This document shows positions 1 through 64,000 of a stretch of 64,000 bases of DNA, one piece after another; the stretch's first letter is position 1; each line of letters opens with the position of its first letter. The position numbers and the translations under genes were made by a program. Where the stretch lies: contig JASBUR010000051.1 of the NCBI GenBank assembly GCA_030147805.1, positions 1 to 64,000 on the forward strand, written 5' to 3'. Source of the DNA: Sphingomonadaceae bacterium. Lineage in GTDB: Bacteria > Pseudomonadota > Alphaproteobacteria > Sphingomonadales > Sphingomonadaceae. Under the pieces are notes generated by a model, which saw only the letters and a list, made by a program, of their open reading frames with translations, was not told the origin of the DNA and searched no databases.

Positions 1-291
1 AGCGCCGCGATCGGCAGCATGGACCAGTCGACGCAGGAAAATGCCGCAATGGTCGAACAGACCTCGGCCGCAGCGCGCAACCTGACCTCCGAGGTCGCGG
101 CGCTCGCCGAGCAGGCCGCCGCCTTCAAGGTCGACGACGCCACCTCGCGCACCAGGCCCGCCGCAATCGTCCTCCAGCCCAAGACCGCGCCCAAGCCCGC
201 GCGCGGCTATGTCTCGCCGGTCAAGGCGCTCCCCGCCAAGTCGAAACCCAAAGCCAACGGCCACGACGGCGACAATTGGTCGGCCTTCTAG
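1..291 (+). CDS. methyl-accepting chemotaxis protein, C-terminal fragment (truncated by window start)
   Basis: Frame 1 reads SAAIGSMDQSTQENAAMVEQTSAAARNLTSEVAALAEQAAAF, the typical MCP signalling-domain C-terminus; no start codon in window. Confidence 0.85.
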   Translation, partial: SAAIGSMDQSTQENAAMVEQTSAAARNLTSEVAALAEQAAAFKVDDATSRTRPAAIVLQPKTAPKPARGYVSPVKALPAKSKPKANGHDGDNWSAF

Positions 292-520
292 CGCGCCCTC
301 CCTCGCGCAAACCGGCCGGCGCCTGCCTTCGACAGGCCCACCGAACCGGCGGGGCCTCGCGCCCTGCTCTTGCGGCTTCATCTTCTCGACTGGCGGGGGC
401 GTCGCCGTCGCGCCACGGCAAACATGCTTCTGCGCGACCCGTGCCAATCATCGCTCGCGCAGGCCACTCACGTCGCGGCCCCGCCTATCATCCTATAATA
501 ATTCTGAAGCATTCCAGGAG

Positions 521-1933
521 ATGTTCGTGACCCCCTCGTCAATCGTCGCGCGATCGCCCGCCCGCATCGCCGTCGCCCTGCTGATCGGTTCGTTCACGCT
601 TGGCCTGCCATCTGCGGCAGCGGCCGAGGTCAATCCCCTGCTTGCGGCGGTCGGCGCGCCCTCGGGTCTCGTGCTGCGCGGCAGTCTGCGCGCCCGGGTC
701 GAGTCGATCGGCGGCCAGTTTCGGCCAAGCGCTCCCGACTCCGACAGCCTGCTGTCGACGCGCCTCATCCTGTTCGGCGAATATGACCTCGGCCCGATCC
801 GCTTCGGCGGCGAACTGCGCGACGCACGCGGCTACGGCCAGAAGCATGCATCGACGGCCGGCGTGGGCGAGGTCAATGCGCTCGAGCCGCTGCAGGCCTA
901 TGCCCGGCTCGATCTCGATGGCGCCGCCGGGGAGGGCTCGACCGGCGGCCTGACGGCGGGTCGCTTCACGATGGAGGTCGGGTCGGGGCGGCTCGTCGGG
1001 CGCCCCGACTTTTCGAACAGCGTCAACAGCTACACCGGCGCACGTCTGGACCTGAAGTCCGCCGCCAAGGACCAGCTGACCGCCTTCTGGACAAAGCCGA
1101 GCCTGCGCGCGCCTGCCGACGCGGCCGGTATCCGCGACAACAAGGTCGAATGGGACGGCATCCAGCACAATATCGCGTTCTTCGGCGCGAGCGGCGTCAA
1201 GTCGGTCGGCGCCGGCGTCAGCCTCGAGGGATTCGGCTACCGCCTGGCCGAGCGCGACCGGGCCGATCAGCCGACGCGCGACCGGCGGCTGACGACGCTC
1301 GGCGCACGCTTGCTCCGCCCGGCGGCGGACGGCCGCATCGATTTCGACCTCGAGGGCGCGCGTCAGAGCGGCAGCATCCGCCTGTCGACGGCGCCGACCG
1401 ATTTGCGCGCCGTGACGGTACGGGCGCACCTGATCCATGCCGAGGTCGGGCGCAAATTTGCGACCGCCTGGTCGCCGCGCCTCTCGCTCCATCTCGATCG
1501 GGCGACCGGCGACGACAGCGATCCCGATCGTTACGGTCGCTTCGATGCGCTGTACGGGTCGACGCGATCCGATTTCGGCCCGACGGGGCTCTATGGCGCG
1601 CTCACCCGCTCGAACCTCGACTCGGTCGGCCTGCGCGTCGAAGCCGCGCCTTCGAAGCGGCTCGACGGCTTCGTGATGACACGCGCGCTGTGGCTGGAGG
1701 ACCGCACCGACAGCTTCGCCAAGACCGGGGTGCGCGACAAGGCCGCGCGGTCGGGCCGCTACGCGGGCACCCAGCTCGAAGGCCGCGTGCGCTACTGGCT
1801 GGTCCCCAAGCGGCTGCGGATCGAGACAGGCGCGGCCTTCCTCGCGAAAGGTCGCTTCCTCGAGACGGCGCCGAACGCTCCCGCGACGGGTGATACCGCC
1901 TATGGCTATCTCGACATCGCGACCGAGTTCTGA
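521..1933 (+). CDS. outer-membrane beta-barrel protein, alginate-export-like
   Basis: ATG at 521 (MFVTPSSIVARSPARIAVALLIGSFTLGLPSAAAAE signal peptide), then LRGSLRARVES...RFTMEVGSGRLVGRPDFSNSVNSYTGARLD and YLDIATEF terminus typical of the family. Confidence 0.7.
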   Translation: MFVTPSSIVARSPARIAVALLIGSFTLGLPSAAAAEVNPLLAAVGAPSGLVLRGSLRARVESIGGQFRPSAPDSDSLLSTRLILFGEYDLGPIRFGGELRDARGYGQKHASTAGVGEVNALEPLQAYARLDLDGAAGEGSTGGLTAGRFTMEVGSGRLVGRPDFSNSVNSYTGARLDLKSAAKDQLTAFWTKPSLRAPADAAGIRDNKVEWDGIQHNIAFFGASGVKSVGAGVSLEGFGYRLAERDRADQPTRDRRLTTLGARLLRPAADGRIDFDLEGARQSGSIRLSTAPTDLRAVTVRAHLIHAEVGRKFATAWSPRLSLHLDRATGDDSDPDRYGRFDALYGSTRSDFGPTGLYGALTRSNLDSVGLRVEAAPSKRLDGFVMTRALWLEDRTDSFAKTGVRDKAARSGRYAGTQLEGRVRYWLVPKRLRIETGAAFLAKGRFLETAPNAPATGDTAYGYLDIATEF

Positions 1934-1981
1934 TCCCCGTGCTCGGTGACCGGCCTCGCTGCGGCACGCCCGTGGCGGGGC

Positions 1982-3709
1982 CTAACCGAACAGCTTCTTC
2001 AGCTCGTTCTTCATGATCTTGCCGTTGGCGTTGCGCGGCAGCGTCTCGCGCTGGATGATCACCTTCACCGGTACCTTGAACGCCGCCAGATGCTCGGCGA
2101 CATGCGCGCGCAGCTCCGCCTCGGTCGCCTGCGTGCTTGGCTTGAGCGTCACCACCGCGCCGGGCTCCTCGCCGAGCGTCTTGTGCGGGATGCCGACGAT
2201 CGCCGCGTCCATCACCGCGGGATGGTCGTAGAGGCAGTTCTCGACCTCGATGCAGTAGATGTTCTCACCGCCGCGGATCAGCATGTCCTTGGCGCGGTCG
2301 ATGATGAAGCAGAAGCCCTCCGCGTCGATCCGCGCGAGGTCACCGGTCCTGACCCAGCCGTCGACGAAGGTCTGCGCCGTCGCCTCGGGCTTGTTCCAAT
2401 AGCCCTTCACCACGTTGGGCCCCTTGCCCCACAGCTCGCCGACCTGGTCGGGACCGAGTTCGGCGCCGGTCGCTACATCGACGATCTTCATGTCGCAGAC
2501 CGGTACCGCGGGGCCGCAGCTGTCGGGGCGCGCCAGATAGTCCTCGGCCATATGGTGCGTGAAGGTGGCGCTGGTCTCGGTCATGCCCCAGCCGTTGCCC
2601 GGCTGCGACTTGGGCCAGGTCTCCTTGATCTTGCGCACCAGCTCGGGAGCCGAAGGCGCGCCGCCGTAGGACACCGTCTCGAGGCTCGACAGGTCATAGT
2701 TGTGGCGCTCGGGATGTTCGAGCAGCTGCCAGGCGATCGTCGGGACGCCGCCGGCGCTGGTGATGCGTTCGCGCTCGATCAGCTTCATCGCCGCCTCGGC
2801 CTCGAACTTGCGCATCAGGCACAGCTTGGCGCCCGCCGCGAGCGACGGCCCCAGCACCGCGAAGCAGCCGGTGGCGTGGAAGAAGGGCACCGACAGCAAG
2901 GTCGCCTTCTGCGGGCCGTCGGGATCGGGAAGCGGCGGCGTCTCGCCGCGGCGCAGGTAGGAGCGCGCCCCCGACAGGCCGCTCGCCATGATGTTCGACA
3001 CGATGTTGCGATGCGTGGCGAGCGCGCCCTTGGGTTTGCCGGTGGTGCCCGAGGTATAGAAGATCGTCGCGTCGTTGTCGGGATCCAGCGCGACGTCGGG
3101 CAGCGGCAGCTCGGCGAGCGCCGCCCAGTCGTTGACCGGTCCGATCACATCCTCGAGGCAGAAGACCGCCGGATGCGCGCTCTCTTCGCTGAAGCGCGTG
3201 ACATAGACACGCTGCAGGTCGGGGCAGGCGTGGAGATGCTCCTCGATCCGCGCCAGCCGTTCGGCGTCGACGAACGCCAGCCTGGCGCCCGAATCGGTCA
3301 GCCCATATTCGAGCTCGGGCCCGGTCCACCAGGCGTTGAGCGGGGTGACGATCGCGCCGACGAGCGCGGCAGCGAAATAGGCGACCGGCCATTCGGGAAG
3401 GTTGCGCATGATGATCGCGACGCGGTCGCCCTTGCCGACGCCGTCGGCCTGCAGCTGTTTCGCCAGCGTCAGCGTGGCGCGCGCGAAGGCCTCGAAGCTG
3501 GCACGGTCCTCCTCATAGGTCAGAAAGATGCGGTCGCCGTGGCCGCGGCCGAGGAGGAAGACCTCGCGCAAGGTCGGCGGCGCGTTCTTCCACACCCGCG
3601 TCGGCACGCCGCGGATGCTCCGCTCCTCCATTTCGAACGGCATGCCGGGCGCGGTCAGCGCGGCGTGCGCCTGCGCGATCGACATGGCGGGCCAGGGCTT
3701 CTCGGTCAT
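1982..3709 (-). CDS. acyl-CoA synthetase (AMP-forming, long-chain fatty-acid-CoA ligase-like)
   Basis: IFYTSGTTGKPKGA AMP-binding motif, GWGMTETSA, VRTGDLARIDAEGFCFIIDR, NANGKIMKNEL C-terminal motif. Confidence 0.9.
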   Translation of the reverse strand: MTEKPWPAMSIAQAHAALTAPGMPFEMEERSIRGVPTRVWKNAPPTLREVFLLGRGHGDRIFLTYEEDRASFEAFARATLTLAKQLQADGVGKGDRVAIIMRNLPEWPVAYFAAALVGAIVTPLNAWWTGPELEYGLTDSGARLAFVDAERLARIEEHLHACPDLQRVYVTRFSEESAHPAVFCLEDVIGPVNDWAALAELPLPDVALDPDNDATIFYTSGTTGKPKGALATHRNIVSNIMASGLSGARSYLRRGETPPLPDPDGPQKATLLSVPFFHATGCFAVLGPSLAAGAKLCLMRKFEAEAAMKLIERERITSAGGVPTIAWQLLEHPERHNYDLSSLETVSYGGAPSAPELVRKIKETWPKSQPGNGWGMTETSATFTHHMAEDYLARPDSCGPAVPVCDMKIVDVATGAELGPDQVGELWGKGPNVVKGYWNKPEATAQTFVDGWVRTGDLARIDAEGFCFIIDRAKDMLIRGGENIYCIEVENCLYDHPAVMDAAIVGIPHKTLGEEPGAVVTLKPSTQATEAELRAHVAEHLAAFKVPVKVIIQRETLPRNANGKIMKNELKKLFG

Positions 3710-3734
3710 CGCATCCCCAAAGACATTTGATTCT

Positions 3735-5054
3735 TCAGTGGACGTTGTCCGGCCCCTGCTCGGCCGTCGCAACCTCCCAATTCCGATGCAGCGTGCGGTT
3801 GAACCAGGCATAGGCGAACAGCGCCGCCGCGCCCGCCGCGCCGAGCAGATAGGGCACCGGCGGGTTGAGCTCGTAGAGGCCGATGCCGATCGCCGGCGCG
3901 AAGATGAAGCAGGAACCGTTGACCGCGGTGATCGCGCCAGCGACCGATCCCTGCTCGCCGTCGCCGACCATCAGCGACGCGCCGGCGGTGAAGCCCGGTC
4001 GCGCGAAGCCGAAGCCGAGGCTCGCCAGCGCATAGGCGAGGACGAGCGAGTGGAAGCTCGGCGCCAGCGCGATGCCGAGAACGCCGGCGGCGACCAGCGC
4101 GGCGCCCCAGCGCATCAGCGTTCCGGGCGTCAGGTGCAGCATGCGGATCAGCCCCCATTGCGCCAGCAGCGTTGCCGCCGCCCCCGCCATGAAGGTGATG
4201 CTGATCAGCGGCTGCGCGTCGGCCGGCGACTGGCTCAGCCGATCGATGATGAAGAAGCCGAGCGCCTGGCCCGTCGCCGCCTGGATCGAGCCGATGAAGA
4301 AGCCGTAGACCATGAACGGCCGGACGCGCGGGTCCTTCCACGACAGCTGCTTGCCGCGCCCGCGGTCGGCGGCGGTGACGTGTGCGCCGACGTTGGTGCT
4401 GCCGATCGACGGCATCGAGGCGGCGGCGCCGGTGCCGCTGCGTTCGGCCGGCGAGTCGTTGGGGAGCAGCCGGCTGATCGCGACGAACACGATCAGCGAG
4501 ATCAGGGCAAAGGCGAAGAGCGGCCCCGAGAAACCCACCCACGGCAGGATGAACAGCGGCGCGACTGCCGGGCCGAGGATGGTGCCCAGGCCGAAGGCCG
4601 AGGACAGCGTCGCGAGACCGGTGGTGCGGTCGGCCTCGCTGGTGCGGCTGGCGACATAGGCCTGCGCTGCCGGGTTCGACGCCGATCCGAAGATGCCGAA
4701 CAGACTGCGCGCGACGGCGAACAGCGCAAAGGTCGCGACCGGCACCAGCAGCCCCTTCAGGCCGGCGAGGATGACCAGCGCGCACAGCAGCGTCGACACG
4801 GCGAACCCGGCCATGCCGACCTGCATCAGCTGCTTGCGCCCGCGAACGTCGGACTGCCGCGCCCAGAAGGGCGCCGACACCGTCCACAGCACTGCCGAGA
4901 AGCTGAAGATGATCGCGATCAGCATGTCGGGGATGTCGAGCGCCCGCCCGATCGCCGGCAGCACCGATTGCAGTGCGGTGTTGCCCGCCGCGACCACCAG
5001 CAGCACCGCGAACAGGAGGCCGAAGTCGCGGCGCGGGAGCTGGGGAACGGTCAT
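3735..5054 (-). CDS. MFS transporter
   Basis: 12-TM-like hydrophobic pattern; SDVRGRKQLMQVGMAGFA (MFS loop 2-3 motif); start MTVPQLPRRDFGLLFAVLLVVAAGN. Confidence 0.85.
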   Translation of the reverse strand: MTVPQLPRRDFGLLFAVLLVVAAGNTALQSVLPAIGRALDIPDMLIAIIFSFSAVLWTVSAPFWARQSDVRGRKQLMQVGMAGFAVSTLLCALVILAGLKGLLVPVATFALFAVARSLFGIFGSASNPAAQAYVASRTSEADRTTGLATLSSAFGLGTILGPAVAPLFILPWVGFSGPLFAFALISLIVFVAISRLLPNDSPAERSGTGAAASMPSIGSTNVGAHVTAADRGRGKQLSWKDPRVRPFMVYGFFIGSIQAATGQALGFFIIDRLSQSPADAQPLISITFMAGAAATLLAQWGLIRMLHLTPGTLMRWGAALVAAGVLGIALAPSFHSLVLAYALASLGFGFARPGFTAGASLMVGDGEQGSVAGAITAVNGSCFIFAPAIGIGLYELNPPVPYLLGAAGAAALFAYAWFNRTLHRNWEVATAEQGPDNVH

Positions 5055-5232
5055 TCCCCCTGATGGCGCGCGCCGGCCGATTTGTGAAGCCGCGCAAGGC
5101 GAGGGGAGCTCGGGCACCGGCGCAGCGCGCGGTGCGGTCATTCGGTCGCGCACGTGGCACCAACGCCGCGCTTGAATGTTCAACCCATTCCAGTCATGCG
5201 GCTGACATAGTTGCGAACGGGGAACGAGGCGG

Positions 5233-5850
5233 ATGATGGACCCAGCAGTTGCGATGGACGGCGGGCGCATGCTCGAACGAATGCCGTCGAAGCGCGAGCA
5301 ACTGCTGCTCTTTGCCAAGAACTTCGTCAAACACCCCAAGATGCTCGGCTCGGTGATCCCCAGCTCGCGCTTTCTCATCGACAAGCTGCTCGCGCCGGTC
5401 GATTGGCAGAAGGCCCGGCTGTTCGTCGAATATGGCCCCGGCATCGGCAACATTTCGGCCGAGGTACTGAAGCGCATGCACCCCGACGCGCGGCTGGTGC
5501 TCTTCGAACTCAACGACGACTTCGCCGACTTCCTGCGTACCGGCTTTCGCGATCCGCGGCTCATCGTGCTGCATCGCTCGGCGGCCGACGTCGGCAGGGT
5601 TCTGGCCGACCAGGGCCTCGGCCAGGCCGACTATATCATCTCGGGAATCCCCTTCTCGACGATGCCCGAAGCGGTCCGCAACGAGATCGCCGACGCCACC
5701 TATGCCGCACTCGCGCCGGGTGGCCAGTTCCTCGTCTATCAATTTTCGCCGAAGATCCTCGAGGTGCTGACGCCGCGCTTTTCGCGCATCGATCGCGACT
5801 TCGAGCCGATCAACGTCCCGCCGGCGCAGCTTTATTTCGCGCACCGCTAG
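5233..5850 (+). CDS. class I SAM-dependent methyltransferase (rRNA adenine / phospholipid N-methyltransferase-like fold)
   Basis: FVEYGPGIGNISAEVL SAM-binding motif I, SGIPFSTMP motif IV-like. Confidence 0.75.
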   Translation: MMDPAVAMDGGRMLERMPSKREQLLLFAKNFVKHPKMLGSVIPSSRFLIDKLLAPVDWQKARLFVEYGPGIGNISAEVLKRMHPDARLVLFELNDDFADFLRTGFRDPRLIVLHRSAADVGRVLADQGLGQADYIISGIPFSTMPEAVRNEIADATYAALAPGGQFLVYQFSPKILEVLTPRFSRIDRDFEPINVPPAQLYFAHR

Positions 5851-5859
5851 CGCCGGCGC

Positions 5860-6762
5860 TCACAGCGACGGCAATGGCCGGCTGCGGCGCTCGTCCCACG
5901 CCGCAAACAGGCACGCGGCCATGATGACGGCGGCGCCGAGCCAGATTTCGAGGCGCGGCACCTCGGCGAAGATCAGCCATCCGAGCAGCGCGGCCCAGCC
6001 GAGCGCGGTGAACTCGATCGGCGCGAGCACCTGCGCTTCGGCGCGCGCATAGGCGCGGGTCAACGTCCAGACGCCGGCGACGGTGAGCGCGCCGGCCAGC
6101 AGCAGCCAGCCCATCGCGTCCGCCGACGGCAGGTCGCCGATCGCCACGGCGGCGGGCGCCAGCAGCAGCGCCGGGACCAGCCCGCCCATCAGCACGACGA
6201 TCGCGGGCCCGTCGCGGCTGGCGCGACCGCGCAGCAGCACCAGCGACGCCGCCCAGGCGACCGCGGCGAGCAGCATCAGGACGATGCCGAGCGTGCGTTC
6301 GGGGGTGTCGGCGCTCGCGGGGGCGCCCTGCGTCGTCAGCACCACGCCGGCAAAGCCGATGAGGCCGGCGCTGACGCTGGTGAGCCGCGGCTTCTCGCGC
6401 AGCAGCGCCCAGGCGATGAACGGGATGATCAGCGGCGCGACGAACGACAGCGTCACCGCTTCGGCGAGCGGCAGCACGGTCAGCGCCCAGAAGAAGGCAG
6501 CGGCGGAGAAGGCCATGACGGCGCCGCGTATCGCATGCGCGCCGAGGACGTTGCGCGACAGCGCCGGCCGGCCGGCGGCCAGCCAGAGGGGGATGGCGAA
6601 GGGCAGGCAGAGCAGGCTGCGCGCGAACGTGGCCGTGACCGGATGGACGCTCGCGACGACATGCTTCATCACCGCATCCATGCCGCACAGGAAGGCGACG
6701 CCGCAGACCGCGATCAGGACCGGCGATGCGCCGGGAATAAGGGGAGGATCGGCGCGCGACAC
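5860..6762 (-). CDS. EamA/DMT family transporter
   Basis: Ten-TM-like ORF with duplicated EamA pattern (FVAPLIIPFIAWALLREKP; FTALGWAALLGWLIFAEVPRLEIWLGAAVIMAA); GTG start proposed at 6762. Confidence 0.8.
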   Translation of the reverse strand: MSRADPPLIPGASPVLIAVCGVAFLCGMDAVMKHVVASVHPVTATFARSLLCLPFAIPLWLAAGRPALSRNVLGAHAIRGAVMAFSAAAFFWALTVLPLAEAVTLSFVAPLIIPFIAWALLREKPRLTSVSAGLIGFAGVVLTTQGAPASADTPERTLGIVLMLLAAVAWAASLVLLRGRASRDGPAIVVLMGGLVPALLLAPAAVAIGDLPSADAMGWLLLAGALTVAGVWTLTRAYARAEAQVLAPIEFTALGWAALLGWLIFAEVPRLEIWLGAAVIMAACLFAAWDERRSRPLPSL

Positions 6763-6794
6763 GCCTGTCTTGCTGGCGGCGGCCGCCGCTGCTG

Positions 6795-7964
6795 TCAACG
6801 ACTGGTGAGCGATCGCGACATCGCGAAGTCGGCAGTCACGAACAGCCAGTAGGACAGGCGCCAGGTCAGCCGGTTGAACCAGGTCGCCATGCGCGCATAG
6901 GCTTCGGGGCGGATCGGCTGGCTGCGCGCCAGCTCGCGCTCGAACAGCGCCCGCGCGCGGGTGGCGAAGGCCGCGTCGTCGATCCGCAGCATGACCTCGA
7001 GATTGAGGTAGAGACTGCGCATGTCGAAATTGCCCGAGCCGATGTAGACGATGTCGTCCATGATGATCAGCTTCGCATGGAGCGCGCGCGGCCGATATTC
7101 GGCGATGTGGACGCGGCGGCGCAGCAGCGAGCCATAGGTCGCCCAGGCCGCGAGCCGGGCCAGCGGCACGTCGCTCTTGCCGGCGGTGATCAGGCTGGCG
7201 CCGCCGCGGTGCGCGATCCCGCCGATCAGCCGCAGCCAGCGCCGGCTCGGCGCGAAATAGGCCATGATCATCTGCAGGCGTTGGGCGCGGCGCATGTCGG
7301 CGCGAAGCTCGCGCGCATAGGGGCTGATCTTGCGCGACGGCCCGCCGAAGATCCAGCGTGTCGCGCCTTCGGTCTGCGTGAGCGTCGAGAGGATGCGGCG
7401 GAGCGAGCGCAGCGAAGCGCGCTTGCTGTTGATCCACTCGAGCAGCCGCTCGTGGTAGACCGCAAGATAGTCGGCGGCGGGCCCCTCGATGCGCAGGCCC
7501 AGGTCGCGAAAACTGTCTTCGTGGTGAGGGTCGAAATAGATGTCGGCGATATTGAATCCGCCGATAATCGCGATGCGCCGGTCGGCGATCGCCATCTTCT
7601 GGTGGTTGCGCAGCAGGTAGCGCCGGCCCCAGCGTGGATGGAAGCGACAGAAGCCGCAGCCGGCGTCGATCAGCGGCTGGAAGAAGTCGGCATCGGTGCC
7701 GCTGCTGCCGAAATCGTCGACGGCGAGCTGAACGTCGACGCCGCGGCGGGCCGCGGCGACGAGCGCGTCGCGCACCTCGGTGCCGGTCCGGTCGCCTTCG
7801 AAGATATAGAAGAGCAGGCGCAACTCGCGCTCGGCACCGTCGATCAAGGCCATCAGCGCCGGCTTCACCTGCGGACCGTCGGGCAGCAGCAGCAAGCGGT
7901 CGCCGCCGACCGTCATCGCCGCATCGCCGGGCTGGATGTCGTCCTGTTCCGCCGCGCTTGCCAT
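6795..7964 (-). CDS. phospholipase D-like / cardiolipin synthase family protein
   Basis: Two HKD motifs: RNHQKMAIADRRIAIIGGFNIAD and LHAKLIIMDDIVYIGSGNFDMRS. Confidence 0.88.
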   Translation of the reverse strand: MASAAEQDDIQPGDAAMTVGGDRLLLLPDGPQVKPALMALIDGAERELRLLFYIFEGDRTGTEVRDALVAAARRGVDVQLAVDDFGSSGTDADFFQPLIDAGCGFCRFHPRWGRRYLLRNHQKMAIADRRIAIIGGFNIADIYFDPHHEDSFRDLGLRIEGPAADYLAVYHERLLEWINSKRASLRSLRRILSTLTQTEGATRWIFGGPSRKISPYARELRADMRRAQRLQMIMAYFAPSRRWLRLIGGIAHRGGASLITAGKSDVPLARLAAWATYGSLLRRRVHIAEYRPRALHAKLIIMDDIVYIGSGNFDMRSLYLNLEVMLRIDDAAFATRARALFERELARSQPIRPEAYARMATWFNRLTWRLSYWLFVTADFAMSRSLTSR

Positions 7965-8035
7965 CGTTGCCCTGCGCCCACAATCATCCGGCGGGCCGGA
8001 TGCTCCAGAAGGAAACGCGGCCAGGGGGAGGATGG

Positions 8036-8385
8036 ATGCGCGACATTCCATTGCTGACGCCGCTGACCCGGCTCGCCGACGCGGTGCTGCTGCTGCTCCG
8101 CCTCGTGACCGCCAGTCACCTCATCTACCAGAGTCATGACAATATCATCAGCGCCGCGCACCTGTAGCTGTTCCCGATCTCCGCCACCAGGCCGACGCCG
8201 CTCCGCAGGCGCTGGTGCGGGCTGATCACCTTCGTCGACTGCGTCGTTGCCTGCGTGTTCGGGCACCAAGCGCAGATTTCCGGGCGGTGGCCGGCGTTCG
8301 TGCAGCTGTCCCCGGTCTCAATTCGGCCACGCGCGGTGCCGGTGGCTTCGCGAACGATAATGTCGTCGGAGCGCGTCTCAGGGTG
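8036..8385 (+). pseudogene. decayed DoxX-family protein
   Basis: MRDIPLLTPLTRLADAVLLLLRLVTASHLIYQSHDNIISAAHL, then in-frame TAG (8165-8167), then same frame RRWCGLITFVDCVVACVFGHQAQISGRWPAFVQL, then a different frame ATRGAGGFANDN from 8326; order and residues match a DoxX protein with an internal deletion, a stop and a frameshift. Confidence 0.65.
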
Positions 8386-8445
8386 TGACAAGCCGCCGCG
8401 GGGTGGCTATGATGTATAAGAAAGAAATCTACTGGGAGGGGCGCA

Positions 8446-9021
8446 ATGGCCAAATTACTCGAGAATTTTCATCTGGCGCTGATCACCGGCGTCGTCCTGA
8501 TGCTGGTGCTGCTGTTCGGCGTGCACGGCGACTCGCTGAGCGCGCTCGAAGTGCCGGTGCTGCAATATATCCATACCTTCTTCGGCATCCTGTGGATCGG
8601 GCTGCTCTATTATTTCAACTTCGTTCAGATCCCGACGATGCCCAAGGTCCCCGCCGAGCTGAAGCCGGGCATCAGCAAGTATATCGCCCCGGCGGCGCTG
8701 TTCTGGTTCCGCTGGGCGGCGCTCGCGACGATCATCCTCGGCCTGATCCTGTCGATGCGCTCGGGCTACCTCGCCGAGGCGCTGACGCTGCAGGAAGGCT
8801 ATCGCCTGATCGGCATCGGCATGTGGCTCGGTCTGATCATGGCCGCGAACGTGTGGTTCATCATCTGGCCGAACCAGAAGCGGGCGCTCGGCATCGTCGA
8901 GGCGGACGATGCGACCAAGGCGAAGTCGGCGCGGGTGGCGATGCTCGGCAGCCGCACCAACCTCGTGCTGTCGATCCCGATGCTTTACGCGATGACGACG
9001 TTCACGCCGCTGCCGGCCTGA
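8446..9021 (+). CDS. urate hydroxylase PuuD-type membrane domain protein
   Basis: LQYIHTFFGILWIGLLYYFNFVQIP, GMWLGLIMAANVWFIIWPNQKRALG, SRTNLVLSIPMLYAMTT typical of the urate oxidase N-terminal membrane domain. Confidence 0.8.
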   Translation: MAKLLENFHLALITGVVLMLVLLFGVHGDSLSALEVPVLQYIHTFFGILWIGLLYYFNFVQIPTMPKVPAELKPGISKYIAPAALFWFRWAALATIILGLILSMRSGYLAEALTLQEGYRLIGIGMWLGLIMAANVWFIIWPNQKRALGIVEADDATKAKSARVAMLGSRTNLVLSIPMLYAMTTFTPLPA

Positions 9022-9038
9022 CCGTCTTGCGCTAAAGG

Positions 9039-9073
9039 GAAGGGGCGGGGCGCGTCGAGCGCCCCGCCCCTTC
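9039..9073 (+). terminator. strong hairpin downstream of the PuuD-type gene
   Basis: Perfect 15-bp inverted repeat GAAGGGGCGGGGCGC-gtcga-GCGCCCCGCCCCTTC. Confidence 0.65.
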
Positions 9074-9092
9074 GTCGTTTCAGGATGCCGCC

Positions 9093-10580
9093 ATGCCGAT
9101 CGCCGACCTCTTCGCCCGCCTCGACCTGCCGATGCCGACTGAGGGCGCCGGCCTCATCGCGCGCTCGCCGATCGACGGCGCCACGCTGGCGCGCCTGCCG
9201 CAGCATTCGCCGACGCAGATCGACGCGACGATCGCCGCGGCGGCCGCCGCCTTTCCGGCGTGGCGCGACACGCCGGCGCCGATCCGCGGCGAGTTGGTCC
9301 GGCTGCTCGGAGAGGAATTGCGCACCCACAAGACGGCGCTGGCCGAGCTCGTCACGCTCGAAGCGGGCAAGGTGACCTCCGAGGCGCTGGGCGAGGTTCA
9401 GGAGATGATCGATATCGCCGACTTTGCCGTCGGCCTGTCGCGCCAGCTCCACGGCCTCACGATCGCCTCCGAGCGGCCGGGGCACCACATGCGCGAGACT
9501 TGGCATCCGCTCGGCGTCGTCGGCGTCATCAGCGCCTTCAATTTTCCGGTAGCGGTCTGGGCATGGAACGCGGCGCTGGCGCTGGTCTGCGGCGCTCCGG
9601 TGGTATGGAAGCCGAGCGAGAAAACCCCGCTGACCGCCGTCGCGACGATCGGGCTGCTCGATCGCGTGCTCGCGCGCTTCGGCCGCGCTCCGGCAGGCCT
9701 CGCCGGGCTGGTGCTCGGCGGCGCGGCGGCGGGCGCGCGGCTCGTCGACGACGCGCGCGTCGCGCTGGTGAGCGCGACCGGCTCGACCGCGATGGGCCGT
9801 CAGGTCGGCACCGCGCTCGCCGGACGCTTCGGCCGCGCGCTCCTCGAGCTCGGCGGCAACAATGCCGCGATCGTCGCGCCTTCGGCCGATCTCGAGCTGG
9901 CGCGCCGCGCCATGCTGTTTTCGGCGGTCGGCACCGCCGGCCAGCGCTGCACGACGCTGCGCCGCGCCTTCGTCCACACCGGCCGCTACGACGAACTGGT
10001 TGCGAGCCTGAAGGTGGGCTACGCCACCCTGCCGGTCGGTGATCCCCGCGATCCCGGCACGCTCGTCGGCCCGCTGATCGACGGCGCCGCCTTCACGGCG
10101 ATGCAGACGGCGCTCGACGTGGCGCGCAGCGAAGGTGGGGTCGTGCATGGCGGCGAGCGTATCGGCGCCGGCGAGGCCTTCTACGTGCGCCCGGCGCTCG
10201 TCGAAATGCCGCTTCAGGCCGGAATCATGCTGCGCGAGACCTTTGCCCCGATCCTTTACGTCACGCGCTACGAGACGCTGGCACAGGCAATCGCGATGCA
10301 GAATGCGGCCAGCCACGGCCTGTCCTCATGCCTCTTCACCACCGACCTGCGCGAGGCGGAGGCCTTCGTCGCCGCGGCCGGCAGCGACTGCGGCATCGCC
10401 AACGTCAACATCGGCCCGTCGGGCGCCGAGATCGGCGGCGCGTTCGGTGGCGAGAAGGAGACGGGCGGCGGCCGCGAGTCGGGCTCTGACAGCTGGCGCG
10501 CCTACATGCGCCGGCAGACCAGCACGGTGAATTATTCAAGCGAGCTGCCGCTCGCGCAGGGCGTCAGGTTCGACCTGTAA
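9093..10580 (+). CDS. aldehyde dehydrogenase, ALDH7/aminoadipate- or piperideine-6-carboxylate-dehydrogenase-like
   Basis: GVVGVISAFNFPVAVWAWNAALAL, LLELGGNNAAIV, GTAGQRCTTLRR catalytic Cys, FGGEKETGGGRESGSDSWRAYMRRQTSTVNYS. Confidence 0.85.
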   Translation: MPIADLFARLDLPMPTEGAGLIARSPIDGATLARLPQHSPTQIDATIAAAAAAFPAWRDTPAPIRGELVRLLGEELRTHKTALAELVTLEAGKVTSEALGEVQEMIDIADFAVGLSRQLHGLTIASERPGHHMRETWHPLGVVGVISAFNFPVAVWAWNAALALVCGAPVVWKPSEKTPLTAVATIGLLDRVLARFGRAPAGLAGLVLGGAAAGARLVDDARVALVSATGSTAMGRQVGTALAGRFGRALLELGGNNAAIVAPSADLELARRAMLFSAVGTAGQRCTTLRRAFVHTGRYDELVASLKVGYATLPVGDPRDPGTLVGPLIDGAAFTAMQTALDVARSEGGVVHGGERIGAGEAFYVRPALVEMPLQAGIMLRETFAPILYVTRYETLAQAIAMQNAASHGLSSCLFTTDLREAEAFVAAAGSDCGIANVNIGPSGAEIGGAFGGEKETGGGRESGSDSWRAYMRRQTSTVNYSSELPLAQGVRFDL

Positions 10581-10724
10581 CCGGGCGGCGTGGCGCGGTG
10601 GAACCAGCCCCGCCACGCGCCGTTGATGCCATACCTTCAGCTACCGGCGAAGGTCGCTTGGCACCCGCGAACGCCAAGAGGATCCATGCGGCTGGATACG
10701 CCCTTGTTTCCCGCCGCATGGGGG

Positions 10725-10763
10725 ACGCCCGCCCTGCTGCTTCACGCGCGGGCGGGCGTTTTC
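10725..10763 (+). terminator. rho-independent terminator between convergent ALDH and LuxR genes
   Basis: ACGCCCGCC ... GGCGGGCGT followed by TTTT. Confidence 0.6.
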
Positions 10764-10764
10764 G

Positions 10765-11535
10765 CTAGTTGGCGAGACCGAGGTAGCCGAGCTGCGCCGC
10801 CTTGAAGATCGTCTGGCTGCGGTTGACGGCGTTCATCTTTTCGCCGGCGTTCTGGATGTGGAAGCGCACCGTCGCATGGCTGCGCGCCAGAATCAGGCTG
10901 ATTTCCTTGTCGGTCTTGCCGACCGCGGCCCAGCGCAGGCATTCGATCTCGCGCTTGGTGAGCTGGCAATCGGTCGGCAGCCACTGGCGCGTCCGCGTCA
11001 CCTGCGCATAGCCGCCGATGAAGCGGTGCGCGAGGACCATCAGCGTGTCGGCATGCGCCTCGAATTCGGCCGACAGGTCGGTCTTGTCGGGATCGCGCGT
11101 GCCGAACGCGGCCATGCCGATCTGACCGAACGGCAGGTGCACCGGGACGGTGATCACCGCGCGGACCAGCGCGCGCTTCTCGAAATTGGCGAGGTCGAGC
11201 GCGTCGAGATAGCGGTTGGGGTGGCGCGTGCGGAAGCCCTCGGCGTTCGCCCAGAAGGGCTCGCTCTCGTAACGGCAGGCGCGCGCGATCGGCGAGTTGA
11301 GCGCCAGCCGGGTGTCCATCCACCACAGCTGGTTGGGCCCGGTATGACCGAACACCGCCGCCGCCAGGACATTGCCTTCGGCGTCCACCATCGGCTGCTT
11401 CGACGCGATATTGTCGGCGGCGACGACCCAGTAGGATCCCATCTCGGTCGCGATATCGCGGAGCGCTTCGGCGGCCCGGCGGATGTCCGATGCGTCACGA
11501 ATGGAGACGACGCTCGTATCCACGTTCACTGCCAT
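10765..11535 (-). CDS. LuxR-family transcriptional regulator with N-terminal autoinducer-binding-like domain (LuxR solo candidate)
   Basis: C-terminal LTKREIECLRWAAVGKTDKEISLILARSHATVRFHIQNAGEKMNAVNRSQTIFKAAQLGYL is a LuxR HTH; N-terminal half resembles LuxR ligand-binding domains. Confidence 0.82.
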   Translation of the reverse strand: MAVNVDTSVVSIRDASDIRRAAEALRDIATEMGSYWVVAADNIASKQPMVDAEGNVLAAAVFGHTGPNQLWWMDTRLALNSPIARACRYESEPFWANAEGFRTRHPNRYLDALDLANFEKRALVRAVITVPVHLPFGQIGMAAFGTRDPDKTDLSAEFEAHADTLMVLAHRFIGGYAQVTRTRQWLPTDCQLTKREIECLRWAAVGKTDKEISLILARSHATVRFHIQNAGEKMNAVNRSQTIFKAAQLGYLGLAN

Positions 11536-11631
11536 CGATAACCTCCCAAGGTCGCAAGAATGTCGCGTGCGGCTTTGCCGTTCACGCCCGTCCGACACCC
11601 TAGCAGCTTCGTTAGTGATTCCAAGTGGCAC

Positions 11632-11907
11632 TCAGTCTTCGCCGAATTTATCCTCGACGAGCTGGACGAGCGCGATCACCGCCTGCTCGGCGCCCGAGCC
11701 GGAGCTGCTGATCACGATGTCGTCGCCGGGCGCGGCGGCGAGCATCATCAGCCCCATGATCGAGGTCCCGCAGACGCTCGAGCCGTCCTTGCTGACCTCG
11801 ACCGCGGCGTCGAAGCCGCTGGCCAGCGTGACGAACTTGGCGCTGGCGCGGGCATGCAGCCCGCGCTTGTTGCGGATGGTGACGGTGCGGGTGATCGTGC
11901 CGCTCAA
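11632..11907 (-). CDS. ptsH: HPr family phosphocarrier protein
   Basis: NKRGLHARASAKFV (His site) and GTSIMGLMMLAA (regulatory Ser region). Confidence 0.93.
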   Translation of the reverse strand: MSGTITRTVTIRNKRGLHARASAKFVTLASGFDAAVEVSKDGSSVCGTSIMGLMMLAAAPGDDIVISSSGSGAEQAVIALVQLVEDKFGED

Positions 11908-12308
11908 GCCACTTCGCCCAGAATCTTGGAGGCGACCGAGATATATTTGCGTCCGGCCTCCTGCGCGGCATCGACCGCGGCGGCGACGCCCATGTCCTTG
12001 CGGACGCTGGCGAGCCGGATGAGCATCGGCAGATTGATGCCGGCGATCACCTCGACATTCTCGCGACCCATCAGCGAGATCGCGAGGTTCGAGGGGGTGC
12101 CGCCGAACATGTCGGTCAGCAGGATCACGCCCTTGCCCACATCGACCCGCGCGGCGGCGGCGGCGATATCGGCGCGGCGCACCTCCATGTCGTCGTCGGC
12201 GTCGATGCAGATCGCCTCCACCCCGATCTGGGGGCCGACGACATGTTCCATCGCCGATATGAATTCGGCCGCGAGGCGGCCGTGGGTCACCAACACCAAC
12301 CCGATCAT
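11904..12308 (-). CDS. PTS EIIA component, mannose/sorbose type
   Basis: MIGLVLVTHGRLAAEFISAMEHVVG, ILLTDMFGGTPSNLA. Confidence 0.93.
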   Translation of the reverse strand: MIGLVLVTHGRLAAEFISAMEHVVGPQIGVEAICIDADDDMEVRRADIAAAAARVDVGKGVILLTDMFGGTPSNLAISLMGRENVEVIAGINLPMLIRLASVRKDMGVAAAVDAAQEAGRKYISVASKILGEVA

Positions 12309-13273
12309 GCTTGCTTGCTTTCCCCCGGTTCGTCGCGGCCCCCTGGCCCGGCCAACTCGTCCACGTCTTCGCCTTGTCCCTTGATGTCGCGATGCAGGAC
12401 GTTCGGCGCGTAGCCGGCGTCGCGCAAGGCCTTCGCCATCGTCTCGGTCACGAACACCGACCGATGCCGCCCGCCCGTACAGCCGAAGGCGGCGGTGAGA
12501 TAGGTCTTCCCCTCATGATGATAGCGCGGGATCAACGTGAGGATGAGATCGGCGATCTTCGCCAACGCCGTGTCGAACGCCGGATCCTTGGCGATGAACG
12601 CTCCCACCGGCGCATCGAGTCCGGTCAGCGGGCGCAACGCGCCTTCCCAGTGCGGGTTGGCGAGGAAACGCATGTCGAAGACCAGGTCGGCGTCGCGCGG
12701 CAGCCCGCGCGCGAAGCCGAACGACATGCAGGTGATCGTCAGCCTGTCGCTATCGTGCCGGCCGAATTTCTCGCGGATGATCCGCCGCGTGTCGTGCGGC
12801 GAATAGTCGGTGGTGTCGATGACGATGTCCGCCCACCGCCGCAGCGGCGCCAGCAGCTCGCGCTCGCGCGCGATGCCATCGGCCGCCGGCCGGTCGAGCG
12901 CCAGCGGATGGCGGCGGCGCGTTTCCGAGAAGCGGCGCGTCAGCTCCCCGCCGGCGCAATCGAGGAACAGCACGCGGACGTCGAGGCTCTGGTCGCGCTT
13001 CAGCTCCTTCAGACGCTGGACGATGTCTTCGGCGTCGAAGGCACGCGTCCGCGTATCGATGCCGACGGCCAGCGGCCGGTCGACCGCATGTTCGCTGGTG
13101 TCCTCGACGCCGATCAGCCGGCGCAGCAGCCGCAGCGGCATATTGTCGACCGCTTCGTACCCGATGTCCTCGAGCGCCTTGAGCGCGGTCGACTTGCCCG
13201 CACCGGACATGCCGGTGACGAGCAGCACCCGGTTGGGTGCGGACGAAGGGGTCGTGAGCCGGTGGACGGTCAT
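12305..13273 (-). CDS. rapZ: RNase adapter RapZ / P-loop NTPase
   Basis: VTGMSGAGKSTALKALEDIGYEAVDNMP, GCTGGRHRSVFV. Confidence 0.93.
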   Translation of the reverse strand: MTVHRLTTPSSAPNRVLLVTGMSGAGKSTALKALEDIGYEAVDNMPLRLLRRLIGVEDTSEHAVDRPLAVGIDTRTRAFDAEDIVQRLKELKRDQSLDVRVLFLDCAGGELTRRFSETRRRHPLALDRPAADGIARERELLAPLRRWADIVIDTTDYSPHDTRRIIREKFGRHDSDRLTITCMSFGFARGLPRDADLVFDMRFLANPHWEGALRPLTGLDAPVGAFIAKDPAFDTALAKIADLILTLIPRYHHEGKTYLTAAFGCTGGRHRSVFVTETMAKALRDAGYAPNVLHRDIKGQGEDVDELAGPGGRDEPGESKQA

Positions 13274-13704
13274 GAAGGCGCCTCTTCTAGCGGCAAGCCA
13301 AGGCGCTTCAAAGCGAGTTCGACCTTGATCGGCGCCGATGCGGCGAATGGCGCAAGCGCAATCAGCGGCAACTCGACGCCGTGGAGCCGGATCGTCTCGG
13401 GCCCGGGCATCCGTTCCGGGAGGCGGTCGATGTCGACCGCGAGCGCCAGCGTCGCGCGCGTGGCGTCGACGTCGACGATGCCGATTCCCCGCACCTCGAT
13501 CCGGCCGTGGAGGATGGCGAGCGCGCAGGCATGGAGGCGGCCGGCGCGGGGGGTGAGTTCGACCTGATCGTCAGCGATCAGCGTTGCGCCGCGGTCGATC
13601 AGCCGAAGCGCGAGGTCGGACTTGCCGCTGCCCGACGCGCCGAGGATCAGCACGCCGCGGCCGCCGATCGCCACCGCACTGCCATGGACGCGGCCCCCGA
13701 TCAT
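13270..13704 (-). CDS. hprK: HPr kinase/phosphorylase, short alphaproteobacterial form
   Basis: GRGVLILGASGSGKSDLALRLIDRGATLIADDQVEL; lacks the N-terminal domain. Confidence 0.9.
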   Translation of the reverse strand: MIGGRVHGSAVAIGGRGVLILGASGSGKSDLALRLIDRGATLIADDQVELTPRAGRLHACALAILHGRIEVRGIGIVDVDATRATLALAVDIDRLPERMPGPETIRLHGVELPLIALAPFAASAPIKVELALKRLGLPLEEAPS

Positions 13705-15308
13705 CCGTCGGGCGCTTCCGCGGCCGGCAGCGTCATGACGAAGCGTGCGCCGGCGACGGCGCCACCCTGTTCGCGGTTGATCGCGCGAATCGTTCCGTCA
13801 TGCGCCTCGACGATGGCCCGCGCGATGGCGAGCCCGAGCCCCGAATGCTTGCCAAAGCTCTCGCTCTCGGGGCGCTCCGAATAGAAGCGCTTGAAGATCT
13901 CGTCGTGCATGCCGGCAGGGATGCCGGGACCGTCGTCGTCGACGCGCAGCATGATCCGCGCGCCGGCGCGCATCACCGTCATCCGGACGACGCCGTCGTC
14001 GGGCGAGAAGGACACCGCGTTGTCGAGCAGGTTGCGGATCACCTGTCCAAGCCGCGATTCGTCGCCGACCGCGATTGCGGTGCCCGGCTCGGGGCGGGCA
14101 TAGGCGATCCGGACGCCGCGCGGCAGGCCGCCGCGTTCGACCAGCCGGACGAGCGTCGCTGCCATCTGCCCGAGGTCGACGGCTTCGAAGCGCGTGCGCG
14201 CGAGTTCGGCGTCGAGCCGCGACACGTCGGCGATGTCGGTGATCAGCCGGTCGACTCGATTGACGTCGTCGCGGATGAGTTCGAGCAGCTGCGCCTGCAG
14301 CCCGGGATCCTTGACGCTCTCGAACGTTTCGACCGCGCTGCGCAGCGAGGCGAGCGGGTTCTTGATCTCGTGCGCGACGTCGGCCGCGAAGCTCTCGGTC
14401 GCATCCATGCGGTGGCGCAGCGCCTGCGTCATGTCGGAGATCGCCCGCGCCAGGGTGCCGATCTCGTCGCGGCGCCGGGCGAAGCGGGGCACCGTCACCT
14501 CGCGGGCGCGCCCCAGCCGCACCCGCTGCGCGGCGATCGACAGCCGGCGCAGCGGTCGCACGATGGTGCGCGCGAGAAACGACGACACCAGCAGCGACAG
14601 CGCCAGCACGCCGAGGAAGACGAGGAACGAGGTCAGCCGCTCCTCGCGGACGACGCGGGTGATGTCGCGGGTATCGAGCGTCACCATCAGCACGTCGCCG
14701 GTCCCGACCAGCGGCGCGGCCGCATTGACGATCACGGTGCGATCGGGTGCGCGGCGCAGCGCCACAAAGGCGGTGTGCGGGCCGGCCGATGCGGCGGCCT
14801 CGGCCTCGCGCCAGGTGCGGCGGTGGTCGATGCGCGGTTCGACATAGTCGTCGAAGGTCGGCGCCGACCCGACGAATTCGATCATCCGGTCGAGGAAGCG
14901 CGCGGCGTCCTTGCGCCATGGCTCGAGCGCCGGGTCGCGCAGCCGGAACGTCGGCCCGGTCAGCCGCCAGCTGTCGACGATGAGCCGGCCGTCGGGCGCA
15001 TAGATCCGCAGGCGGGCGCTCGTCGTCTCGCCGAGGCGTCCGGCGAGCGCCTGGAAGGCCGGCGGCCCGCCGTGGCGCGCCGCGACCGACAGCGCGTCGG
15101 CCATCAGCACGGCGCCGACGCGCGCCTGCGCCTGCCGTTGCTCGAGCAGACGGTCGCGGAACGAGTCGAGATAGAAGACGCTGCCCGCGAGCATGATCAG
15201 CGCGAACAGATTGACCGCGAGGATGCGCTGCGTGAGCGAGAACCGCTTCGACCAGGTCAGCCGGTCGGGCTCGGCGCTATTCCTCGGAGAAGCGATAGCC
15301 GACGCCAT
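13701..15308 (-). CDS. chvG: sensor histidine kinase ChvG
   Basis: [28 protein letters not shown]-box, HATPase motifs; located between chvI and hprK. Confidence 0.9.
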
Positions 15309-15981
15309 AGAGCGTCTCGATCCCCGTGAACTCCGGATCCACCGCCCGGAATTTCTTGCGCAGCCGCTTGATGTGGCTGTCGATCGTGCGGTCGTCGACG
15401 TAGACGTCGTCCTGGTAGGCGGCGTCCATCAGCTGGTCGCGCGACTTCACGAAGCCGGGCCGCTGCGCCAGCGCCTCGAGGATGAGGAATTCGGTGACGG
15501 TCAGCTGGACCTCGCCGCCGCCCCAGGTCACGCGGTGCCGCGCCGGGTCCATCACCAGCCGGCCGCGGATGATCGCTTCCGCCTTGCTCGCCTCGACGTC
15601 GGGCGACTCGCGGCGGTTGGCGGCGCGGCGCAGCACCGCGCGGATGCGCTCGATCAGCAGCCGCTGGCTGAACGGCTTGCCGATATAGTCGTCGGCGCCC
15701 ATCGCGAGGCCGAGCGCCTGGTCGATCTCGTCGTCCTTCGAGGTCAGGAAGATCACCGGCAGGTCGCTCTTCTCGCGCAGCCGGCGGAGCAGCTCCATGC
15801 CGTCCATGCGCGGCATCTTGATGTCGAGCACCGCGAGGTCGGGCGGATTGTCGGTCAGCGACTTCAGCGCGGCGACGCCGTCCGAATAGACGCGCACGGT
15901 GAAGCCTTCGGCCTGAAGCGCGATCGACACCGAGGTCAGGATGTTGCGGTCGTCGTCGACCAGCGCGATCGTGGCGGACAT
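15277..15981 (-). CDS. chvI: response regulator ChvI (OmpR family)
   Basis: [40 protein letters not shown], winged-helix [23 protein letters not shown]...LYGVGYRF. Confidence 0.93.
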
Positions 15982-16198
15982 GCGTTCCTTGTCCCGTCGG
16001 CCGGCAGGGCCTCGCCGAGGGGTTAGCCGATGCATCGGCCGCACGCTAGTCCGTGCCGGCGACTCGCGGTGATGCGGGGGTGACGCTGCGACGCCCTCGC
16101 AGTTTTGACGTTGCGGTCCGCTTTCGTGTATGCGCGCCGCCAAAGCGGGTGCGTGTCTGGCCTCCGCGCTATTTTCGATTTTCCAAGGAGATCACCGC

Positions 16199-17803
<1,605 letters not shown>

Positions 17804-17823
17804 ACCGACCGGAAAGCTTGCCC

Positions 17824-17859
17824 GAAAGGGCGCGTCGGCTCCGGCCGGCGCGCCCTTTC
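17824..17859 (+). terminator. hairpin downstream of pckA
   Basis: GAAAGGGCGCG ... CGCGCCCTTTC inverted repeat (11 bp arms). Confidence 0.55.
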
Positions 17860-17879
17860 GCCATGTTGGGGACTGGAAG

Positions 17880-18365
17880 ATGATCGACGATTCACCGCGC
17901 CTGTTCGCGACCGACGCCGAGGTTCGGCGAGTCGGCGAAGGGCTGCTCGATCGCAGCCTGCCGCGTGCCGACTGGACGCACGAGGCGCATCTCGCCGCCT
18001 GCCTGTGGCTCCACCGCGAGCGGTGCGACATCGATCTCGCCGCCGAGCTGCCGGCGATCATCGCCGGGTACAACGAGGCGGTGGGCGGCCGGAACAGCGA
18101 CAGCGAGGGCTATCACGAGACGATCACCCAGGCCTATGTCGTCCTCGTCGGCGCCTTCCTCGCCGCGCATGATCGCGGCCAGCCGCTCGTCGAACTGGTC
18201 AATGCGCTGCTGCGCTCGCCGCTCGGCCATCGCGACGCGTTGCTCGCCCATTACAGCCGCGACCGATTATTCTCGGTTGCCGCCCGAAAATCCTGGGTCG
18301 AGCCCGATCTTGCCGCCTTTACGCCGTACCGTGCTGGCGCCGACGCGAACGGGGCCCTAGGTTAG
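17880..18365 (+). CDS. conserved hypothetical protein
   Basis: 161-aa ORF with WTHEAHLAACLWLHRERC, GYNEAVGGRNSDSEGYHETITQAYV motif pattern; downstream of pckA terminator. Confidence 0.65.
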   Translation: MIDDSPRLFATDAEVRRVGEGLLDRSLPRADWTHEAHLAACLWLHRERCDIDLAAELPAIIAGYNEAVGGRNSDSEGYHETITQAYVVLVGAFLAAHDRGQPLVELVNALLRSPLGHRDALLAHYSRDRLFSVAARKSWVEPDLAAFTPYRAGADANGALG

Positions 18366-18369
18366 GCGC

Positions 18370-18906
18370 ATGGCGCGATATTCCACCCGAAACGACGACT
18401 GGGGCTTTCCCCGCTGGCGCCCCTATGGCTCGGAGCGCGCGGCGGCGCAGGTGCGGCTGTGCGACCGCGAGGGCTGTACCGCGGCGGGCGACCGGCCGGC
18501 GCCCAAGTCGCCCAACAGCCCCGAACGCTGGTATTTCTGCGAGACGCACGCCGGCGAGTACAACAAGCGCTGGGACTATTTCCAGGGGCTCACCGCCGAG
18601 GAAGCCGAAGCGCGCGAGAAGGCCGAATCGGGCGAGCGTCGCTACCGCCGCGCCGATCACTGGGCCTGGGGCGAGGGGGACGGCAGCCGCAGCCGCGCCG
18701 AGATGGATGCGCTGCGCGTGCTCGATCTCGAGACCGATGCCGACGACGTCGCGGTCAAGGCGGCGCATCGCCGGCTGGTCAAGCTGCATCACCCCGACCG
18801 CAACGCCGGTGACGCCGACGCCGCGGCGAAATTCCAGGCGATCCAGGCCGCCTACGAGGTGCTCAACCGCGCTGCCGAGCGGCGGGCGGCGGAAGGCCCG
18901 CGCTAG
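18370..18906 (+). CDS. J-domain (DnaJ-like) protein
   Basis: C-terminal LDLETDADDVAVKAAHRRLVKLHHPDRNAGDADAAAKFQAIQAAYEVL with HPD motif. Confidence 0.88.
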   Translation: MARYSTRNDDWGFPRWRPYGSERAAAQVRLCDREGCTAAGDRPAPKSPNSPERWYFCETHAGEYNKRWDYFQGLTAEEAEAREKAESGERRYRRADHWAWGEGDGSRSRAEMDALRVLDLETDADDVAVKAAHRRLVKLHHPDRNAGDADAAAKFQAIQAAYEVLNRAAERRAAEGPR

Positions 18907-19346
18907 TCGCGATCGAGCATGATGTTCATGTGCGCGGCGGCGATCGGCCGGTCGCGATCCTCCTGCCAGGCGATCACCGACAGATTGGCGATGCGTCGCC
19001 CGAGCCGGTTGACGTGCGCCGCGGCGAAAGTGTCCTGCGGCTGGCCGGCGCGCAGATAGTCGACCGTCACCGTGACCGGCTTGACCTGCGGCAGCGGCTC
19101 GTCGCGCGGCAGACGCAGCAGCAGCGTCGCCGTCGCGGTGATCTCGAGCAACCCGGCGACCGTGCCGCCGTGCAGCCGCGGCGGGAAGGGCTGGCCGACG
19201 AGGCTCTCGGCGAACGGCATGCTGAGCACCAGCTCGCGGCCATGCACCGCATAATGGAGACCGAGATAGGCGGCGTAGGGCAGCGCCGCCAGCGTGCCGC
19301 TCGACGGGCCGTTGCGCAGTTCCTCGGCGAGCGACGCGAAGCTCAT
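18903..19346 (-). CDS. PaaI family hotdog thioesterase
   Basis: LHGGTVAGLLEITATATLLLRLPR...KPVTVTVDYLRAGQPQDTFAAAHVNRLGRRIANLSV. Confidence 0.8.
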   Translation of the reverse strand: MSFASLAEELRNGPSSGTLAALPYAAYLGLHYAVHGRELVLSMPFAESLVGQPFPPRLHGGTVAGLLEITATATLLLRLPRDEPLPQVKPVTVTVDYLRAGQPQDTFAAAHVNRLGRRIANLSVIAWQEDRDRPIAAAHMNIMLDRD

Positions 19347-19807
19347 TGCGCGGCTCCCGCGGTGAACATGAACGTGCCGGTCATATGCGCGATCGGTCGA
19401 GCCGGGTCGCCGTTGTGCGCGACGCCGCGCACGAAGGCGACGCTGCGCGTCAGCTTGTGCACCTCCGACCGCCCGATGACCGATTCGCCGGGCGTCGCGG
19501 GGCGGAGGTAGTCGAGCCGCAGGTCGAGCGTCGCCAGCGGCTGCAGCTTGTTGGCCCCCGTCATCACCGAGAAGCCGCCGACCGAATCCATCAGCGTCAG
19601 CACCGCGCCGCTCGCGACGATGCCGCCGTCGGGATGCGCGGCATCGGGATAGGCGACGAGATGATCGGCATAGGGAAGCTCGAGTTCGGCCCAGCCGCGG
19701 CCATGGCCGCGATAGCGGATGCCGAGCGCCTTGATATGCGGGATGCCGAGCAGGAACGAGTCGACGAAGCGGCGCAGCTTCTCGTCGGCGGCGACGGGCC
19801 CGGTCAT
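19343..19807 (-). CDS. PaaI family hotdog thioesterase
   Basis: HPDGGIVASGAVLTLMDSVGGFSVMTG...ATLDLRLDYLRPATPGESVIGRSEVHKLTRSVAFVRG. Confidence 0.8.
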   Translation of the reverse strand: MTGPVAADEKLRRFVDSFLLGIPHIKALGIRYRGHGRGWAELELPYADHLVAYPDAAHPDGGIVASGAVLTLMDSVGGFSVMTGANKLQPLATLDLRLDYLRPATPGESVIGRSEVHKLTRSVAFVRGVAHNGDPARPIAHMTGTFMFTAGAAQ

Positions 19808-20220
19808 GCCGCCAGCCGTGCCGCCGTCGCGCGGATCAGCTCGATCATGTTGGGGATGCCCTGCGTACGGTTGGAGCTGAGCTGGCCGGCGAGGTCGAAC
19901 GGCGCGAGCCGCTCGCGGATGTCGAGCGCGAGAATGTCGGCGGCGGGGCGGTCCTGCACCAGCGCCAGGATCAGCGCGACGATCCCCTTGGTGATATGCG
20001 CGTCGCTGTCGGCGAGGAAGTGCAGCCGGCCGTCGGGCTGCGGCACCGGATAGACCCAGACCTGCGCCGAGCAACCGCGGACCTTGGTCGCGTCGGTCTT
20101 GAGCGCCTCGGGCATCGGCTCGAGCGCGCGGCCGAGCTCGATCAGCAGGCGGTAGCGGTCCTCGCGGTCGAGGAACTCGAATTCGTCCCGGATGTCGTCG
20201 AAGCTCTGCGGCGCACTCAT
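19804..20220 (-). CDS. sufE: SufE family protein
   Basis: RYRLLIELGRALEPMPEALKTDATKVRGCSAQVWVYP with the SufE Cys, GIPNMIELIRATAARL. Confidence 0.9.
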   Translation of the reverse strand: MSAPQSFDDIRDEFEFLDREDRYRLLIELGRALEPMPEALKTDATKVRGCSAQVWVYPVPQPDGRLHFLADSDAHITKGIVALILALVQDRPAADILALDIRERLAPFDLAGQLSSNRTQGIPNMIELIRATAARLAA

Positions 20221-20285
20221 GTCCGGGGAATGGTCGAAGCCGCCCGGCCGGTCAACTGCCTCTCCCCGCGGGGAGAGGCATCCAC

Positions 20286-20531
20286 CTACATGTCGACGCC
20301 GGCGGCGATCGCTTCGAGCTTCTTCACCCGTTCGCGCAGGTCGGCGAGTTCGATGCGGCTGCCGACCTGCGGCGGCGGCATCAACTCGTCGCCATGGGCC
20401 GCGCCGGTGCCGAGCTGCTGGCGCTTCAGTTCGAGCCAGCCCTTCCAGCTCCAGGCCCAGACCAGCCCCAGCATCGCCAGCGCCACGATCGAGCTGGCGC
20501 TCATCACCACGAGATTGGTTGTCTCCAGCAT
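20286..20531 (-). CDS. small membrane protein with C-terminal coiled coil (PspB-like array member 5)
   Basis: MLETTNLVVMSASSIVALAMLGLVWAWSWKGWLELKRQ ... IELADLRERVKKLEAIAAGVDM. Confidence 0.6.
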   Translation of the reverse strand: MLETTNLVVMSASSIVALAMLGLVWAWSWKGWLELKRQQLGTGAAHGDELMPPPQVGSRIELADLRERVKKLEAIAAGVDM

Positions 20532-20557
20532 GGGATCTCTCCCTTCTTCGGTTGGCT

Positions 20558-20791
20558 CTAGTCGCGGCCCAGCGCGTCGATCTCGTCGGCGAGGCGGCTG
20601 CGCTTGTCGATGGCGATCCGCTCCAGCGTGACGACGCGGTCCTTGAGCTGCTGAACTTCATTGCGCAGGCGGGCATTTTCCGCCGCCGCGGCGGCGTCGT
20701 CCTGCGGGCTGCGGTTGCGATAGCGGTTGGCGAAGATCCGGCCGATCACCACGATCGCCACGATCAGCACCACCATCTCGAAAGGGTTCAT
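20558..20791 (-). CDS. small membrane protein with C-terminal coiled coil (PspB-like array member 4)
   Basis: MNPFEMVVLIVAIVVIGRIFANRYRNR ... ENARLRNEVQQLKDRVVTLERIAIDKRSRLADEIDALGRD. Confidence 0.7.
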   Translation of the reverse strand: MNPFEMVVLIVAIVVIGRIFANRYRNRSPQDDAAAAAENARLRNEVQQLKDRVVTLERIAIDKRSRLADEIDALGRD

Positions 20792-20816
20792 CTCGATACT
20801 CCCCAAAAACTGTTGG

Positions 20817-21083
20817 TCAGTTGACGCGTTCGTCGCGCAGCGCGTCGATCTCGCCGGCGAGCGTGCTGCCGCGATCGGTGGCGATGCGTTCGAGCACGCG
20901 GACGCGCGCCTCGAGCCGTTCGACGACCGCCGTTTGCTGCATCGCGCGCTCGGCAGCGCCGGAGGCGAGCAGGTCGAGCTGCTTTTCCTTCAGCTTCATC
21001 CACCGCTTGAGCATGTCGGCGGCGATGCCGAGCGTCATGGGCAGGCCGATGACGACGACGAAGAACAAGACCCAGCTCGGCAT
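20817..21083 (-). CDS. small membrane protein with C-terminal coiled coil (PspB-like array member 3)
   Basis: MPSWVLFFVVVIGLPMTLGIAADMLKRWMKLKEKQ ... VVERLEARVRVLERIATDRGSTLAGEIDALRDERVN. Confidence 0.7.
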   Translation of the reverse strand: MPSWVLFFVVVIGLPMTLGIAADMLKRWMKLKEKQLDLLASGAAERAMQQTAVVERLEARVRVLERIATDRGSTLAGEIDALRDERVN

Positions 21084-21094
21084 CTCGCAGCCCC

Positions 21095-21418
21095 TCAGTT
21101 GATCTTGCTGTCGCGCAGGCTCTCGATCTGGCGATCGAGTTGCGCGGTCTGGTCGGTGGCGATGCGCTCGAGGACGGCGGTGCGGTCCTTGAGGCTCGAC
21201 AGTTCGGCGCGCAGCTGGGCGTTTTCGGTGGCCAGCATGCGCAGGCGCTCGGTCGTCTCGGTCGACGCGACCGGGTGGACGGCCTTCCCCCAGCTGTTTT
21301 CGAGCGGGTAGCCATGCTTCACGCGCAGCCAGGTGGTGAACACCCAGCCGGCGATCGCGGCGAAGCCGACGAGCGCGAACACGGGCGCCATGGTCTCGAA
21401 GAAGGCGAGCTTGTCCAT
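21095..21418 (-). CDS. small membrane protein with C-terminal coiled coil (PspB-like array member 2)
   Basis: MDKLAFFETMAPVFALVGFAAIAGWVFTTWLRVKHGYPLENSWG ... LSSLKDRTAVLERIATDQTAQLDRQIESLRDSKIN. Confidence 0.7.
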   Translation of the reverse strand: MDKLAFFETMAPVFALVGFAAIAGWVFTTWLRVKHGYPLENSWGKAVHPVASTETTERLRMLATENAQLRAELSSLKDRTAVLERIATDQTAQLDRQIESLRDSKIN

Positions 21419-21444
21419 TTTCTGTCCCCTTTGCGTGCGCGCGC

Positions 21445-21741
21445 TCAGCGCAGCGCGTCGATTTCCCTGGCGACCCGGTCGGCCGGGTCGGTGGCGATCC
21501 GTTCGAGCACCGCGAGCCGCTCCTCGAGCCGCGTGACCTGGCCCTTGAGCCGATCGTTCTCGCTGGTCAGCAGCTCCATCTTGCGGCTCGTGCCGAGATC
21601 TTCCCGACTGTGCGTGCCGCCCCATTCGCCCTCTACCGGGTAGCCGTGACGGGCGCGGATCCAGTTGTTGATGAGCCAGCCGGCGGTCGAGATCGCGACG
21701 ATCGCGATGACGAAGAACGGTCCACCGAAATTGAATTCCAT
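21445..21741 (-). CDS. small membrane protein with C-terminal coiled coil (PspB-like array member 1)
   Basis: MEFNFGGPFFVIAIVAISTAGWLINNWIRARHGYPVEGEWGG ... VTRLEERLAVLERIATDPADRVAREIDALR; HGYP motif shared with member 2. Confidence 0.7.
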   Translation of the reverse strand: MEFNFGGPFFVIAIVAISTAGWLINNWIRARHGYPVEGEWGGTHSREDLGTSRKMELLTSENDRLKGQVTRLEERLAVLERIATDPADRVAREIDALR

Positions 21742-21763
21742 GACGATCCTCCCTCGGCGCCGA

Positions 21764-22144
21764 TCAGCGCAGGTTGTCGATCTCGCTCGCCAGGCGGCGG
21801 TTCGACGAGGTTACATAGCCTTCGATGTCACGCAGCCGGCGGTCGACGTCGCGGAAGCTCGAGTTGACGTCGCGGATGGTGCGCTGCGGCGCGATCCGGG
21901 CGTTCTGCCAGAACTTCTTGGTATCGGCGTCCTCGTCGTAGAGCGCGTAGGGCTTCTTCTCGGCGATCCAGGCGGCGATGAAGTAGCCGATCAGCAGGCT
22001 GCCGCCGCTGAACCAGATGCCGACCGCGGTCAGGATGCGGACGATGGTGACGTCGACCCCGGTGTAGTCGGCGATGCCGGCGCACACGCCCAGGAACTTG
22101 GAGTTGCGCTTGTCGAGGTAGAAGCTAGTGCGACGCGCGGACAT
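21764..22144 (-). CDS. pspC: phage shock protein C
   Basis: FYLDKRNSKFLGVCAGIADYTGVDVTIVRILTAVGIWFSGGSLLIGYFIAAWI PspC domain; C-terminal extension DVDRRLRDIEGYVTSSNRRLASEIDNLR. Confidence 0.93.
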   Translation of the reverse strand: MSARRTSFYLDKRNSKFLGVCAGIADYTGVDVTIVRILTAVGIWFSGGSLLIGYFIAAWIAEKKPYALYDEDADTKKFWQNARIAPQRTIRDVNSSFRDVDRRLRDIEGYVTSSNRRLASEIDNLR

Positions 22145-22406
22145 GGGGCAGCTCCTTGATGTCAGCTGAGTGGTCCTGGATGCTGGCTTCGCGCCAGCGG
22201 GGGTTCTCGGCGGTCATGATGCGTTCGATCGAATGCAGCCGATCGTCGAGCCGGCGGGCGGTCTCGTGGAGGTTGTCGAGCAGCTGCTCGTCCTCCATCG
22301 ACAGGCCCCGCGAGCGCTTCCACTGCGTGGTGTAGTGGAAGATCAGCCACGGCAGTCCGATGAACAGCATGCCGCAGATGGCGATGGGGACGAGGACGTC
22401 TTCCAT
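22125..22406 (-). CDS. pspB: phage shock protein B
   Basis: VPIAICGMLFIGLPWLIFHYTTQWKRSRGLSMEDEQLLDNLHETARRLDDRLHSIERIM. Confidence 0.88.
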   Translation of the reverse strand: MEDVLVPIAICGMLFIGLPWLIFHYTTQWKRSRGLSMEDEQLLDNLHETARRLDDRLHSIERIMTAENPRWREASIQDHSADIKELPHVRASH

Positions 22407-23080
22407 TACTCGGCTGCCTTCTGCTGGGCGACGCGGTTCTTGAGCTCCTCGAACTCGGCGTCGACGGCGTCGCCGGTGCGCAGCTCGGCGAACTCATCCT
22501 CGAGCGTACGGGTCTTGCCCAGCTCGAACACCTCGGCGCGGCCCTCGGCGAGATCGACGCGGCGTTCGAGGATCTCGAACTTGGCGAAGGCCTCGTCGAC
22601 GCGCGGACCGGCGTAGATGTTGCGCATCTTGGCGCGGTTGGTCGCGGTCTCGAGCCGCGACAGCACCGCGTTCTGGCGGCCGCGCGCCTCGCGCAGCTTT
22701 GCCTCGAGCTTCTGGATGTCGGCTTCGTGATGCATCAGCGCTTCGTCGAGCGCGCTGATCTCGCCCTGCATCTGCTGCGCCATCGAGCCGAGCTTGGCCT
22801 TCTCGACGAGCGCCGCCTTGGCGAGATCCTCGCGGCCCTTCGACAGCGCCAGCTCGGCCTTCTCGGCCCAGTTCGCCTGCGCGACTTCGATCTTGGCGAT
22901 CGTGCGGCGCATTTCCTTCTGGTCGGCGATGGTGCGGGCGGCCGAGGCGCGAACCTCTACCAGCGTCTCTTCCATCTCCATGATGATCATGCGGATCATC
23001 TTCGCCGGGTCCTCGGCGCGATCGAGCAGATCGGTGACGTTGGCGGCGATGATGTCTCGGGTACGCGAGAAAATGCCCAT
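22406..23080 (-). CDS. pspA: phage shock protein A
   Basis: MGIFSRTRDIIAANVTDLLDRAEDPAKMIRMIIMEMEETLVEVRASAARTIADQKEM. Confidence 0.95.
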   Translation of the reverse strand: MGIFSRTRDIIAANVTDLLDRAEDPAKMIRMIIMEMEETLVEVRASAARTIADQKEMRRTIAKIEVAQANWAEKAELALSKGREDLAKAALVEKAKLGSMAQQMQGEISALDEALMHHEADIQKLEAKLREARGRQNAVLSRLETATNRAKMRNIYAGPRVDEAFAKFEILERRVDLAEGRAEVFELGKTRTLEDEFAELRTGDAVDAEFEELKNRVAQQKAAE

Positions 23081-23151
23081 GTGACGAATACTCCTTGGAA
23101 AAAGGGGTGGCCCGGGCGGGGGAGGGGGATCCGCCCGGGCCTGTGGCCGGC

Positions 23152-23316
23152 TTAGGACTGGAGGGGTGAAGCCGGCTGTTCGTTCGAGGCCGTCTGGACC
23201 GGGTCGGGCGAGGGGGCCGGACCGGCAGCGGCGAGCAGGCAGGTGATGCCGAACAATGCCGCGCCGAGACCGCCCACGACAATCCGCTTCAGGTCTTCAT
23301 TCGAGTGCGCGAACAT
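23152..23316 (-). CDS. 54-aa small membrane protein leading the psp operon
   Basis: MFAHSNEDLKRIVVGGLGAALFGITCLLAAAGPAPSPDPVQTASNEQPASPLQS; lies between the sigma-54 promoter and pspA. Confidence 0.6.
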   Translation of the reverse strand: MFAHSNEDLKRIVVGGLGAALFGITCLLAAAGPAPSPDPVQTASNEQPASPLQS

Positions 23317-23382
23317 TTCGTGTCTCCCGTACTGCGCTTCGTTTTCTTGGCGGCGGGACCTTCCCGCTGCCACGCCAACAGC

Positions 23383-23401
23383 TTTGCAACCGGCGTGCCA
23401 A
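23383..23401 (-). promoter_or_regulatory. sigma-54 (RpoN) promoter of the psp operon
   Basis: Minus strand reads TTGGCACGCCGGTTGCAAA, exact match to TGGCACG-N4-TTGCW, divergent from the pspF-like gene. Confidence 0.9.
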
Positions 23402-23523
23402 ATTCCACGAGATGCATAATATCTAAGTATATCAAATGGATGTCCTTCCATCGAGAGGCTCGGCGGTGAACGCGGTATGAATGACAATTGCCAAGGGTTG
23501 GTGAAATCCGCTAATTCTTGGCG

Positions 23524-24579
<1,056 letters not shown>

Positions 24580-24672
24580 CCGGGGCGGGACGACCGCGCG
24601 TCTCGGCGAGCCGCGCGACCATTCGCCGGCTGACGCGTTTGCCTGGGTGAACCCTCAATTCAGGAGATCCCC

Positions 24673-25296
24673 ATGGCCGTTACCCTGCCACCGCTCCCTT
24701 TCGCCTATGACGCGCTCGCGCCGCACATGTCGGCGCGGACGCTCGAATTCCATCATGACAAGCACCACAAGGCCTATGTCGACAAGACCAACAAGCTGAT
24801 CGCCGGCACCGACCTCGAGCAGGCCGATCTCGCGACGATCGTGCGGCGCGCCAAGGAGCGCGGCGATCAGAAGCTCTTCAATCAGGCCGGCCAGGCCTGG
24901 AACCATGACTTCCTCTGGCAGTCGCTGCGCCCCGCGGGCGGCGCCGGGCCGTCGGGCGACCTCGCCGAGCGCCTCGAGCGCGATTTCGACGGCGTCGACG
25001 GTTTTGCCGACGCCTTCAAGAAGGAGGCGGTCGGGCATTTCGCCAGCGGCTGGGCCTGGCTCGTGCTCGGCGACGACCGGCTCGAGGTCATCTCGACGCA
25101 CGACGCCGACAGCGCGCTCGTCCACGCCGGCAAGACGCCGCTGCTCGTGCTCGATCTTTGGGAGCACGCCTATTATCTCGACTATCAGAACGAGCGGCCG
25201 AAGTTCGTCGACGCGTATCTCGCCGACCTGATCAACTGGGAATTCGCGGCGGCAAACCTCACTGCGGCGCGCGAAGGCAAGCGTCAGGCAGCCTAG
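24673..25296 (+). CDS. sodB: superoxide dismutase (Fe/Mn)
   Basis: LPPLPFAYDALAPHMSARTLEFHHDKHHKAYVDKTN, DLWEHAYYLDYQNERPKFVDAYL. Confidence 0.95.
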   Translation: MAVTLPPLPFAYDALAPHMSARTLEFHHDKHHKAYVDKTNKLIAGTDLEQADLATIVRRAKERGDQKLFNQAGQAWNHDFLWQSLRPAGGAGPSGDLAERLERDFDGVDGFADAFKKEAVGHFASGWAWLVLGDDRLEVISTHDADSALVHAGKTPLLVLDLWEHAYYLDYQNERPKFVDAYLADLINWEFAAANLTAAREGKRQAA

Positions 25297-25364
25297 CCCA
25301 TTGCCTCTTGCCGCAAGATGACGGGGCGCTAGTCATAGCGGATCAGCAGACGCTATCCGGAGAC

Positions 25365-26873
25365 ATGATGCGCCCCCTCTTTCTGGCGATGCTTGCCGGC
25401 CTCGCCGCCACGCCCGCCGCTGCCGCCGTCCTGCCTGCCACCGTCGCGGCGCTGGCCCCCGCCTCCGGCACGCTGGTGCTGCCGCTGTCGAAGGCCGGCG
25501 ATCTCGCCGCGGTCGGCGCGTCGCTCGACCCCGCCGCGCGCGACGCGGTCGCGCGGGCGCTCGCCGCCGCTGCATTCGACTACAAGGCCCGGAGCAGCCT
25601 CTCGCTGCGCGGCATCGGTCCCTACGACCGGCTGCTCGTCATCGGGCTCGGCGCCACGGCGCCGACCGCCGTCGACCTGCGGACGCTTGGCGGCATCGCC
25701 GCGCGCGAAGCCGGCAAGGACAAGGCGGTCGCGCTCGTGGCGACCCAATTGCCCGCCGGTGCCGCCGCCGACGTCGCCCTCGGCTATCGCCTCGGCAGCT
25801 ACAGCTTCGACGTCTACAAGAAGCCCGAAAGGCCGGTGACGCGCGCGCCGCTGACCGTCGTCGGCGGCGGCGATCCGGACGCGGCCGCGGCGCTCGCCGA
25901 TGCCGTCGTCTTCGCGCGCGACCTCGTCGCCGAGCCCGCCAACATCGTCTACCCCGAGAGCTTCGTCGACCGCACCCGCGCCGCCTTCGCCGGGGTCGCC
26001 GGGGTGCGCATCGAGGTGCTCGACGTGGCGGCGATGGAGAAACTCGGCATGGGGGCGATCCTCAGCGTCGGCAAGGGCAGCGTCCACCCGCCGCGCCTGC
26101 TGGTCGTCGAATATAAGGGCGCCGGCGCGCCGGCGAGACCGATCGTGCTGCCGGGCAAGGGCATCACCTTCGATTCGGGCGGCATTTCGCTCAAGGGCGG
26201 CAACGGCATGTGGCGGATGAAGAACGACATGGCGGGTGCCGCCGCGGTCGTCGGCAGCGTGCTGGCGCTCGCGAGGGGGCGTGCGCCGGTCAACGTCGTC
26301 GCCATCGCCGCGCTGGCCGAGAACATGCCCGACGGCGGCGCGTCGCGCCCCGGCGACGTGGTACGCGCGATGAACGGCAAGACGATCGAGATCATCAGCA
26401 CCGACGCCGAGGGGCGCCTCGTCCTCGCCGACGCGCTCGCCTATGCCGAGAAGCGCTACGACCCGGCAGCGATCGTCGACGTGGCGACGCTGACCGGCGC
26501 CGTCGGCGGCGCGCTCGGCAACGAATATGCCGGGCTGTTCAGCCGCCACGACGCGCTCGCCGAGCAGCTGCTCGCCGCCGGCAGGGCGACGGGCGAGGAG
26601 CTGTGGCGCCTGCCGCTGCATGCCAATCATCTCGAGGACATCAAGTCGGACTATGCGGACATCCGCAATTCGACCGAGGGCAACCAGCCCGGCGCCAGCC
26701 ACGGGGCCGCCTTCATCGGCCATTTCGCCGATGCCGCGACGCCGTGGGCGCATCTCGACATCGCCGCCACGGCGCTGTCGTCCGAGGCGACGCCCACCGT
26801 GCCGAAGGGCGCGGTGGGCTACGGCGTGCAGCTGCTCGACCGGTTCGTCCGCGATTTCAAGGCGGTGAACTGA
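25365..26873 (+). CDS. leucyl aminopeptidase, M17 family, with predicted signal peptide
   Basis: MMRPLFLAMLAGLAATPAAAAVLP signal peptide; GKGITFDSGGISLKGG, NTDAEGRL-type motif (STDAEGRLVLADALAYA). Confidence 0.92.
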   Translation: MMRPLFLAMLAGLAATPAAAAVLPATVAALAPASGTLVLPLSKAGDLAAVGASLDPAARDAVARALAAAAFDYKARSSLSLRGIGPYDRLLVIGLGATAPTAVDLRTLGGIAAREAGKDKAVALVATQLPAGAAADVALGYRLGSYSFDVYKKPERPVTRAPLTVVGGGDPDAAAALADAVVFARDLVAEPANIVYPESFVDRTRAAFAGVAGVRIEVLDVAAMEKLGMGAILSVGKGSVHPPRLLVVEYKGAGAPARPIVLPGKGITFDSGGISLKGGNGMWRMKNDMAGAAAVVGSVLALARGRAPVNVVAIAALAENMPDGGASRPGDVVRAMNGKTIEIISTDAEGRLVLADALAYAEKRYDPAAIVDVATLTGAVGGALGNEYAGLFSRHDALAEQLLAAGRATGEELWRLPLHANHLEDIKSDYADIRNSTEGNQPGASHGAAFIGHFADAATPWAHLDIAATALSSEATPTVPKGAVGYGVQLLDRFVRDFKAVN

Positions 26874-26972
26874 CGGCGCTTGCGCGAGCTCGACAGGCAT
26901 TGGCGGCAATCAGGGCGTGACATGACGCGGCCGGCGTGTATTATGTCTATACAACAGTTACGGAAACGAACG

Positions 26973-27746
26973 ATGCGCCTCGCCCTGTTGACTGCCGCTT
27001 TCGCGCCCGCGCTTGCCGCCGCTCCCGCCCATGCCGACGCGCTGCTCGACCAGGCGCTGGCGAACGGCGGCGCCTACAACAGTGCCGATTGGGCCTATGT
27101 ATCGACGATGCAGGTCTGGGCGGGCGGCTCGACGGTGGTCGGCGACGCGATCGACCGCGCCAAGACTGGCCAGCGCGCACGACCGCCGCTGCGCGAGCAG
27201 AAGGTCACCAGCGTCGACCCGTCGAAGCCGGCCGGGCAGCGCGAGCAGGTGGTCTACCAGAAGGACAGCAAACAGGTCGTCGTCGACACCGACGAGGACG
27301 ACGATCTACCGGCCTATGGCGAGATGAGCCAGCTGATCCAGGGGACTCCTGCCAAGGTCGGCGAGACCGTCGCGACCGCCACCTACCGCTTCAACGTCGA
27401 TCCCAAGCAGGTCCGCAAGATCGGCGGCGCCGACCTCGACATCGATTCGAGCGATCCGCTGCCGCCGCTCGCCGGCACCGCGATCGTCCAGAAGACCGGC
27501 GCGGGCGCCCCCTATGTCCGCAGCATCGTGGTCGCGCTGCCGACGCACGACGGCAAGGGCCGCGGCAACGCCGCCGGCAAGGTCAAGCAGCTGTCCTTCG
27601 GCTTCCGCTTCGCCCCCGAGCCGACGAAGGGCGTGAAGCTGCTGCAGGCGTTCGGCATGGACTCGAGCCTGCAGGGGCTCGGGCTGGTCACCGTCGACTT
27701 CTCGGTGCTCAACAAGGTGAGCGGCTACCGCTTCGTCGGCAAATAG
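26973..27746 (+). CDS. secreted hypothetical protein
   Basis: MRLALLTAAFAPALAAAPAHADALLDQALANGGAYNSADWAYVSTMQ signal peptide plus mature region; no family recognised. Confidence 0.7.
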   Translation: MRLALLTAAFAPALAAAPAHADALLDQALANGGAYNSADWAYVSTMQVWAGGSTVVGDAIDRAKTGQRARPPLREQKVTSVDPSKPAGQREQVVYQKDSKQVVVDTDEDDDLPAYGEMSQLIQGTPAKVGETVATATYRFNVDPKQVRKIGGADLDIDSSDPLPPLAGTAIVQKTGAGAPYVRSIVVALPTHDGKGRGNAAGKVKQLSFGFRFAPEPTKGVKLLQAFGMDSSLQGLGLVTVDFSVLNKVSGYRFVGK

Positions 27747-27975
27747 CCGCTCCGGCCCGGGAGGAGAAGCGCCAGGCAGCGCCGCCCTTTTCGGCCGTGG
27801 CGATCGAATCGCCGTCGTGGCGGCCGCGTTCGTGAAACGTCCGGTCCCATCCAGCTTGTTTTAGCATTGATTGTTGTTTTATGAAGGATGGAGGCGGAGC
27901 GGCTCCCTCGAGAGAGCCGCCTGCCCGCGTCGGTGCGCCCGGGATCGTGCCGCCAATCGTCCTGGGGAGACGTCA

Positions 27976-28881
27976 ATGCCGTTGCTTTCGATCTTCATGT
28001 CGCACCTCGACCATGTCCTTGAGGGACGCAACGCGCGCCTGATCGAGATCGCGCGCATTGCCGAAGCAGCGGGCGCCGACCAGGCGGTGTTCAGCGAGCA
28101 TGTCGCTTTGGCCAAGGTGATCGCCGGCGAAGGCGAAGCGGCGATTTTTCCCTTTCCCAGCGACGAGAATTATCCCGAGCCGATGGTGTCGCTCGCGGCG
28201 ATCGCCGGGGCCACGACGCGGCTGCGCCTCGCGACGGGCATTCTCATCGCACCGCTACGCCCGGCGATCCTGCTCGCCAAGCAGGTGGCGACGCTCGACA
28301 ATATCAGCGACGGCCGGCTCGACCTCGGCATCGGCGCCGGCTGGCACGTCCCCGAGTTGAGCGCGGTCGGAATCGATCCCGAGAGGAAGCTCGCGGTGAT
28401 GGAGGAAATCCTCGTCGCCTGCCGGCAACTGTGGACCGGCGAGCCGGCGAGCTTCCACGGGGCGCATGTCAATTTCGACAACCTCATGTGCGTGCCGACG
28501 CCGCTGTCGGGCGCGGCGCTGCCGGTGTGGCTCGCCGGCCCGCCGACCGCCAAGAGCGCCGACCGCATCGCCCGCATGGGCAATGGCTGGCTGCCGTTCG
28601 GCAACGTCGGCCCCGACGACCTGAAGCGCGGCGGCGATCATCTGCGCGAGGCGGAGCGGCGCCATGGTTTGCCAACGGGCTCGCTTGGCATTCGCGCCGA
28701 ACTGCAGACGCACGAAGGCGCGACGCTCGGGGCGAAGCTCGACTCCGCCTTCACGTTCGTGCCGTCGATTCTCGCGGCCGGCGTCACGCATCTGCAGCTG
28801 CCGATCTGGCGCTATGTGAAGCGCCTCGATGACGTCGGCCCGCTCGTCGAGACCGTGCGCCAGCGGCTCGACGCGCTGTGA
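27976..28881 (+). CDS. LLM class (luciferase-like) flavin/F420-dependent oxidoreductase
   Basis: LEGRNARLIEIARIAEAAGADQAVFSEHVAL, ATLDNISDGRLDLGIGAGWHVPELSAVGID. Confidence 0.88.
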   Translation: MPLLSIFMSHLDHVLEGRNARLIEIARIAEAAGADQAVFSEHVALAKVIAGEGEAAIFPFPSDENYPEPMVSLAAIAGATTRLRLATGILIAPLRPAILLAKQVATLDNISDGRLDLGIGAGWHVPELSAVGIDPERKLAVMEEILVACRQLWTGEPASFHGAHVNFDNLMCVPTPLSGAALPVWLAGPPTAKSADRIARMGNGWLPFGNVGPDDLKRGGDHLREAERRHGLPTGSLGIRAELQTHEGATLGAKLDSAFTFVPSILAAGVTHLQLPIWRYVKRLDDVGPLVETVRQRLDAL

Positions 28882-29558
28882 GCGCGCGGCCGACGCTCGC
28901 CATCGTCGGCGGCACCGGCGCGCTCGGATCGGGGCTGGCGCTGCGCTGGGCGGCGGCGGGCTACCGCGTCGTCATCGGCTCGCGCGACACGGCGAAGGGC
29001 GCCGCGGTGAGCGCCGAGCTCGAGGCGACGCTGGCGGCGCGCGGCAGCGATGCCCGCCTCGAGGCGCTCGACAATCGGGCGGCGGCGGCGGCCGGCGACA
29101 TCGTCGTCCTCGCCGTCGCCTTCAGCCATCAGCGCGCGACGCTCGAGGCGATCCGCGCCGAACTGGTCGGCAAGATCCTCGTCGACGTCACCGTGCCGCT
29201 GGTGCCGCCCAAGGTGATGCGCGTGCAGCTGCCGCCCGAAGGCTCGGCCGGGCAGATCGCGCAGGCGCTGCTCGGCGAGCCGACGCGGGTCGTTTCGGCC
29301 TTCCAGAACGTCGCCGCGACGCACCTACAGGGCGAGGGGCCGGTGCCCTGCGACGTGCTGGTCTGCGGCGACGATCGCGACGCGCGGCAACAGGTGATCG
29401 GGCTCGTCGAGGCGGCCGGCGCGCGCGGCCTGCACGGCGGCGGCATCGCCAACGCCGCCGCGGCGGAGGCGATGACCTCGGTGCTGATCTTCCTCAACAA
29501 ACATTATGGTGGCCATTCGGGGATCCGTATCAGCGGGCTCGACGACGCTCATGACTGA
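28878..29558 (+). CDS. npdG: NADPH-dependent F420 reductase (F420:NADP oxidoreductase)
   Basis: LAIVGGTGALGSGLALRWAAAGYRVVIGSRD, VDVTVPLVPPKVMRVQLPPEGSAGQIAQALLG; GTG start overlapping upstream stop. Confidence 0.88.
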   Translation: MSARPTLAIVGGTGALGSGLALRWAAAGYRVVIGSRDTAKGAAVSAELEATLAARGSDARLEALDNRAAAAAGDIVVLAVAFSHQRATLEAIRAELVGKILVDVTVPLVPPKVMRVQLPPEGSAGQIAQALLGEPTRVVSAFQNVAATHLQGEGPVPCDVLVCGDDRDARQQVIGLVEAAGARGLHGGGIANAAAAEAMTSVLIFLNKHYGGHSGIRISGLDDAHD

Positions 29559-31893
29559 GCGTCGGCTGAGCGACGCCGAGGCGCTGCGGCTCGCCGACGC
29601 CACCGACGTCGACGCGCTGATGCGGCAGGCGGCGGCTTTGCGCGATGCCGCGTACGGGCCGATCGTCACCTATTCGCGCAAGGTGTTCGTGCCGCTGACC
29701 CATCTGTGCCGCGACGTCTGCCATTATTGTACCTTCGCCAGGGCGCCGCGCGACGTCGCGGCTGCCTACATGAGCGTCGCCGAGGCGGTCGCGCTGTGCC
29801 GCGACGGCGCGCGGCTCGGCTGCCGCGAAGCGCTGCTGACGCTCGGCGATCGGCCCGAGGCGCGCTATCCGGCGGCGCGGCGCGCGCTCGACGCGATGGG
29901 GTTCGCCAGCACGCTTGACTATGTCGCGCATGTCGCCGCCGCGATCGCCGCCGAAACCGGGCTGCTGCCGCACATCAACGCTGGCGTGATGTCGCCGGCG
30001 GAGATCGCGCGGCTGCGGCCGGTGTCGGCGTCGATGGGCCTCATGCTCGAAACGGTGGCGGATCGGCTCGGCGATCGCGACGTCCCGCACCATGGCTCGC
30101 CTGACAAGGCGCCGGCGGTGCGGCTGGCGACGATCGACGCGGCGGGTGCGGCGCAGGTGCCCTTCACCTCGGGGCTGCTCATCGGCATCGGCGAGACGCG
30201 GCGCGAGCGGATCGAAGCGCTGCTGGCGCTGCGCGCGCTCCATGACCGCCACGGCCATCTGCAGGAAGTCATCATCCAGAACTTCCGCGCCAAGCCCGGC
30301 ACGCGGATGGCCGCCGCGCCCGAGCCGCCGCTCGACGAGCTGCTGTGGACGATCGCGGTGGCGCGGCTGGTTATGGGCGGCGCGATGAGCCTGCAGGCGC
30401 CGCCCAACCTCAGCGCCGACGCGCTGCCCGCGCTGATCGCCGCCGGCATCAACGACTTCGGCGGCGTGTCGCCGCTCACCCCCGACCACGTCAATCCCGA
30501 GGCGCCCTGGCCGCAGCTCGACCGCCTCGCCGCTACGACGGCAGGCACCGGCAAATGGCTGCAGCAGCGGCTGACGATCTATCCGGCCTATGCGCGCGAC
30601 GCCGAGCGCTGGCTCGACCCCGCAATGCGCCCGCGCGTGCTGGCGCTGTCGGATGCCGAGGGCTTCGCGCGCGAGGACGGCTGGCGCGCCGGCGGTGCGG
30701 AGCCCTTGCCGCCCCGCGATCTCGCGCTGATCGGCTGCTCCCCGGCGCCGGTAGTACCTGAGCTGGATTCGATCCTTGCCCGGGCCGAGCGCGGCCACGC
30801 GCTCGACGAAGCCGAGATCGTGCGGCTGTTCGCTGCGCGCGGTCCCGAAGTCTCGGCGGTCTGCGCCGCCGCCGACCGGCTGCGCGGCGCGGTCAACGGC
30901 GACCGCGTCAGTTACGTCGTCAACCGCAACATCAACTACACCAACATCTGCGGCTACCGCTGCCAGTTCTGTGCTTTCTCCAAGGGGCGGACCAGCGAAA
31001 ATCTGCGCGGCAAGCCCTATATGCTCGACACCGCCGAGGTGGCCTTACGCGCCGTCGAGGCGGCCGCGCGCAGCGCGACCGAGGTCTGCCTGCAGGGCGG
31101 CATCCATCCCGACTACAGCGGCGAGACCTATCTTGGCATCTGCCGCGCGATCCGCGCCGCGGCGCCCGGCCTCCATATCCACGCCTTCTCGCCGCTGGAA
31201 ATCTTCCAGGGCGCGGCAACGCTCGGCATCGCCGTGCCCGACTTCCTTCGGCGGCTGAAGGCCGAGGGGCTCGACACGCTGCCCGGCACCGCGGCCGAAA
31301 TCCTCGACGACGAGGTGCGACAGGTCATCTGTCCCGACAAGATCACCACCGAGCAGTGGCTCGACGTCGTGGCGGCGGCGCACGAGGCCGGCATCCGCAC
31401 CACCGCGACGATCATGTTCGGCCATGTCGACCGTCCGCGGCACTGGGCGCGCCACCTGATCCGCATCCGCGAGCTGCAGCGGCGAACCGGCGGCTTCACC
31501 GAATTCGTGCCGCTGCCCTTCGTCGCCGAAGAAGCGCCGTTGCATCGCAAGGGGCGGGCGCGGCCGGGGCCGACCTTTCGTGAGGCGCTGCTGATGCATG
31601 CGGTGGCGCGGCTGACGCTGCACGGGCTGATCGACAATATCCAGGCGTCGTGGGTGAAGCTCGGGCTCGACGGCGTCGTCGCGATGCTGGCGGCGGGGGC
31701 GAACGACGCTGGCGGCACGCTGATGAACGAGTCGATCACTCGTGCGGCGGGGGCGGTCCACGGCGAGGAAATGACGCGCGACCGGCTCGAAGCGGCGATC
31801 CGCGGCGCCGGGCGTGTCCCGGCCGAACGCACGACGCTCTACGGCCCACCGCCGCGTTGCGAGGCGGCCGAGGCGGCGCTCGAACTAGCCTGA
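29551..31893 (+). CDS. fbiC: FO synthase (fused CofG/CofH radical SAM)
   Basis: Two radical-SAM Cys motifs: CRDVCHYCTFA and CGYRCQFCAFS; CofH-like C-terminal ASWVKLGLDGVVAMLAAGANDAGGTLMNESITRAAGA. Confidence 0.95.
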   Translation: MTERRLSDAEALRLADATDVDALMRQAAALRDAAYGPIVTYSRKVFVPLTHLCRDVCHYCTFARAPRDVAAAYMSVAEAVALCRDGARLGCREALLTLGDRPEARYPAARRALDAMGFASTLDYVAHVAAAIAAETGLLPHINAGVMSPAEIARLRPVSASMGLMLETVADRLGDRDVPHHGSPDKAPAVRLATIDAAGAAQVPFTSGLLIGIGETRRERIEALLALRALHDRHGHLQEVIIQNFRAKPGTRMAAAPEPPLDELLWTIAVARLVMGGAMSLQAPPNLSADALPALIAAGINDFGGVSPLTPDHVNPEAPWPQLDRLAATTAGTGKWLQQRLTIYPAYARDAERWLDPAMRPRVLALSDAEGFAREDGWRAGGAEPLPPRDLALIGCSPAPVVPELDSILARAERGHALDEAEIVRLFAARGPEVSAVCAAADRLRGAVNGDRVSYVVNRNINYTNICGYRCQFCAFSKGRTSENLRGKPYMLDTAEVALRAVEAAARSATEVCLQGGIHPDYSGETYLGICRAIRAAAPGLHIHAFSPLEIFQGAATLGIAVPDFLRRLKAEGLDTLPGTAAEILDDEVRQVICPDKITTEQWLDVVAAAHEAGIRTTATIMFGHVDRPRHWARHLIRIRELQRRTGGFTEFVPLPFVAEEAPLHRKGRARPGPTFREALLMHAVARLTLHGLIDNIQASWVKLGLDGVVAMLAAGANDAGGTLMNESITRAAGAVHGEEMTRDRLEAAIRGAGRVPAERTTLYGPPPRCEAAEAALELA

Positions 31894-32496
31894 GGCTTTG
31901 GCGTGCGCGGCGCCGGCGCGGATCAGCGCGGTGCGACGTGCGGCAGGAAGGCGGCACAGGCCGGCGCGATCGTCGACGTCGAACGCCAGCCCCGGCCGCT
32001 CGATGATGGCATGCCCCGGGCCAGCGAGCGCGACGTGGCGCGCCCGGCTACCCGCACCGAACGCGAAGCCGATCGACGCGGGCGGCCGGAAGCCCAGCGC
32101 ATTGGTGCCGTCGCCGCGATGATCGGGCGCAATCGCGATGCCGTGCGCGGCAGTCGCGGCGAGCAGCGCCTCGATGTCGGCCGGTGCGAGATCGGGCAGG
32201 TCGGCGGCCAGGACGAGCCAGAGGCGAGTGTCGTCGAGCCGGGCCACGGCCTGCGCCAGATCTTCATTCAGCCCTTCGCCGCCGTCGGTCATCGCCCGGA
32301 TTCCGGCGACGCGCGGTCCGTCGGCCGGCCCGAGCAGGACGATCTCGTCGATACCGTCGGCGCGCTTCAACGTGTCGAGGACATGGATGAGCATGCCGAG
32401 CACCAGCCAGCGGCGCTGCCGCGGCGGCAGTTCACCGGCGAGGCGACTCTTGGCCTGGTCGAGCGCCTTGATCGGAACGAGCGCGCGGACCGTCAC
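31885..32496 (-). CDS. cofC: 2-phospho-L-lactate guanylyltransferase (or PEP/3PG variant)
   Basis: VRALVPIKALDQAKSRLAGELPPRQRRWLVLGMLIHVLDTL; DHRGDGTNALGFRPP. Confidence 0.92.
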   Translation of the reverse strand: MTVRALVPIKALDQAKSRLAGELPPRQRRWLVLGMLIHVLDTLKRADGIDEIVLLGPADGPRVAGIRAMTDGGEGLNEDLAQAVARLDDTRLWLVLAADLPDLAPADIEALLAATAAHGIAIAPDHRGDGTNALGFRPPASIGFAFGAGSRARHVALAGPGHAIIERPGLAFDVDDRAGLCRLPAARRTALIRAGAAHAKASG

Positions 32497-33431
32497 CGGC
32501 GCAGCCGCGCGGCCAGTGCCAGCGCCGTCGTCGCGACGCGGGCGCGATCCCCGGCGCTGCGCATCAGCGTATCGCTGCTCGTCACGCCAAGCCCCGGCGG
32601 CAGCGTCGCGGCATCGTCCTTGTCGTCGATCACGATGCCGTCGATCACGCCCCGATAATGCTGCGCGATCGTCGCGGTTTCCACGCCGAGCCCGAGTTCG
32701 CGCATGATCTTGGCGGTCGGGCCCTTCACCGCCTCGCCGCCCGGGACGGGCGTCACCGCGACCACCGGCGCCCGCCCTCGCAGCGCCGCGGCGAGCCCGG
32801 GGACGGCAAGGATCGGGTCGATGCTGAGATAAGGGTTCGACGGCGCGACGATGATCGCCGCCAGATCGGGATCGGCGAGCGCCGCCAGCGCGCCCGGCGC
32901 CGGGCGCGCGGCGTCGGCGCCGGCGAAGCGTACCGACTGCAGCCGCGGCTCGCAGCGGCGCGCCACGAAATAGCGCTGGAACGGCAGTTCGCCTTCGTCG
33001 GTCAGCACCATCGTCGCCACCGGATCGTCGCTCATCGGCACGATGCGCGTCGCGATGCCCAGCCGCGCGGCGAAATCGGCGATGATCGCGCTCAGGCGCT
33101 CGCCGGCCAGCCGGTGCGTGCGCTCGACGTGCAGCGCCAGGTCGGCGTCGCCGAGCTGGAACCAGTCCGCGCCGCCGATCTGGCGGAGCGCCGCCATGAA
33201 GTTCCAGCTCTCGCCGGCCCGGCCCCAGCCGCGTTCCTCGTCGGACAGCCCCGACAGGCTGTAGAGCAGCGTGTCGATGTCGGGGCTGATGCGCAGCCCG
33301 AGATGGGTGAAATCGTCGCCGGTGTTGACGACCATCGTCAGCTGTTCGGGCGCGAGCACGGCCGCGAGCCCGCGCGCCAGCTTGGCGCCGCCCACGCCGC
33401 CGGTCAGCAGCACGACTTTCCCGTCGATCAT
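32493..33431 (-). CDS. cofD: 2-phospho-L-lactate transferase
   Basis: VVLLTGGVGGAKLARGLAAVL, VNTGDDFTHLGLRISPDIDTLLYSLSG, APSNPYLSIDPILAVPG, GEAVKGPTAKIM. Confidence 0.95.
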   Translation of the reverse strand: MIDGKVVLLTGGVGGAKLARGLAAVLAPEQLTMVVNTGDDFTHLGLRISPDIDTLLYSLSGLSDEERGWGRAGESWNFMAALRQIGGADWFQLGDADLALHVERTHRLAGERLSAIIADFAARLGIATRIVPMSDDPVATMVLTDEGELPFQRYFVARRCEPRLQSVRFAGADAARPAPGALAALADPDLAAIIVAPSNPYLSIDPILAVPGLAAALRGRAPVVAVTPVPGGEAVKGPTAKIMRELGLGVETATIAQHYRGVIDGIVIDDKDDAATLPPGLGVTSSDTLMRSAGDRARVATTALALAARLRR

Positions 33432-34177
33432 CGGAACAGGTCCTGACCTGCGGCGCGCAACAGCATGGCGCTGCCCGCGTCGCTCTCCTGCCAGCCGAGG
33501 CCGCGCATATGGACGACCGGCAGCCCCTCGGCGCCTTCGCCCATGACGAGCCCGGCGGCGGCAGCGACGGCGTCGGCCAGCGCCACCTCGGTCGCTTCGA
33601 GCCGCCGGCCGTAGCGGTCGGGCTCGCCGCGCCGGTCGACGAGCGCCGGCAGCCCGGCGACGCCGATCGCGACGTTGACGCTGCCCAGCCGCCACGGGCG
33701 GCCGAAGCTGTCGGAGATCACCACCGCCGGCGCGACCCCGGTCGCCGCGCGCAGCCCGTTGCGGATCGCGCGGGCGCTGGCGTCGGGATCGACGGGCAGC
33801 AGCAGCACCGGCTCGCCGGGCGTGTCGCGCGACAGGTTCGACTGGTCGATGCCGGCATTCGCCATGACCAGCCCGAGCCGGTGGCGGACGATGAGCACCC
33901 CCGGCACCGCGCGCACCACCTCGCTCGCTTCGCCGAGGATCAGCTCGACGAGCCGCGCGTCCTTGCCGGTGGTCCGCGCCAGATCGAGTGCGGCGGGCGA
34001 AGGGGTGACGCCGGCGAGGTCGACGCGCCGCCCCTCCGCCTTCGAAACGATCTTCTGCGCGACGACCACGACATCCTGTGCCGCCAGGCGGATCGCGCCG
34101 AGCGACGCGGCAATGATCTGTGCGATGTCGTCGCCGGCGACGACGTCGCCGATCCCGTCGAGGGCGGTCAGCTGCAT
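33428..34177 (-). CDS. cofE: coenzyme F420-0:L-glutamate ligase
   Basis: VVVVAQKIVSKAEGR, SDSFGRPWRLGSVNVAIGVAGLPALVDRRGEPDRYGRRLEATEVALADAVAAAAGLVMGEG. Confidence 0.95.
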   Translation of the reverse strand: MQLTALDGIGDVVAGDDIAQIIAASLGAIRLAAQDVVVVAQKIVSKAEGRRVDLAGVTPSPAALDLARTTGKDARLVELILGEASEVVRAVPGVLIVRHRLGLVMANAGIDQSNLSRDTPGEPVLLLPVDPDASARAIRNGLRAATGVAPAVVISDSFGRPWRLGSVNVAIGVAGLPALVDRRGEPDRYGRRLEATEVALADAVAAAAGLVMGEGAEGLPVVHMRGLGWQESDAGSAMLLRAAGQDLFR

Positions 34178-34233
34178 CGACGATCCATGGGATAGAAGCG
34201 CCCGTGCAGGCAAGCGCCAAGCGCCGTCGGCCG

Positions 34234-35022
34234 TTAGCCGAGCAGGCGCTTCGCCGCCGTCAGCCCCGCCTCGGCGCGAACGAGGCCCGATAGCGGCGAC
34301 TGCATCGGCCCCTCGACGCTCACCGGCAGGTCGGGCGGCAGCAGCGCGAAGATTTCGCCCAGCGGCAGCTCGCCCTCGCCGGCATTGCGGCGTAGCTGGC
34401 GCGCCTCGGCCATCAGGTCGTCGGGGAGCGGCGCGACCAGCGGCGCATCGCAGATCTGCGCATAGCGGACCTTGCCGACAAGCGGGCGCAGCGCCTCGAC
34501 CGAGCCGCCCGAGCGGAACAGGTGGAGGCAGTCGAGCATGATGCCGGCGTTCGCCGCCGCGGCGGCGTCGACCAGTGCCGCGGCGTCGTCGATCGAGCAC
34601 AGCGCGCTCCACGGCAGGAACTCGACGCTGGCGTCGAGCCCGCGCCGCGCCGCGCGTTCGCAGATGTCGGCATAGCGCTCGGCACGCCGCGTTTCGTCCG
34701 TATCCCACACCGTCAGCATGATCCCCGCCGCGCCGAGCCGCGCTGCGGTATCGAGCAGCGGTTCGTAACTGGCGACGTCGGTGTCCGCGCGCAGCGCCAC
34801 GCCGACCGCATCGTAGAGCGTCACGCCTTCGTCCTTCAGCCGCGCCTCGGTCTCGGCGAGCAGCGCGGGGTCGAGCGGTGCGAAATCGGGCTGGCCCTCG
34901 CGCCCCGCGGCGTTGAGCGGCAGGCCGACCGCGTCATAGCCCGCCTGCGCCGCGATCGAGACCATCTCGGGCAGCGTCGCCGGAAGCACCGTGGCGGGGG
35001 CGAGCGCGAACAGGCGGGTCAT
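34234..35022 (-). CDS. sugar phosphate isomerase/epimerase family TIM-barrel protein
   Basis: MVSIAAQAGYDAVGLPLNAAG, GIMLDCLHLFRSGGSVEALRPLVGKVRYAQICDAP xylose-isomerase-like pattern. Confidence 0.8.
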   Translation of the reverse strand: MTRLFALAPATVLPATLPEMVSIAAQAGYDAVGLPLNAAGREGQPDFAPLDPALLAETEARLKDEGVTLYDAVGVALRADTDVASYEPLLDTAARLGAAGIMLTVWDTDETRRAERYADICERAARRGLDASVEFLPWSALCSIDDAAALVDAAAAANAGIMLDCLHLFRSGGSVEALRPLVGKVRYAQICDAPLVAPLPDDLMAEARQLRRNAGEGELPLGEIFALLPPDLPVSVEGPMQSPLSGLVRAEAGLTAAKRLLG

Positions 35023-35049
35023 GGCGGCTCCGGGTTCGGGAGGGCGGGC

Positions 35050-35655
35050 TCAGCCCTGCGGCGGGATCGGCGGTTCCTGAGGCTCGTCGCTGTGCTTCAT
35101 CAGCATCGGCAGCTGGGTGAACATGAACGCGAACGACAACGCCGAGACCCCCCACACCTTGAAGGTCACCCAGCTGTCGAAGCTCAGCATCTGGCGGGCG
35201 ACTTCGTTGATCGCCACCATCGCGAGGAAGAACCAGGCGAAGTTGCGCGTCAGCTTGTGCCAGCCCTCGGGCCTGAGGGCCGGAAAGCCCGATTCGAGCA
35301 CGGTGCGCAGCAGCGGCCGGCCGGTCAGCAGCCCGAAGAACAGCGTCCCCGACAGCACCGCATAGACGATCGACGGCTTGATCTGGATGAAGCGCTGATC
35401 GTGCAGGTAGATCGTCAATCCGCCGAACACCGCGACGACGACGCCGGTCACCCACAGCATCGTCGAAATGCGGCCGGTCTTCAGCTTCGACACCAGCATC
35501 GCCGCAGCGGTCGCCACCATGAACGCGGCGGTCGCCGCGACCGCCTGGTCGATGTCTGATCCCGGCGCCAGCGCGTTCACGCCGAAGAACACCAGCAGGG
35601 GGCCATAGTCGACCGCGAGTTTCAGACCCGTCGACAGTTCACGCTTCTCGGTCAC
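35050..35655 (-). CDS. yciB: inner membrane-spanning protein YciB / septation protein A
   Basis: LAVDYGPLLVFFGVNALAPG, ATAAFMVATAAAMLVSKLKTGRISTMLWVTGVVVAVFGGLTIYLHDQRFIQIKPSIVYAV. Confidence 0.92.
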   Translation of the reverse strand: MTEKRELSTGLKLAVDYGPLLVFFGVNALAPGSDIDQAVAATAAFMVATAAAMLVSKLKTGRISTMLWVTGVVVAVFGGLTIYLHDQRFIQIKPSIVYAVLSGTLFFGLLTGRPLLRTVLESGFPALRPEGWHKLTRNFAWFFLAMVAINEVARQMLSFDSWVTFKVWGVSALSFAFMFTQLPMLMKHSDEPQEPPIPPQG

Positions 35656-36587
35656 TATTCTTGCACTCCGGCCAGGGCTCGGGCGAACGCCCTCGGGTCG
35701 AACGGCCGCAGGTCGTCGATGGTTTCGCCGACGCCGACCGCATGGATCGGCAGCTTGAAGCGCTCGGCGGCCGCGACGAGCACGCCGCCGCGCGCGGTGC
35801 CGTCGAGCTTGGTCATCACCAGCCCGGTGACGCCCGCGACTTCCTTGAACACCTCGATCTGGTTGAGCGCGTTCTGGCCGGTCGTCGCGTCGAGCACCAG
35901 CACGACGTCGTGCGGCGCCGACAGCATCAGCTTGGAGAGGACGCGCTTCACCTTGGCGAGCTCGTCCATCAGCCCCTGCTTGTTCTGCAGCCGCCCGGCG
36001 GTGTCGATGATCAGCGCATCGTATCCGCCGGCACGCGCCTTTTCGAGCGATTCATAGGCAAGGCCCGCGGCGTCGGCGCCGACCTTGCCCGAGATCACCG
36101 GCGCGCCGATGCGGCCGCCCCAGACCTGCAACTGCTCGATGGCGGCGGCGCGGAAGGTGTCGCCTGCCGCGAGCATGACGCGATAATCCTGTTCCTGGAA
36201 CAGATGCGCCAGCTTGGCGATCGTCGTCGTCTTGCCAGAGCCGTTGACGCCGACGACGAGGATGGTCTGCGGCCGCGGGAAGGCGACGACCTCGAGCGGC
36301 CGCGCCACCGGCGCCAGCACGCGCTCGATCTCGTCGGCGACGACCTGGCGCACCTCGGCCTCGCTGACCGCCTTGTCGTACTTCTCGGCGGAGAGCTTGG
36401 CGCAGACGCGTGCCGCCATTGCCGGGCCGAGGTCCGACGCGATCAGCGCCTCCTCGATCTCCTCGAGCATCGCGTCGTCGAGCTTCGACTTGGTGAATAC
36501 CGACGACAGGCTGTCGCCGAGCTTGTCCGACGATCGCGACAGCCCGGCGCGCAGCTTGGCAAACCAGCTCTGCGGTTCTTCAGACAC
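35655..36587 (-). CDS. ftsY: signal recognition particle receptor FtsY
   Basis: GVNGSGKTTTIAKLAHLFQ, DTAGRLQNKQGLMDEL, TKLDGTARGG, GVGETIDDLRPFD. Confidence 0.96.
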   Translation of the reverse strand: MSEEPQSWFAKLRAGLSRSSDKLGDSLSSVFTKSKLDDAMLEEIEEALIASDLGPAMAARVCAKLSAEKYDKAVSEAEVRQVVADEIERVLAPVARPLEVVAFPRPQTILVVGVNGSGKTTTIAKLAHLFQEQDYRVMLAAGDTFRAAAIEQLQVWGGRIGAPVISGKVGADAAGLAYESLEKARAGGYDALIIDTAGRLQNKQGLMDELAKVKRVLSKLMLSAPHDVVLVLDATTGQNALNQIEVFKEVAGVTGLVMTKLDGTARGGVLVAAAERFKLPIHAVGVGETIDDLRPFDPRAFARALAGVQE

Positions 36588-37858
36588 TAAGCGGCCTCCA
36601 ACATGCCGTCGTTCAATTGATGTGCGGTGGCGCGGACGAGCTGCCCGCGTTTCGCGCCGGCGACGCGCACCGGCGCGAAGGCCGCGCTGTGCCCGCTGCC
36701 GTCATGGCCCTCGATGAGCACGTCGAGCGGCCGGCCGATCTGCCCGCGAAGATAGGTGTCGAGCCGCATGGCCGAGGCCTGGCGCAACCGCGCCGCGCGC
36801 TCCTTGCGCAGCGGCACGGGAACCTGCGGCATCCGCGCCGCCGGCGTACCGCTGCGCGCCGAATAGGGAAAGATATGGCCATAGACGATGTCGCACTCGT
36901 CGATCATCGCCAGCGTATTCTCGAACATCGCGTCGGTCTCGGTCGGGAAGCCGGCGATGATGTCGGCGCCGAAACTCACCTCGGGCCGGCGCGCGCGCAC
37001 CTCGGCGCAGAAGCGGACAGCGTCCTCGCGGCTATGACGGCGCTTCATGCGCTTCAGCACCATGTCGTCGCCTGCCTGCAGACTGAGGTGCAGGTGCGGC
37101 ATCAGCCGCGCGTCGCCGGTGATCGCGTCGAGCAGCGGCATATCGATCTCGACCGAATCGATCGACGACAGCCGCAGCCGCGGCAGGTCGGGGACGAGCG
37201 TTAGGATCTGCTGGACGAGGCGGCCGAGCGTCCGGCTCCCCGGCAGATCGGCGCCGTAGGACGTCACGTCGACCCCGGTCAGCACCACCTCATGATAGCC
37301 TTCCTCGCGCACCAGCCGCTTGATGCGGTCGACGATCAGGCCGGCGGGTACCGACCGCGAATTGCCGCGGCCGAAAGGGATGATGCAGAAGGTACAGCGG
37401 TGGTCGCAGCCGTTCTGCACCTCGACGAAGGCGCGCGCCCGGTGACCGAGCGCATCGACCAGATGCGCCGCGGTCTCGCGCACCGCCATGATGTCGTTGA
37501 CGCGGACGGCGGGCAGGTCGTCGTCGAAGCGGAAACTCGCCGCCTGCAATTTCTCGATATTGCCGAGCACGCGCGCCACTTCGGGCATCGCCGCGAAGGT
37601 CTGCGGCTCGGTCTGCGCGGCGCAGCCGGTGACGATGATGCGCGCCTGCGGGCGCTCGCGCTTCATCCGGCGGATCTGCTGCCGCGCCTGCCGCACCGCC
37701 TCGCCGGTGACGGCGCAGGTGTTGACGACGATCATGTCGTGCTCGCCGCTCGCCGCGGCATGGGCGCGCATCACCTCGGACTCATAGGCGTTGAGCCGGC
37801 AGCCGAAGGTCACGATCTCGGGCGCCGCGGCGACGGCGGCATCAGGGAGTGTGGCCAT
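36587..37858 (-). CDS. mtaB: tRNA t6A37 methylthiotransferase MtaB
   Basis: VTFGCRLNAYESE, VEVQNGCDHRCTFCIIPFGRG radical-SAM CxxxCxxC, MiaB/MtaB motif layout. Confidence 0.95.
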   Translation of the reverse strand: MATLPDAAVAAAPEIVTFGCRLNAYESEVMRAHAAASGEHDMIVVNTCAVTGEAVRQARQQIRRMKRERPQARIIVTGCAAQTEPQTFAAMPEVARVLGNIEKLQAASFRFDDDLPAVRVNDIMAVRETAAHLVDALGHRARAFVEVQNGCDHRCTFCIIPFGRGNSRSVPAGLIVDRIKRLVREEGYHEVVLTGVDVTSYGADLPGSRTLGRLVQQILTLVPDLPRLRLSSIDSVEIDMPLLDAITGDARLMPHLHLSLQAGDDMVLKRMKRRHSREDAVRFCAEVRARRPEVSFGADIIAGFPTETDAMFENTLAMIDECDIVYGHIFPYSARSGTPAARMPQVPVPLRKERAARLRQASAMRLDTYLRGQIGRPLDVLIEGHDGSGHSAAFAPVRVAGAKRGQLVRATAHQLNDGMLEAA

Positions 37859-38667
37859 CAGGCGTAGTCGTCCAGATCGATTTCGCCGCGGAACGACGTC
37901 GCCGCGGGTCCGGTCATCGCGATATGATCGTCGGCGCGCCATTCGATGTCGAGCGTGCCGCCGGGCAGCGCGACGCGGACCCGGCGGCCGGTCAGCCCGC
38001 GCCGCATCGCCGCGACCGCGGTGGCGCAGGCGCCGGTGCCGCAGGCGCGCGTCAGCCCGGCGCCGCGCTCCCACACCCTGAGGCGGAGATGGTCGGGGCC
38101 GATCAGCTGCGCGACATTGACGTTCACCCGCTCGGGAAACAGCGCGTCATGCTCGATCTGCGGACCGAGCGTGCCGATCGGCACCGCGTCGAGATCGTCG
38201 ACGAAGAAGATGACGTGCGGATTGCCGACGTTGACCGCGCTCGGCTTGTCGAGCCCGTCCCAGCCGACCGGCATCTCGCGGGTGTCCATCGCATAGGCGA
38301 GCGGGATCGCATCCCAGTCGAAGCGCGGCCGGCCCATGTCGACGGTGGCGCCGTCGCCTTGCGGCGCGACCTCGATCAGGCCGCCGGCGGTCTCGACGGT
38401 CGCGGGTCCGAGCAGCTGCGCGACGCAGCGCGAGGCGTTGCCGCAGGCTTCGACCTCGCCGCCGTCGCTGTTGAAGATCAGCATGCGCGCATCGCCGCCG
38501 GCGCGCGGCTTCTCGATGACGATCAGCTGGTCGCAGCCGATGCCGGTATGCCGGTCGGCGATCCGCGCCGCGAGGCCGTTGCCCATCGCCGGGATCGCCT
38601 GCGCGCGCGCGTCGAACACGACGAAGTCGTTGCCGAGCCCATGCATCTTGACGAACGGCGTTGCCAT
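37858..38667 (-). CDS. dapF: diaminopimelate epimerase
   Basis: FVKMHGLGNDFVVFDAR, NSDGGEVEACGNASRCVA, ERGAGLTRACGTGACA. Confidence 0.96.
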   Translation of the reverse strand: MATPFVKMHGLGNDFVVFDARAQAIPAMGNGLAARIADRHTGIGCDQLIVIEKPRAGGDARMLIFNSDGGEVEACGNASRCVAQLLGPATVETAGGLIEVAPQGDGATVDMGRPRFDWDAIPLAYAMDTREMPVGWDGLDKPSAVNVGNPHVIFFVDDLDAVPIGTLGPQIEHDALFPERVNVNVAQLIGPDHLRLRVWERGAGLTRACGTGACATAVAAMRRGLTGRRVRVALPGGTLDIEWRADDHIAMTGPAATSFRGEIDLDDYA

Positions 38668-38755
38668 AGGCGCGCGATGTAGGCGCGAGGCGTGCAGAAG
38701 TCCACGCCGCGGGCGGTCGCGCGCAACCCTCGGCGTCGGCCGGCGTTGCCCCATC

Positions 38756-39304
38756 ATGCTCAGTAAAGATGCCGCCGATGTCCTCGCCTTCTGGTTCGAC
38801 GAGCTGGCGCCCGAGCAGCGTTTCGCGAAGGACGACGCGGTCGACGCCGCGATCCGCGATCGCTTCGGCGACCTGCACACCCGGCTGTCGCAGCACGTTC
38901 CCGAGGCGTGGATTGCCGACCCGCAATCGCTGCTCGCCGCGGTGATCGTGCTGGACCAATTTTCGCGCAATCTGTACCGCGACGATCCGCGCGCCTTCGC
39001 CAACGATGCCGTCGCGCTCGACCTCGCGCGCCTCGCGCTGAAGCGCGGCGACGATGCGCCGATGGACGCCGCGCAGCGCCAGTTCCTCTACATGCCCTTC
39101 ATGCACAGCGAGGATTCCGACGATCAGGACCGCTGCGTCGCGCTGATGCGGGAGACGGGCAACGCCGAGGCGATCGACTATGCCAAGCAGCACCAGGCGA
39201 TCATTGACCGCTTCGGCCGCTTCCCGCATCGGAACGAGACGCTGGGGCGGGAAACCACTCCGGCAGAGGCGGCGTTCCTGACGGAGCCCGGCTCGAGCTT
39301 CTGA
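38756..39304 (+). CDS. DUF924 family protein
   Basis: DVLAFWFDELAPEQRFAKDDAVDAAIRDRFGDLH, IVLDQFSRNLYRDDPRAFANDAVAL, GRFPHRNETLGRETTPAEAAFL. Confidence 0.92.
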   Translation: MLSKDAADVLAFWFDELAPEQRFAKDDAVDAAIRDRFGDLHTRLSQHVPEAWIADPQSLLAAVIVLDQFSRNLYRDDPRAFANDAVALDLARLALKRGDDAPMDAAQRQFLYMPFMHSEDSDDQDRCVALMRETGNAEAIDYAKQHQAIIDRFGRFPHRNETLGRETTPAEAAFLTEPGSSF

Positions 39305-39448
39305 GCTGCCGACATTGACTTCCGCCCCCCGCGGCGCTACCTCGCACCCGCTTTTCCATCCGGAACTGCCAGTATTGAACGCGTCCACGGATGCACGCCG
39401 GTCAGCGAGGTTTCGCCCACCGGCGCGAAACCGTTTGGGGTGAGCTTG

Positions 39449-40888
39449 ATGTTCGAGAGCCTATCAGACCGCCTTTCGGGCGTCTTCGACAAGCTCCGCG
39501 GCCGTGGCGCGCTGACGGAGGCCGACGTGCGCGCGGCGATGCGCGAGGTGCGCGTCGCGCTGCTCGAGGCCGATGTCGCGCTCCCCGTCGTCAAGAGCTT
39601 CGTCGACAAGGCGACCGAGCGCGCGATCGGCGCCGAGGTCATCCGTTCGATCACCCCCGGCCAGATGGTCGTCAAGATCGTCCATGACGCGCTGATCGAG
39701 ATGCTCGGCGGCGACAGCGAGGGGCTGAACCTCGACGTCACCCCGCCGGCGGTCATCATGATGGTCGGCCTCCAGGGCTCGGGCAAGACCACCACCACTG
39801 CCAAGATCGCCAAGCGCCTTTCGGAGAAAGAGCGCAAGAAGGTCATGATGGCGTCGCTCGACGTCAACCGTCCGGCGGCGCAGGACCAGCTGCGCATCCT
39901 CGGCGAGCAGATCAGCGTCGCGACCTTGCCGATCATCGCCGGGCAGCAGCCGGTCGACATCGCGCGCCGTGCCATGCAGGCGGCGAAGCTGCAGGGCTTC
40001 GACGTGCTGCTGCTCGACACCGCCGGCCGGCTCCACGTCGACCAGGCGCTGATGGCCGAGATGCAGGCGGTCGCCGGCGCGTCCGACCCCGCCGAAATCC
40101 TGCTCGTCGTCGACTCGCTGACCGGCCAGGACGCGGTCAACGTCGCGCAGTCGTTCGCCGGCCAGGTCGATCTGACCGGCGTCGTGCTGACGCGGATGGA
40201 CGGCGATGCGCGCGGCGGTGCCGCGCTGTCGATGCGCGCGGTCACGCAGAAGCCGATCAAGTTCGCCGGCACCGGCGAGAAGCTCGACGCGCTCGATGCC
40301 TTCGATCCGCAGCGCGTCGCCGGCCGCATCCTCGGCATGGGCGACGTCGTCAGCCTCGTCGAGCGCGCGTCGGAGACGATCCAGCAGGACGAGGCGGAGA
40401 AGCTCGCGGCCAAGATGGCCAAGGGTCAGTTCGACATGAACGACCTGCGCGCGCAGCTCAACCAGATGCAGCGCATGGGCGGCATGGGCGCGCTGATGGG
40501 CATGCTGCCCGGCATGGGCAAGATGCAGAAGCAGGCCGAGGCGTCGGGCGTCAACGACAAGACGCTGTCGCGCATGGAGGCGGTCATCCTGTCGATGACC
40601 CCCAAGGAGCGCGCCAAGCCCGAGATCATCGCGGCGAAGCGCAAGATCCGCATCGCCAAGGGCGCGGGCACGACGGTGCAGGAGGTGAACAAGCTCCTGA
40701 AGATGCACCAGGAAATGGCCAACGCCATGAAGAAGATCAAGAAGATGGGCGGCATGGGCGGCCTGATGAAGATGATGGGCAAGATGCCCGGCGGCATGGC
40801 CGGGATGCTCGGCGGCGGCGCCGGTGGCGGTGCCCCGCAGCTCCCCGGCGGCATGCCGCCCGGCTTCGACAAATTACTGAAACGCTAA
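39449..40888 (+). CDS. ffh: signal recognition particle protein Ffh
   Basis: MFESLSDRLSGVFDKLRGRGALTEADVRAAMREVRVALLEADVALPVV, GLQGSGKTTTTAKIA, Met-rich M domain. Confidence 0.97.
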   Translation: MFESLSDRLSGVFDKLRGRGALTEADVRAAMREVRVALLEADVALPVVKSFVDKATERAIGAEVIRSITPGQMVVKIVHDALIEMLGGDSEGLNLDVTPPAVIMMVGLQGSGKTTTTAKIAKRLSEKERKKVMMASLDVNRPAAQDQLRILGEQISVATLPIIAGQQPVDIARRAMQAAKLQGFDVLLLDTAGRLHVDQALMAEMQAVAGASDPAEILLVVDSLTGQDAVNVAQSFAGQVDLTGVVLTRMDGDARGGAALSMRAVTQKPIKFAGTGEKLDALDAFDPQRVAGRILGMGDVVSLVERASETIQQDEAEKLAAKMAKGQFDMNDLRAQLNQMQRMGGMGALMGMLPGMGKMQKQAEASGVNDKTLSRMEAVILSMTPKERAKPEIIAAKRKIRIAKGAGTTVQEVNKLLKMHQEMANAMKKIKKMGGMGGLMKMMGKMPGGMAGMLGGGAGGGAPQLPGGMPPGFDKLLKR

Positions 40889-40916
40889 ATCGAAATTACT
40901 GAGGAAGGACTAGACT

Positions 40917-41456
40917 ATGGCTCTTGCAATCCGGCTCGCCCGCGGCGGCGCGAAGAAGCGGCCCTATTACCGCATCGTCGTCACCGACTCGCGCAACGCG
41001 CGCGACGGCCGCTTCATCGAGAAGATCGGCACCTACAACCCGCTGCTGGCGAAGGATTCGGGCGAGCGCGTGAAGCTCGACACCGAGCGCGCCGCGCACT
41101 GGCTCGGCGTCGGCGCGCAGCCGTCGGACCGCGTTGCGCGCTTCCTCGATGCCGCCGGTGTCCGCACCCGCGCCGCGAAGAACAACCCGAAGAAGGGCGA
41201 GCCGGGCGAGAAGGCCAAGGAGCGCAGCGAGACGCGCGCCACCAAGACGGCCGAGCGTGAGGCTGCTGCTGCCGAGGCCGCCGCGCAGCCGGCGGCCGCG
41301 GCTGAAGAGGCCGAGACCGAGGCGGTCGTCGCCGCGGCGATCGAGTCGACCGAAGCCGGCATCGCCGGCGATGCCGTCGAGGCGGAAGCCGAGGCCCCGG
41401 CCGAAGCCGCTGCCGAGGCGCCCGCCGAGGACGAGAAGAAGGCCGACGAGGCCTAA
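40917..41456 (+). CDS. rpsP: 30S ribosomal protein S16 with long Ala/Glu-rich C-terminal extension
   Basis: [44 protein letters not shown]; 179 aa total. Confidence 0.96.
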
Positions 41457-41459
41457 GCC

Positions 41460-41948
41460 TTGTCGGGCGGGGCCCGGGTCACGCTTGCCGCCGTCGCCGG
41501 TGCTCATGGCATCGGCGGCGAGGTGAGGCTCAAGCTGTTCGCCGAGAGCCTGGACTCGCTTCGCCGCCACAAGAGCTTCGAGGTTGCCGGGCGAACGCTG
41601 ACGCTGAAGTCGCTGAAGCCCGGCAAGCCCGACGCGACCGCGCGGTTCGCCGAGATCGGCTCGCGCGACGAGGCGGAGGCGCTGCGCGGCACGCTGCTGA
41701 CCGTCGACCGCGCCGAACTGCCGCCGCTCGCCGAGGGCGAGTTCTATCACAGCGACCTGATCGGCCTGTCCGCCGTCACACCTGACGGTGCGACGGTCGG
41801 CACCGTCGTCGCCGTCGAGAATTTCGGCGCCGGCGACATCCTTGAGATCGAGAAGCCCGACGGCAAGCGCTTCATGCTGCCGTTCCGCCCCGAGGCGGTG
41901 CCCGTGGTCGGCGAGCGTGTGGTGATTGAACCGGCATTCGTTGCGTAG
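41460..41948 (+). CDS. rimM: 16S rRNA processing protein RimM
   Basis: VTLAAVAGAHGIGGEVRLKLFAES, LPPLAEGEFYHSDLIGLSAVTPDG, MLPFRPEAVPVV; TTG start proposed. Confidence 0.93.
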   Translation: MSGGARVTLAAVAGAHGIGGEVRLKLFAESLDSLRRHKSFEVAGRTLTLKSLKPGKPDATARFAEIGSRDEAEALRGTLLTVDRAELPPLAEGEFYHSDLIGLSAVTPDGATVGTVVAVENFGAGDILEIEKPDGKRFMLPFRPEAVPVVGERVVIEPAFVA

Positions 41949-41968
41949 TATATACGATCCGTATATAC
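41948..41968. promoter_or_regulatory. perfect palindromic operator-like element upstream of antitoxin gene
   Basis: GTATATACG-atc-CGTATATAC, 9-bp perfect arms, overlaps last base of rimM stop codon and sits directly upstream of the antitoxin ORF. Confidence 0.75.
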
Positions 41969-41978
41969 GGAGGCCGTG

Positions 41979-42242
41979 ATGGCGCGCCAGTGGCGGACCA
42001 AGACATTCAAATCGGGTAATTCTGTTGCGGTACGGCTGCCGAAGTCGGCCGGTCTGACTGAGGGTGACGACGTCGTTCTCGTGCCGCACGATGACGGAAG
42101 CTTCAGCTTCTGGCGCGAGCAGGATGGGGCGAAGGTCCTGGACGGTTTGTTCGGCGCCTTCTCCGCCGGGTTCATGTCCGAAGGACGCGGCGACATCGAG
42201 CAGGCCGAACGCGACTGGAATGGGCAGCACCGCGCGGCCTGA
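41979..42242 (+). CDS. vapB: AbrB/VapB-type antitoxin
   Basis: WRTKTFKSGNSVAVRLPKSAGLTEGDDVVLVPHDDG SpoVT-AbrB fold pattern. Confidence 0.88.
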   Translation: MARQWRTKTFKSGNSVAVRLPKSAGLTEGDDVVLVPHDDGSFSFWREQDGAKVLDGLFGAFSAGFMSEGRGDIEQAERDWNGQHRAA

Positions 42243-42244
42243 CG

Positions 42245-42634
42245 ATGTTCATGCTCGACACCAATGTCTGCATCGATTTCGCGCTAGGCCGCAGTGATGT
42301 CCTGCGCGCCCGCGTGCGCCGCTTCTACAACAGCGGCCTCGCCATTTCCGCGATCACGCTCGCCGAACTCAGGGTCGGTGCGCGTCATCCTGACGCCGAT
42401 CCTGAAGATCAGCGGCGGCTCGACGTGCTGATCGGGACGCTCAATCTGCACGATTTCGATGGGCGTGCTGCGGACGACTACGGCTCGCTTGCGCGCGAAG
42501 TCGGGGTGAAGCGTGCGAGCTTCGACCGTCTGATTGCGGCCCATGCACGCTCGCTCGATCTAACCCTCGTCACAAACAATCCTCGTGACTTTGCCGACGT
42601 CAAAGGTCTGCGTGTCGAGAATTGGTGCGCATGA
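42245..42634 (+). CDS. vapC: VapC-type PIN-domain ribonuclease toxin
   Basis: [60 protein letters not shown] with conserved acidic residues. Confidence 0.93.
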
Positions 42635-43377
42635 CCTGGCTTGCCACCGTGCTTACGCTCTACCCGGAGATGTTCCCCGGTCCGCTCGGGCAGAGCCTCG
42701 CCGGCCGCGCGTTGACCGATGGCAGCTGGTCGCTCGACGCCGTGAACATCCGCGACTTCGCCACCGACAAGCATCGCTCGGTCGACGATACGCCGGCGGG
42801 CGGCGGACCGGGCATGGTGCTGCGCGTCGATGTGCTCTCGCGCGCGATCGACGCCGTTCGCGATCGGCAGCCGGCAGCGCCGGTGCTGGCGATGTCGCCG
42901 CGCGGGCGCCCGCTGACGCAGGCGCGCGTGCGCGAGCTGGCAGCTGGCCCCGGCGTCACGCTGCTCTGCGGCCGTTTCGAGGGCTTTGACGAGCGCTTGT
43001 TCGACGGCCGCGATGTCGAGCCGGTATCGATTGGCGACTATATCCTGTCGGGCGGCGAGCCCGCCGCGCTCGTGCTCCTCGATGCTTGCGTGCGCCTGCT
43101 CCCCGGTGTAATGGGCGCGGCTTCGAGCGGAGAGCAGGAAAGCTTCGAAAGCGGACTGCTCGAATATCCGCACTATACCCGACCACCCGAGTGGGAGGGG
43201 CGCACGATCCCCGAAGTGCTGCGATCGGGGGATCATGCGCGGATCGACGCCTGGCGACTGGCCCAGGCCGAGACCGATACACGGCTAAGGCGGCCGGACC
43301 TTTGGGAACGCTACGACAGCGTTCGGGTCAGGTCGCCCTCTGGCGCGCGGCGAACGAACAAGGACGAAAAGGCATGA
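42631..43377 (+). CDS. trmD: tRNA (guanine-N1)-methyltransferase TrmD
   Basis: [64 protein letters not shown]; start ATGA overlaps vapC stop. Confidence 0.96.
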
Positions 43378-43763
43378 ACCTTATCCAGCAGATCGAGGCC
43401 GAACAGGTCGCGAAATTTGCCGCCAACAAGAAGATCCCCGAGTTCCGCGCCGGCGACACGCTGCGCGTCGGCGTCAAGGTGATCGAAGGCGAGCGCAGCC
43501 GTATCCAGTTCTTCGAAGGCGTGTGCATCGCGCGCGCCAACAAGGGCATCAACAGCAATTTCACCGTTCGCAAGGTGAGCTTCGGCGAGGGCGTCGAGCG
43601 CGTCTTCCCGCTCTACTCGCCGAACGTCGACACGATCGATCTGGTTCGCCGCGGCGTGGTGCGTCGCGCCAAGCTCTATTATCTGCGCGGCCGCTCGGGC
43701 AAGTCGGCCCGCATCGTGGAACGCCGCGAGGCCCGGCCCGAGAAGACCGCGCCGGCGGCGTAA
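43374..43763 (+). CDS. rplS: 50S ribosomal protein L19
   Basis: [69 protein letters not shown]. Confidence 0.97.
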
Positions 43764-43784
43764 GCGCCGCCACTTGCGCGACGC

Positions 43785-43820
43785 CGAAACGGCCGTCGGA
43801 GCGATCCGGCGGCCGTTTCG
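43785..43820. terminator. hairpin between convergent rplS and a hypothetical gene
   Basis: CGAAACGGCCG ... CGGCCGTTTCG inverted repeat, 11-bp arms. Confidence 0.5.
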
Positions 43821-44252
43821 CTATTTGGCGCGGACGCGCGCGACGGCGGCTGTGGCGCGCGCGTTGATATGCCGGCGCAGGGCCTCGACAGCGATATCGG
43901 TCTGCGCCGCGACCTGCGCTTCGGAGCTTCCGTACATCATCTCGCGCAGCGACTGCGCCAGCACCGGTCGCACCTGCGTTTCGAAATAGGCGCATTTGCG
44001 CACGACGTTGGCGGTCGATCGCTTCGGACCGAGCGTGCTGTAGGCGAGGAACTGGGCCGACAGGTCGATGCACGTCTCCCAGTTGCCGAGGATCACGGCC
44101 GCCTGCTGCGCCGGGGTGAGCGGCGGCACCATGGGTGCCGGGGTCGTGGCGGGCGGCGGCGCCGGAGTCTGCGCCGCGACGGGCAATGCCAGAAGGGCGG
44201 CGACCGCCAACAGACAGGCTCCGTGCCGACCCCGCATCCGACCCTCGCTCAA
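43821..44252 (-). CDS. secreted hypothetical protein
   Basis: [62 protein letters not shown]; signal peptide and Cys-containing mature region. Confidence 0.65.
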
Positions 44253-44377
44253 GACGCACGAATCGGCGCCGTTGCCCCCTTGGTGCTATGAACACCCCCC
44301 ATGGTGCAAGCGTCCTCGGCGCGACGGCGCAACAGATGATTGACCCGTCGCCGTCAGGCAGGCAAAGGCGACATATT

Positions 44378-45793
44378 ATGTCGCAGCAGCCCCGAACCCT
44401 GTACGAAAAAGTCTGGCACGATCATGTCGTCTCGCGCCGCGACGACGGTACCAGTCTGATCTGGATCGACCGTCACCTCATCCACGAGGTCACGACACCG
44501 CAGGCGTTCGAGGGACTCCGCATTGCCGGGCGGCGGTTGCGCCGGCCCGACCTCACGCTGGCTGTTCCCGACCACAATGTTCCGACCAGGGACCGGCGGC
44601 TGCCCAACCCGGACCCCGAATCGACGACGCAGCTGGCGATGCTCGAAAGCAATTGCGCCGAGTTCGGCGTCGAACTGATCGACATTCATGCTGCCGAACA
44701 GGGCATCGTCCACGTCATCGGTCCCGAACAGGGATTCACGCTTCCCGGGCTTACCATCGTCTGCGGCGACAGCCATACCGCGACGCACGGCGCGTTCGGC
44801 GCGCTCGCCTTCGGCATCGGCACCTCGGAGATCGAGCATGTCTTCGCGACGCAGACGTTGCTGCTCAGGCAGGCGAAGACGATGGAGGTGCGCGTCACCG
44901 GCACGCTCGGCTTTTCGGTGACCGCCAAGGATGTCGCGCTGGCGATCATCGGCCGACTCGGCACCGCCGGGGGGACCGGCTACGTCGTCGAATATACCGG
45001 CGAGGTCATTCGCGACCTGTCGATCGAGGGCCGCATGACCGTCTGCAACATGGCGATCGAGGGCGGTGCGCGGTCGGGGATGGTCGCCCCCGACGAGAAG
45101 ACCTTTGCCTATCTCAGGGGTCGCCCGCGCGCCCCGACCGGCGCGCGGTGGGATGCTGCGGTCGCCTACTGGCGGACGCTGCCGAGCGACGCCGGCGCAG
45201 CCTATGACGCGACGCTGACCATCGACGGCAGCGAGATCGCGCCGCAGGTGACCTGGGGGACTTCGCCCGAGGACGTCGTGCCGATCACCGGCCGCGTGCC
45301 GGCGCCCGACAGCTTCGCCGACGCCGGCAAGCGCGACGCCGCCCTGCGGTCGCTCGCCTACATGGATCTGGCGCCGGGGACCCGTCTGCAGGACGTGGCG
45401 GTCGAGAATGTCTTCATCGGCAGCTGCACCAACAGCCGCATCGAGGATCTGCGGGCTGCGGCGGCGGTCGCCAAGGGGCGACATATCGCTTCGAATATCC
45501 GCCAGGCGCTGGTCGTGCCGGGCTCGGGGCTGGTCAAGCGGCAGGCGGAGGCCGAAGGCCTCGATCGCATCTTCACCGAGGCGGGCTTCGACTGGCGCGA
45601 GCCGGGCTGCTCGATGTGCCTCAGCATGAACCCCGACCGGGTCCCGGCGGGCGAACGCTGCGCCTCGACCTCCAACCGCAACTTCGTCGGCCGGCAGGGG
45701 CCGGGCGCGCGTACGCACCTCCTGTCGCCGGCGATGGCGGCGGCGGCGGCGGTTACCGGTCGCCTGACCGACGTTCGCGAACTGATGGGCTGA
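44378..45793 (+). CDS. leuC: 3-isopropylmalate dehydratase large subunit
   Basis: [61 protein letters not shown]. Confidence 0.97.
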
Positions 45794-45795
45794 TC

Positions 45796-46377
45796 ATGCA
45801 GGCATTCGACACGCTCACCGGCATTGCGGTGCCCTTCGGCGCCGCCAACGTCGACACCGATGCGATTATCCCGGCGCGCTTCCTCAAGACGGTGACGCGT
45901 ACCGGCCTGGGCAGGGGGGCGTTCGCGGCGCTGCGCGAAAATCCCGACAATCTGTTCGACAGCCCGCGCAACGCCGGCGCGCCGATCCTGATCGCCGGCG
46001 ACAATTTCGGCTGCGGCTCGAGCCGCGAGCATGCGCCCTGGGCGCTCGCCGACCTCGGCTTTCGCACGGTGATCGCGCCGAGCTTCGCCGACATCTTCGC
46101 CGGCAATGCCTTCAAGAACGGCCTGCTCCTCGTCGTGCTGCCGCAGGCGCAGATCGACCGGCTGATGGCGATCGCCGGCGAGCATGAGATCACCGTCGAC
46201 CTCGAAAACCAGGTCGTCACCACGCCCTTCCAGGACCGCTTTGCGTTCGAGATCGACCCGTTTCGCAAGGCCTGCCTGCTGGGCGGACTCGACGAGATCG
46301 GCCTGACGACGCAGATGGAGGGCGAGATCGCCGCCTATGAGGCGCGGCTGCAGCGCGAAAGGCCGTGGGCGGCATGA
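45796..46377 (+). CDS. leuD: 3-isopropylmalate dehydratase small subunit
   Basis: [38 protein letters not shown]. Confidence 0.97.
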
Positions 46378-47444
46378 CGAAGACGCTTCTCCTTCTTCCT
46401 GGCGACGGCATCGGCCCCGAGGTGACCGCCGAAAGCCGCCGTGTCGTCGAGCGGCTGAACGCCGCGGCCGGCCTCGGGGTCGAGGTCGAGGAGGCGCTGT
46501 TCGGCGGTGCGGCGATCGATGCGACGGGCGACCCGATCGAGGCGGCGACGATCGCCCGCGCGAAAGCGGTCGATGCGGTGCTGATGGGCGCCGTCGGCGG
46601 CCCGAAGTGGGCGAACCAGCCGTTCGACACGCGTCCCGAGGCGGGCCTGCTCAAGCTGCGTGCGGCGATGCAGGTGTTCGCCAATCTCCGCCCGGCGCTA
46701 TGCTTTCCGGCGCTCGCCGATGCCTCGACCTTGAAGCGCGAACATGTTGAAGGGCTGAACATCCTGTTCGTGCGCGAGCTGACCGGCGGCGTCTATTTCG
46801 GCGAGCCGCGCGGTATCGAGGACCTGGGTGGCGGCGAGCGTCGTGGCGTCAACACGCAGGTCTATACCAGCACCGAGATCCGCCGCGTGGCGCGCGTCGC
46901 CTTCGAGCTGGCGAAAGGGCGTAGCGGCAAGGTCTGCTCGGCCGAGAAGTCGAACGTCATGGAATCGGGCCTGCTGTGGAAGCAGGAGGTGCAGAAGCTG
47001 CGCGACGCGGAATATCCGCACGTCGAGCTGTCGCATATGCTCGCCGACAATGCCGCGATGCAGCTCGTCAAGGCGCCCAAGCAGTTCGACATCATCCTGA
47101 CCGACAATCTGTTCGGCGACATTCTCTCGGACGAGGCGGCGATGCTGACCGGGTCGCTCGGCATGCTGCCGTCGGCGGCGATCGGCGAGGCGGGCAAGCC
47201 CGGCCTCTACGAGCCGATCCACGGCTCGGCGCCCGACATCGCCGGGCAGGGCGCGGCCAACCCCTGCGCCTCGATCCTCAGCCTGGCGATGGGGCTGCGC
47301 TACAGCCTCGGTCGTCCCGATCTCGCCGACCGGGTCGAGGCGGCCGTATCGGCGGCGCTCGACGCCGGCGTGCGCACGCGCGACCTGGGCGGTACCGCCA
47401 CGACGCGCGACATGGGCGAGGCGATCCTCGCGCAGCTGGCGTGA
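46374..47444 (+). CDS. leuB: 3-isopropylmalate dehydrogenase
   Basis: [60 protein letters not shown]. Confidence 0.97.
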
Positions 47445-48103
47445 AGTCCTTCGCGACGCGGGCGTTCGCGGCCTTCGTCACCGGGCTGCTGTTCCTCGCG
47501 CCGATCATCGTCACCATTGTGGTGCTCGACTGGCTGGCCGGCTACGCCGCCGCCGCAGTCGGGCCCGACAGCTTCATCGGCCGGGCGATCAGCAGCGGCG
47601 GATCGGTCGTGGTCGGCGGGCAGGGCGCCGCCTTCGCCTTTTGGGTCGGGCTGCTGCTGGTGCTGCTGCTCATCGCGCTGCTCGGCCTGCTCGTGCAGAC
47701 GCGGCTGCGGCGGCGGCTCGAGGAAGGCTTCGACCGCTTCATCGATCGCGTGCCGGTGCTGCGGTCGATCTACCGGCCGATCGCACAGCTCGTCCGACTG
47801 ATCGGGCCGCAGTCGAACGCCGGCAACCTCGAGAGCATGCGCGTCGTCGCGGTCCGATTCGGCGACGCGACCGAGACGCTGGCGCTGCTCGTCACGCCCG
47901 AGCTGTTCGACGTCGGCGGCCAGCCGCGCCAGCTGGTGCTGCTGACCACCGCGCCGGTTCCCGTCGGCGGCGCGCTGCTGTTCGTCGAGCCCGACAGCGT
48001 CGTCGCGGTCGAGGGACTGAGCGTCGAGGATTTCATCAAATTCTTCGTATCGGTCGGCACCGTCAGGCCAGCCGGTCTCAAGCCCTATACGCCGCTCAAA
48101 TAG
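47441..48103 (+). CDS. DUF502 family membrane protein
   Basis: GTG start; [49 protein letters not shown]. Confidence 0.9.
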
Positions 48104-48169
48104 ATTTACTGTCTTGTCACCAGGCGGCGTGCAGCCGATATCCGCGACCGTTCATCAGGAGGAAACAAC

Positions 48170-49213
48170 ATGGCCTACCGCGTCGTCGTGGTCGGCGCGA
48201 CCGGGAACGTCGGTCGCGAGATGCTCAATATCCTGGCCGAGCGCCAGTTCCCGATCGCCGAGATCGCGGCCGTCGCGAGCCCGCGCTCGACCGGCGACAT
48301 CATCGACTTCGGTGACAGCGGCCGCGAGCTCAAGGTCAAGAACATCGAGCATTTCGACTTCGCGGGCTGGGACATCGCGCTGTTCGCCGCCGGCTCGGGC
48401 CCGGCGAAGGAATATGCGCCCAAGGCGGCGGCGGCGGGCTGCATCGTCATCGATAATTCGTCGCTGTATCGCTACGACGCCGACGTGCCGCTGATCGTGC
48501 CCGAGGTGAACCCCGAGGCGATCGACGGCTATAGCAAGCGCAACATCATCGCCAACCCCAACTGCTCGACCGCTCAGATGGTCGTGGCGCTCAAGCCGCT
48601 GCACGATGCCGCCGGCATCCGGCGCATCGTCGTCTCGACCTACCAGTCGGTGTCGGGCGCGGGCAAGGAGGGCATGGACGAGCTGTTCGAGCAGACCCGC
48701 GCGGTGTTCGTCGGCGATCAGAAGACGCACAGGAAGTTCACCAAGCAGATCGCCTTCAACGTCATTCCGCACATCGACGTGTTCCTCGGCTCCGACAGCG
48801 ACTATGACGGCTACACCAAGGAAGAATGGAAGATGGCGGCCGAGACGGTGAAGATCCTCGACCCCGACGTCCTCGTCACCGCGACCTGCGTTCGCGTGCC
48901 GGTGTTCGTCGGCCATGCCGAGGCGATCAACATCGAGCTCGACCGTCCGCTGTCGGTCGCCGAGGCGCAGCGCATCCTGCGCGAGGCGCCCGGCGTCATG
49001 CTCGTCGACAAGCGCGAGGACGGCGGCTACGTCACGCCGATCGAGTGCGTCGGCGAATATGCCACCTACGTCAGCCGCGTCCGCAAGGACCCGACGATCG
49101 ACAACGGCCTCGTCCTCTGGTGCGTCAGCGACAATCTGCGCAAGGGCGCGGCGCTCAACGCGGTGCAGATCGCCGAACTGCTGGGGCGGCGTCATTTGAA
49201 GAAGGCCGCCTAG
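48170..49213 (+). CDS. asd: aspartate-semialdehyde dehydrogenase
   Basis: VVVGATGNVGREMLNILAERQFP, NIIANPNCSTAQMVVALKPLHD, VSTYQSVSGAGKEGMDEL. Confidence 0.97.
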   Translation: MAYRVVVVGATGNVGREMLNILAERQFPIAEIAAVASPRSTGDIIDFGDSGRELKVKNIEHFDFAGWDIALFAAGSGPAKEYAPKAAAAGCIVIDNSSLYRYDADVPLIVPEVNPEAIDGYSKRNIIANPNCSTAQMVVALKPLHDAAGIRRIVVSTYQSVSGAGKEGMDELFEQTRAVFVGDQKTHRKFTKQIAFNVIPHIDVFLGSDSDYDGYTKEEWKMAAETVKILDPDVLVTATCVRVPVFVGHAEAINIELDRPLSVAEAQRILREAPGVMLVDKREDGGYVTPIECVGEYATYVSRVRKDPTIDNGLVLWCVSDNLRKGAALNAVQIAELLGRRHLKKAA

Positions 49214-49216
49214 ATC

Positions 49217-49654
49217 ATGGACGCGACCGGCGGGTGCATGTGCGGCAAGGTCCGCTATGTGGCCGCGGTTGCAACCGACGACGCCTATCTCTGCCATTGC
49301 CGCATGTGCCAGCGCGCCAGCGGCAACGTCTCGTTGGCGATGAAGAATGTGAAGAAGGCCGACGTGCGCTGGGAGCGCGAGCCCGACTATTATGCCTCGT
49401 CGCCGATCGCCCGCCGCGGCTTCTGCGCCGCTTGCGGCACCTCGCTGACCTTCGAATATCACGATAGCGACCAGCTCGACCTGATCGTCGGCAGCTTCGA
49501 CGATCCGTCGCGCTTCGTGCCGAAGCATCATTTCGGCGCCGAGAACCTCCACCGCGCCTGGATCGACACGTCGGGGCTGCCCGAGTACCGCGTCGATCAA
49601 TATCAACCGATCGTCGATCGCTGGCTGAAGAGCACGGGAAAGCTGCCAGAGTGA
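49217..49654 (+). CDS. GFA family protein (glutathione-dependent formaldehyde-activating-like)
   Basis: TGGCMCGKVRY, CHCRMCQRASG, FCAACGTSLTF zinc-binding Cys motifs. Confidence 0.93.
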   Translation: MDATGGCMCGKVRYVAAVATDDAYLCHCRMCQRASGNVSLAMKNVKKADVRWEREPDYYASSPIARRGFCAACGTSLTFEYHDSDQLDLIVGSFDDPSRFVPKHHFGAENLHRAWIDTSGLPEYRVDQYQPIVDRWLKSTGKLPE

Positions 49655-50406
49655 ACAGCGTCTCCGAACATCATTTCGCGTCCTTCGATGGCGAGCGGAT
49701 TGCCTGGCGCGAGCTGGGCGAAGGTCGCGCCGTGATCCTGTTGCATGGGCTGTTCAGCCATGCCGAGATGAACTGGCTGCGCTGGAAGACCGCGCCGGTG
49801 ATCGCCGCGGCGGGCTTCCGCGTGATCATGCCCGATTTTCGGGCGCACGGCCTCAGCGCCGCGCCGCATGACGCCGCTGCCTATCCGCTCGATGTGCTGG
49901 CGCAGGACATCGAGGCGCTGGTCGCGCATCTCGGCCTGACCGACTTCGACCTCGGCGGCTATTCGCTCGGCGCGCGCACGACGGTGCGGCTGCTGGTGCG
50001 CGGGCTGCGGCCGCGCCGCGCCGTGCTCGCCGGCATGGGGCTTAACGGCATCGTCGGGTCGAAACTGCGCAGCGACTTCTTCCTCGACGCGATCGCCAAC
50101 CGCGACAGCGTCGAACAGGGCACGCCGGCGTGGATGGCGGTGCAGTTCATGAAGACCACCGGTACCGATCCCGAGGCGGTCGCGCACGTGCTGCGCGTTC
50201 AGCAGACCACCGAGGCGGCGGCGCTCGCCCGCATCGACATGCCGGTGCTGGTCGTCTGCGGCGTCGACGACGACGACAATGGCTCCGCCCCCGATCTGGC
50301 CGCGGCGCTGCCCGACGGCCGCTACGTCGGGATCCCCGGCAACCATATGAGCTCGGTCACCCGGCCCGAGCTCGGCACCGCGATCCGCGACTTCCTCGTC
50401 GCTTGA
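49651..50406 (+). CDS. alpha/beta hydrolase
   Basis: VILLHGLFSHAEMNW, DLGGYSLGARTTVRLL nucleophile elbow GYSLG. Confidence 0.9.
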   Translation: MNSVSEHHFASFDGERIAWRELGEGRAVILLHGLFSHAEMNWLRWKTAPVIAAAGFRVIMPDFRAHGLSAAPHDAAAYPLDVLAQDIEALVAHLGLTDFDLGGYSLGARTTVRLLVRGLRPRRAVLAGMGLNGIVGSKLRSDFFLDAIANRDSVEQGTPAWMAVQFMKTTGTDPEAVAHVLRVQQTTEAAALARIDMPVLVVCGVDDDDNGSAPDLAAALPDGRYVGIPGNHMSSVTRPELGTAIRDFLVA

Positions 50407-50468
50407 CGCCCCGGCGGCGATGGCGTTTGTGACGCGCCATCACAAGAATCCGTAAGGGGAGTCGACCT

Positions 50469-52319
50469 ATGCGTCTCATTGCCTCCACGCTGGCCATCGC
50501 CGTCGCGCTTGCCGGCTGCACCGCCAAGACCGACAGCGCCGTCGCGCCCGCCGAGGCCGCACCCGCGCCGCAGGCGGCGCCCACCGCCGCCGAGGCCGAC
50601 GCCTTCGTCGCCGCCGCCGAGAAGGAGGGCATGGCCTTCTCCGAATATGGCGCGCGTGTCGCCTGGGTAAACGCCACCTACATCACCGACGATACCGACT
50701 GGCTCGCCGCAAAGGTCGGCGCCGAGGGCACCGAGCTGGCGGTGAAATATGCCAAGGGCGCGGCGCGCTTCGACAAGGTCGACGGGCTGTCGGCCGACAC
50801 CCGCCGCAAGCTCGACATCCTCAAGCAGGGGATCGTGCTGCCGGCGCCCTCGGCCGACGGTGCCGCGCAGGAGCTGTCGACGATCGCGACCCGGCTGCAG
50901 TCGACCTACGGCAAGGGCCGCGGCACGCTCAACGGCAAGGAGATGTCGGGCAACGACCTCGAGGCGCTGATGGGGACGGTGCGCGATCCCGAAGACCTCA
51001 AGGAAATGTGGGTCAGTTGGCACGCCGTCGGCAAGCCGATGCGCCAGGACTATGTCCGCATGGTCGAAATCGCCAACCAGGGGGCTACCGAGCTCGGCTT
51101 CAGCGACCTCGGCGCGATGTGGCGGTCGAACTACGACATGTCGCCCGACGAGTTCGCGGCGCTGACCGACAAGCTGTGGGGCGAGGTCAAGCCGCTCTAT
51201 GACGAGCTCCATTGCTTCACGCGTGCCAAGCTCAACGCCAAATATGGCGATGCCGTGCAGCCGAAGACCGGCCCGATCCGTGCCGACCTGCTCGGCAACA
51301 TGTGGGCGCAGGAATGGGGCAGCATCTACGACGTCGTGGCGCCCAAGGGGGCCGGTGACGTCGGCTACGACCTGACCGAGCTGCTCGAGAAGAAGAAGTA
51401 CACGCCGCTCAAGATCGTCGAGACCGGCGAGGGCTTTTTCTCGTCATTGGGCTTCGCGCCGCTGCCCGAGACCTTCTGGCGCCGCTCGATGATCACCAAG
51501 CCTGCCGACCGCGAAGTCGTCTGTCACGCCTCGGCGTGGGACGTCGACAACAAGGATGATCTGCGCATCAAGATGTGCACCAAGGTCAACGGCAACGACT
51601 TCGTGACCGTCCACCACGAGCTCGGGCACAATTATTACCAGCGCGCCTACAACCAGCAGCCGTTCCTGTACCTCAACAGCGCCAATGACGGTTTCCACGA
51701 GGCGATCGGCGACATGATCGCGCTGTCGGTGACGCCCGAATATCTCGTCCAGATCGGGCTGCTCAACAAGAACCAGGTGCCCGACGCCTCGAAGGACACC
51801 GGGCTGCTGCTCAAGCAGGCGATGGACAAGGTGGCGTTCCTGCCGTTCGGCCTGCTCGTCGATCGCTGGCGCTGGGGCGTGTTCAGCGGCGAGACCTCGC
51901 CCGCCGAGTATAACCAGGCGTGGAACGACCTGCGGCTGCAATATCAGGGCATCGTGCCGCCGGTCGCGCGCACCGAGGCCGACTTCGATCCCGGCGCCAA
52001 ATATCATGTGCCGGGCAACACGCCCTACACGCGCTACTTCCTGGCGCGGCTGCTGCAGTTCCAGTTCTACGAGGCGGCGTGCAAGCAGGCCGGCTGGACC
52101 GGGCCGCTCCACCGCTGCAGCTTCTACGGCAACAAGGAAGTCGGCCAGAAGCTCAACGCCATGCTCGAAATGGGCGCCTCGAAGCCCTGGCCCGACGCGC
52201 TCGAGGCGTTCACCGGCAGCCGCGAGATGAGCGGCAAGTCGATGATCGCCTATTTCCAGCCGCTGATGGGCTGGCTCAAGGAGCAGAACAAGGGGCAGCA
52301 GTGCGGGTGGCAGGGCTGA
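50469..52319 (+). CDS. M2 family metallopeptidase (angiotensin-converting-enzyme-like peptidyl-dipeptidase), lipoprotein
   Basis: LAIAVALAGC lipobox; VTVHHELGHNYYQRAYNQQPFLYLNSANDGFHEAIGD (HExxH and downstream Glu). Confidence 0.93.
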   Translation: MRLIASTLAIAVALAGCTAKTDSAVAPAEAAPAPQAAPTAAEADAFVAAAEKEGMAFSEYGARVAWVNATYITDDTDWLAAKVGAEGTELAVKYAKGAARFDKVDGLSADTRRKLDILKQGIVLPAPSADGAAQELSTIATRLQSTYGKGRGTLNGKEMSGNDLEALMGTVRDPEDLKEMWVSWHAVGKPMRQDYVRMVEIANQGATELGFSDLGAMWRSNYDMSPDEFAALTDKLWGEVKPLYDELHCFTRAKLNAKYGDAVQPKTGPIRADLLGNMWAQEWGSIYDVVAPKGAGDVGYDLTELLEKKKYTPLKIVETGEGFFSSLGFAPLPETFWRRSMITKPADREVVCHASAWDVDNKDDLRIKMCTKVNGNDFVTVHHELGHNYYQRAYNQQPFLYLNSANDGFHEAIGDMIALSVTPEYLVQIGLLNKNQVPDASKDTGLLLKQAMDKVAFLPFGLLVDRWRWGVFSGETSPAEYNQAWNDLRLQYQGIVPPVARTEADFDPGAKYHVPGNTPYTRYFLARLLQFQFYEAACKQAGWTGPLHRCSFYGNKEVGQKLNAMLEMGASKPWPDALEAFTGSREMSGKSMIAYFQPLMGWLKEQNKGQQCGWQG

Positions 52320-52351
52320 TCTGACTCAGCTCCCCTTCTTGTCCGCATCCA

Positions 52352-52436
52352 GCGCTCATGCTGAGCTTGTCGAAGCAGGATTGGCGCGCCGGGACGCCCC
52401 GGCAGGCTCGCCCTTCGACAAGCTCAGGGTGAGCGC
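52352..52436. repeat. intergenic inverted repeat, REP-like
   Basis: GCGCTCATGCTGAGCTTGTCGAAG (52352-52375) and CTTCGACAAGCTCAGGGTGAGCGC (52413-52436); 22 of 24 arm positions pair. Confidence 0.75.
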
Positions 52437-52481
52437 GGAGGATGGGAGCTGCGGTTAGAGGCAAGCGTTACCCGCAACGAA

Positions 52482-52509
52482 AAAGGGCGAGCCTCGCGGC
52501 TCGCCCTTT
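52482..52509 (-). terminator. rho-independent terminator between convergent M2 peptidase and peroxiredoxin genes
   Basis: Perfect 12-bp stem AAAGGGCGAGCC-tcgc-GGCTCGCCCTTT, T-run on the minus strand. Confidence 0.75.
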
Positions 52510-52536
52510 CTCAATAAGCGTAACGCTGACCGGCGC

Positions 52537-53022
52537 TTAGCCGAGCTGCTCGATCATATGCTCGGCGCTCGACACCTTGAACGCGCCGGGCTCCTCGATG
52601 TTGAGCTGCTCGACGCGACCGTCGCGCACCAGCATCGAAAAGCGTTGGCCGCGCGTGCCCATGCCGAACTTCGACCCGTCCATCGTCAGGCCGAGCGCCT
52701 TGACGAAATCGGCGTTGCCGTCGGCGAGCATGGTGATCTTGTCCCCGACGTTCGCCGACTTGCCCCAGGCGCCCATCACGAAGGCGTCGTTGACCGAGAT
52801 GCAGACGATCTCGTCGATGCCGCGCGCGCGGATCTCGTCGGCATTCTCGACGAAGCCCGGCAGATGCTTGGCCGAGCAGGTCGGCGTGAACGCGCCTGGC
52901 ACCGAGAACAGCGCCACGGTGCGGCCGCCGAACAGCTCCTCGGTGGTGACCGGGCGCGGGCCCTCCTCGGTCATCTTGATGAGCGTGGCGGACGGAATGC
53001 TGTCGCCGACTTTGATCGTCAT
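52537..53022 (-). CDS. peroxiredoxin (Prx5/redoxin family)
   Basis: VALFSVPGAFTPTCSAKHLPGFVENADEIRARGIDEIVCISVNDAFVMGAWGK. Confidence 0.94.
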   Translation of the reverse strand: MTIKVGDSIPSATLIKMTEEGPRPVTTEELFGGRTVALFSVPGAFTPTCSAKHLPGFVENADEIRARGIDEIVCISVNDAFVMGAWGKSANVGDKITMLADGNADFVKALGLTMDGSKFGMGTRGQRFSMLVRDGRVEQLNIEEPGAFKVSSAEHMIEQLG

Positions 53023-53110
53023 GGGGCTCTCCTCAGGGTGGGGGTGGCTTTTGACCGCATTAGGCCGCGGGGCCCTAGCCGTCCAGCGCCCGAGCTTCCA
53101 TATTCGCGGC

Positions 53111-53674
53111 ATGAGTCACCCGCGTTACCTCGTCGGCCAGCTGCTGCTGGCAATGCCCGGCATGGGCGATCCGCGCTTCGACCACGCGGCGATCGCGATG
53201 TGCGTCCACGACGAGGGCGGCGCGCTCGGCCTGGTCGTCAACCACATTTACGACGGGCTGACGGTGCGCCAGGTGATGGAGCAGCTCGAGGTCGATCCGC
53301 TCGACCTCGCCGAGGATCTGCCGGTCTATGCCGGCGGCCCCGTCGAGCCGGCGCGCGGCTTCGTGCTGCATTCGCTCGACTATGGCGGCCAGGCCACCTT
53401 GCAGGTGTCGAACATCTGGGGGCTGACCGCGACGCTCGACATCCTCAAGGACATCGCGGCCGGCAAGGGGCCGTCGAAATGGCTGCTGGCGCTCGGCTAT
53501 ACCGGCTGGGGCGAGGGGCAGCTCGACGAGGAGCTCACCCGCCACGGCTGGCTCAACGCGCCGGCCCCGCCCGAACTTGTCTTCGACACGCCGATCGAGG
53601 AACGCTGGCCGCAGGCCTTCGCCGCGCTCGGGGTCGACGTCGGGCAGCTGTCCGCGGTGTCGGGGCGCGCCTGA
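53111..53674 (+). CDS. YqgE/AlgH family protein
   Basis: YLVGQLLLAMPGMGDPRFDHAAIAMCVHDEGGALGLVVNH, VYAGGPVEPARGFVLHS. Confidence 0.94.
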   Translation: MSHPRYLVGQLLLAMPGMGDPRFDHAAIAMCVHDEGGALGLVVNHIYDGLTVRQVMEQLEVDPLDLAEDLPVYAGGPVEPARGFVLHSLDYGGQATLQVSNIWGLTATLDILKDIAAGKGPSKWLLALGYTGWGEGQLDEELTRHGWLNAPAPPELVFDTPIEERWPQAFAALGVDVGQLSAVSGRA

Positions 53675-53750
53675 TTAACCGTAACCGCTAAGCCTTTCTT
53701 CACGCCGCCGCGCGATGCTCCCGGTCAGCGCCGTTGCGCGGGAGAGTGGC

Positions 53751-53858
53751 ATGACTCGCAGCATCAACTGGATCGTCGCCGCCAGCGCATTCGCGCTGGC
53801 GCTGGCAATGGCCGCGGTTCCGGCTGCGGCAGCGCCGATGGTGGGGTTGGCGTTCTAG
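53751..53858 (+). CDS. possible 35-aa secreted/membrane small peptide
   Basis: MTRSINWIVAASAFALALAMAAVPAAAAPMVGLAF preceded by GGGAGAG; signal-peptide-like only. Confidence 0.35.
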   Translation: MTRSINWIVAASAFALALAMAAVPAAAAPMVGLAF

Positions 53859-54177
53859 CGGCGCGCAGGGCGGCGGGGGTGGGTCGAGCATGTAGCTGCC
53901 GCCCCGGTGAATAGCGCGATGGCGAAGGTGCGACACCGGGCCGGAAGCGGACGGACCGTTTCCGGGCGCAGCGGGCAGCAAGCCGCCGATCGTCCTCTAC
54001 TTTTCGGTCGATCGCATCCTCCTGGCTGCCAACAGTGCACTGATAGGCATCCGTCTATGTGAAATTTCAGGGCACCGCGATCGACGGCGCATGGCGCACA
54101 ATCCGCATTGAATAGACGGCCGCTGATATTCTTGGGCTAAGACAGACTCTGCTCGGGACGGGTCTGAGGGGTGCCTC

Positions 54178-55725
54178 TTGTACGACAAGCTCACGCGGCG
54201 ACAACTGATCGCCGGCGCGTTCGCCAGCGGCGGGCTGGCGAGCCTGGCGACGCCCGCCAGCGCCCAGGCTAAGAGATCCACGCTGTTCCGCGAGGTCTCG
54301 CTTGTCGACGGCACCGGTGCCCCGCCCCGACCCGCCGACGTGCTGGTCACCGGCGATCGGATCGCGCGCGTGATGGCGCCGTCGCGCGAGCGCGTGCCTT
54401 CCGCAATCCGCGTCGTCGAAGGCGGCGGCCGGGCCCTCACGCCCGGCTTCATCGATCTCCACAGCCACGGCGATCCGCTCCGGAGCCCCTATGACGGCTT
54501 CCTCGCCATGGGCGTGACGTCGATCACCCTGGGCGTGGACGGCGGCGGACCGGGCCTGAGCGAGGATCTTGACACCGCCAGCTGGCGCCGGGCCGTCGAG
54601 CGCGCACCGCTCGACACCAATGTCGCCTTGCTGGTCGGCCACGGCACGATCCGACGCGCGGCGGAGATCCCGGATTCGGTCCGCCGGCCCGATCCGGCGC
54701 AACTGCAGCGGCTGGCGGCGCACCTGGAGGCCGAATTCCGGGCGGGGATATTCGGCCTCTCCTACGGCCTCGAATATGTGCCGGGCATCTATTCGGGAGC
54801 CGCGGAGCACCGCGTGCTCGGCGAGGTCGTCGCCCGATATGGCGGCGTCGTCATGAGCCACATGCGCTCGGAGAATGACGACGCGGTCGAAGCGTCGATA
54901 GAGGAGCTCATCGCCTCGGCCGGCCAAGCCCGCGCCCATATCTCGCACCTCAAGGTCGTGTTCGGCCGCGGCGAGGCGCGCGCCCGCGCCCTGCTCGAAT
55001 TCCTCGCCGCCAAGCGCCGCCAGCGCATCGACCTCACCGCCGACGAATATCCCTATGAGGCCGGCTTCACCGGCATCGCCATCCTGTTCCCGGAATGGGC
55101 ACTGCCGCCGACCGATTATGCCGCGATGGTCAGGGAGCGCCGGCCGGAGCTTTACGACTATCTCGAGCGCCGCATGACTCGCCGCGGCGGCCCGGGCGCG
55201 CTGTTGCTCGGAACGGGATCCCACGCCGGCAAGACGCTCGCCCAGGTTGCCCAGGAAGCGGGCCGCCACTTTGTCGACGTCCTCATCGACCTCGGGCCCG
55301 AAGGGGGCGCGGGCGCTCATTTCACCATGGATAAGGCGCTGCAGGACGCGCTGCTGGTCGATCCCCACGTCGCCTTCTCCACCGACGGCGGCCCCGGCCA
55401 GCGCCACCCGCGCGGCGCCGGAACCTATGCCAAGCTGATCGAAGAATATGTCGTCCGCGACCGCAAGCTCGCGCTCCAGGAAATGGTCCGCAAGGCGACC
55501 TCCTACCCGGCCCAGATTCTCCGCCTGCGCGATCGCGGCACTATCCGCCCGGGCGCAAAGGCCGACCTGCTCCTGTTCGACCCGGCCAGGGTGCGGGCAC
55601 GCGCAACCTACGTCGATCCGTTCGCCAAGGCGGACGGGTTCGATCTGGTGATGGTGAATGGACGGGCGGCTTATGTTGAAGGGAGCAAGGTCGGCAGATC
55701 GGGGGCCTTGCTTCGCGCCTGTTGA
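54178..55725 (+). CDS. N-acyl-D-amino-acid deacylase-like amidohydrolase with Tat-type signal
   Basis: TTG start; TRRQLIAGAFASGGLASLATPASAQA twin-arginine signal; LTPGFIDLHSHGDP, VVMSHMRSEND, GTIRPGAKADLLLFDPA. Confidence 0.87.
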   Translation: MYDKLTRRQLIAGAFASGGLASLATPASAQAKRSTLFREVSLVDGTGAPPRPADVLVTGDRIARVMAPSRERVPSAIRVVEGGGRALTPGFIDLHSHGDPLRSPYDGFLAMGVTSITLGVDGGGPGLSEDLDTASWRRAVERAPLDTNVALLVGHGTIRRAAEIPDSVRRPDPAQLQRLAAHLEAEFRAGIFGLSYGLEYVPGIYSGAAEHRVLGEVVARYGGVVMSHMRSENDDAVEASIEELIASAGQARAHISHLKVVFGRGEARARALLEFLAAKRRQRIDLTADEYPYEAGFTGIAILFPEWALPPTDYAAMVRERRPELYDYLERRMTRRGGPGALLLGTGSHAGKTLAQVAQEAGRHFVDVLIDLGPEGGAGAHFTMDKALQDALLVDPHVAFSTDGGPGQRHPRGAGTYAKLIEEYVVRDRKLALQEMVRKATSYPAQILRLRDRGTIRPGAKADLLLFDPARVRARATYVDPFAKADGFDLVMVNGRAAYVEGSKVGRSGALLRAC

Positions 55726-55846
55726 CGCTGAGGTTTCAAATGACGGGCGGCGGCTATCACGATCAGGGCGCATGTGCGCGAATGGCGGTGATGACGGCGC
55801 GAACCGGACGCCCACCAGCCTCCTCCCACGCAATAGAGTTGCGCAT

Positions 55847-55862
55847 ATAAAGATATCTTTAT
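55847..55862. promoter_or_regulatory. perfect 16-bp palindrome upstream of ahcY, SahR-like operator candidate
   Basis: ATAAAGATATCTTTAT, self-complementary, 66 bp upstream of ahcY start. Confidence 0.65.
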
Positions 55863-55928
55863 GCTTGCCTGTCGGACCTCGCGCGGCTATTTCCGCGCCA
55901 TCCAAATTCCCTACGACAGGAGCCTGAT

Positions 55929-57335
<1,407 letters not shown>

Positions 57336-57377
57336 GGCGATCCAGCCGGCCCGCGCCGACCCACCATACCCGTCCGG

Positions 57378-57761
57378 TCAGCGGATGAGCTGAACCTCGA
57401 CCCCGACCGCGCCGGCGATTCTAAGCCAGGCGCGGTCGGCGGTCAGGGCGGGACAGCCGAGCCGCCTGGCGAGCGTGAGGCAGAAGCGATCACCCAGCGA
57501 CAGGCCGGCGCTGCGCGTAGCCGGTTCGAGCAGTCCGGCCGCGATGGCGAGTTCGCGGTCGGCCGCGATGACGAGCGGCAGCGCCGCGTCGAGGCTGGCC
57601 TTGACCAGCGCATCGTCGGCACCACGGGCCAGCCTGGCCGCCACTTCGCTTACATTGACGGCGCTGATCGTTGCGTCGCCGATGACCGACGCAACGATGT
57701 CGCTGCCGGGTTCATCGAGCAATGCCGCCAGCATCGCCGAGGCGTCGAGCACCACCGTCAT
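57378..57761 (-). CDS. PIN-domain (VapC-like) putative toxin
   Basis: MTVVLDASAMLAALLDEPGSD, SAVNVSEVAARL, LSLGDRFCLTLARRLGCPALTADRAW. Confidence 0.85.
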   Translation of the reverse strand: MTVVLDASAMLAALLDEPGSDIVASVIGDATISAVNVSEVAARLARGADDALVKASLDAALPLVIAADRELAIAAGLLEPATRSAGLSLGDRFCLTLARRLGCPALTADRAWLRIAGAVGVEVQLIR

Positions 57762-58201
57762 TCGTCGCCCCACAGGGCCCGACGATCTGCCAGGAAGGCG
57801 TCGACGGTCCCGATCTGCGGCGCGGCCTCACGCAGCAGCGCCTGCGCCCGCGCCAATCCGTTTGCGGTCGAGCCGCCCACCGTCTCCGCGGCCGCAGTTC
57901 GCGCGCGAACGACGGGTGCGTAGACCGCCCCGGAGACAAAGCTTCGGCCCGCGGACAGCCGCTTCTTGGCGACGGGACGCCAGCCGCGCTGGGCGAGGAT
58001 GTCGCGAACCCATCGGCCGACCTGCTGGCGTTCGACGTCGTCCAGATGGCCGACCTGATCAGCCACGGCCTCATCCAGCGCCTCGACGGCCGGCGCCCCT
58101 CGTCGCGACAGCGCCTCCATTGCCGCCACCACTGCAGGGTCGGCGAACAAGGGCGCCAATGTCACTCCCTTGGCCGATCTCTTGAACTCGTCATATGTCA
58201 T
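57758..58201 (-). CDS. unrecognised 147-aa protein coupled to PIN toxin (antitoxin candidate)
   Basis: MTYDEFKRSAKGVTLAPLFADPAVVAAMEALSRRGAPAVEALDEAVADQVGH...TVDAFLADRRALWGDE; overlaps PIN gene start by 4 nt. Confidence 0.65.
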   Translation of the reverse strand: MTYDEFKRSAKGVTLAPLFADPAVVAAMEALSRRGAPAVEALDEAVADQVGHLDDVERQQVGRWVRDILAQRGWRPVAKKRLSAGRSFVSGAVYAPVVRARTAAAETVGGSTANGLARAQALLREAAPQIGTVDAFLADRRALWGDE

Positions 58202-58203
58202 CG

Positions 58204-58233
58204 CGCACCTATATAGATGTTCGCACCTATATA
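58204..58233. promoter_or_regulatory. direct repeats upstream of PIN-module antitoxin candidate
   Basis: CGCACCTATATA at 58204-58215 and 58222-58233, exact 12-bp copies with 18-bp period. Confidence 0.55.
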
Positions 58234-58311
58234 TGCAGCTATGCAGTCGCCGCCAAGCCGGCTGCCGATTCAGATCCGACGTTCGCTTGCGGGGCGACTC
58301 GCGGGGGCGCT

Positions 58312-60786
58312 ATGCTTGCGCTTGTGGGCGTAGGGCGCTTTCTCATCGTGATGATCGCCGGCTGCGTTTGGCCAGCGCGGCTGGTTGCGCTCGACTTCGA
58401 CCTGACCGACCGCGAGATCGGCGTGTCGACGACGGCGATCATCGCCGCTGCCTGGCTGGCCTTCGCGGTCTGGGCGATCATCCGCGGCGCGCGCTCGGGC
58501 GTCCAGGCGCGGATCGCGCAGACCTGGGGCATGCGGCTGCGCGGGCTGCTCAGCACGGCGCCCGGCGCCTATCTCGTCGTCGGCGCCGACGGCAGCGGAT
58601 TCTGCTCGGACGCGCTGCGCGGCTGGCTCGACATCAACCACAAGGTGGGGGCGCTCGACGATCTGGCGCCCACCCCGACCAGCGGCATCGTCGCCGAGGA
58701 TTTCGAGCTTCTGCGCGCCGATATCGCGGCGCTCGCCATGGCGGGCAGCGACTTCACCCGACTGGTCCGGGCGCAGGGTTCGGCGCGCGTGCTGATTGCG
58801 CGCGGGCGCACCGCCCCCGAAGCGGTGGCCGGCGAACATGGCGTCGTCGTCTGGTTTCGCGACGCCACCGACACGCAGGCCGAGGTCGAAACCTTGCGTC
58901 GCGAGACGCAGGAACTCGCCGCCGAGCTCCAGGCGGCGGCGGCGCTGCTCGAGGCGGCGCCCTATCCGATCTGGCGCCGCGGCGCCGACCTGAAGCTGCG
59001 CCACGTCAACGCCGCCTATGTCGAGGCGGTCCAGGCGGCGAGCGCCGAGGCGGCGGTCGCCGAGGGCGCCGAACTGGTCCAGAATCCGCTGTCGCTGTCG
59101 CCCGACCCGGTGGCACGCCGTGCGCTCGAGCTCGGCCAACCGCAGCGGCGCGAACAGCCGGTGACCATTGCCGAGCAGCGCCGGCTGCTGCAGATCGTCG
59201 ACGTGCCGCTCGGTGAAGATGGCGTCGGCGGCTATGCGATCGATGTCACCGATCGCGCCGCGGCGCGGCACGAGCGCGACCGGCTCGAACTGGCGCAGCG
59301 CGAGACGTTCGACCGCTTGTCGGCGGGTGTCGCGCGCTTCGCCGCCGACCAGAGCCTCGTCTTCCACAACAAGGCGTTCGGCGACCTGTTCAGGCTCGAG
59401 CATGCCTGGCTCGAGGAACGGCCCGAGTTCGTGCGCGTGCTCGAACGGATGCGCGAGACGCGCCGGCTTCCGGAACAGAGCGATTTCCCGTCGTGGCGGC
59501 GCGCCCGGCGCGCCTGGTTCACCGATGCGGTCGAGGCGGTCGAGGAAACCTGGGCGCTTCCCGATTCGAGCGTCATCCGCGTGATCGCGCAGCCGCATCC
59601 CGATGGCGGGCTGCTGATGGTGTTCGAGGACCGCACCGAGCAGCTGAAGCTCGCCTCGTCGCGCGACACGCTGGTGCGCGTCCAGCAGGCGACGCTCGAC
59701 AATCTGCACGAGGCGGTGGCGGTGTTCGGCGCCGACGGGCGGTTGCAGCTCGCCAACAAGCGTTTCGCCGAGCTGTGGGCGCTCGACGGCGCGCTGCTCG
59801 TCGGCAAGCCGCACATCGACGAGCTGCTGTCGGAGACCGAGCACCTGGTCGGCGACCCGGGGCGCAACGCCCGCGTCCGCGAACTCATTCACCTGACCAC
59901 CGCCTCGGACCGGCGCGAAGCGCACTTCGACCGCGTCGACCTGCGCGATGGCCGCGCGCTGGATTTCGCCGCCGTGCCGCTGCCCGACGGCAATGCGCTC
60001 TTCACCTATCTCGACGTCACCGACAGCCAGCGCATCGAAACCGCGCTGCGCGACCGCAACGAGGCGCTCGAAGCCGCCGACCGCCTCAAGTCGGCGTTCG
60101 TCGCCAACATCTCCTATGAACTGCGCACCCCCCTTACCGCGATCAGCGGCTTCGGCGAGATGCTCGCCGCGGGCTATGCCGGCGAGCTCAATCCGCGCCA
60201 GGCCGAATATGTCGGATCGATCGTCACCTCGTCCGACCGGCTGCAGCTGCTCATCGACGACATCCTCGACCTCGCGATCACCGAGGCCGGCCAGCTGGCG
60301 CTCGATATGGGAAATGTCGGCATCGAGCCGCTCGCGCGATCGGTGGCGGCGATGGCGGCCGATGCGGCGCAGACGCGCGGCCTGACGCTCGACGTCGCAG
60401 TCGACGACTCGGCCGGCGCGGTCGAGGGCGACGAGCGGCGGCTGAAGCAGGCGCTGTTCAACCTCGTCGGCAACGCCATCCGCTTCACCCCGGCGGGGGG
60501 CCATGTCGAGCTGACCGCCACCGGCAACGCCCGTGGCGTCACCATCCGCGTCGTCGACAACGGCGTCGGCATCCCCGATGCCGAGCAGGAGCTGGTGTTC
60601 GACCGCTTCCGCAAGGGCTCGAACGCCGGCCCGCAGGGCGTCGGGCTCGGCCTCGCGCTGGTCCGCCAGTTCGTCGAACTGCACGGCGGCATGGTCGAGC
60701 TCACGTCGCGCATCGGCGGCGGCACCACGATGACCGTACGGCTGCCGCGCAAGCAGTCGATCGCGCATGCGACGGGGGTGGAATGA
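58312..60786 (+). CDS. divL: DivL-like atypical sensor kinase (Tyr in place of phospho-acceptor His)
   Basis: N-terminal TM plus PAS-like regions; FVANISYELRTPLTAISGFGEML H-box with Tyr602 instead of His; HATPase motifs NLVGNAIRFTP, VVDNGVGIP; followed by tsaE. Confidence 0.88.
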   Translation: MLALVGVGRFLIVMIAGCVWPARLVALDFDLTDREIGVSTTAIIAAAWLAFAVWAIIRGARSGVQARIAQTWGMRLRGLLSTAPGAYLVVGADGSGFCSDALRGWLDINHKVGALDDLAPTPTSGIVAEDFELLRADIAALAMAGSDFTRLVRAQGSARVLIARGRTAPEAVAGEHGVVVWFRDATDTQAEVETLRRETQELAAELQAAAALLEAAPYPIWRRGADLKLRHVNAAYVEAVQAASAEAAVAEGAELVQNPLSLSPDPVARRALELGQPQRREQPVTIAEQRRLLQIVDVPLGEDGVGGYAIDVTDRAAARHERDRLELAQRETFDRLSAGVARFAADQSLVFHNKAFGDLFRLEHAWLEERPEFVRVLERMRETRRLPEQSDFPSWRRARRAWFTDAVEAVEETWALPDSSVIRVIAQPHPDGGLLMVFEDRTEQLKLASSRDTLVRVQQATLDNLHEAVAVFGADGRLQLANKRFAELWALDGALLVGKPHIDELLSETEHLVGDPGRNARVRELIHLTTASDRREAHFDRVDLRDGRALDFAAVPLPDGNALFTYLDVTDSQRIETALRDRNEALEAADRLKSAFVANISYELRTPLTAISGFGEMLAAGYAGELNPRQAEYVGSIVTSSDRLQLLIDDILDLAITEAGQLALDMGNVGIEPLARSVAAMAADAAQTRGLTLDVAVDDSAGAVEGDERRLKQALFNLVGNAIRFTPAGGHVELTATGNARGVTIRVVDNGVGIPDAEQELVFDRFRKGSNAGPQGVGLGLALVRQFVELHGGMVELTSRIGGGTTMTVRLPRKQSIAHATGVE

Positions 60787-61229
60787 CGAGGCACTTCGAG
60801 TCGGCGGAAGCGCTCGAAGCCTTTGGCGTCCGTCTCGCCGCGGTAGCGCGCGCGGGCGATGTCATCGCGCTCTACGGCGATCTCGGCGCCGGAAAGACGA
60901 CGCTGGCGCGTGGGCTGCTGCGCGGGCTCGGGCTCGCCGGCGAGGCGCCGAGCCCGACCTTCACGCTGGTACAGACCTATGACCCACCCGAGGTCCGCGT
61001 GCCGGTCTGGCATTGCGACCTCTACCGCCTCGACGATCCCGAGGACGCGATCGAACTGGGGCTCGACGAGGCGTTCGACACCGCGCTCGTGCTGATCGAA
61101 TGGCCCGAGCGGCTGGGCGACTTTCTCCCGCGCGACGCGCTCCGGCTGCGGCTCGATGGCGCCGGCGAAACGCAACGACGCTTGACAGCCGAGGTGCCGC
61201 CGGGTTGGGAGGCGCGATGGCCGTCGTGA
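60783..61229 (+). CDS. tsaE: tRNA t6A biosynthesis ATPase TsaE
   Basis: VIALYGDLGAGKTTLARGLLRGLG, SPTFTLVQTYD, LYRLDDPEDAIELGLDE. Confidence 0.95.
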   Translation: MTRHFESAEALEAFGVRLAAVARAGDVIALYGDLGAGKTTLARGLLRGLGLAGEAPSPTFTLVQTYDPPEVRVPVWHCDLYRLDDPEDAIELGLDEAFDTALVLIEWPERLGDFLPRDALRLRLDGAGETQRRLTAEVPPGWEARWPS

Positions 61230-62221
61230 TGGTACCTCCCGCGTCGGCGCCCGATTTCCTGGCCGCGAACGGCTGGGGCGGCGCCGCGATCGTTCCGCTT
61301 GCCGGGGACGCCTCGTTCCGCCGCTATTTCCGCGTCGTCGGCGACCGTGGACAAGCGGTGTTGATGGATGCGCCGCCCGACAAGGAGGACAGCCGTCCGT
61401 TCCTCGACATCGCCGCGCACCTCGTGTCGCTCGGCTTCGCCGCGCCGCGCGCGCTGGCGGTCGATCTGTCGCAGGGACTGATCCTTCTCGAGGATTTCGG
61501 CGACAAGCGCGTCGCGCCGCTGCTCGCCGCCGATCCCACCCCCGAGCGCGAGATCTACGAGATCGCGATCGATATCCTCGCCGCCCTGCACGATCACGCG
61601 CCGCCGCCGGTCGCGCCCTATCATCGCGGCGAGTTGCTGCGCGAGGTCAATATCTTCGGCGAATGGTATCTGCCGATCGTCGGTGCCGCGGGCGACGTGG
61701 CGGCCTATGAGGCGGCGTGGGATGCGGTATGGGGTGACGTCGTCGCCGAAACCGCAGCGCATCCGGTACTGGTGCTGCGCGACTATCACGCCGACAATCT
61801 GATGGTGCTCGACGACCGTAGCGGACTCCAGCGGCTCGGGCTGCTCGACTTCCAGGACGGCCTGGCCGGTCATCCCGCCTATGATCTCGTCTCGTTCCTG
61901 CAGGACGCGCGCCGCGACGTCGATCCGCGGCTCGAGACGGCGATGCTCGACCGCTACATGGCGGCGCGCGGCATCGCCGATCGCGCGGCGTTCCGCGCCG
62001 GCTACGAGGTGCTCGGCGCGCAGCGCAACGTCAAGATCCTCGGGGTGTTCTCGCGACTGTGGAAGCGCGACGGCAAGCCCGGATACCGGCAGTTCCAGCC
62101 GCGCGTCTGGACCTATCTCGAACGCAATCTGAGGCATCCGGCGCTCGAGCCGGTCCGCGGCTGGTTCGAGACCCATCTCGGCGTCGACCAGCGCGCCGAC
62201 GCCTGGAGGGATGCGGCATGA
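61217..62221 (+). CDS. amgK: aminoglycoside phosphotransferase-fold kinase, AmgK-like (N-acetylmuramate kinase)
   Basis: PLAGDASFRRYFRV, LVLRDYHADNLMVLDDRSGLQRLGLLDFQDGLAGHPAYDLVSFLQDARRDV; next to MurU-like gene. Confidence 0.88.
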   Translation: MAVVMVPPASAPDFLAANGWGGAAIVPLAGDASFRRYFRVVGDRGQAVLMDAPPDKEDSRPFLDIAAHLVSLGFAAPRALAVDLSQGLILLEDFGDKRVAPLLAADPTPEREIYEIAIDILAALHDHAPPPVAPYHRGELLREVNIFGEWYLPIVGAAGDVAAYEAAWDAVWGDVVAETAAHPVLVLRDYHADNLMVLDDRSGLQRLGLLDFQDGLAGHPAYDLVSFLQDARRDVDPRLETAMLDRYMAARGIADRAAFRAGYEVLGAQRNVKILGVFSRLWKRDGKPGYRQFQPRVWTYLERNLRHPALEPVRGWFETHLGVDQRADAWRDAA

Positions 62222-62979
62222 CGCGCTTCCGCGCGCCGCTGGCGCTGCGTCCGCATCCCGACGTCGCCATGCCCGACACCGCGATGGTGATGGCGGCGGG
62301 GCTGGGCAAGCGCATGCGGCCGCTCACCGCGACACGGCCCAAGCCGCTGGTGTCGGTCGCCGGTCGCACCTTGCTCGACCGCACGCTCGACCATCTGCGC
62401 GAGGCAGGCGTCGCGCGCGCCGTCGTCAACGTCCATTATCTCGCCGACGCGATCGAGGCGCATCTCGGCGCGCGCGGCCAGGGCCTCGAGATCCTGATCT
62501 CCGACGAACGCGACGCGCTGCTGGAAACCGGCGGCGGCGTGGCGAAGGCGCTGCCGCTGATCGATCGCGACACCTTCTTCATCGTCAATTCGGACAATCT
62601 CTGGGTCGACGGCGCGGTCGACACGCTCAAGCTGATCGCCGACCGCTGGGACGATTCGGCGATGGACGCGCTGCTGCTGCTCGTCCCCTGCGCCCGCGCG
62701 ACCTGCCATGCCGGGCAGGGCGACTTCCACATGGATACCGTCGGCCGGCTCCGCCGCCGCGCGCACGGCCGCGTCGCCCCCTTCGTCTACACCGGCGTCC
62801 AGCTGGTCTCGAAGCGGCTGATCGTCGATCCGCCCGCCGGCGCCTTTTCGACCAACATCTTTTGGGATCGCGCCATCGCCGCGGGGCGGCTGTACGGCGT
62901 CGTCCACCCCGGCCTGTGGTTCGACGTCGGCACGCCGCAGGCGGTCAAGCGCACCGAGGCGCTGCTGCAGCAGGAATGA
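62218..62979 (+). CDS. murU: nucleotidyltransferase, MurU-like (N-acetylmuramate-1-phosphate uridylyltransferase)
   Basis: AMVMAAGLGKRMRPLTATRPKPLVSVAGRTLLDRTLDHL, FIVNSDNLWVDG. Confidence 0.9.
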   Translation: MTRFRAPLALRPHPDVAMPDTAMVMAAGLGKRMRPLTATRPKPLVSVAGRTLLDRTLDHLREAGVARAVVNVHYLADAIEAHLGARGQGLEILISDERDALLETGGGVAKALPLIDRDTFFIVNSDNLWVDGAVDTLKLIADRWDDSAMDALLLLVPCARATCHAGQGDFHMDTVGRLRRRAHGRVAPFVYTGVQLVSKRLIVDPPAGAFSTNIFWDRAIAAGRLYGVVHPGLWFDVGTPQAVKRTEALLQQE

Positions 62980-63021
62980 TCGCGGTTTCGCCGCGATGAT
63001 CTTTGCGGGATAGTGGTGCCA

Positions 63022-64000
63022 GTGTCCGCCGACCGCCCCTCCGTCTTCACCATCCCGCCGCACGTCGCCTTCGTCGACGCGCTGGCGACGGGCTTGCTCG
63101 ACCGCACGCGCGGCGATCCGATGCGGCTGGCGCGCGCAACGGTGCTGCTGCCCAACCGCCGCGCCGTCCGCGCGCTGACCGACGCCTTCGTGCGGCTGTC
63201 CGACGAGGGCGGACTGCTGCTGCCGCGGATGACGCCGATCGGCGATGTCGACGAGGACGAGGCGCTGGGCGTATTCGCCGACGATCTGGGGGCGGGCGCC
63301 GAGCTGCCGCCGGCGGTCGACGACTGCAAGCAGCGGCTGATCCTGACCAAGCTCGTCAAACCCTATCTCGAAAGCGGCGGCGAGCGCGCGACCGCGGTCG
63401 AGGCGCTGCGCCTCGCCGATGACCTGCGCGTCACGCTGCGCCAGCTGCTGTTCGACGATGTCGCGCCGTCGCGGCTGCGCGATGTCGACGCCGGCGACCT
63501 TGCCAGCCATTGGGAGCGCACGCTCGCCTATCTGGCGATCGTCGTCGACGCCTGGCCGGCGATCCTTGCCGAGGAAGGCGAGGTCGACGGTGCGATCCGC
63601 CGGAACGAGCTGATGCGCGGCTGGATCGACCGGCTGGCCGCCGACCCGCCGTCGGACCTGATCGTCGCCGCGGGCATGGTCGCCACCTCGCCCGTCGTCG
63701 GGCGACTGCTCCACCGCATCGCCCGCCTGCCCGGCGGGCTGGTGGTGCTTCCGGGCCTCGACGTCGAGATGGACGACGAAGAGTGGCAGGAGATTCGCTG
63801 CCACCTCGCCGATCCAGAGCGCTCGCCGGCGCACGACAGCGAGGGGCACCCGCAGTTCGCCTTCCGCTGCCTGCTCGAACGGATGAAGGTCGGCCGCGGC
63901 GAGATCGCGGTCTGGCCCTACACGACGCCCTATGACGGGCCGCCAGCGCGCACCGCGGTGCTGGCACGCGCGATGGCGCCGGCACGCTTCACCGATGCGT
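63022..64000 (+). CDS. addB: double-strand break repair protein AddB, N-terminal part (truncated by window end)
   Basis: Open frame VSADRPSVFTIPPHVAFVDALATGLLDRTRGDPMRLARATVLLPNRRAVRALTDAFV...LLLPRMTPIGDVDEDE, typical AddB N-terminus; GTG start ambiguous (63013, 63016 or 63022). Confidence 0.87.
   Translation, partial: MSADRPSVFTIPPHVAFVDALATGLLDRTRGDPMRLARATVLLPNRRAVRALTDAFVRLSDEGGLLLPRMTPIGDVDEDEALGVFADDLGAGAELPPAVDDCKQRLILTKLVKPYLESGGERATAVEALRLADDLRVTLRQLLFDDVAPSRLRDVDAGDLASHWERTLAYLAIVVDAWPAILAEEGEVDGAIRRNELMRGWIDRLAADPPSDLIVAAGMVATSPVVGRLLHRIARLPGGLVVLPGLDVEMDDEEWQEIRCHLADPERSPAHDSEGHPQFAFRCLLERMKVGRGEIAVWPYTTPYDGPPARTAVLARAMAPARFTDA

Follow-up and report, generated by a model that had tools for sequence, protein, structure and literature searches.

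How a phage-shock (Psp) response with only PspB and PspC as sensors recognizes very different membrane insults is an unsettled question. It arises in a particular form in a 64,000-nucleotide stretch of a Sphingomonadaceae genome (GCA_030147805.1, contig JASBUR010000051.1, positions 1 to 64,000; hereafter the window), where pspA, pspB and pspC are followed by five further small genes. What might these genes do? We propose that this is an expanded Psp operon typical of Sphingomonadaceae, in which PspC-type tails carried on different transmembrane (TM) segments would add PspA sensors or docking sites, and we give this reading a probability of about 0.5.

The window holds a complete psp locus (Table 1), with pspF on the plus strand and, divergently on the minus strand, a 54-aa ORF, pspA, pspB, pspC and the five small ORFs. 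The next gene on the ORF5 side is sufE-like, a name taken from reading its sequence. The original prediction had described five small same-strand ORFs of 77-107 aa behind pspABC, and their coordinates and lengths were as it gave them. It had placed the whole feature at 20286-23316; the array coordinates within this span are correct, while its end coordinate also takes in the 54-aa ORF. The latter is 57% identical over 49 aa to a counterpart in the closest relative (locus L116), has remote relatives upstream of pspA in eight other loci and matched no Pfam or NCBIfam family. It may encode another small Psp protein, either located in the membrane or exported.

Table 1. Features of the psp locus in the window.
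Feature	Position	Strand	Description
pspF	23518..24579	+	Divergent sigma54 enhancer-binding activator; TIGR02974 492 bits (cut-off 443.55)
sigma54 -24/-12 site	23385..23400	-	TGGCACGCCGGTTGCA; 12/12 consensus positions; 320 nt upstream of pspA
54-aa ORF	23152..23316	-	Hydrophobic; between the sigma54 site and pspA
pspA	22406..23080	-	TIGR02977 271 bits (cut-off 243)
pspB	22125..22406	-	PF06667 95 bits and TIGR02976 78.5 bits, both above cut-off
pspC	21764..22144	-	TIGR02978 122 bits (cut-off 104)
ORF1 (type A), 98 aa	21445..21741	-	TM helix, RHGYPVEGEWGG juxtamembrane motif, coil, module
ORF2 (type B), 107 aa	21095..21418	-	TM helix, KHGYPLENSWGK motif, coil, module
ORF3 (type C-like), 88 aa	20817..21083	-	TM helix, coil, module
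ORF4 (type D, MNPFEMV start), 77 aa	20558..20791	-	TM helix, coil, module
ORF5 (type E), 81 aa	20286..20531	-	TM helix, first half of module only
22-bp palindrome	20258..20279		GCCTCTCCCCGCGGGGAGAGGC; perfect; directly after ORF5; no T-run

Elsewhere in the same genome (G000, contig C7:116341-116532) there is a second PspC-domain match, which lacks the tail. A search for structured RNA gave no Rfam match. A role in anti-phage defence was considered and rejected, as PADLOC returned nothing for ORF1-5 and weak coiled-coil matches for PspA only.

As predicted, all five small ORFs encode an N-terminal hydrophobic helix and a C-terminal coil. Their common element is a C-terminal module of about 30 residues with the pattern R-x4-ER[IV]xTD...EIxxLR. 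It is whole in ORF1 to ORF4 (48-58 bits against the module profile, E 7e-14 to 6e-17), and ORF1 and ORF2 match each other by BLASTP at E 4e-26. ORF5 has the first half only, RIELADLRERVKKLEAIAA (22.7 bits), so the earlier count of at least four ORFs sharing this motif is exact. By the positive-inside rule, 226 of 227 array ORFs have an N-out/C-in topology, as do 57 of 61 PspB proteins. The AlphaFold2 model of ORF2 (mean pLDDT 81) has a TM helix at residues 3-34 and a long straight helix at 53-106. No fold match to this model was found among solved structures, and these held no meaningful sequence relative of PspC or ORF1; the structure model of PspC (pLDDT 56) was too poor for use. None of ORF1-5 matched a Pfam or NCBIfam family above cut-off. 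Matches to bZIP, HALZ, DivIC and ZapB all fell below cut-off, and we dismissed these identities as coiled-coil noise.

The five genes are likely to be expressed together with pspABC. Sigma54 sites with at least 10 of the 12 consensus positions occur upstream of pspA in 34 of 49 relatives (shuffled controls, 0). A single psp transcript is likely because the best sigma54 match within the array scores only 8.5; judged from these site matches, one sigma54/PspF promoter probably drives pspA, pspB, pspC and the five small genes. Adjacent genes overlap by 4 or 1 nt at 75 of 177 junctions in the psp loci of the family, an arrangement that suggests translational coupling. The palindrome beyond ORF5 was found at one place in the genome, allowing up to one mismatch in its 20-bp core, which rules out a repeat family; it is a possible candidate for the end of the operon or of transcription.

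Conservation in relatives, on which the original prediction turned, was found family-wide. We read 60 psp regions from about 40 genera with the module profile, 48 of the loci belonging to the window's own family (the family groups are kinship groups of the genome search, and the name Sphingomonadaceae comes from the titles of named relatives). Three to eight array genes follow pspC, on its strand, in 46 of these 48 loci. All 116 Sphingomonadaceae genomes searched have the module, with a median of 4 copies (range 1-7), against 0-2 per genome in other families of the order. PspC was found in 190 of the order's 201 genomes. The best 80 relatives of ORF2 in GTDB genomes, from Sphingopyxis, Sphingobium, Sphingomonas, Novosphingobium, Citromicrobium, Erythrobacter and other genera, all lie in psp loci, where 303 module ORFs are on the pspC strand and 0 on the opposite strand. 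Such genes are thus present in every Sphingomonadaceae genome examined, yet the five in the window escape the family models of both databases.

In most close pairs dN/dS was 0.08-0.33, with two diverged exceptions (0.68 and one saturated). By these ratios, purifying selection acts on the array coding sequences of close pairs. Between the window and its nearest relative, L116, ORF2 gave a value of 0.27, and ORF1, ORF3 and ORF4, whose sequences are short and GC-biased, gave 0.63-0.91; constraint on the latter three is therefore weak on that measure. ORF3 is 53% identical over 51 aa to an L116 ORF. ORF5 has no L116 counterpart, and the L116 contig (3.6 kb) stops shortly after the ORF4 relative. 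Since arrays recur family-wide, always on the pspC strand among the module ORFs of the best 80 loci and with dN/dS mostly in the low range, the array is more than a chance arrangement. Selection in close pairs together with same-strand conservation also excludes a repeat element or artefactual ORFs.

How old are the copies? The original prediction had invoked serial duplication. Duplication with a shared C-terminal surface is well supported; a recent date is not, and the paralogue types are old. All but one of 227 array ORFs find their closest match in another genome and not among the paralogues of their own, and recent tandem duplication in this genome is rejected on that ground; where the best match could be typed, it was of the same type in 148 of 149 cases (the types rest on simple sequence patterns and many ORFs are untyped, so type counts are approximate). 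Types A-E are therefore older than the radiation of the family. The 48 loci have 33 different array gene orders and vary in gene number too; type E, where present, is last in the array (40 of 40 loci).

The identity of the shared module is central to our proposal. Compared by hhalign, the module matched the PspC tail with a score of 38.8 (E 2.7e-8), whereas reversed tails reached 17.9 and 40 column permutations no more than 14.2. The tail of the window's own PspC, RRLRDIEGYVTSSNRRLASEIDNLR, is a relative of the array module by the same method. Conversely, the tail of TIGR02978 (positions 72-121 or 82-121) matches small ORFs encoded separately, downstream of pspC, in G473, G376 and G005. In L096/L097, from another family, both intermediates are adjacent, one a TM segment with a PspC-type tail (IERYVTSPEFGLNRQFRDLE) and the other a TM segment with a PspB-type tail (RLEDRVLQLERILDAEAPGWR); an L096 ORF aligns to PRK10697 positions 87-119. 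The EIxxLR ending is common to PspC tails and array tails in the window's family, and most other families have PspC tails with a different ending. At the level of single proteins and types the signal is lower: ORF1 matches TIGR02978 at E 0.04 only, and type E matches the module at E 6.5e-6 and the PspC family at E 0.2. On these profile comparisons, the array module is homologous to the C-terminal tail of PspC, with the caveat that coiled coils can resemble one another by convergence. Short, charged, heptad-rich sequences do weakly match many coiled coils, and the array could in principle consist of unrelated small proteins with a convergent tail, hitch-hiking in the operon. We consider this highly improbable: the R, E, I and L positions are near-invariant across 183 module copies, the reversed and permuted controls score far lower, the gene types are shared across the family, and intermediates exist.

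The tails of both PspC and PspB had been predicted to carry related versions of the motif. The controlled profile comparison bears this out, more weakly for PspB: module and PspB coil align over the first half only (E 1.6e-4, probability 51%). When whole families are compared, types A and C give alignments to PspB that span 58-66 columns and take in the TM segment, with probabilities of 90-91%, and ORF4 is the nearest of the five to PspB (PF06667 E 8e-4, TIGR02976 E 1e-4, both below cut-off). One possibility raised by these alignments is that the five proteins are extra PspB-type silencers, which pair with the PspC tail, keep the system off and set its threshold and do not dock PspA. It would agree with the title of a work listed as reference 15 in PMC5596341, according to which cytoplasmic PspB-PspC interactions silence the Yersinia response. 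However, the second half of the module, with its EIxxLR ending, is PspC-like and not PspB-like, and the module scores better against PspC than against PspB. We therefore regard silencing as an unlikely role for the array.

The C-terminal region of PspC binds PspA in both E. coli and Yersinia (PMC3068692, PMC5596341). In E. coli the leucine zipper of PspC is required for this interaction, and with PspB at hand a PspC fragment, 69-119, is enough to bind PspA (PMC3068692); the module region (PRK10697 87-119) falls inside this fragment. In the on state, binding of PspA by the C-terminal cytoplasmic domain of PspC frees PspF (PMC5596341). Because the PspC tail binds PspA and the array module is homologous to that region, we propose that the array proteins are PspA sensors or docking points. 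Each of the five is predicted to be a small inner-membrane protein with its N-terminus outside, one TM helix, a juxtamembrane stretch of its own and a cytoplasmic coil. Their differing TM segments would each sense a different membrane disturbance or partner, or associate with it. We further propose pairing among the common tails, and of these tails with PspB and PspC; by analogy with PspC, the tails may offer a surface for PspA binding. The added sensors or docking sites would release PspF and/or hold PspA at the membrane, and through the array the cell would probably gain interchangeable sensors or adaptors that all feed into one stress response. With the PspC output helix, or part of it, placed on 3-8 membrane segments per operon, the question of how different insults are recognized becomes testable by segment swaps or deletions.

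PspD and PspG are thought to be effector or scaffold proteins, and the array might likewise be an effector or scaffold set with no part in signalling, its hetero-oligomeric coiled coils tethering PspA polymers to the membrane or changing lipid packing. The high copy number, the likely co-regulation with pspA and the long straight C-terminal helix in the ORF2 model are all compatible with such a set. It is nevertheless quite improbable in our judgement, as the five ORFs have no PspD family match and their conserved part is the PspC tail, the known role of which is signalling. The original prediction had pictured a possible multi-subunit membrane scaffold for PspA; the published PspC data favour the docking or signalling tail that we propose.

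Zymomonas mobilis, which we take to be a sphingomonad, raises the expression of its psp genes when stressed with ethanol or xylose (PMC3495753, PMC8645129). Our literature search found no direct expression, interaction or phenotype evidence for ORF1-5 in any sphingomonad.

The module also occurs beyond psp loci. A module profile search across Alphaproteobacteria, suggested with the original prediction, pointed to restriction to a few families of that class. A search of the phylum overturned this: other classes have TM + module proteins, as single copies or a few, that lie away from psp and score below cut-off against the models of PspB and the PspC tail. Within the order but outside the window's family, a single copy stands after an rpoD-like or near a flagellin-like gene (names by sequence reading). 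The module is not exclusive to PspA signalling, because such related proteins occur outside psp loci, and a wider TM + module family may have expanded locally to give the psp array. Going further, there could be an unnamed family of single-pass adaptors with a PspC-type output helix, which Sphingomonadaceae diversified within psp as sensors and which elsewhere performs similar jobs in other envelope responses; this extension is tentative and we lean against it. If true, the single-copy members beside rpoD, flagellin or ECF-sigma genes would serve other envelope responses, and the sensors of the psp array would differ in their membrane segments but share a single PspA-binding output.

Several further gene neighborhoods were recorded. 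In L206 and L221, TM + module proteins are encoded divergently from the gene for an ECF sigma factor and from a putative anti-sigma gene. Family f8 has two genomes (L223 and L231) in which a TM + module protein with a VFEMVVLIV start directly follows an rpoD-like gene, and a second module copy lies at psp. In family f157 (L218 and L219) a neighboring pair of TM + module ORFs lies close to coaBC/dut-like genes and, in G386, away from pspC.

Compared with known systems, ORF1-5 resemble PspB in being small inner-membrane proteins with a single N-terminal TM segment, N-out/C-in orientation and a cytoplasmic coil, and in being encoded in what appears from its promoter and activator to be a sigma54/PspF-type psp operon; the first half of the module resembles the PspB coil motif RLxxRLxxIERI. 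They differ in that ORF1-4 have the extra EIxxLR second half and that a bona fide pspB is also present in the locus. ORF4, at 19.9 and 22.4 bits, is below the cut-offs of PF06667 (25.6) and TIGR02976 (51.7), and ORF1, ORF2, ORF3 and ORF5 gave no match to these two profiles. With PspC they share a same-register tail of about 30-40 residues (TIGR02978 about 81-121, PRK10697 87-119). Unlike PspC, they have no match to the PspC domain (PF04024), and their tail is on a different single-TM anchor. Homology to the PspC tail holds for the array module; ORF5 alone falls short of it, by the type E comparison with PspC. The PspD and PspG proteins of Enterobacteria are likewise small extra Psp membrane proteins, and their profiles did not match ORF1-5 at E up to 10. 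ORF1-5 thus lie below all PspB, PspC and PspD cut-offs.

The original statement that no functional description of such an array was known is too strong, since 'PspB duplicates' in psp operons, for example AOL22920.1, and PspC fused to a divergent PspB have been reported (Ravi et al. 2024, PMC11237479). The portions of that paper available to us state neither an array of 3-8 genes nor PspC-type tails on separate small proteins, and neither presence throughout Sphingomonadaceae nor conserved gene types. As far as this source extends, extra PspB-like psp genes are already known, and the array with PspC-type tails is a further form.
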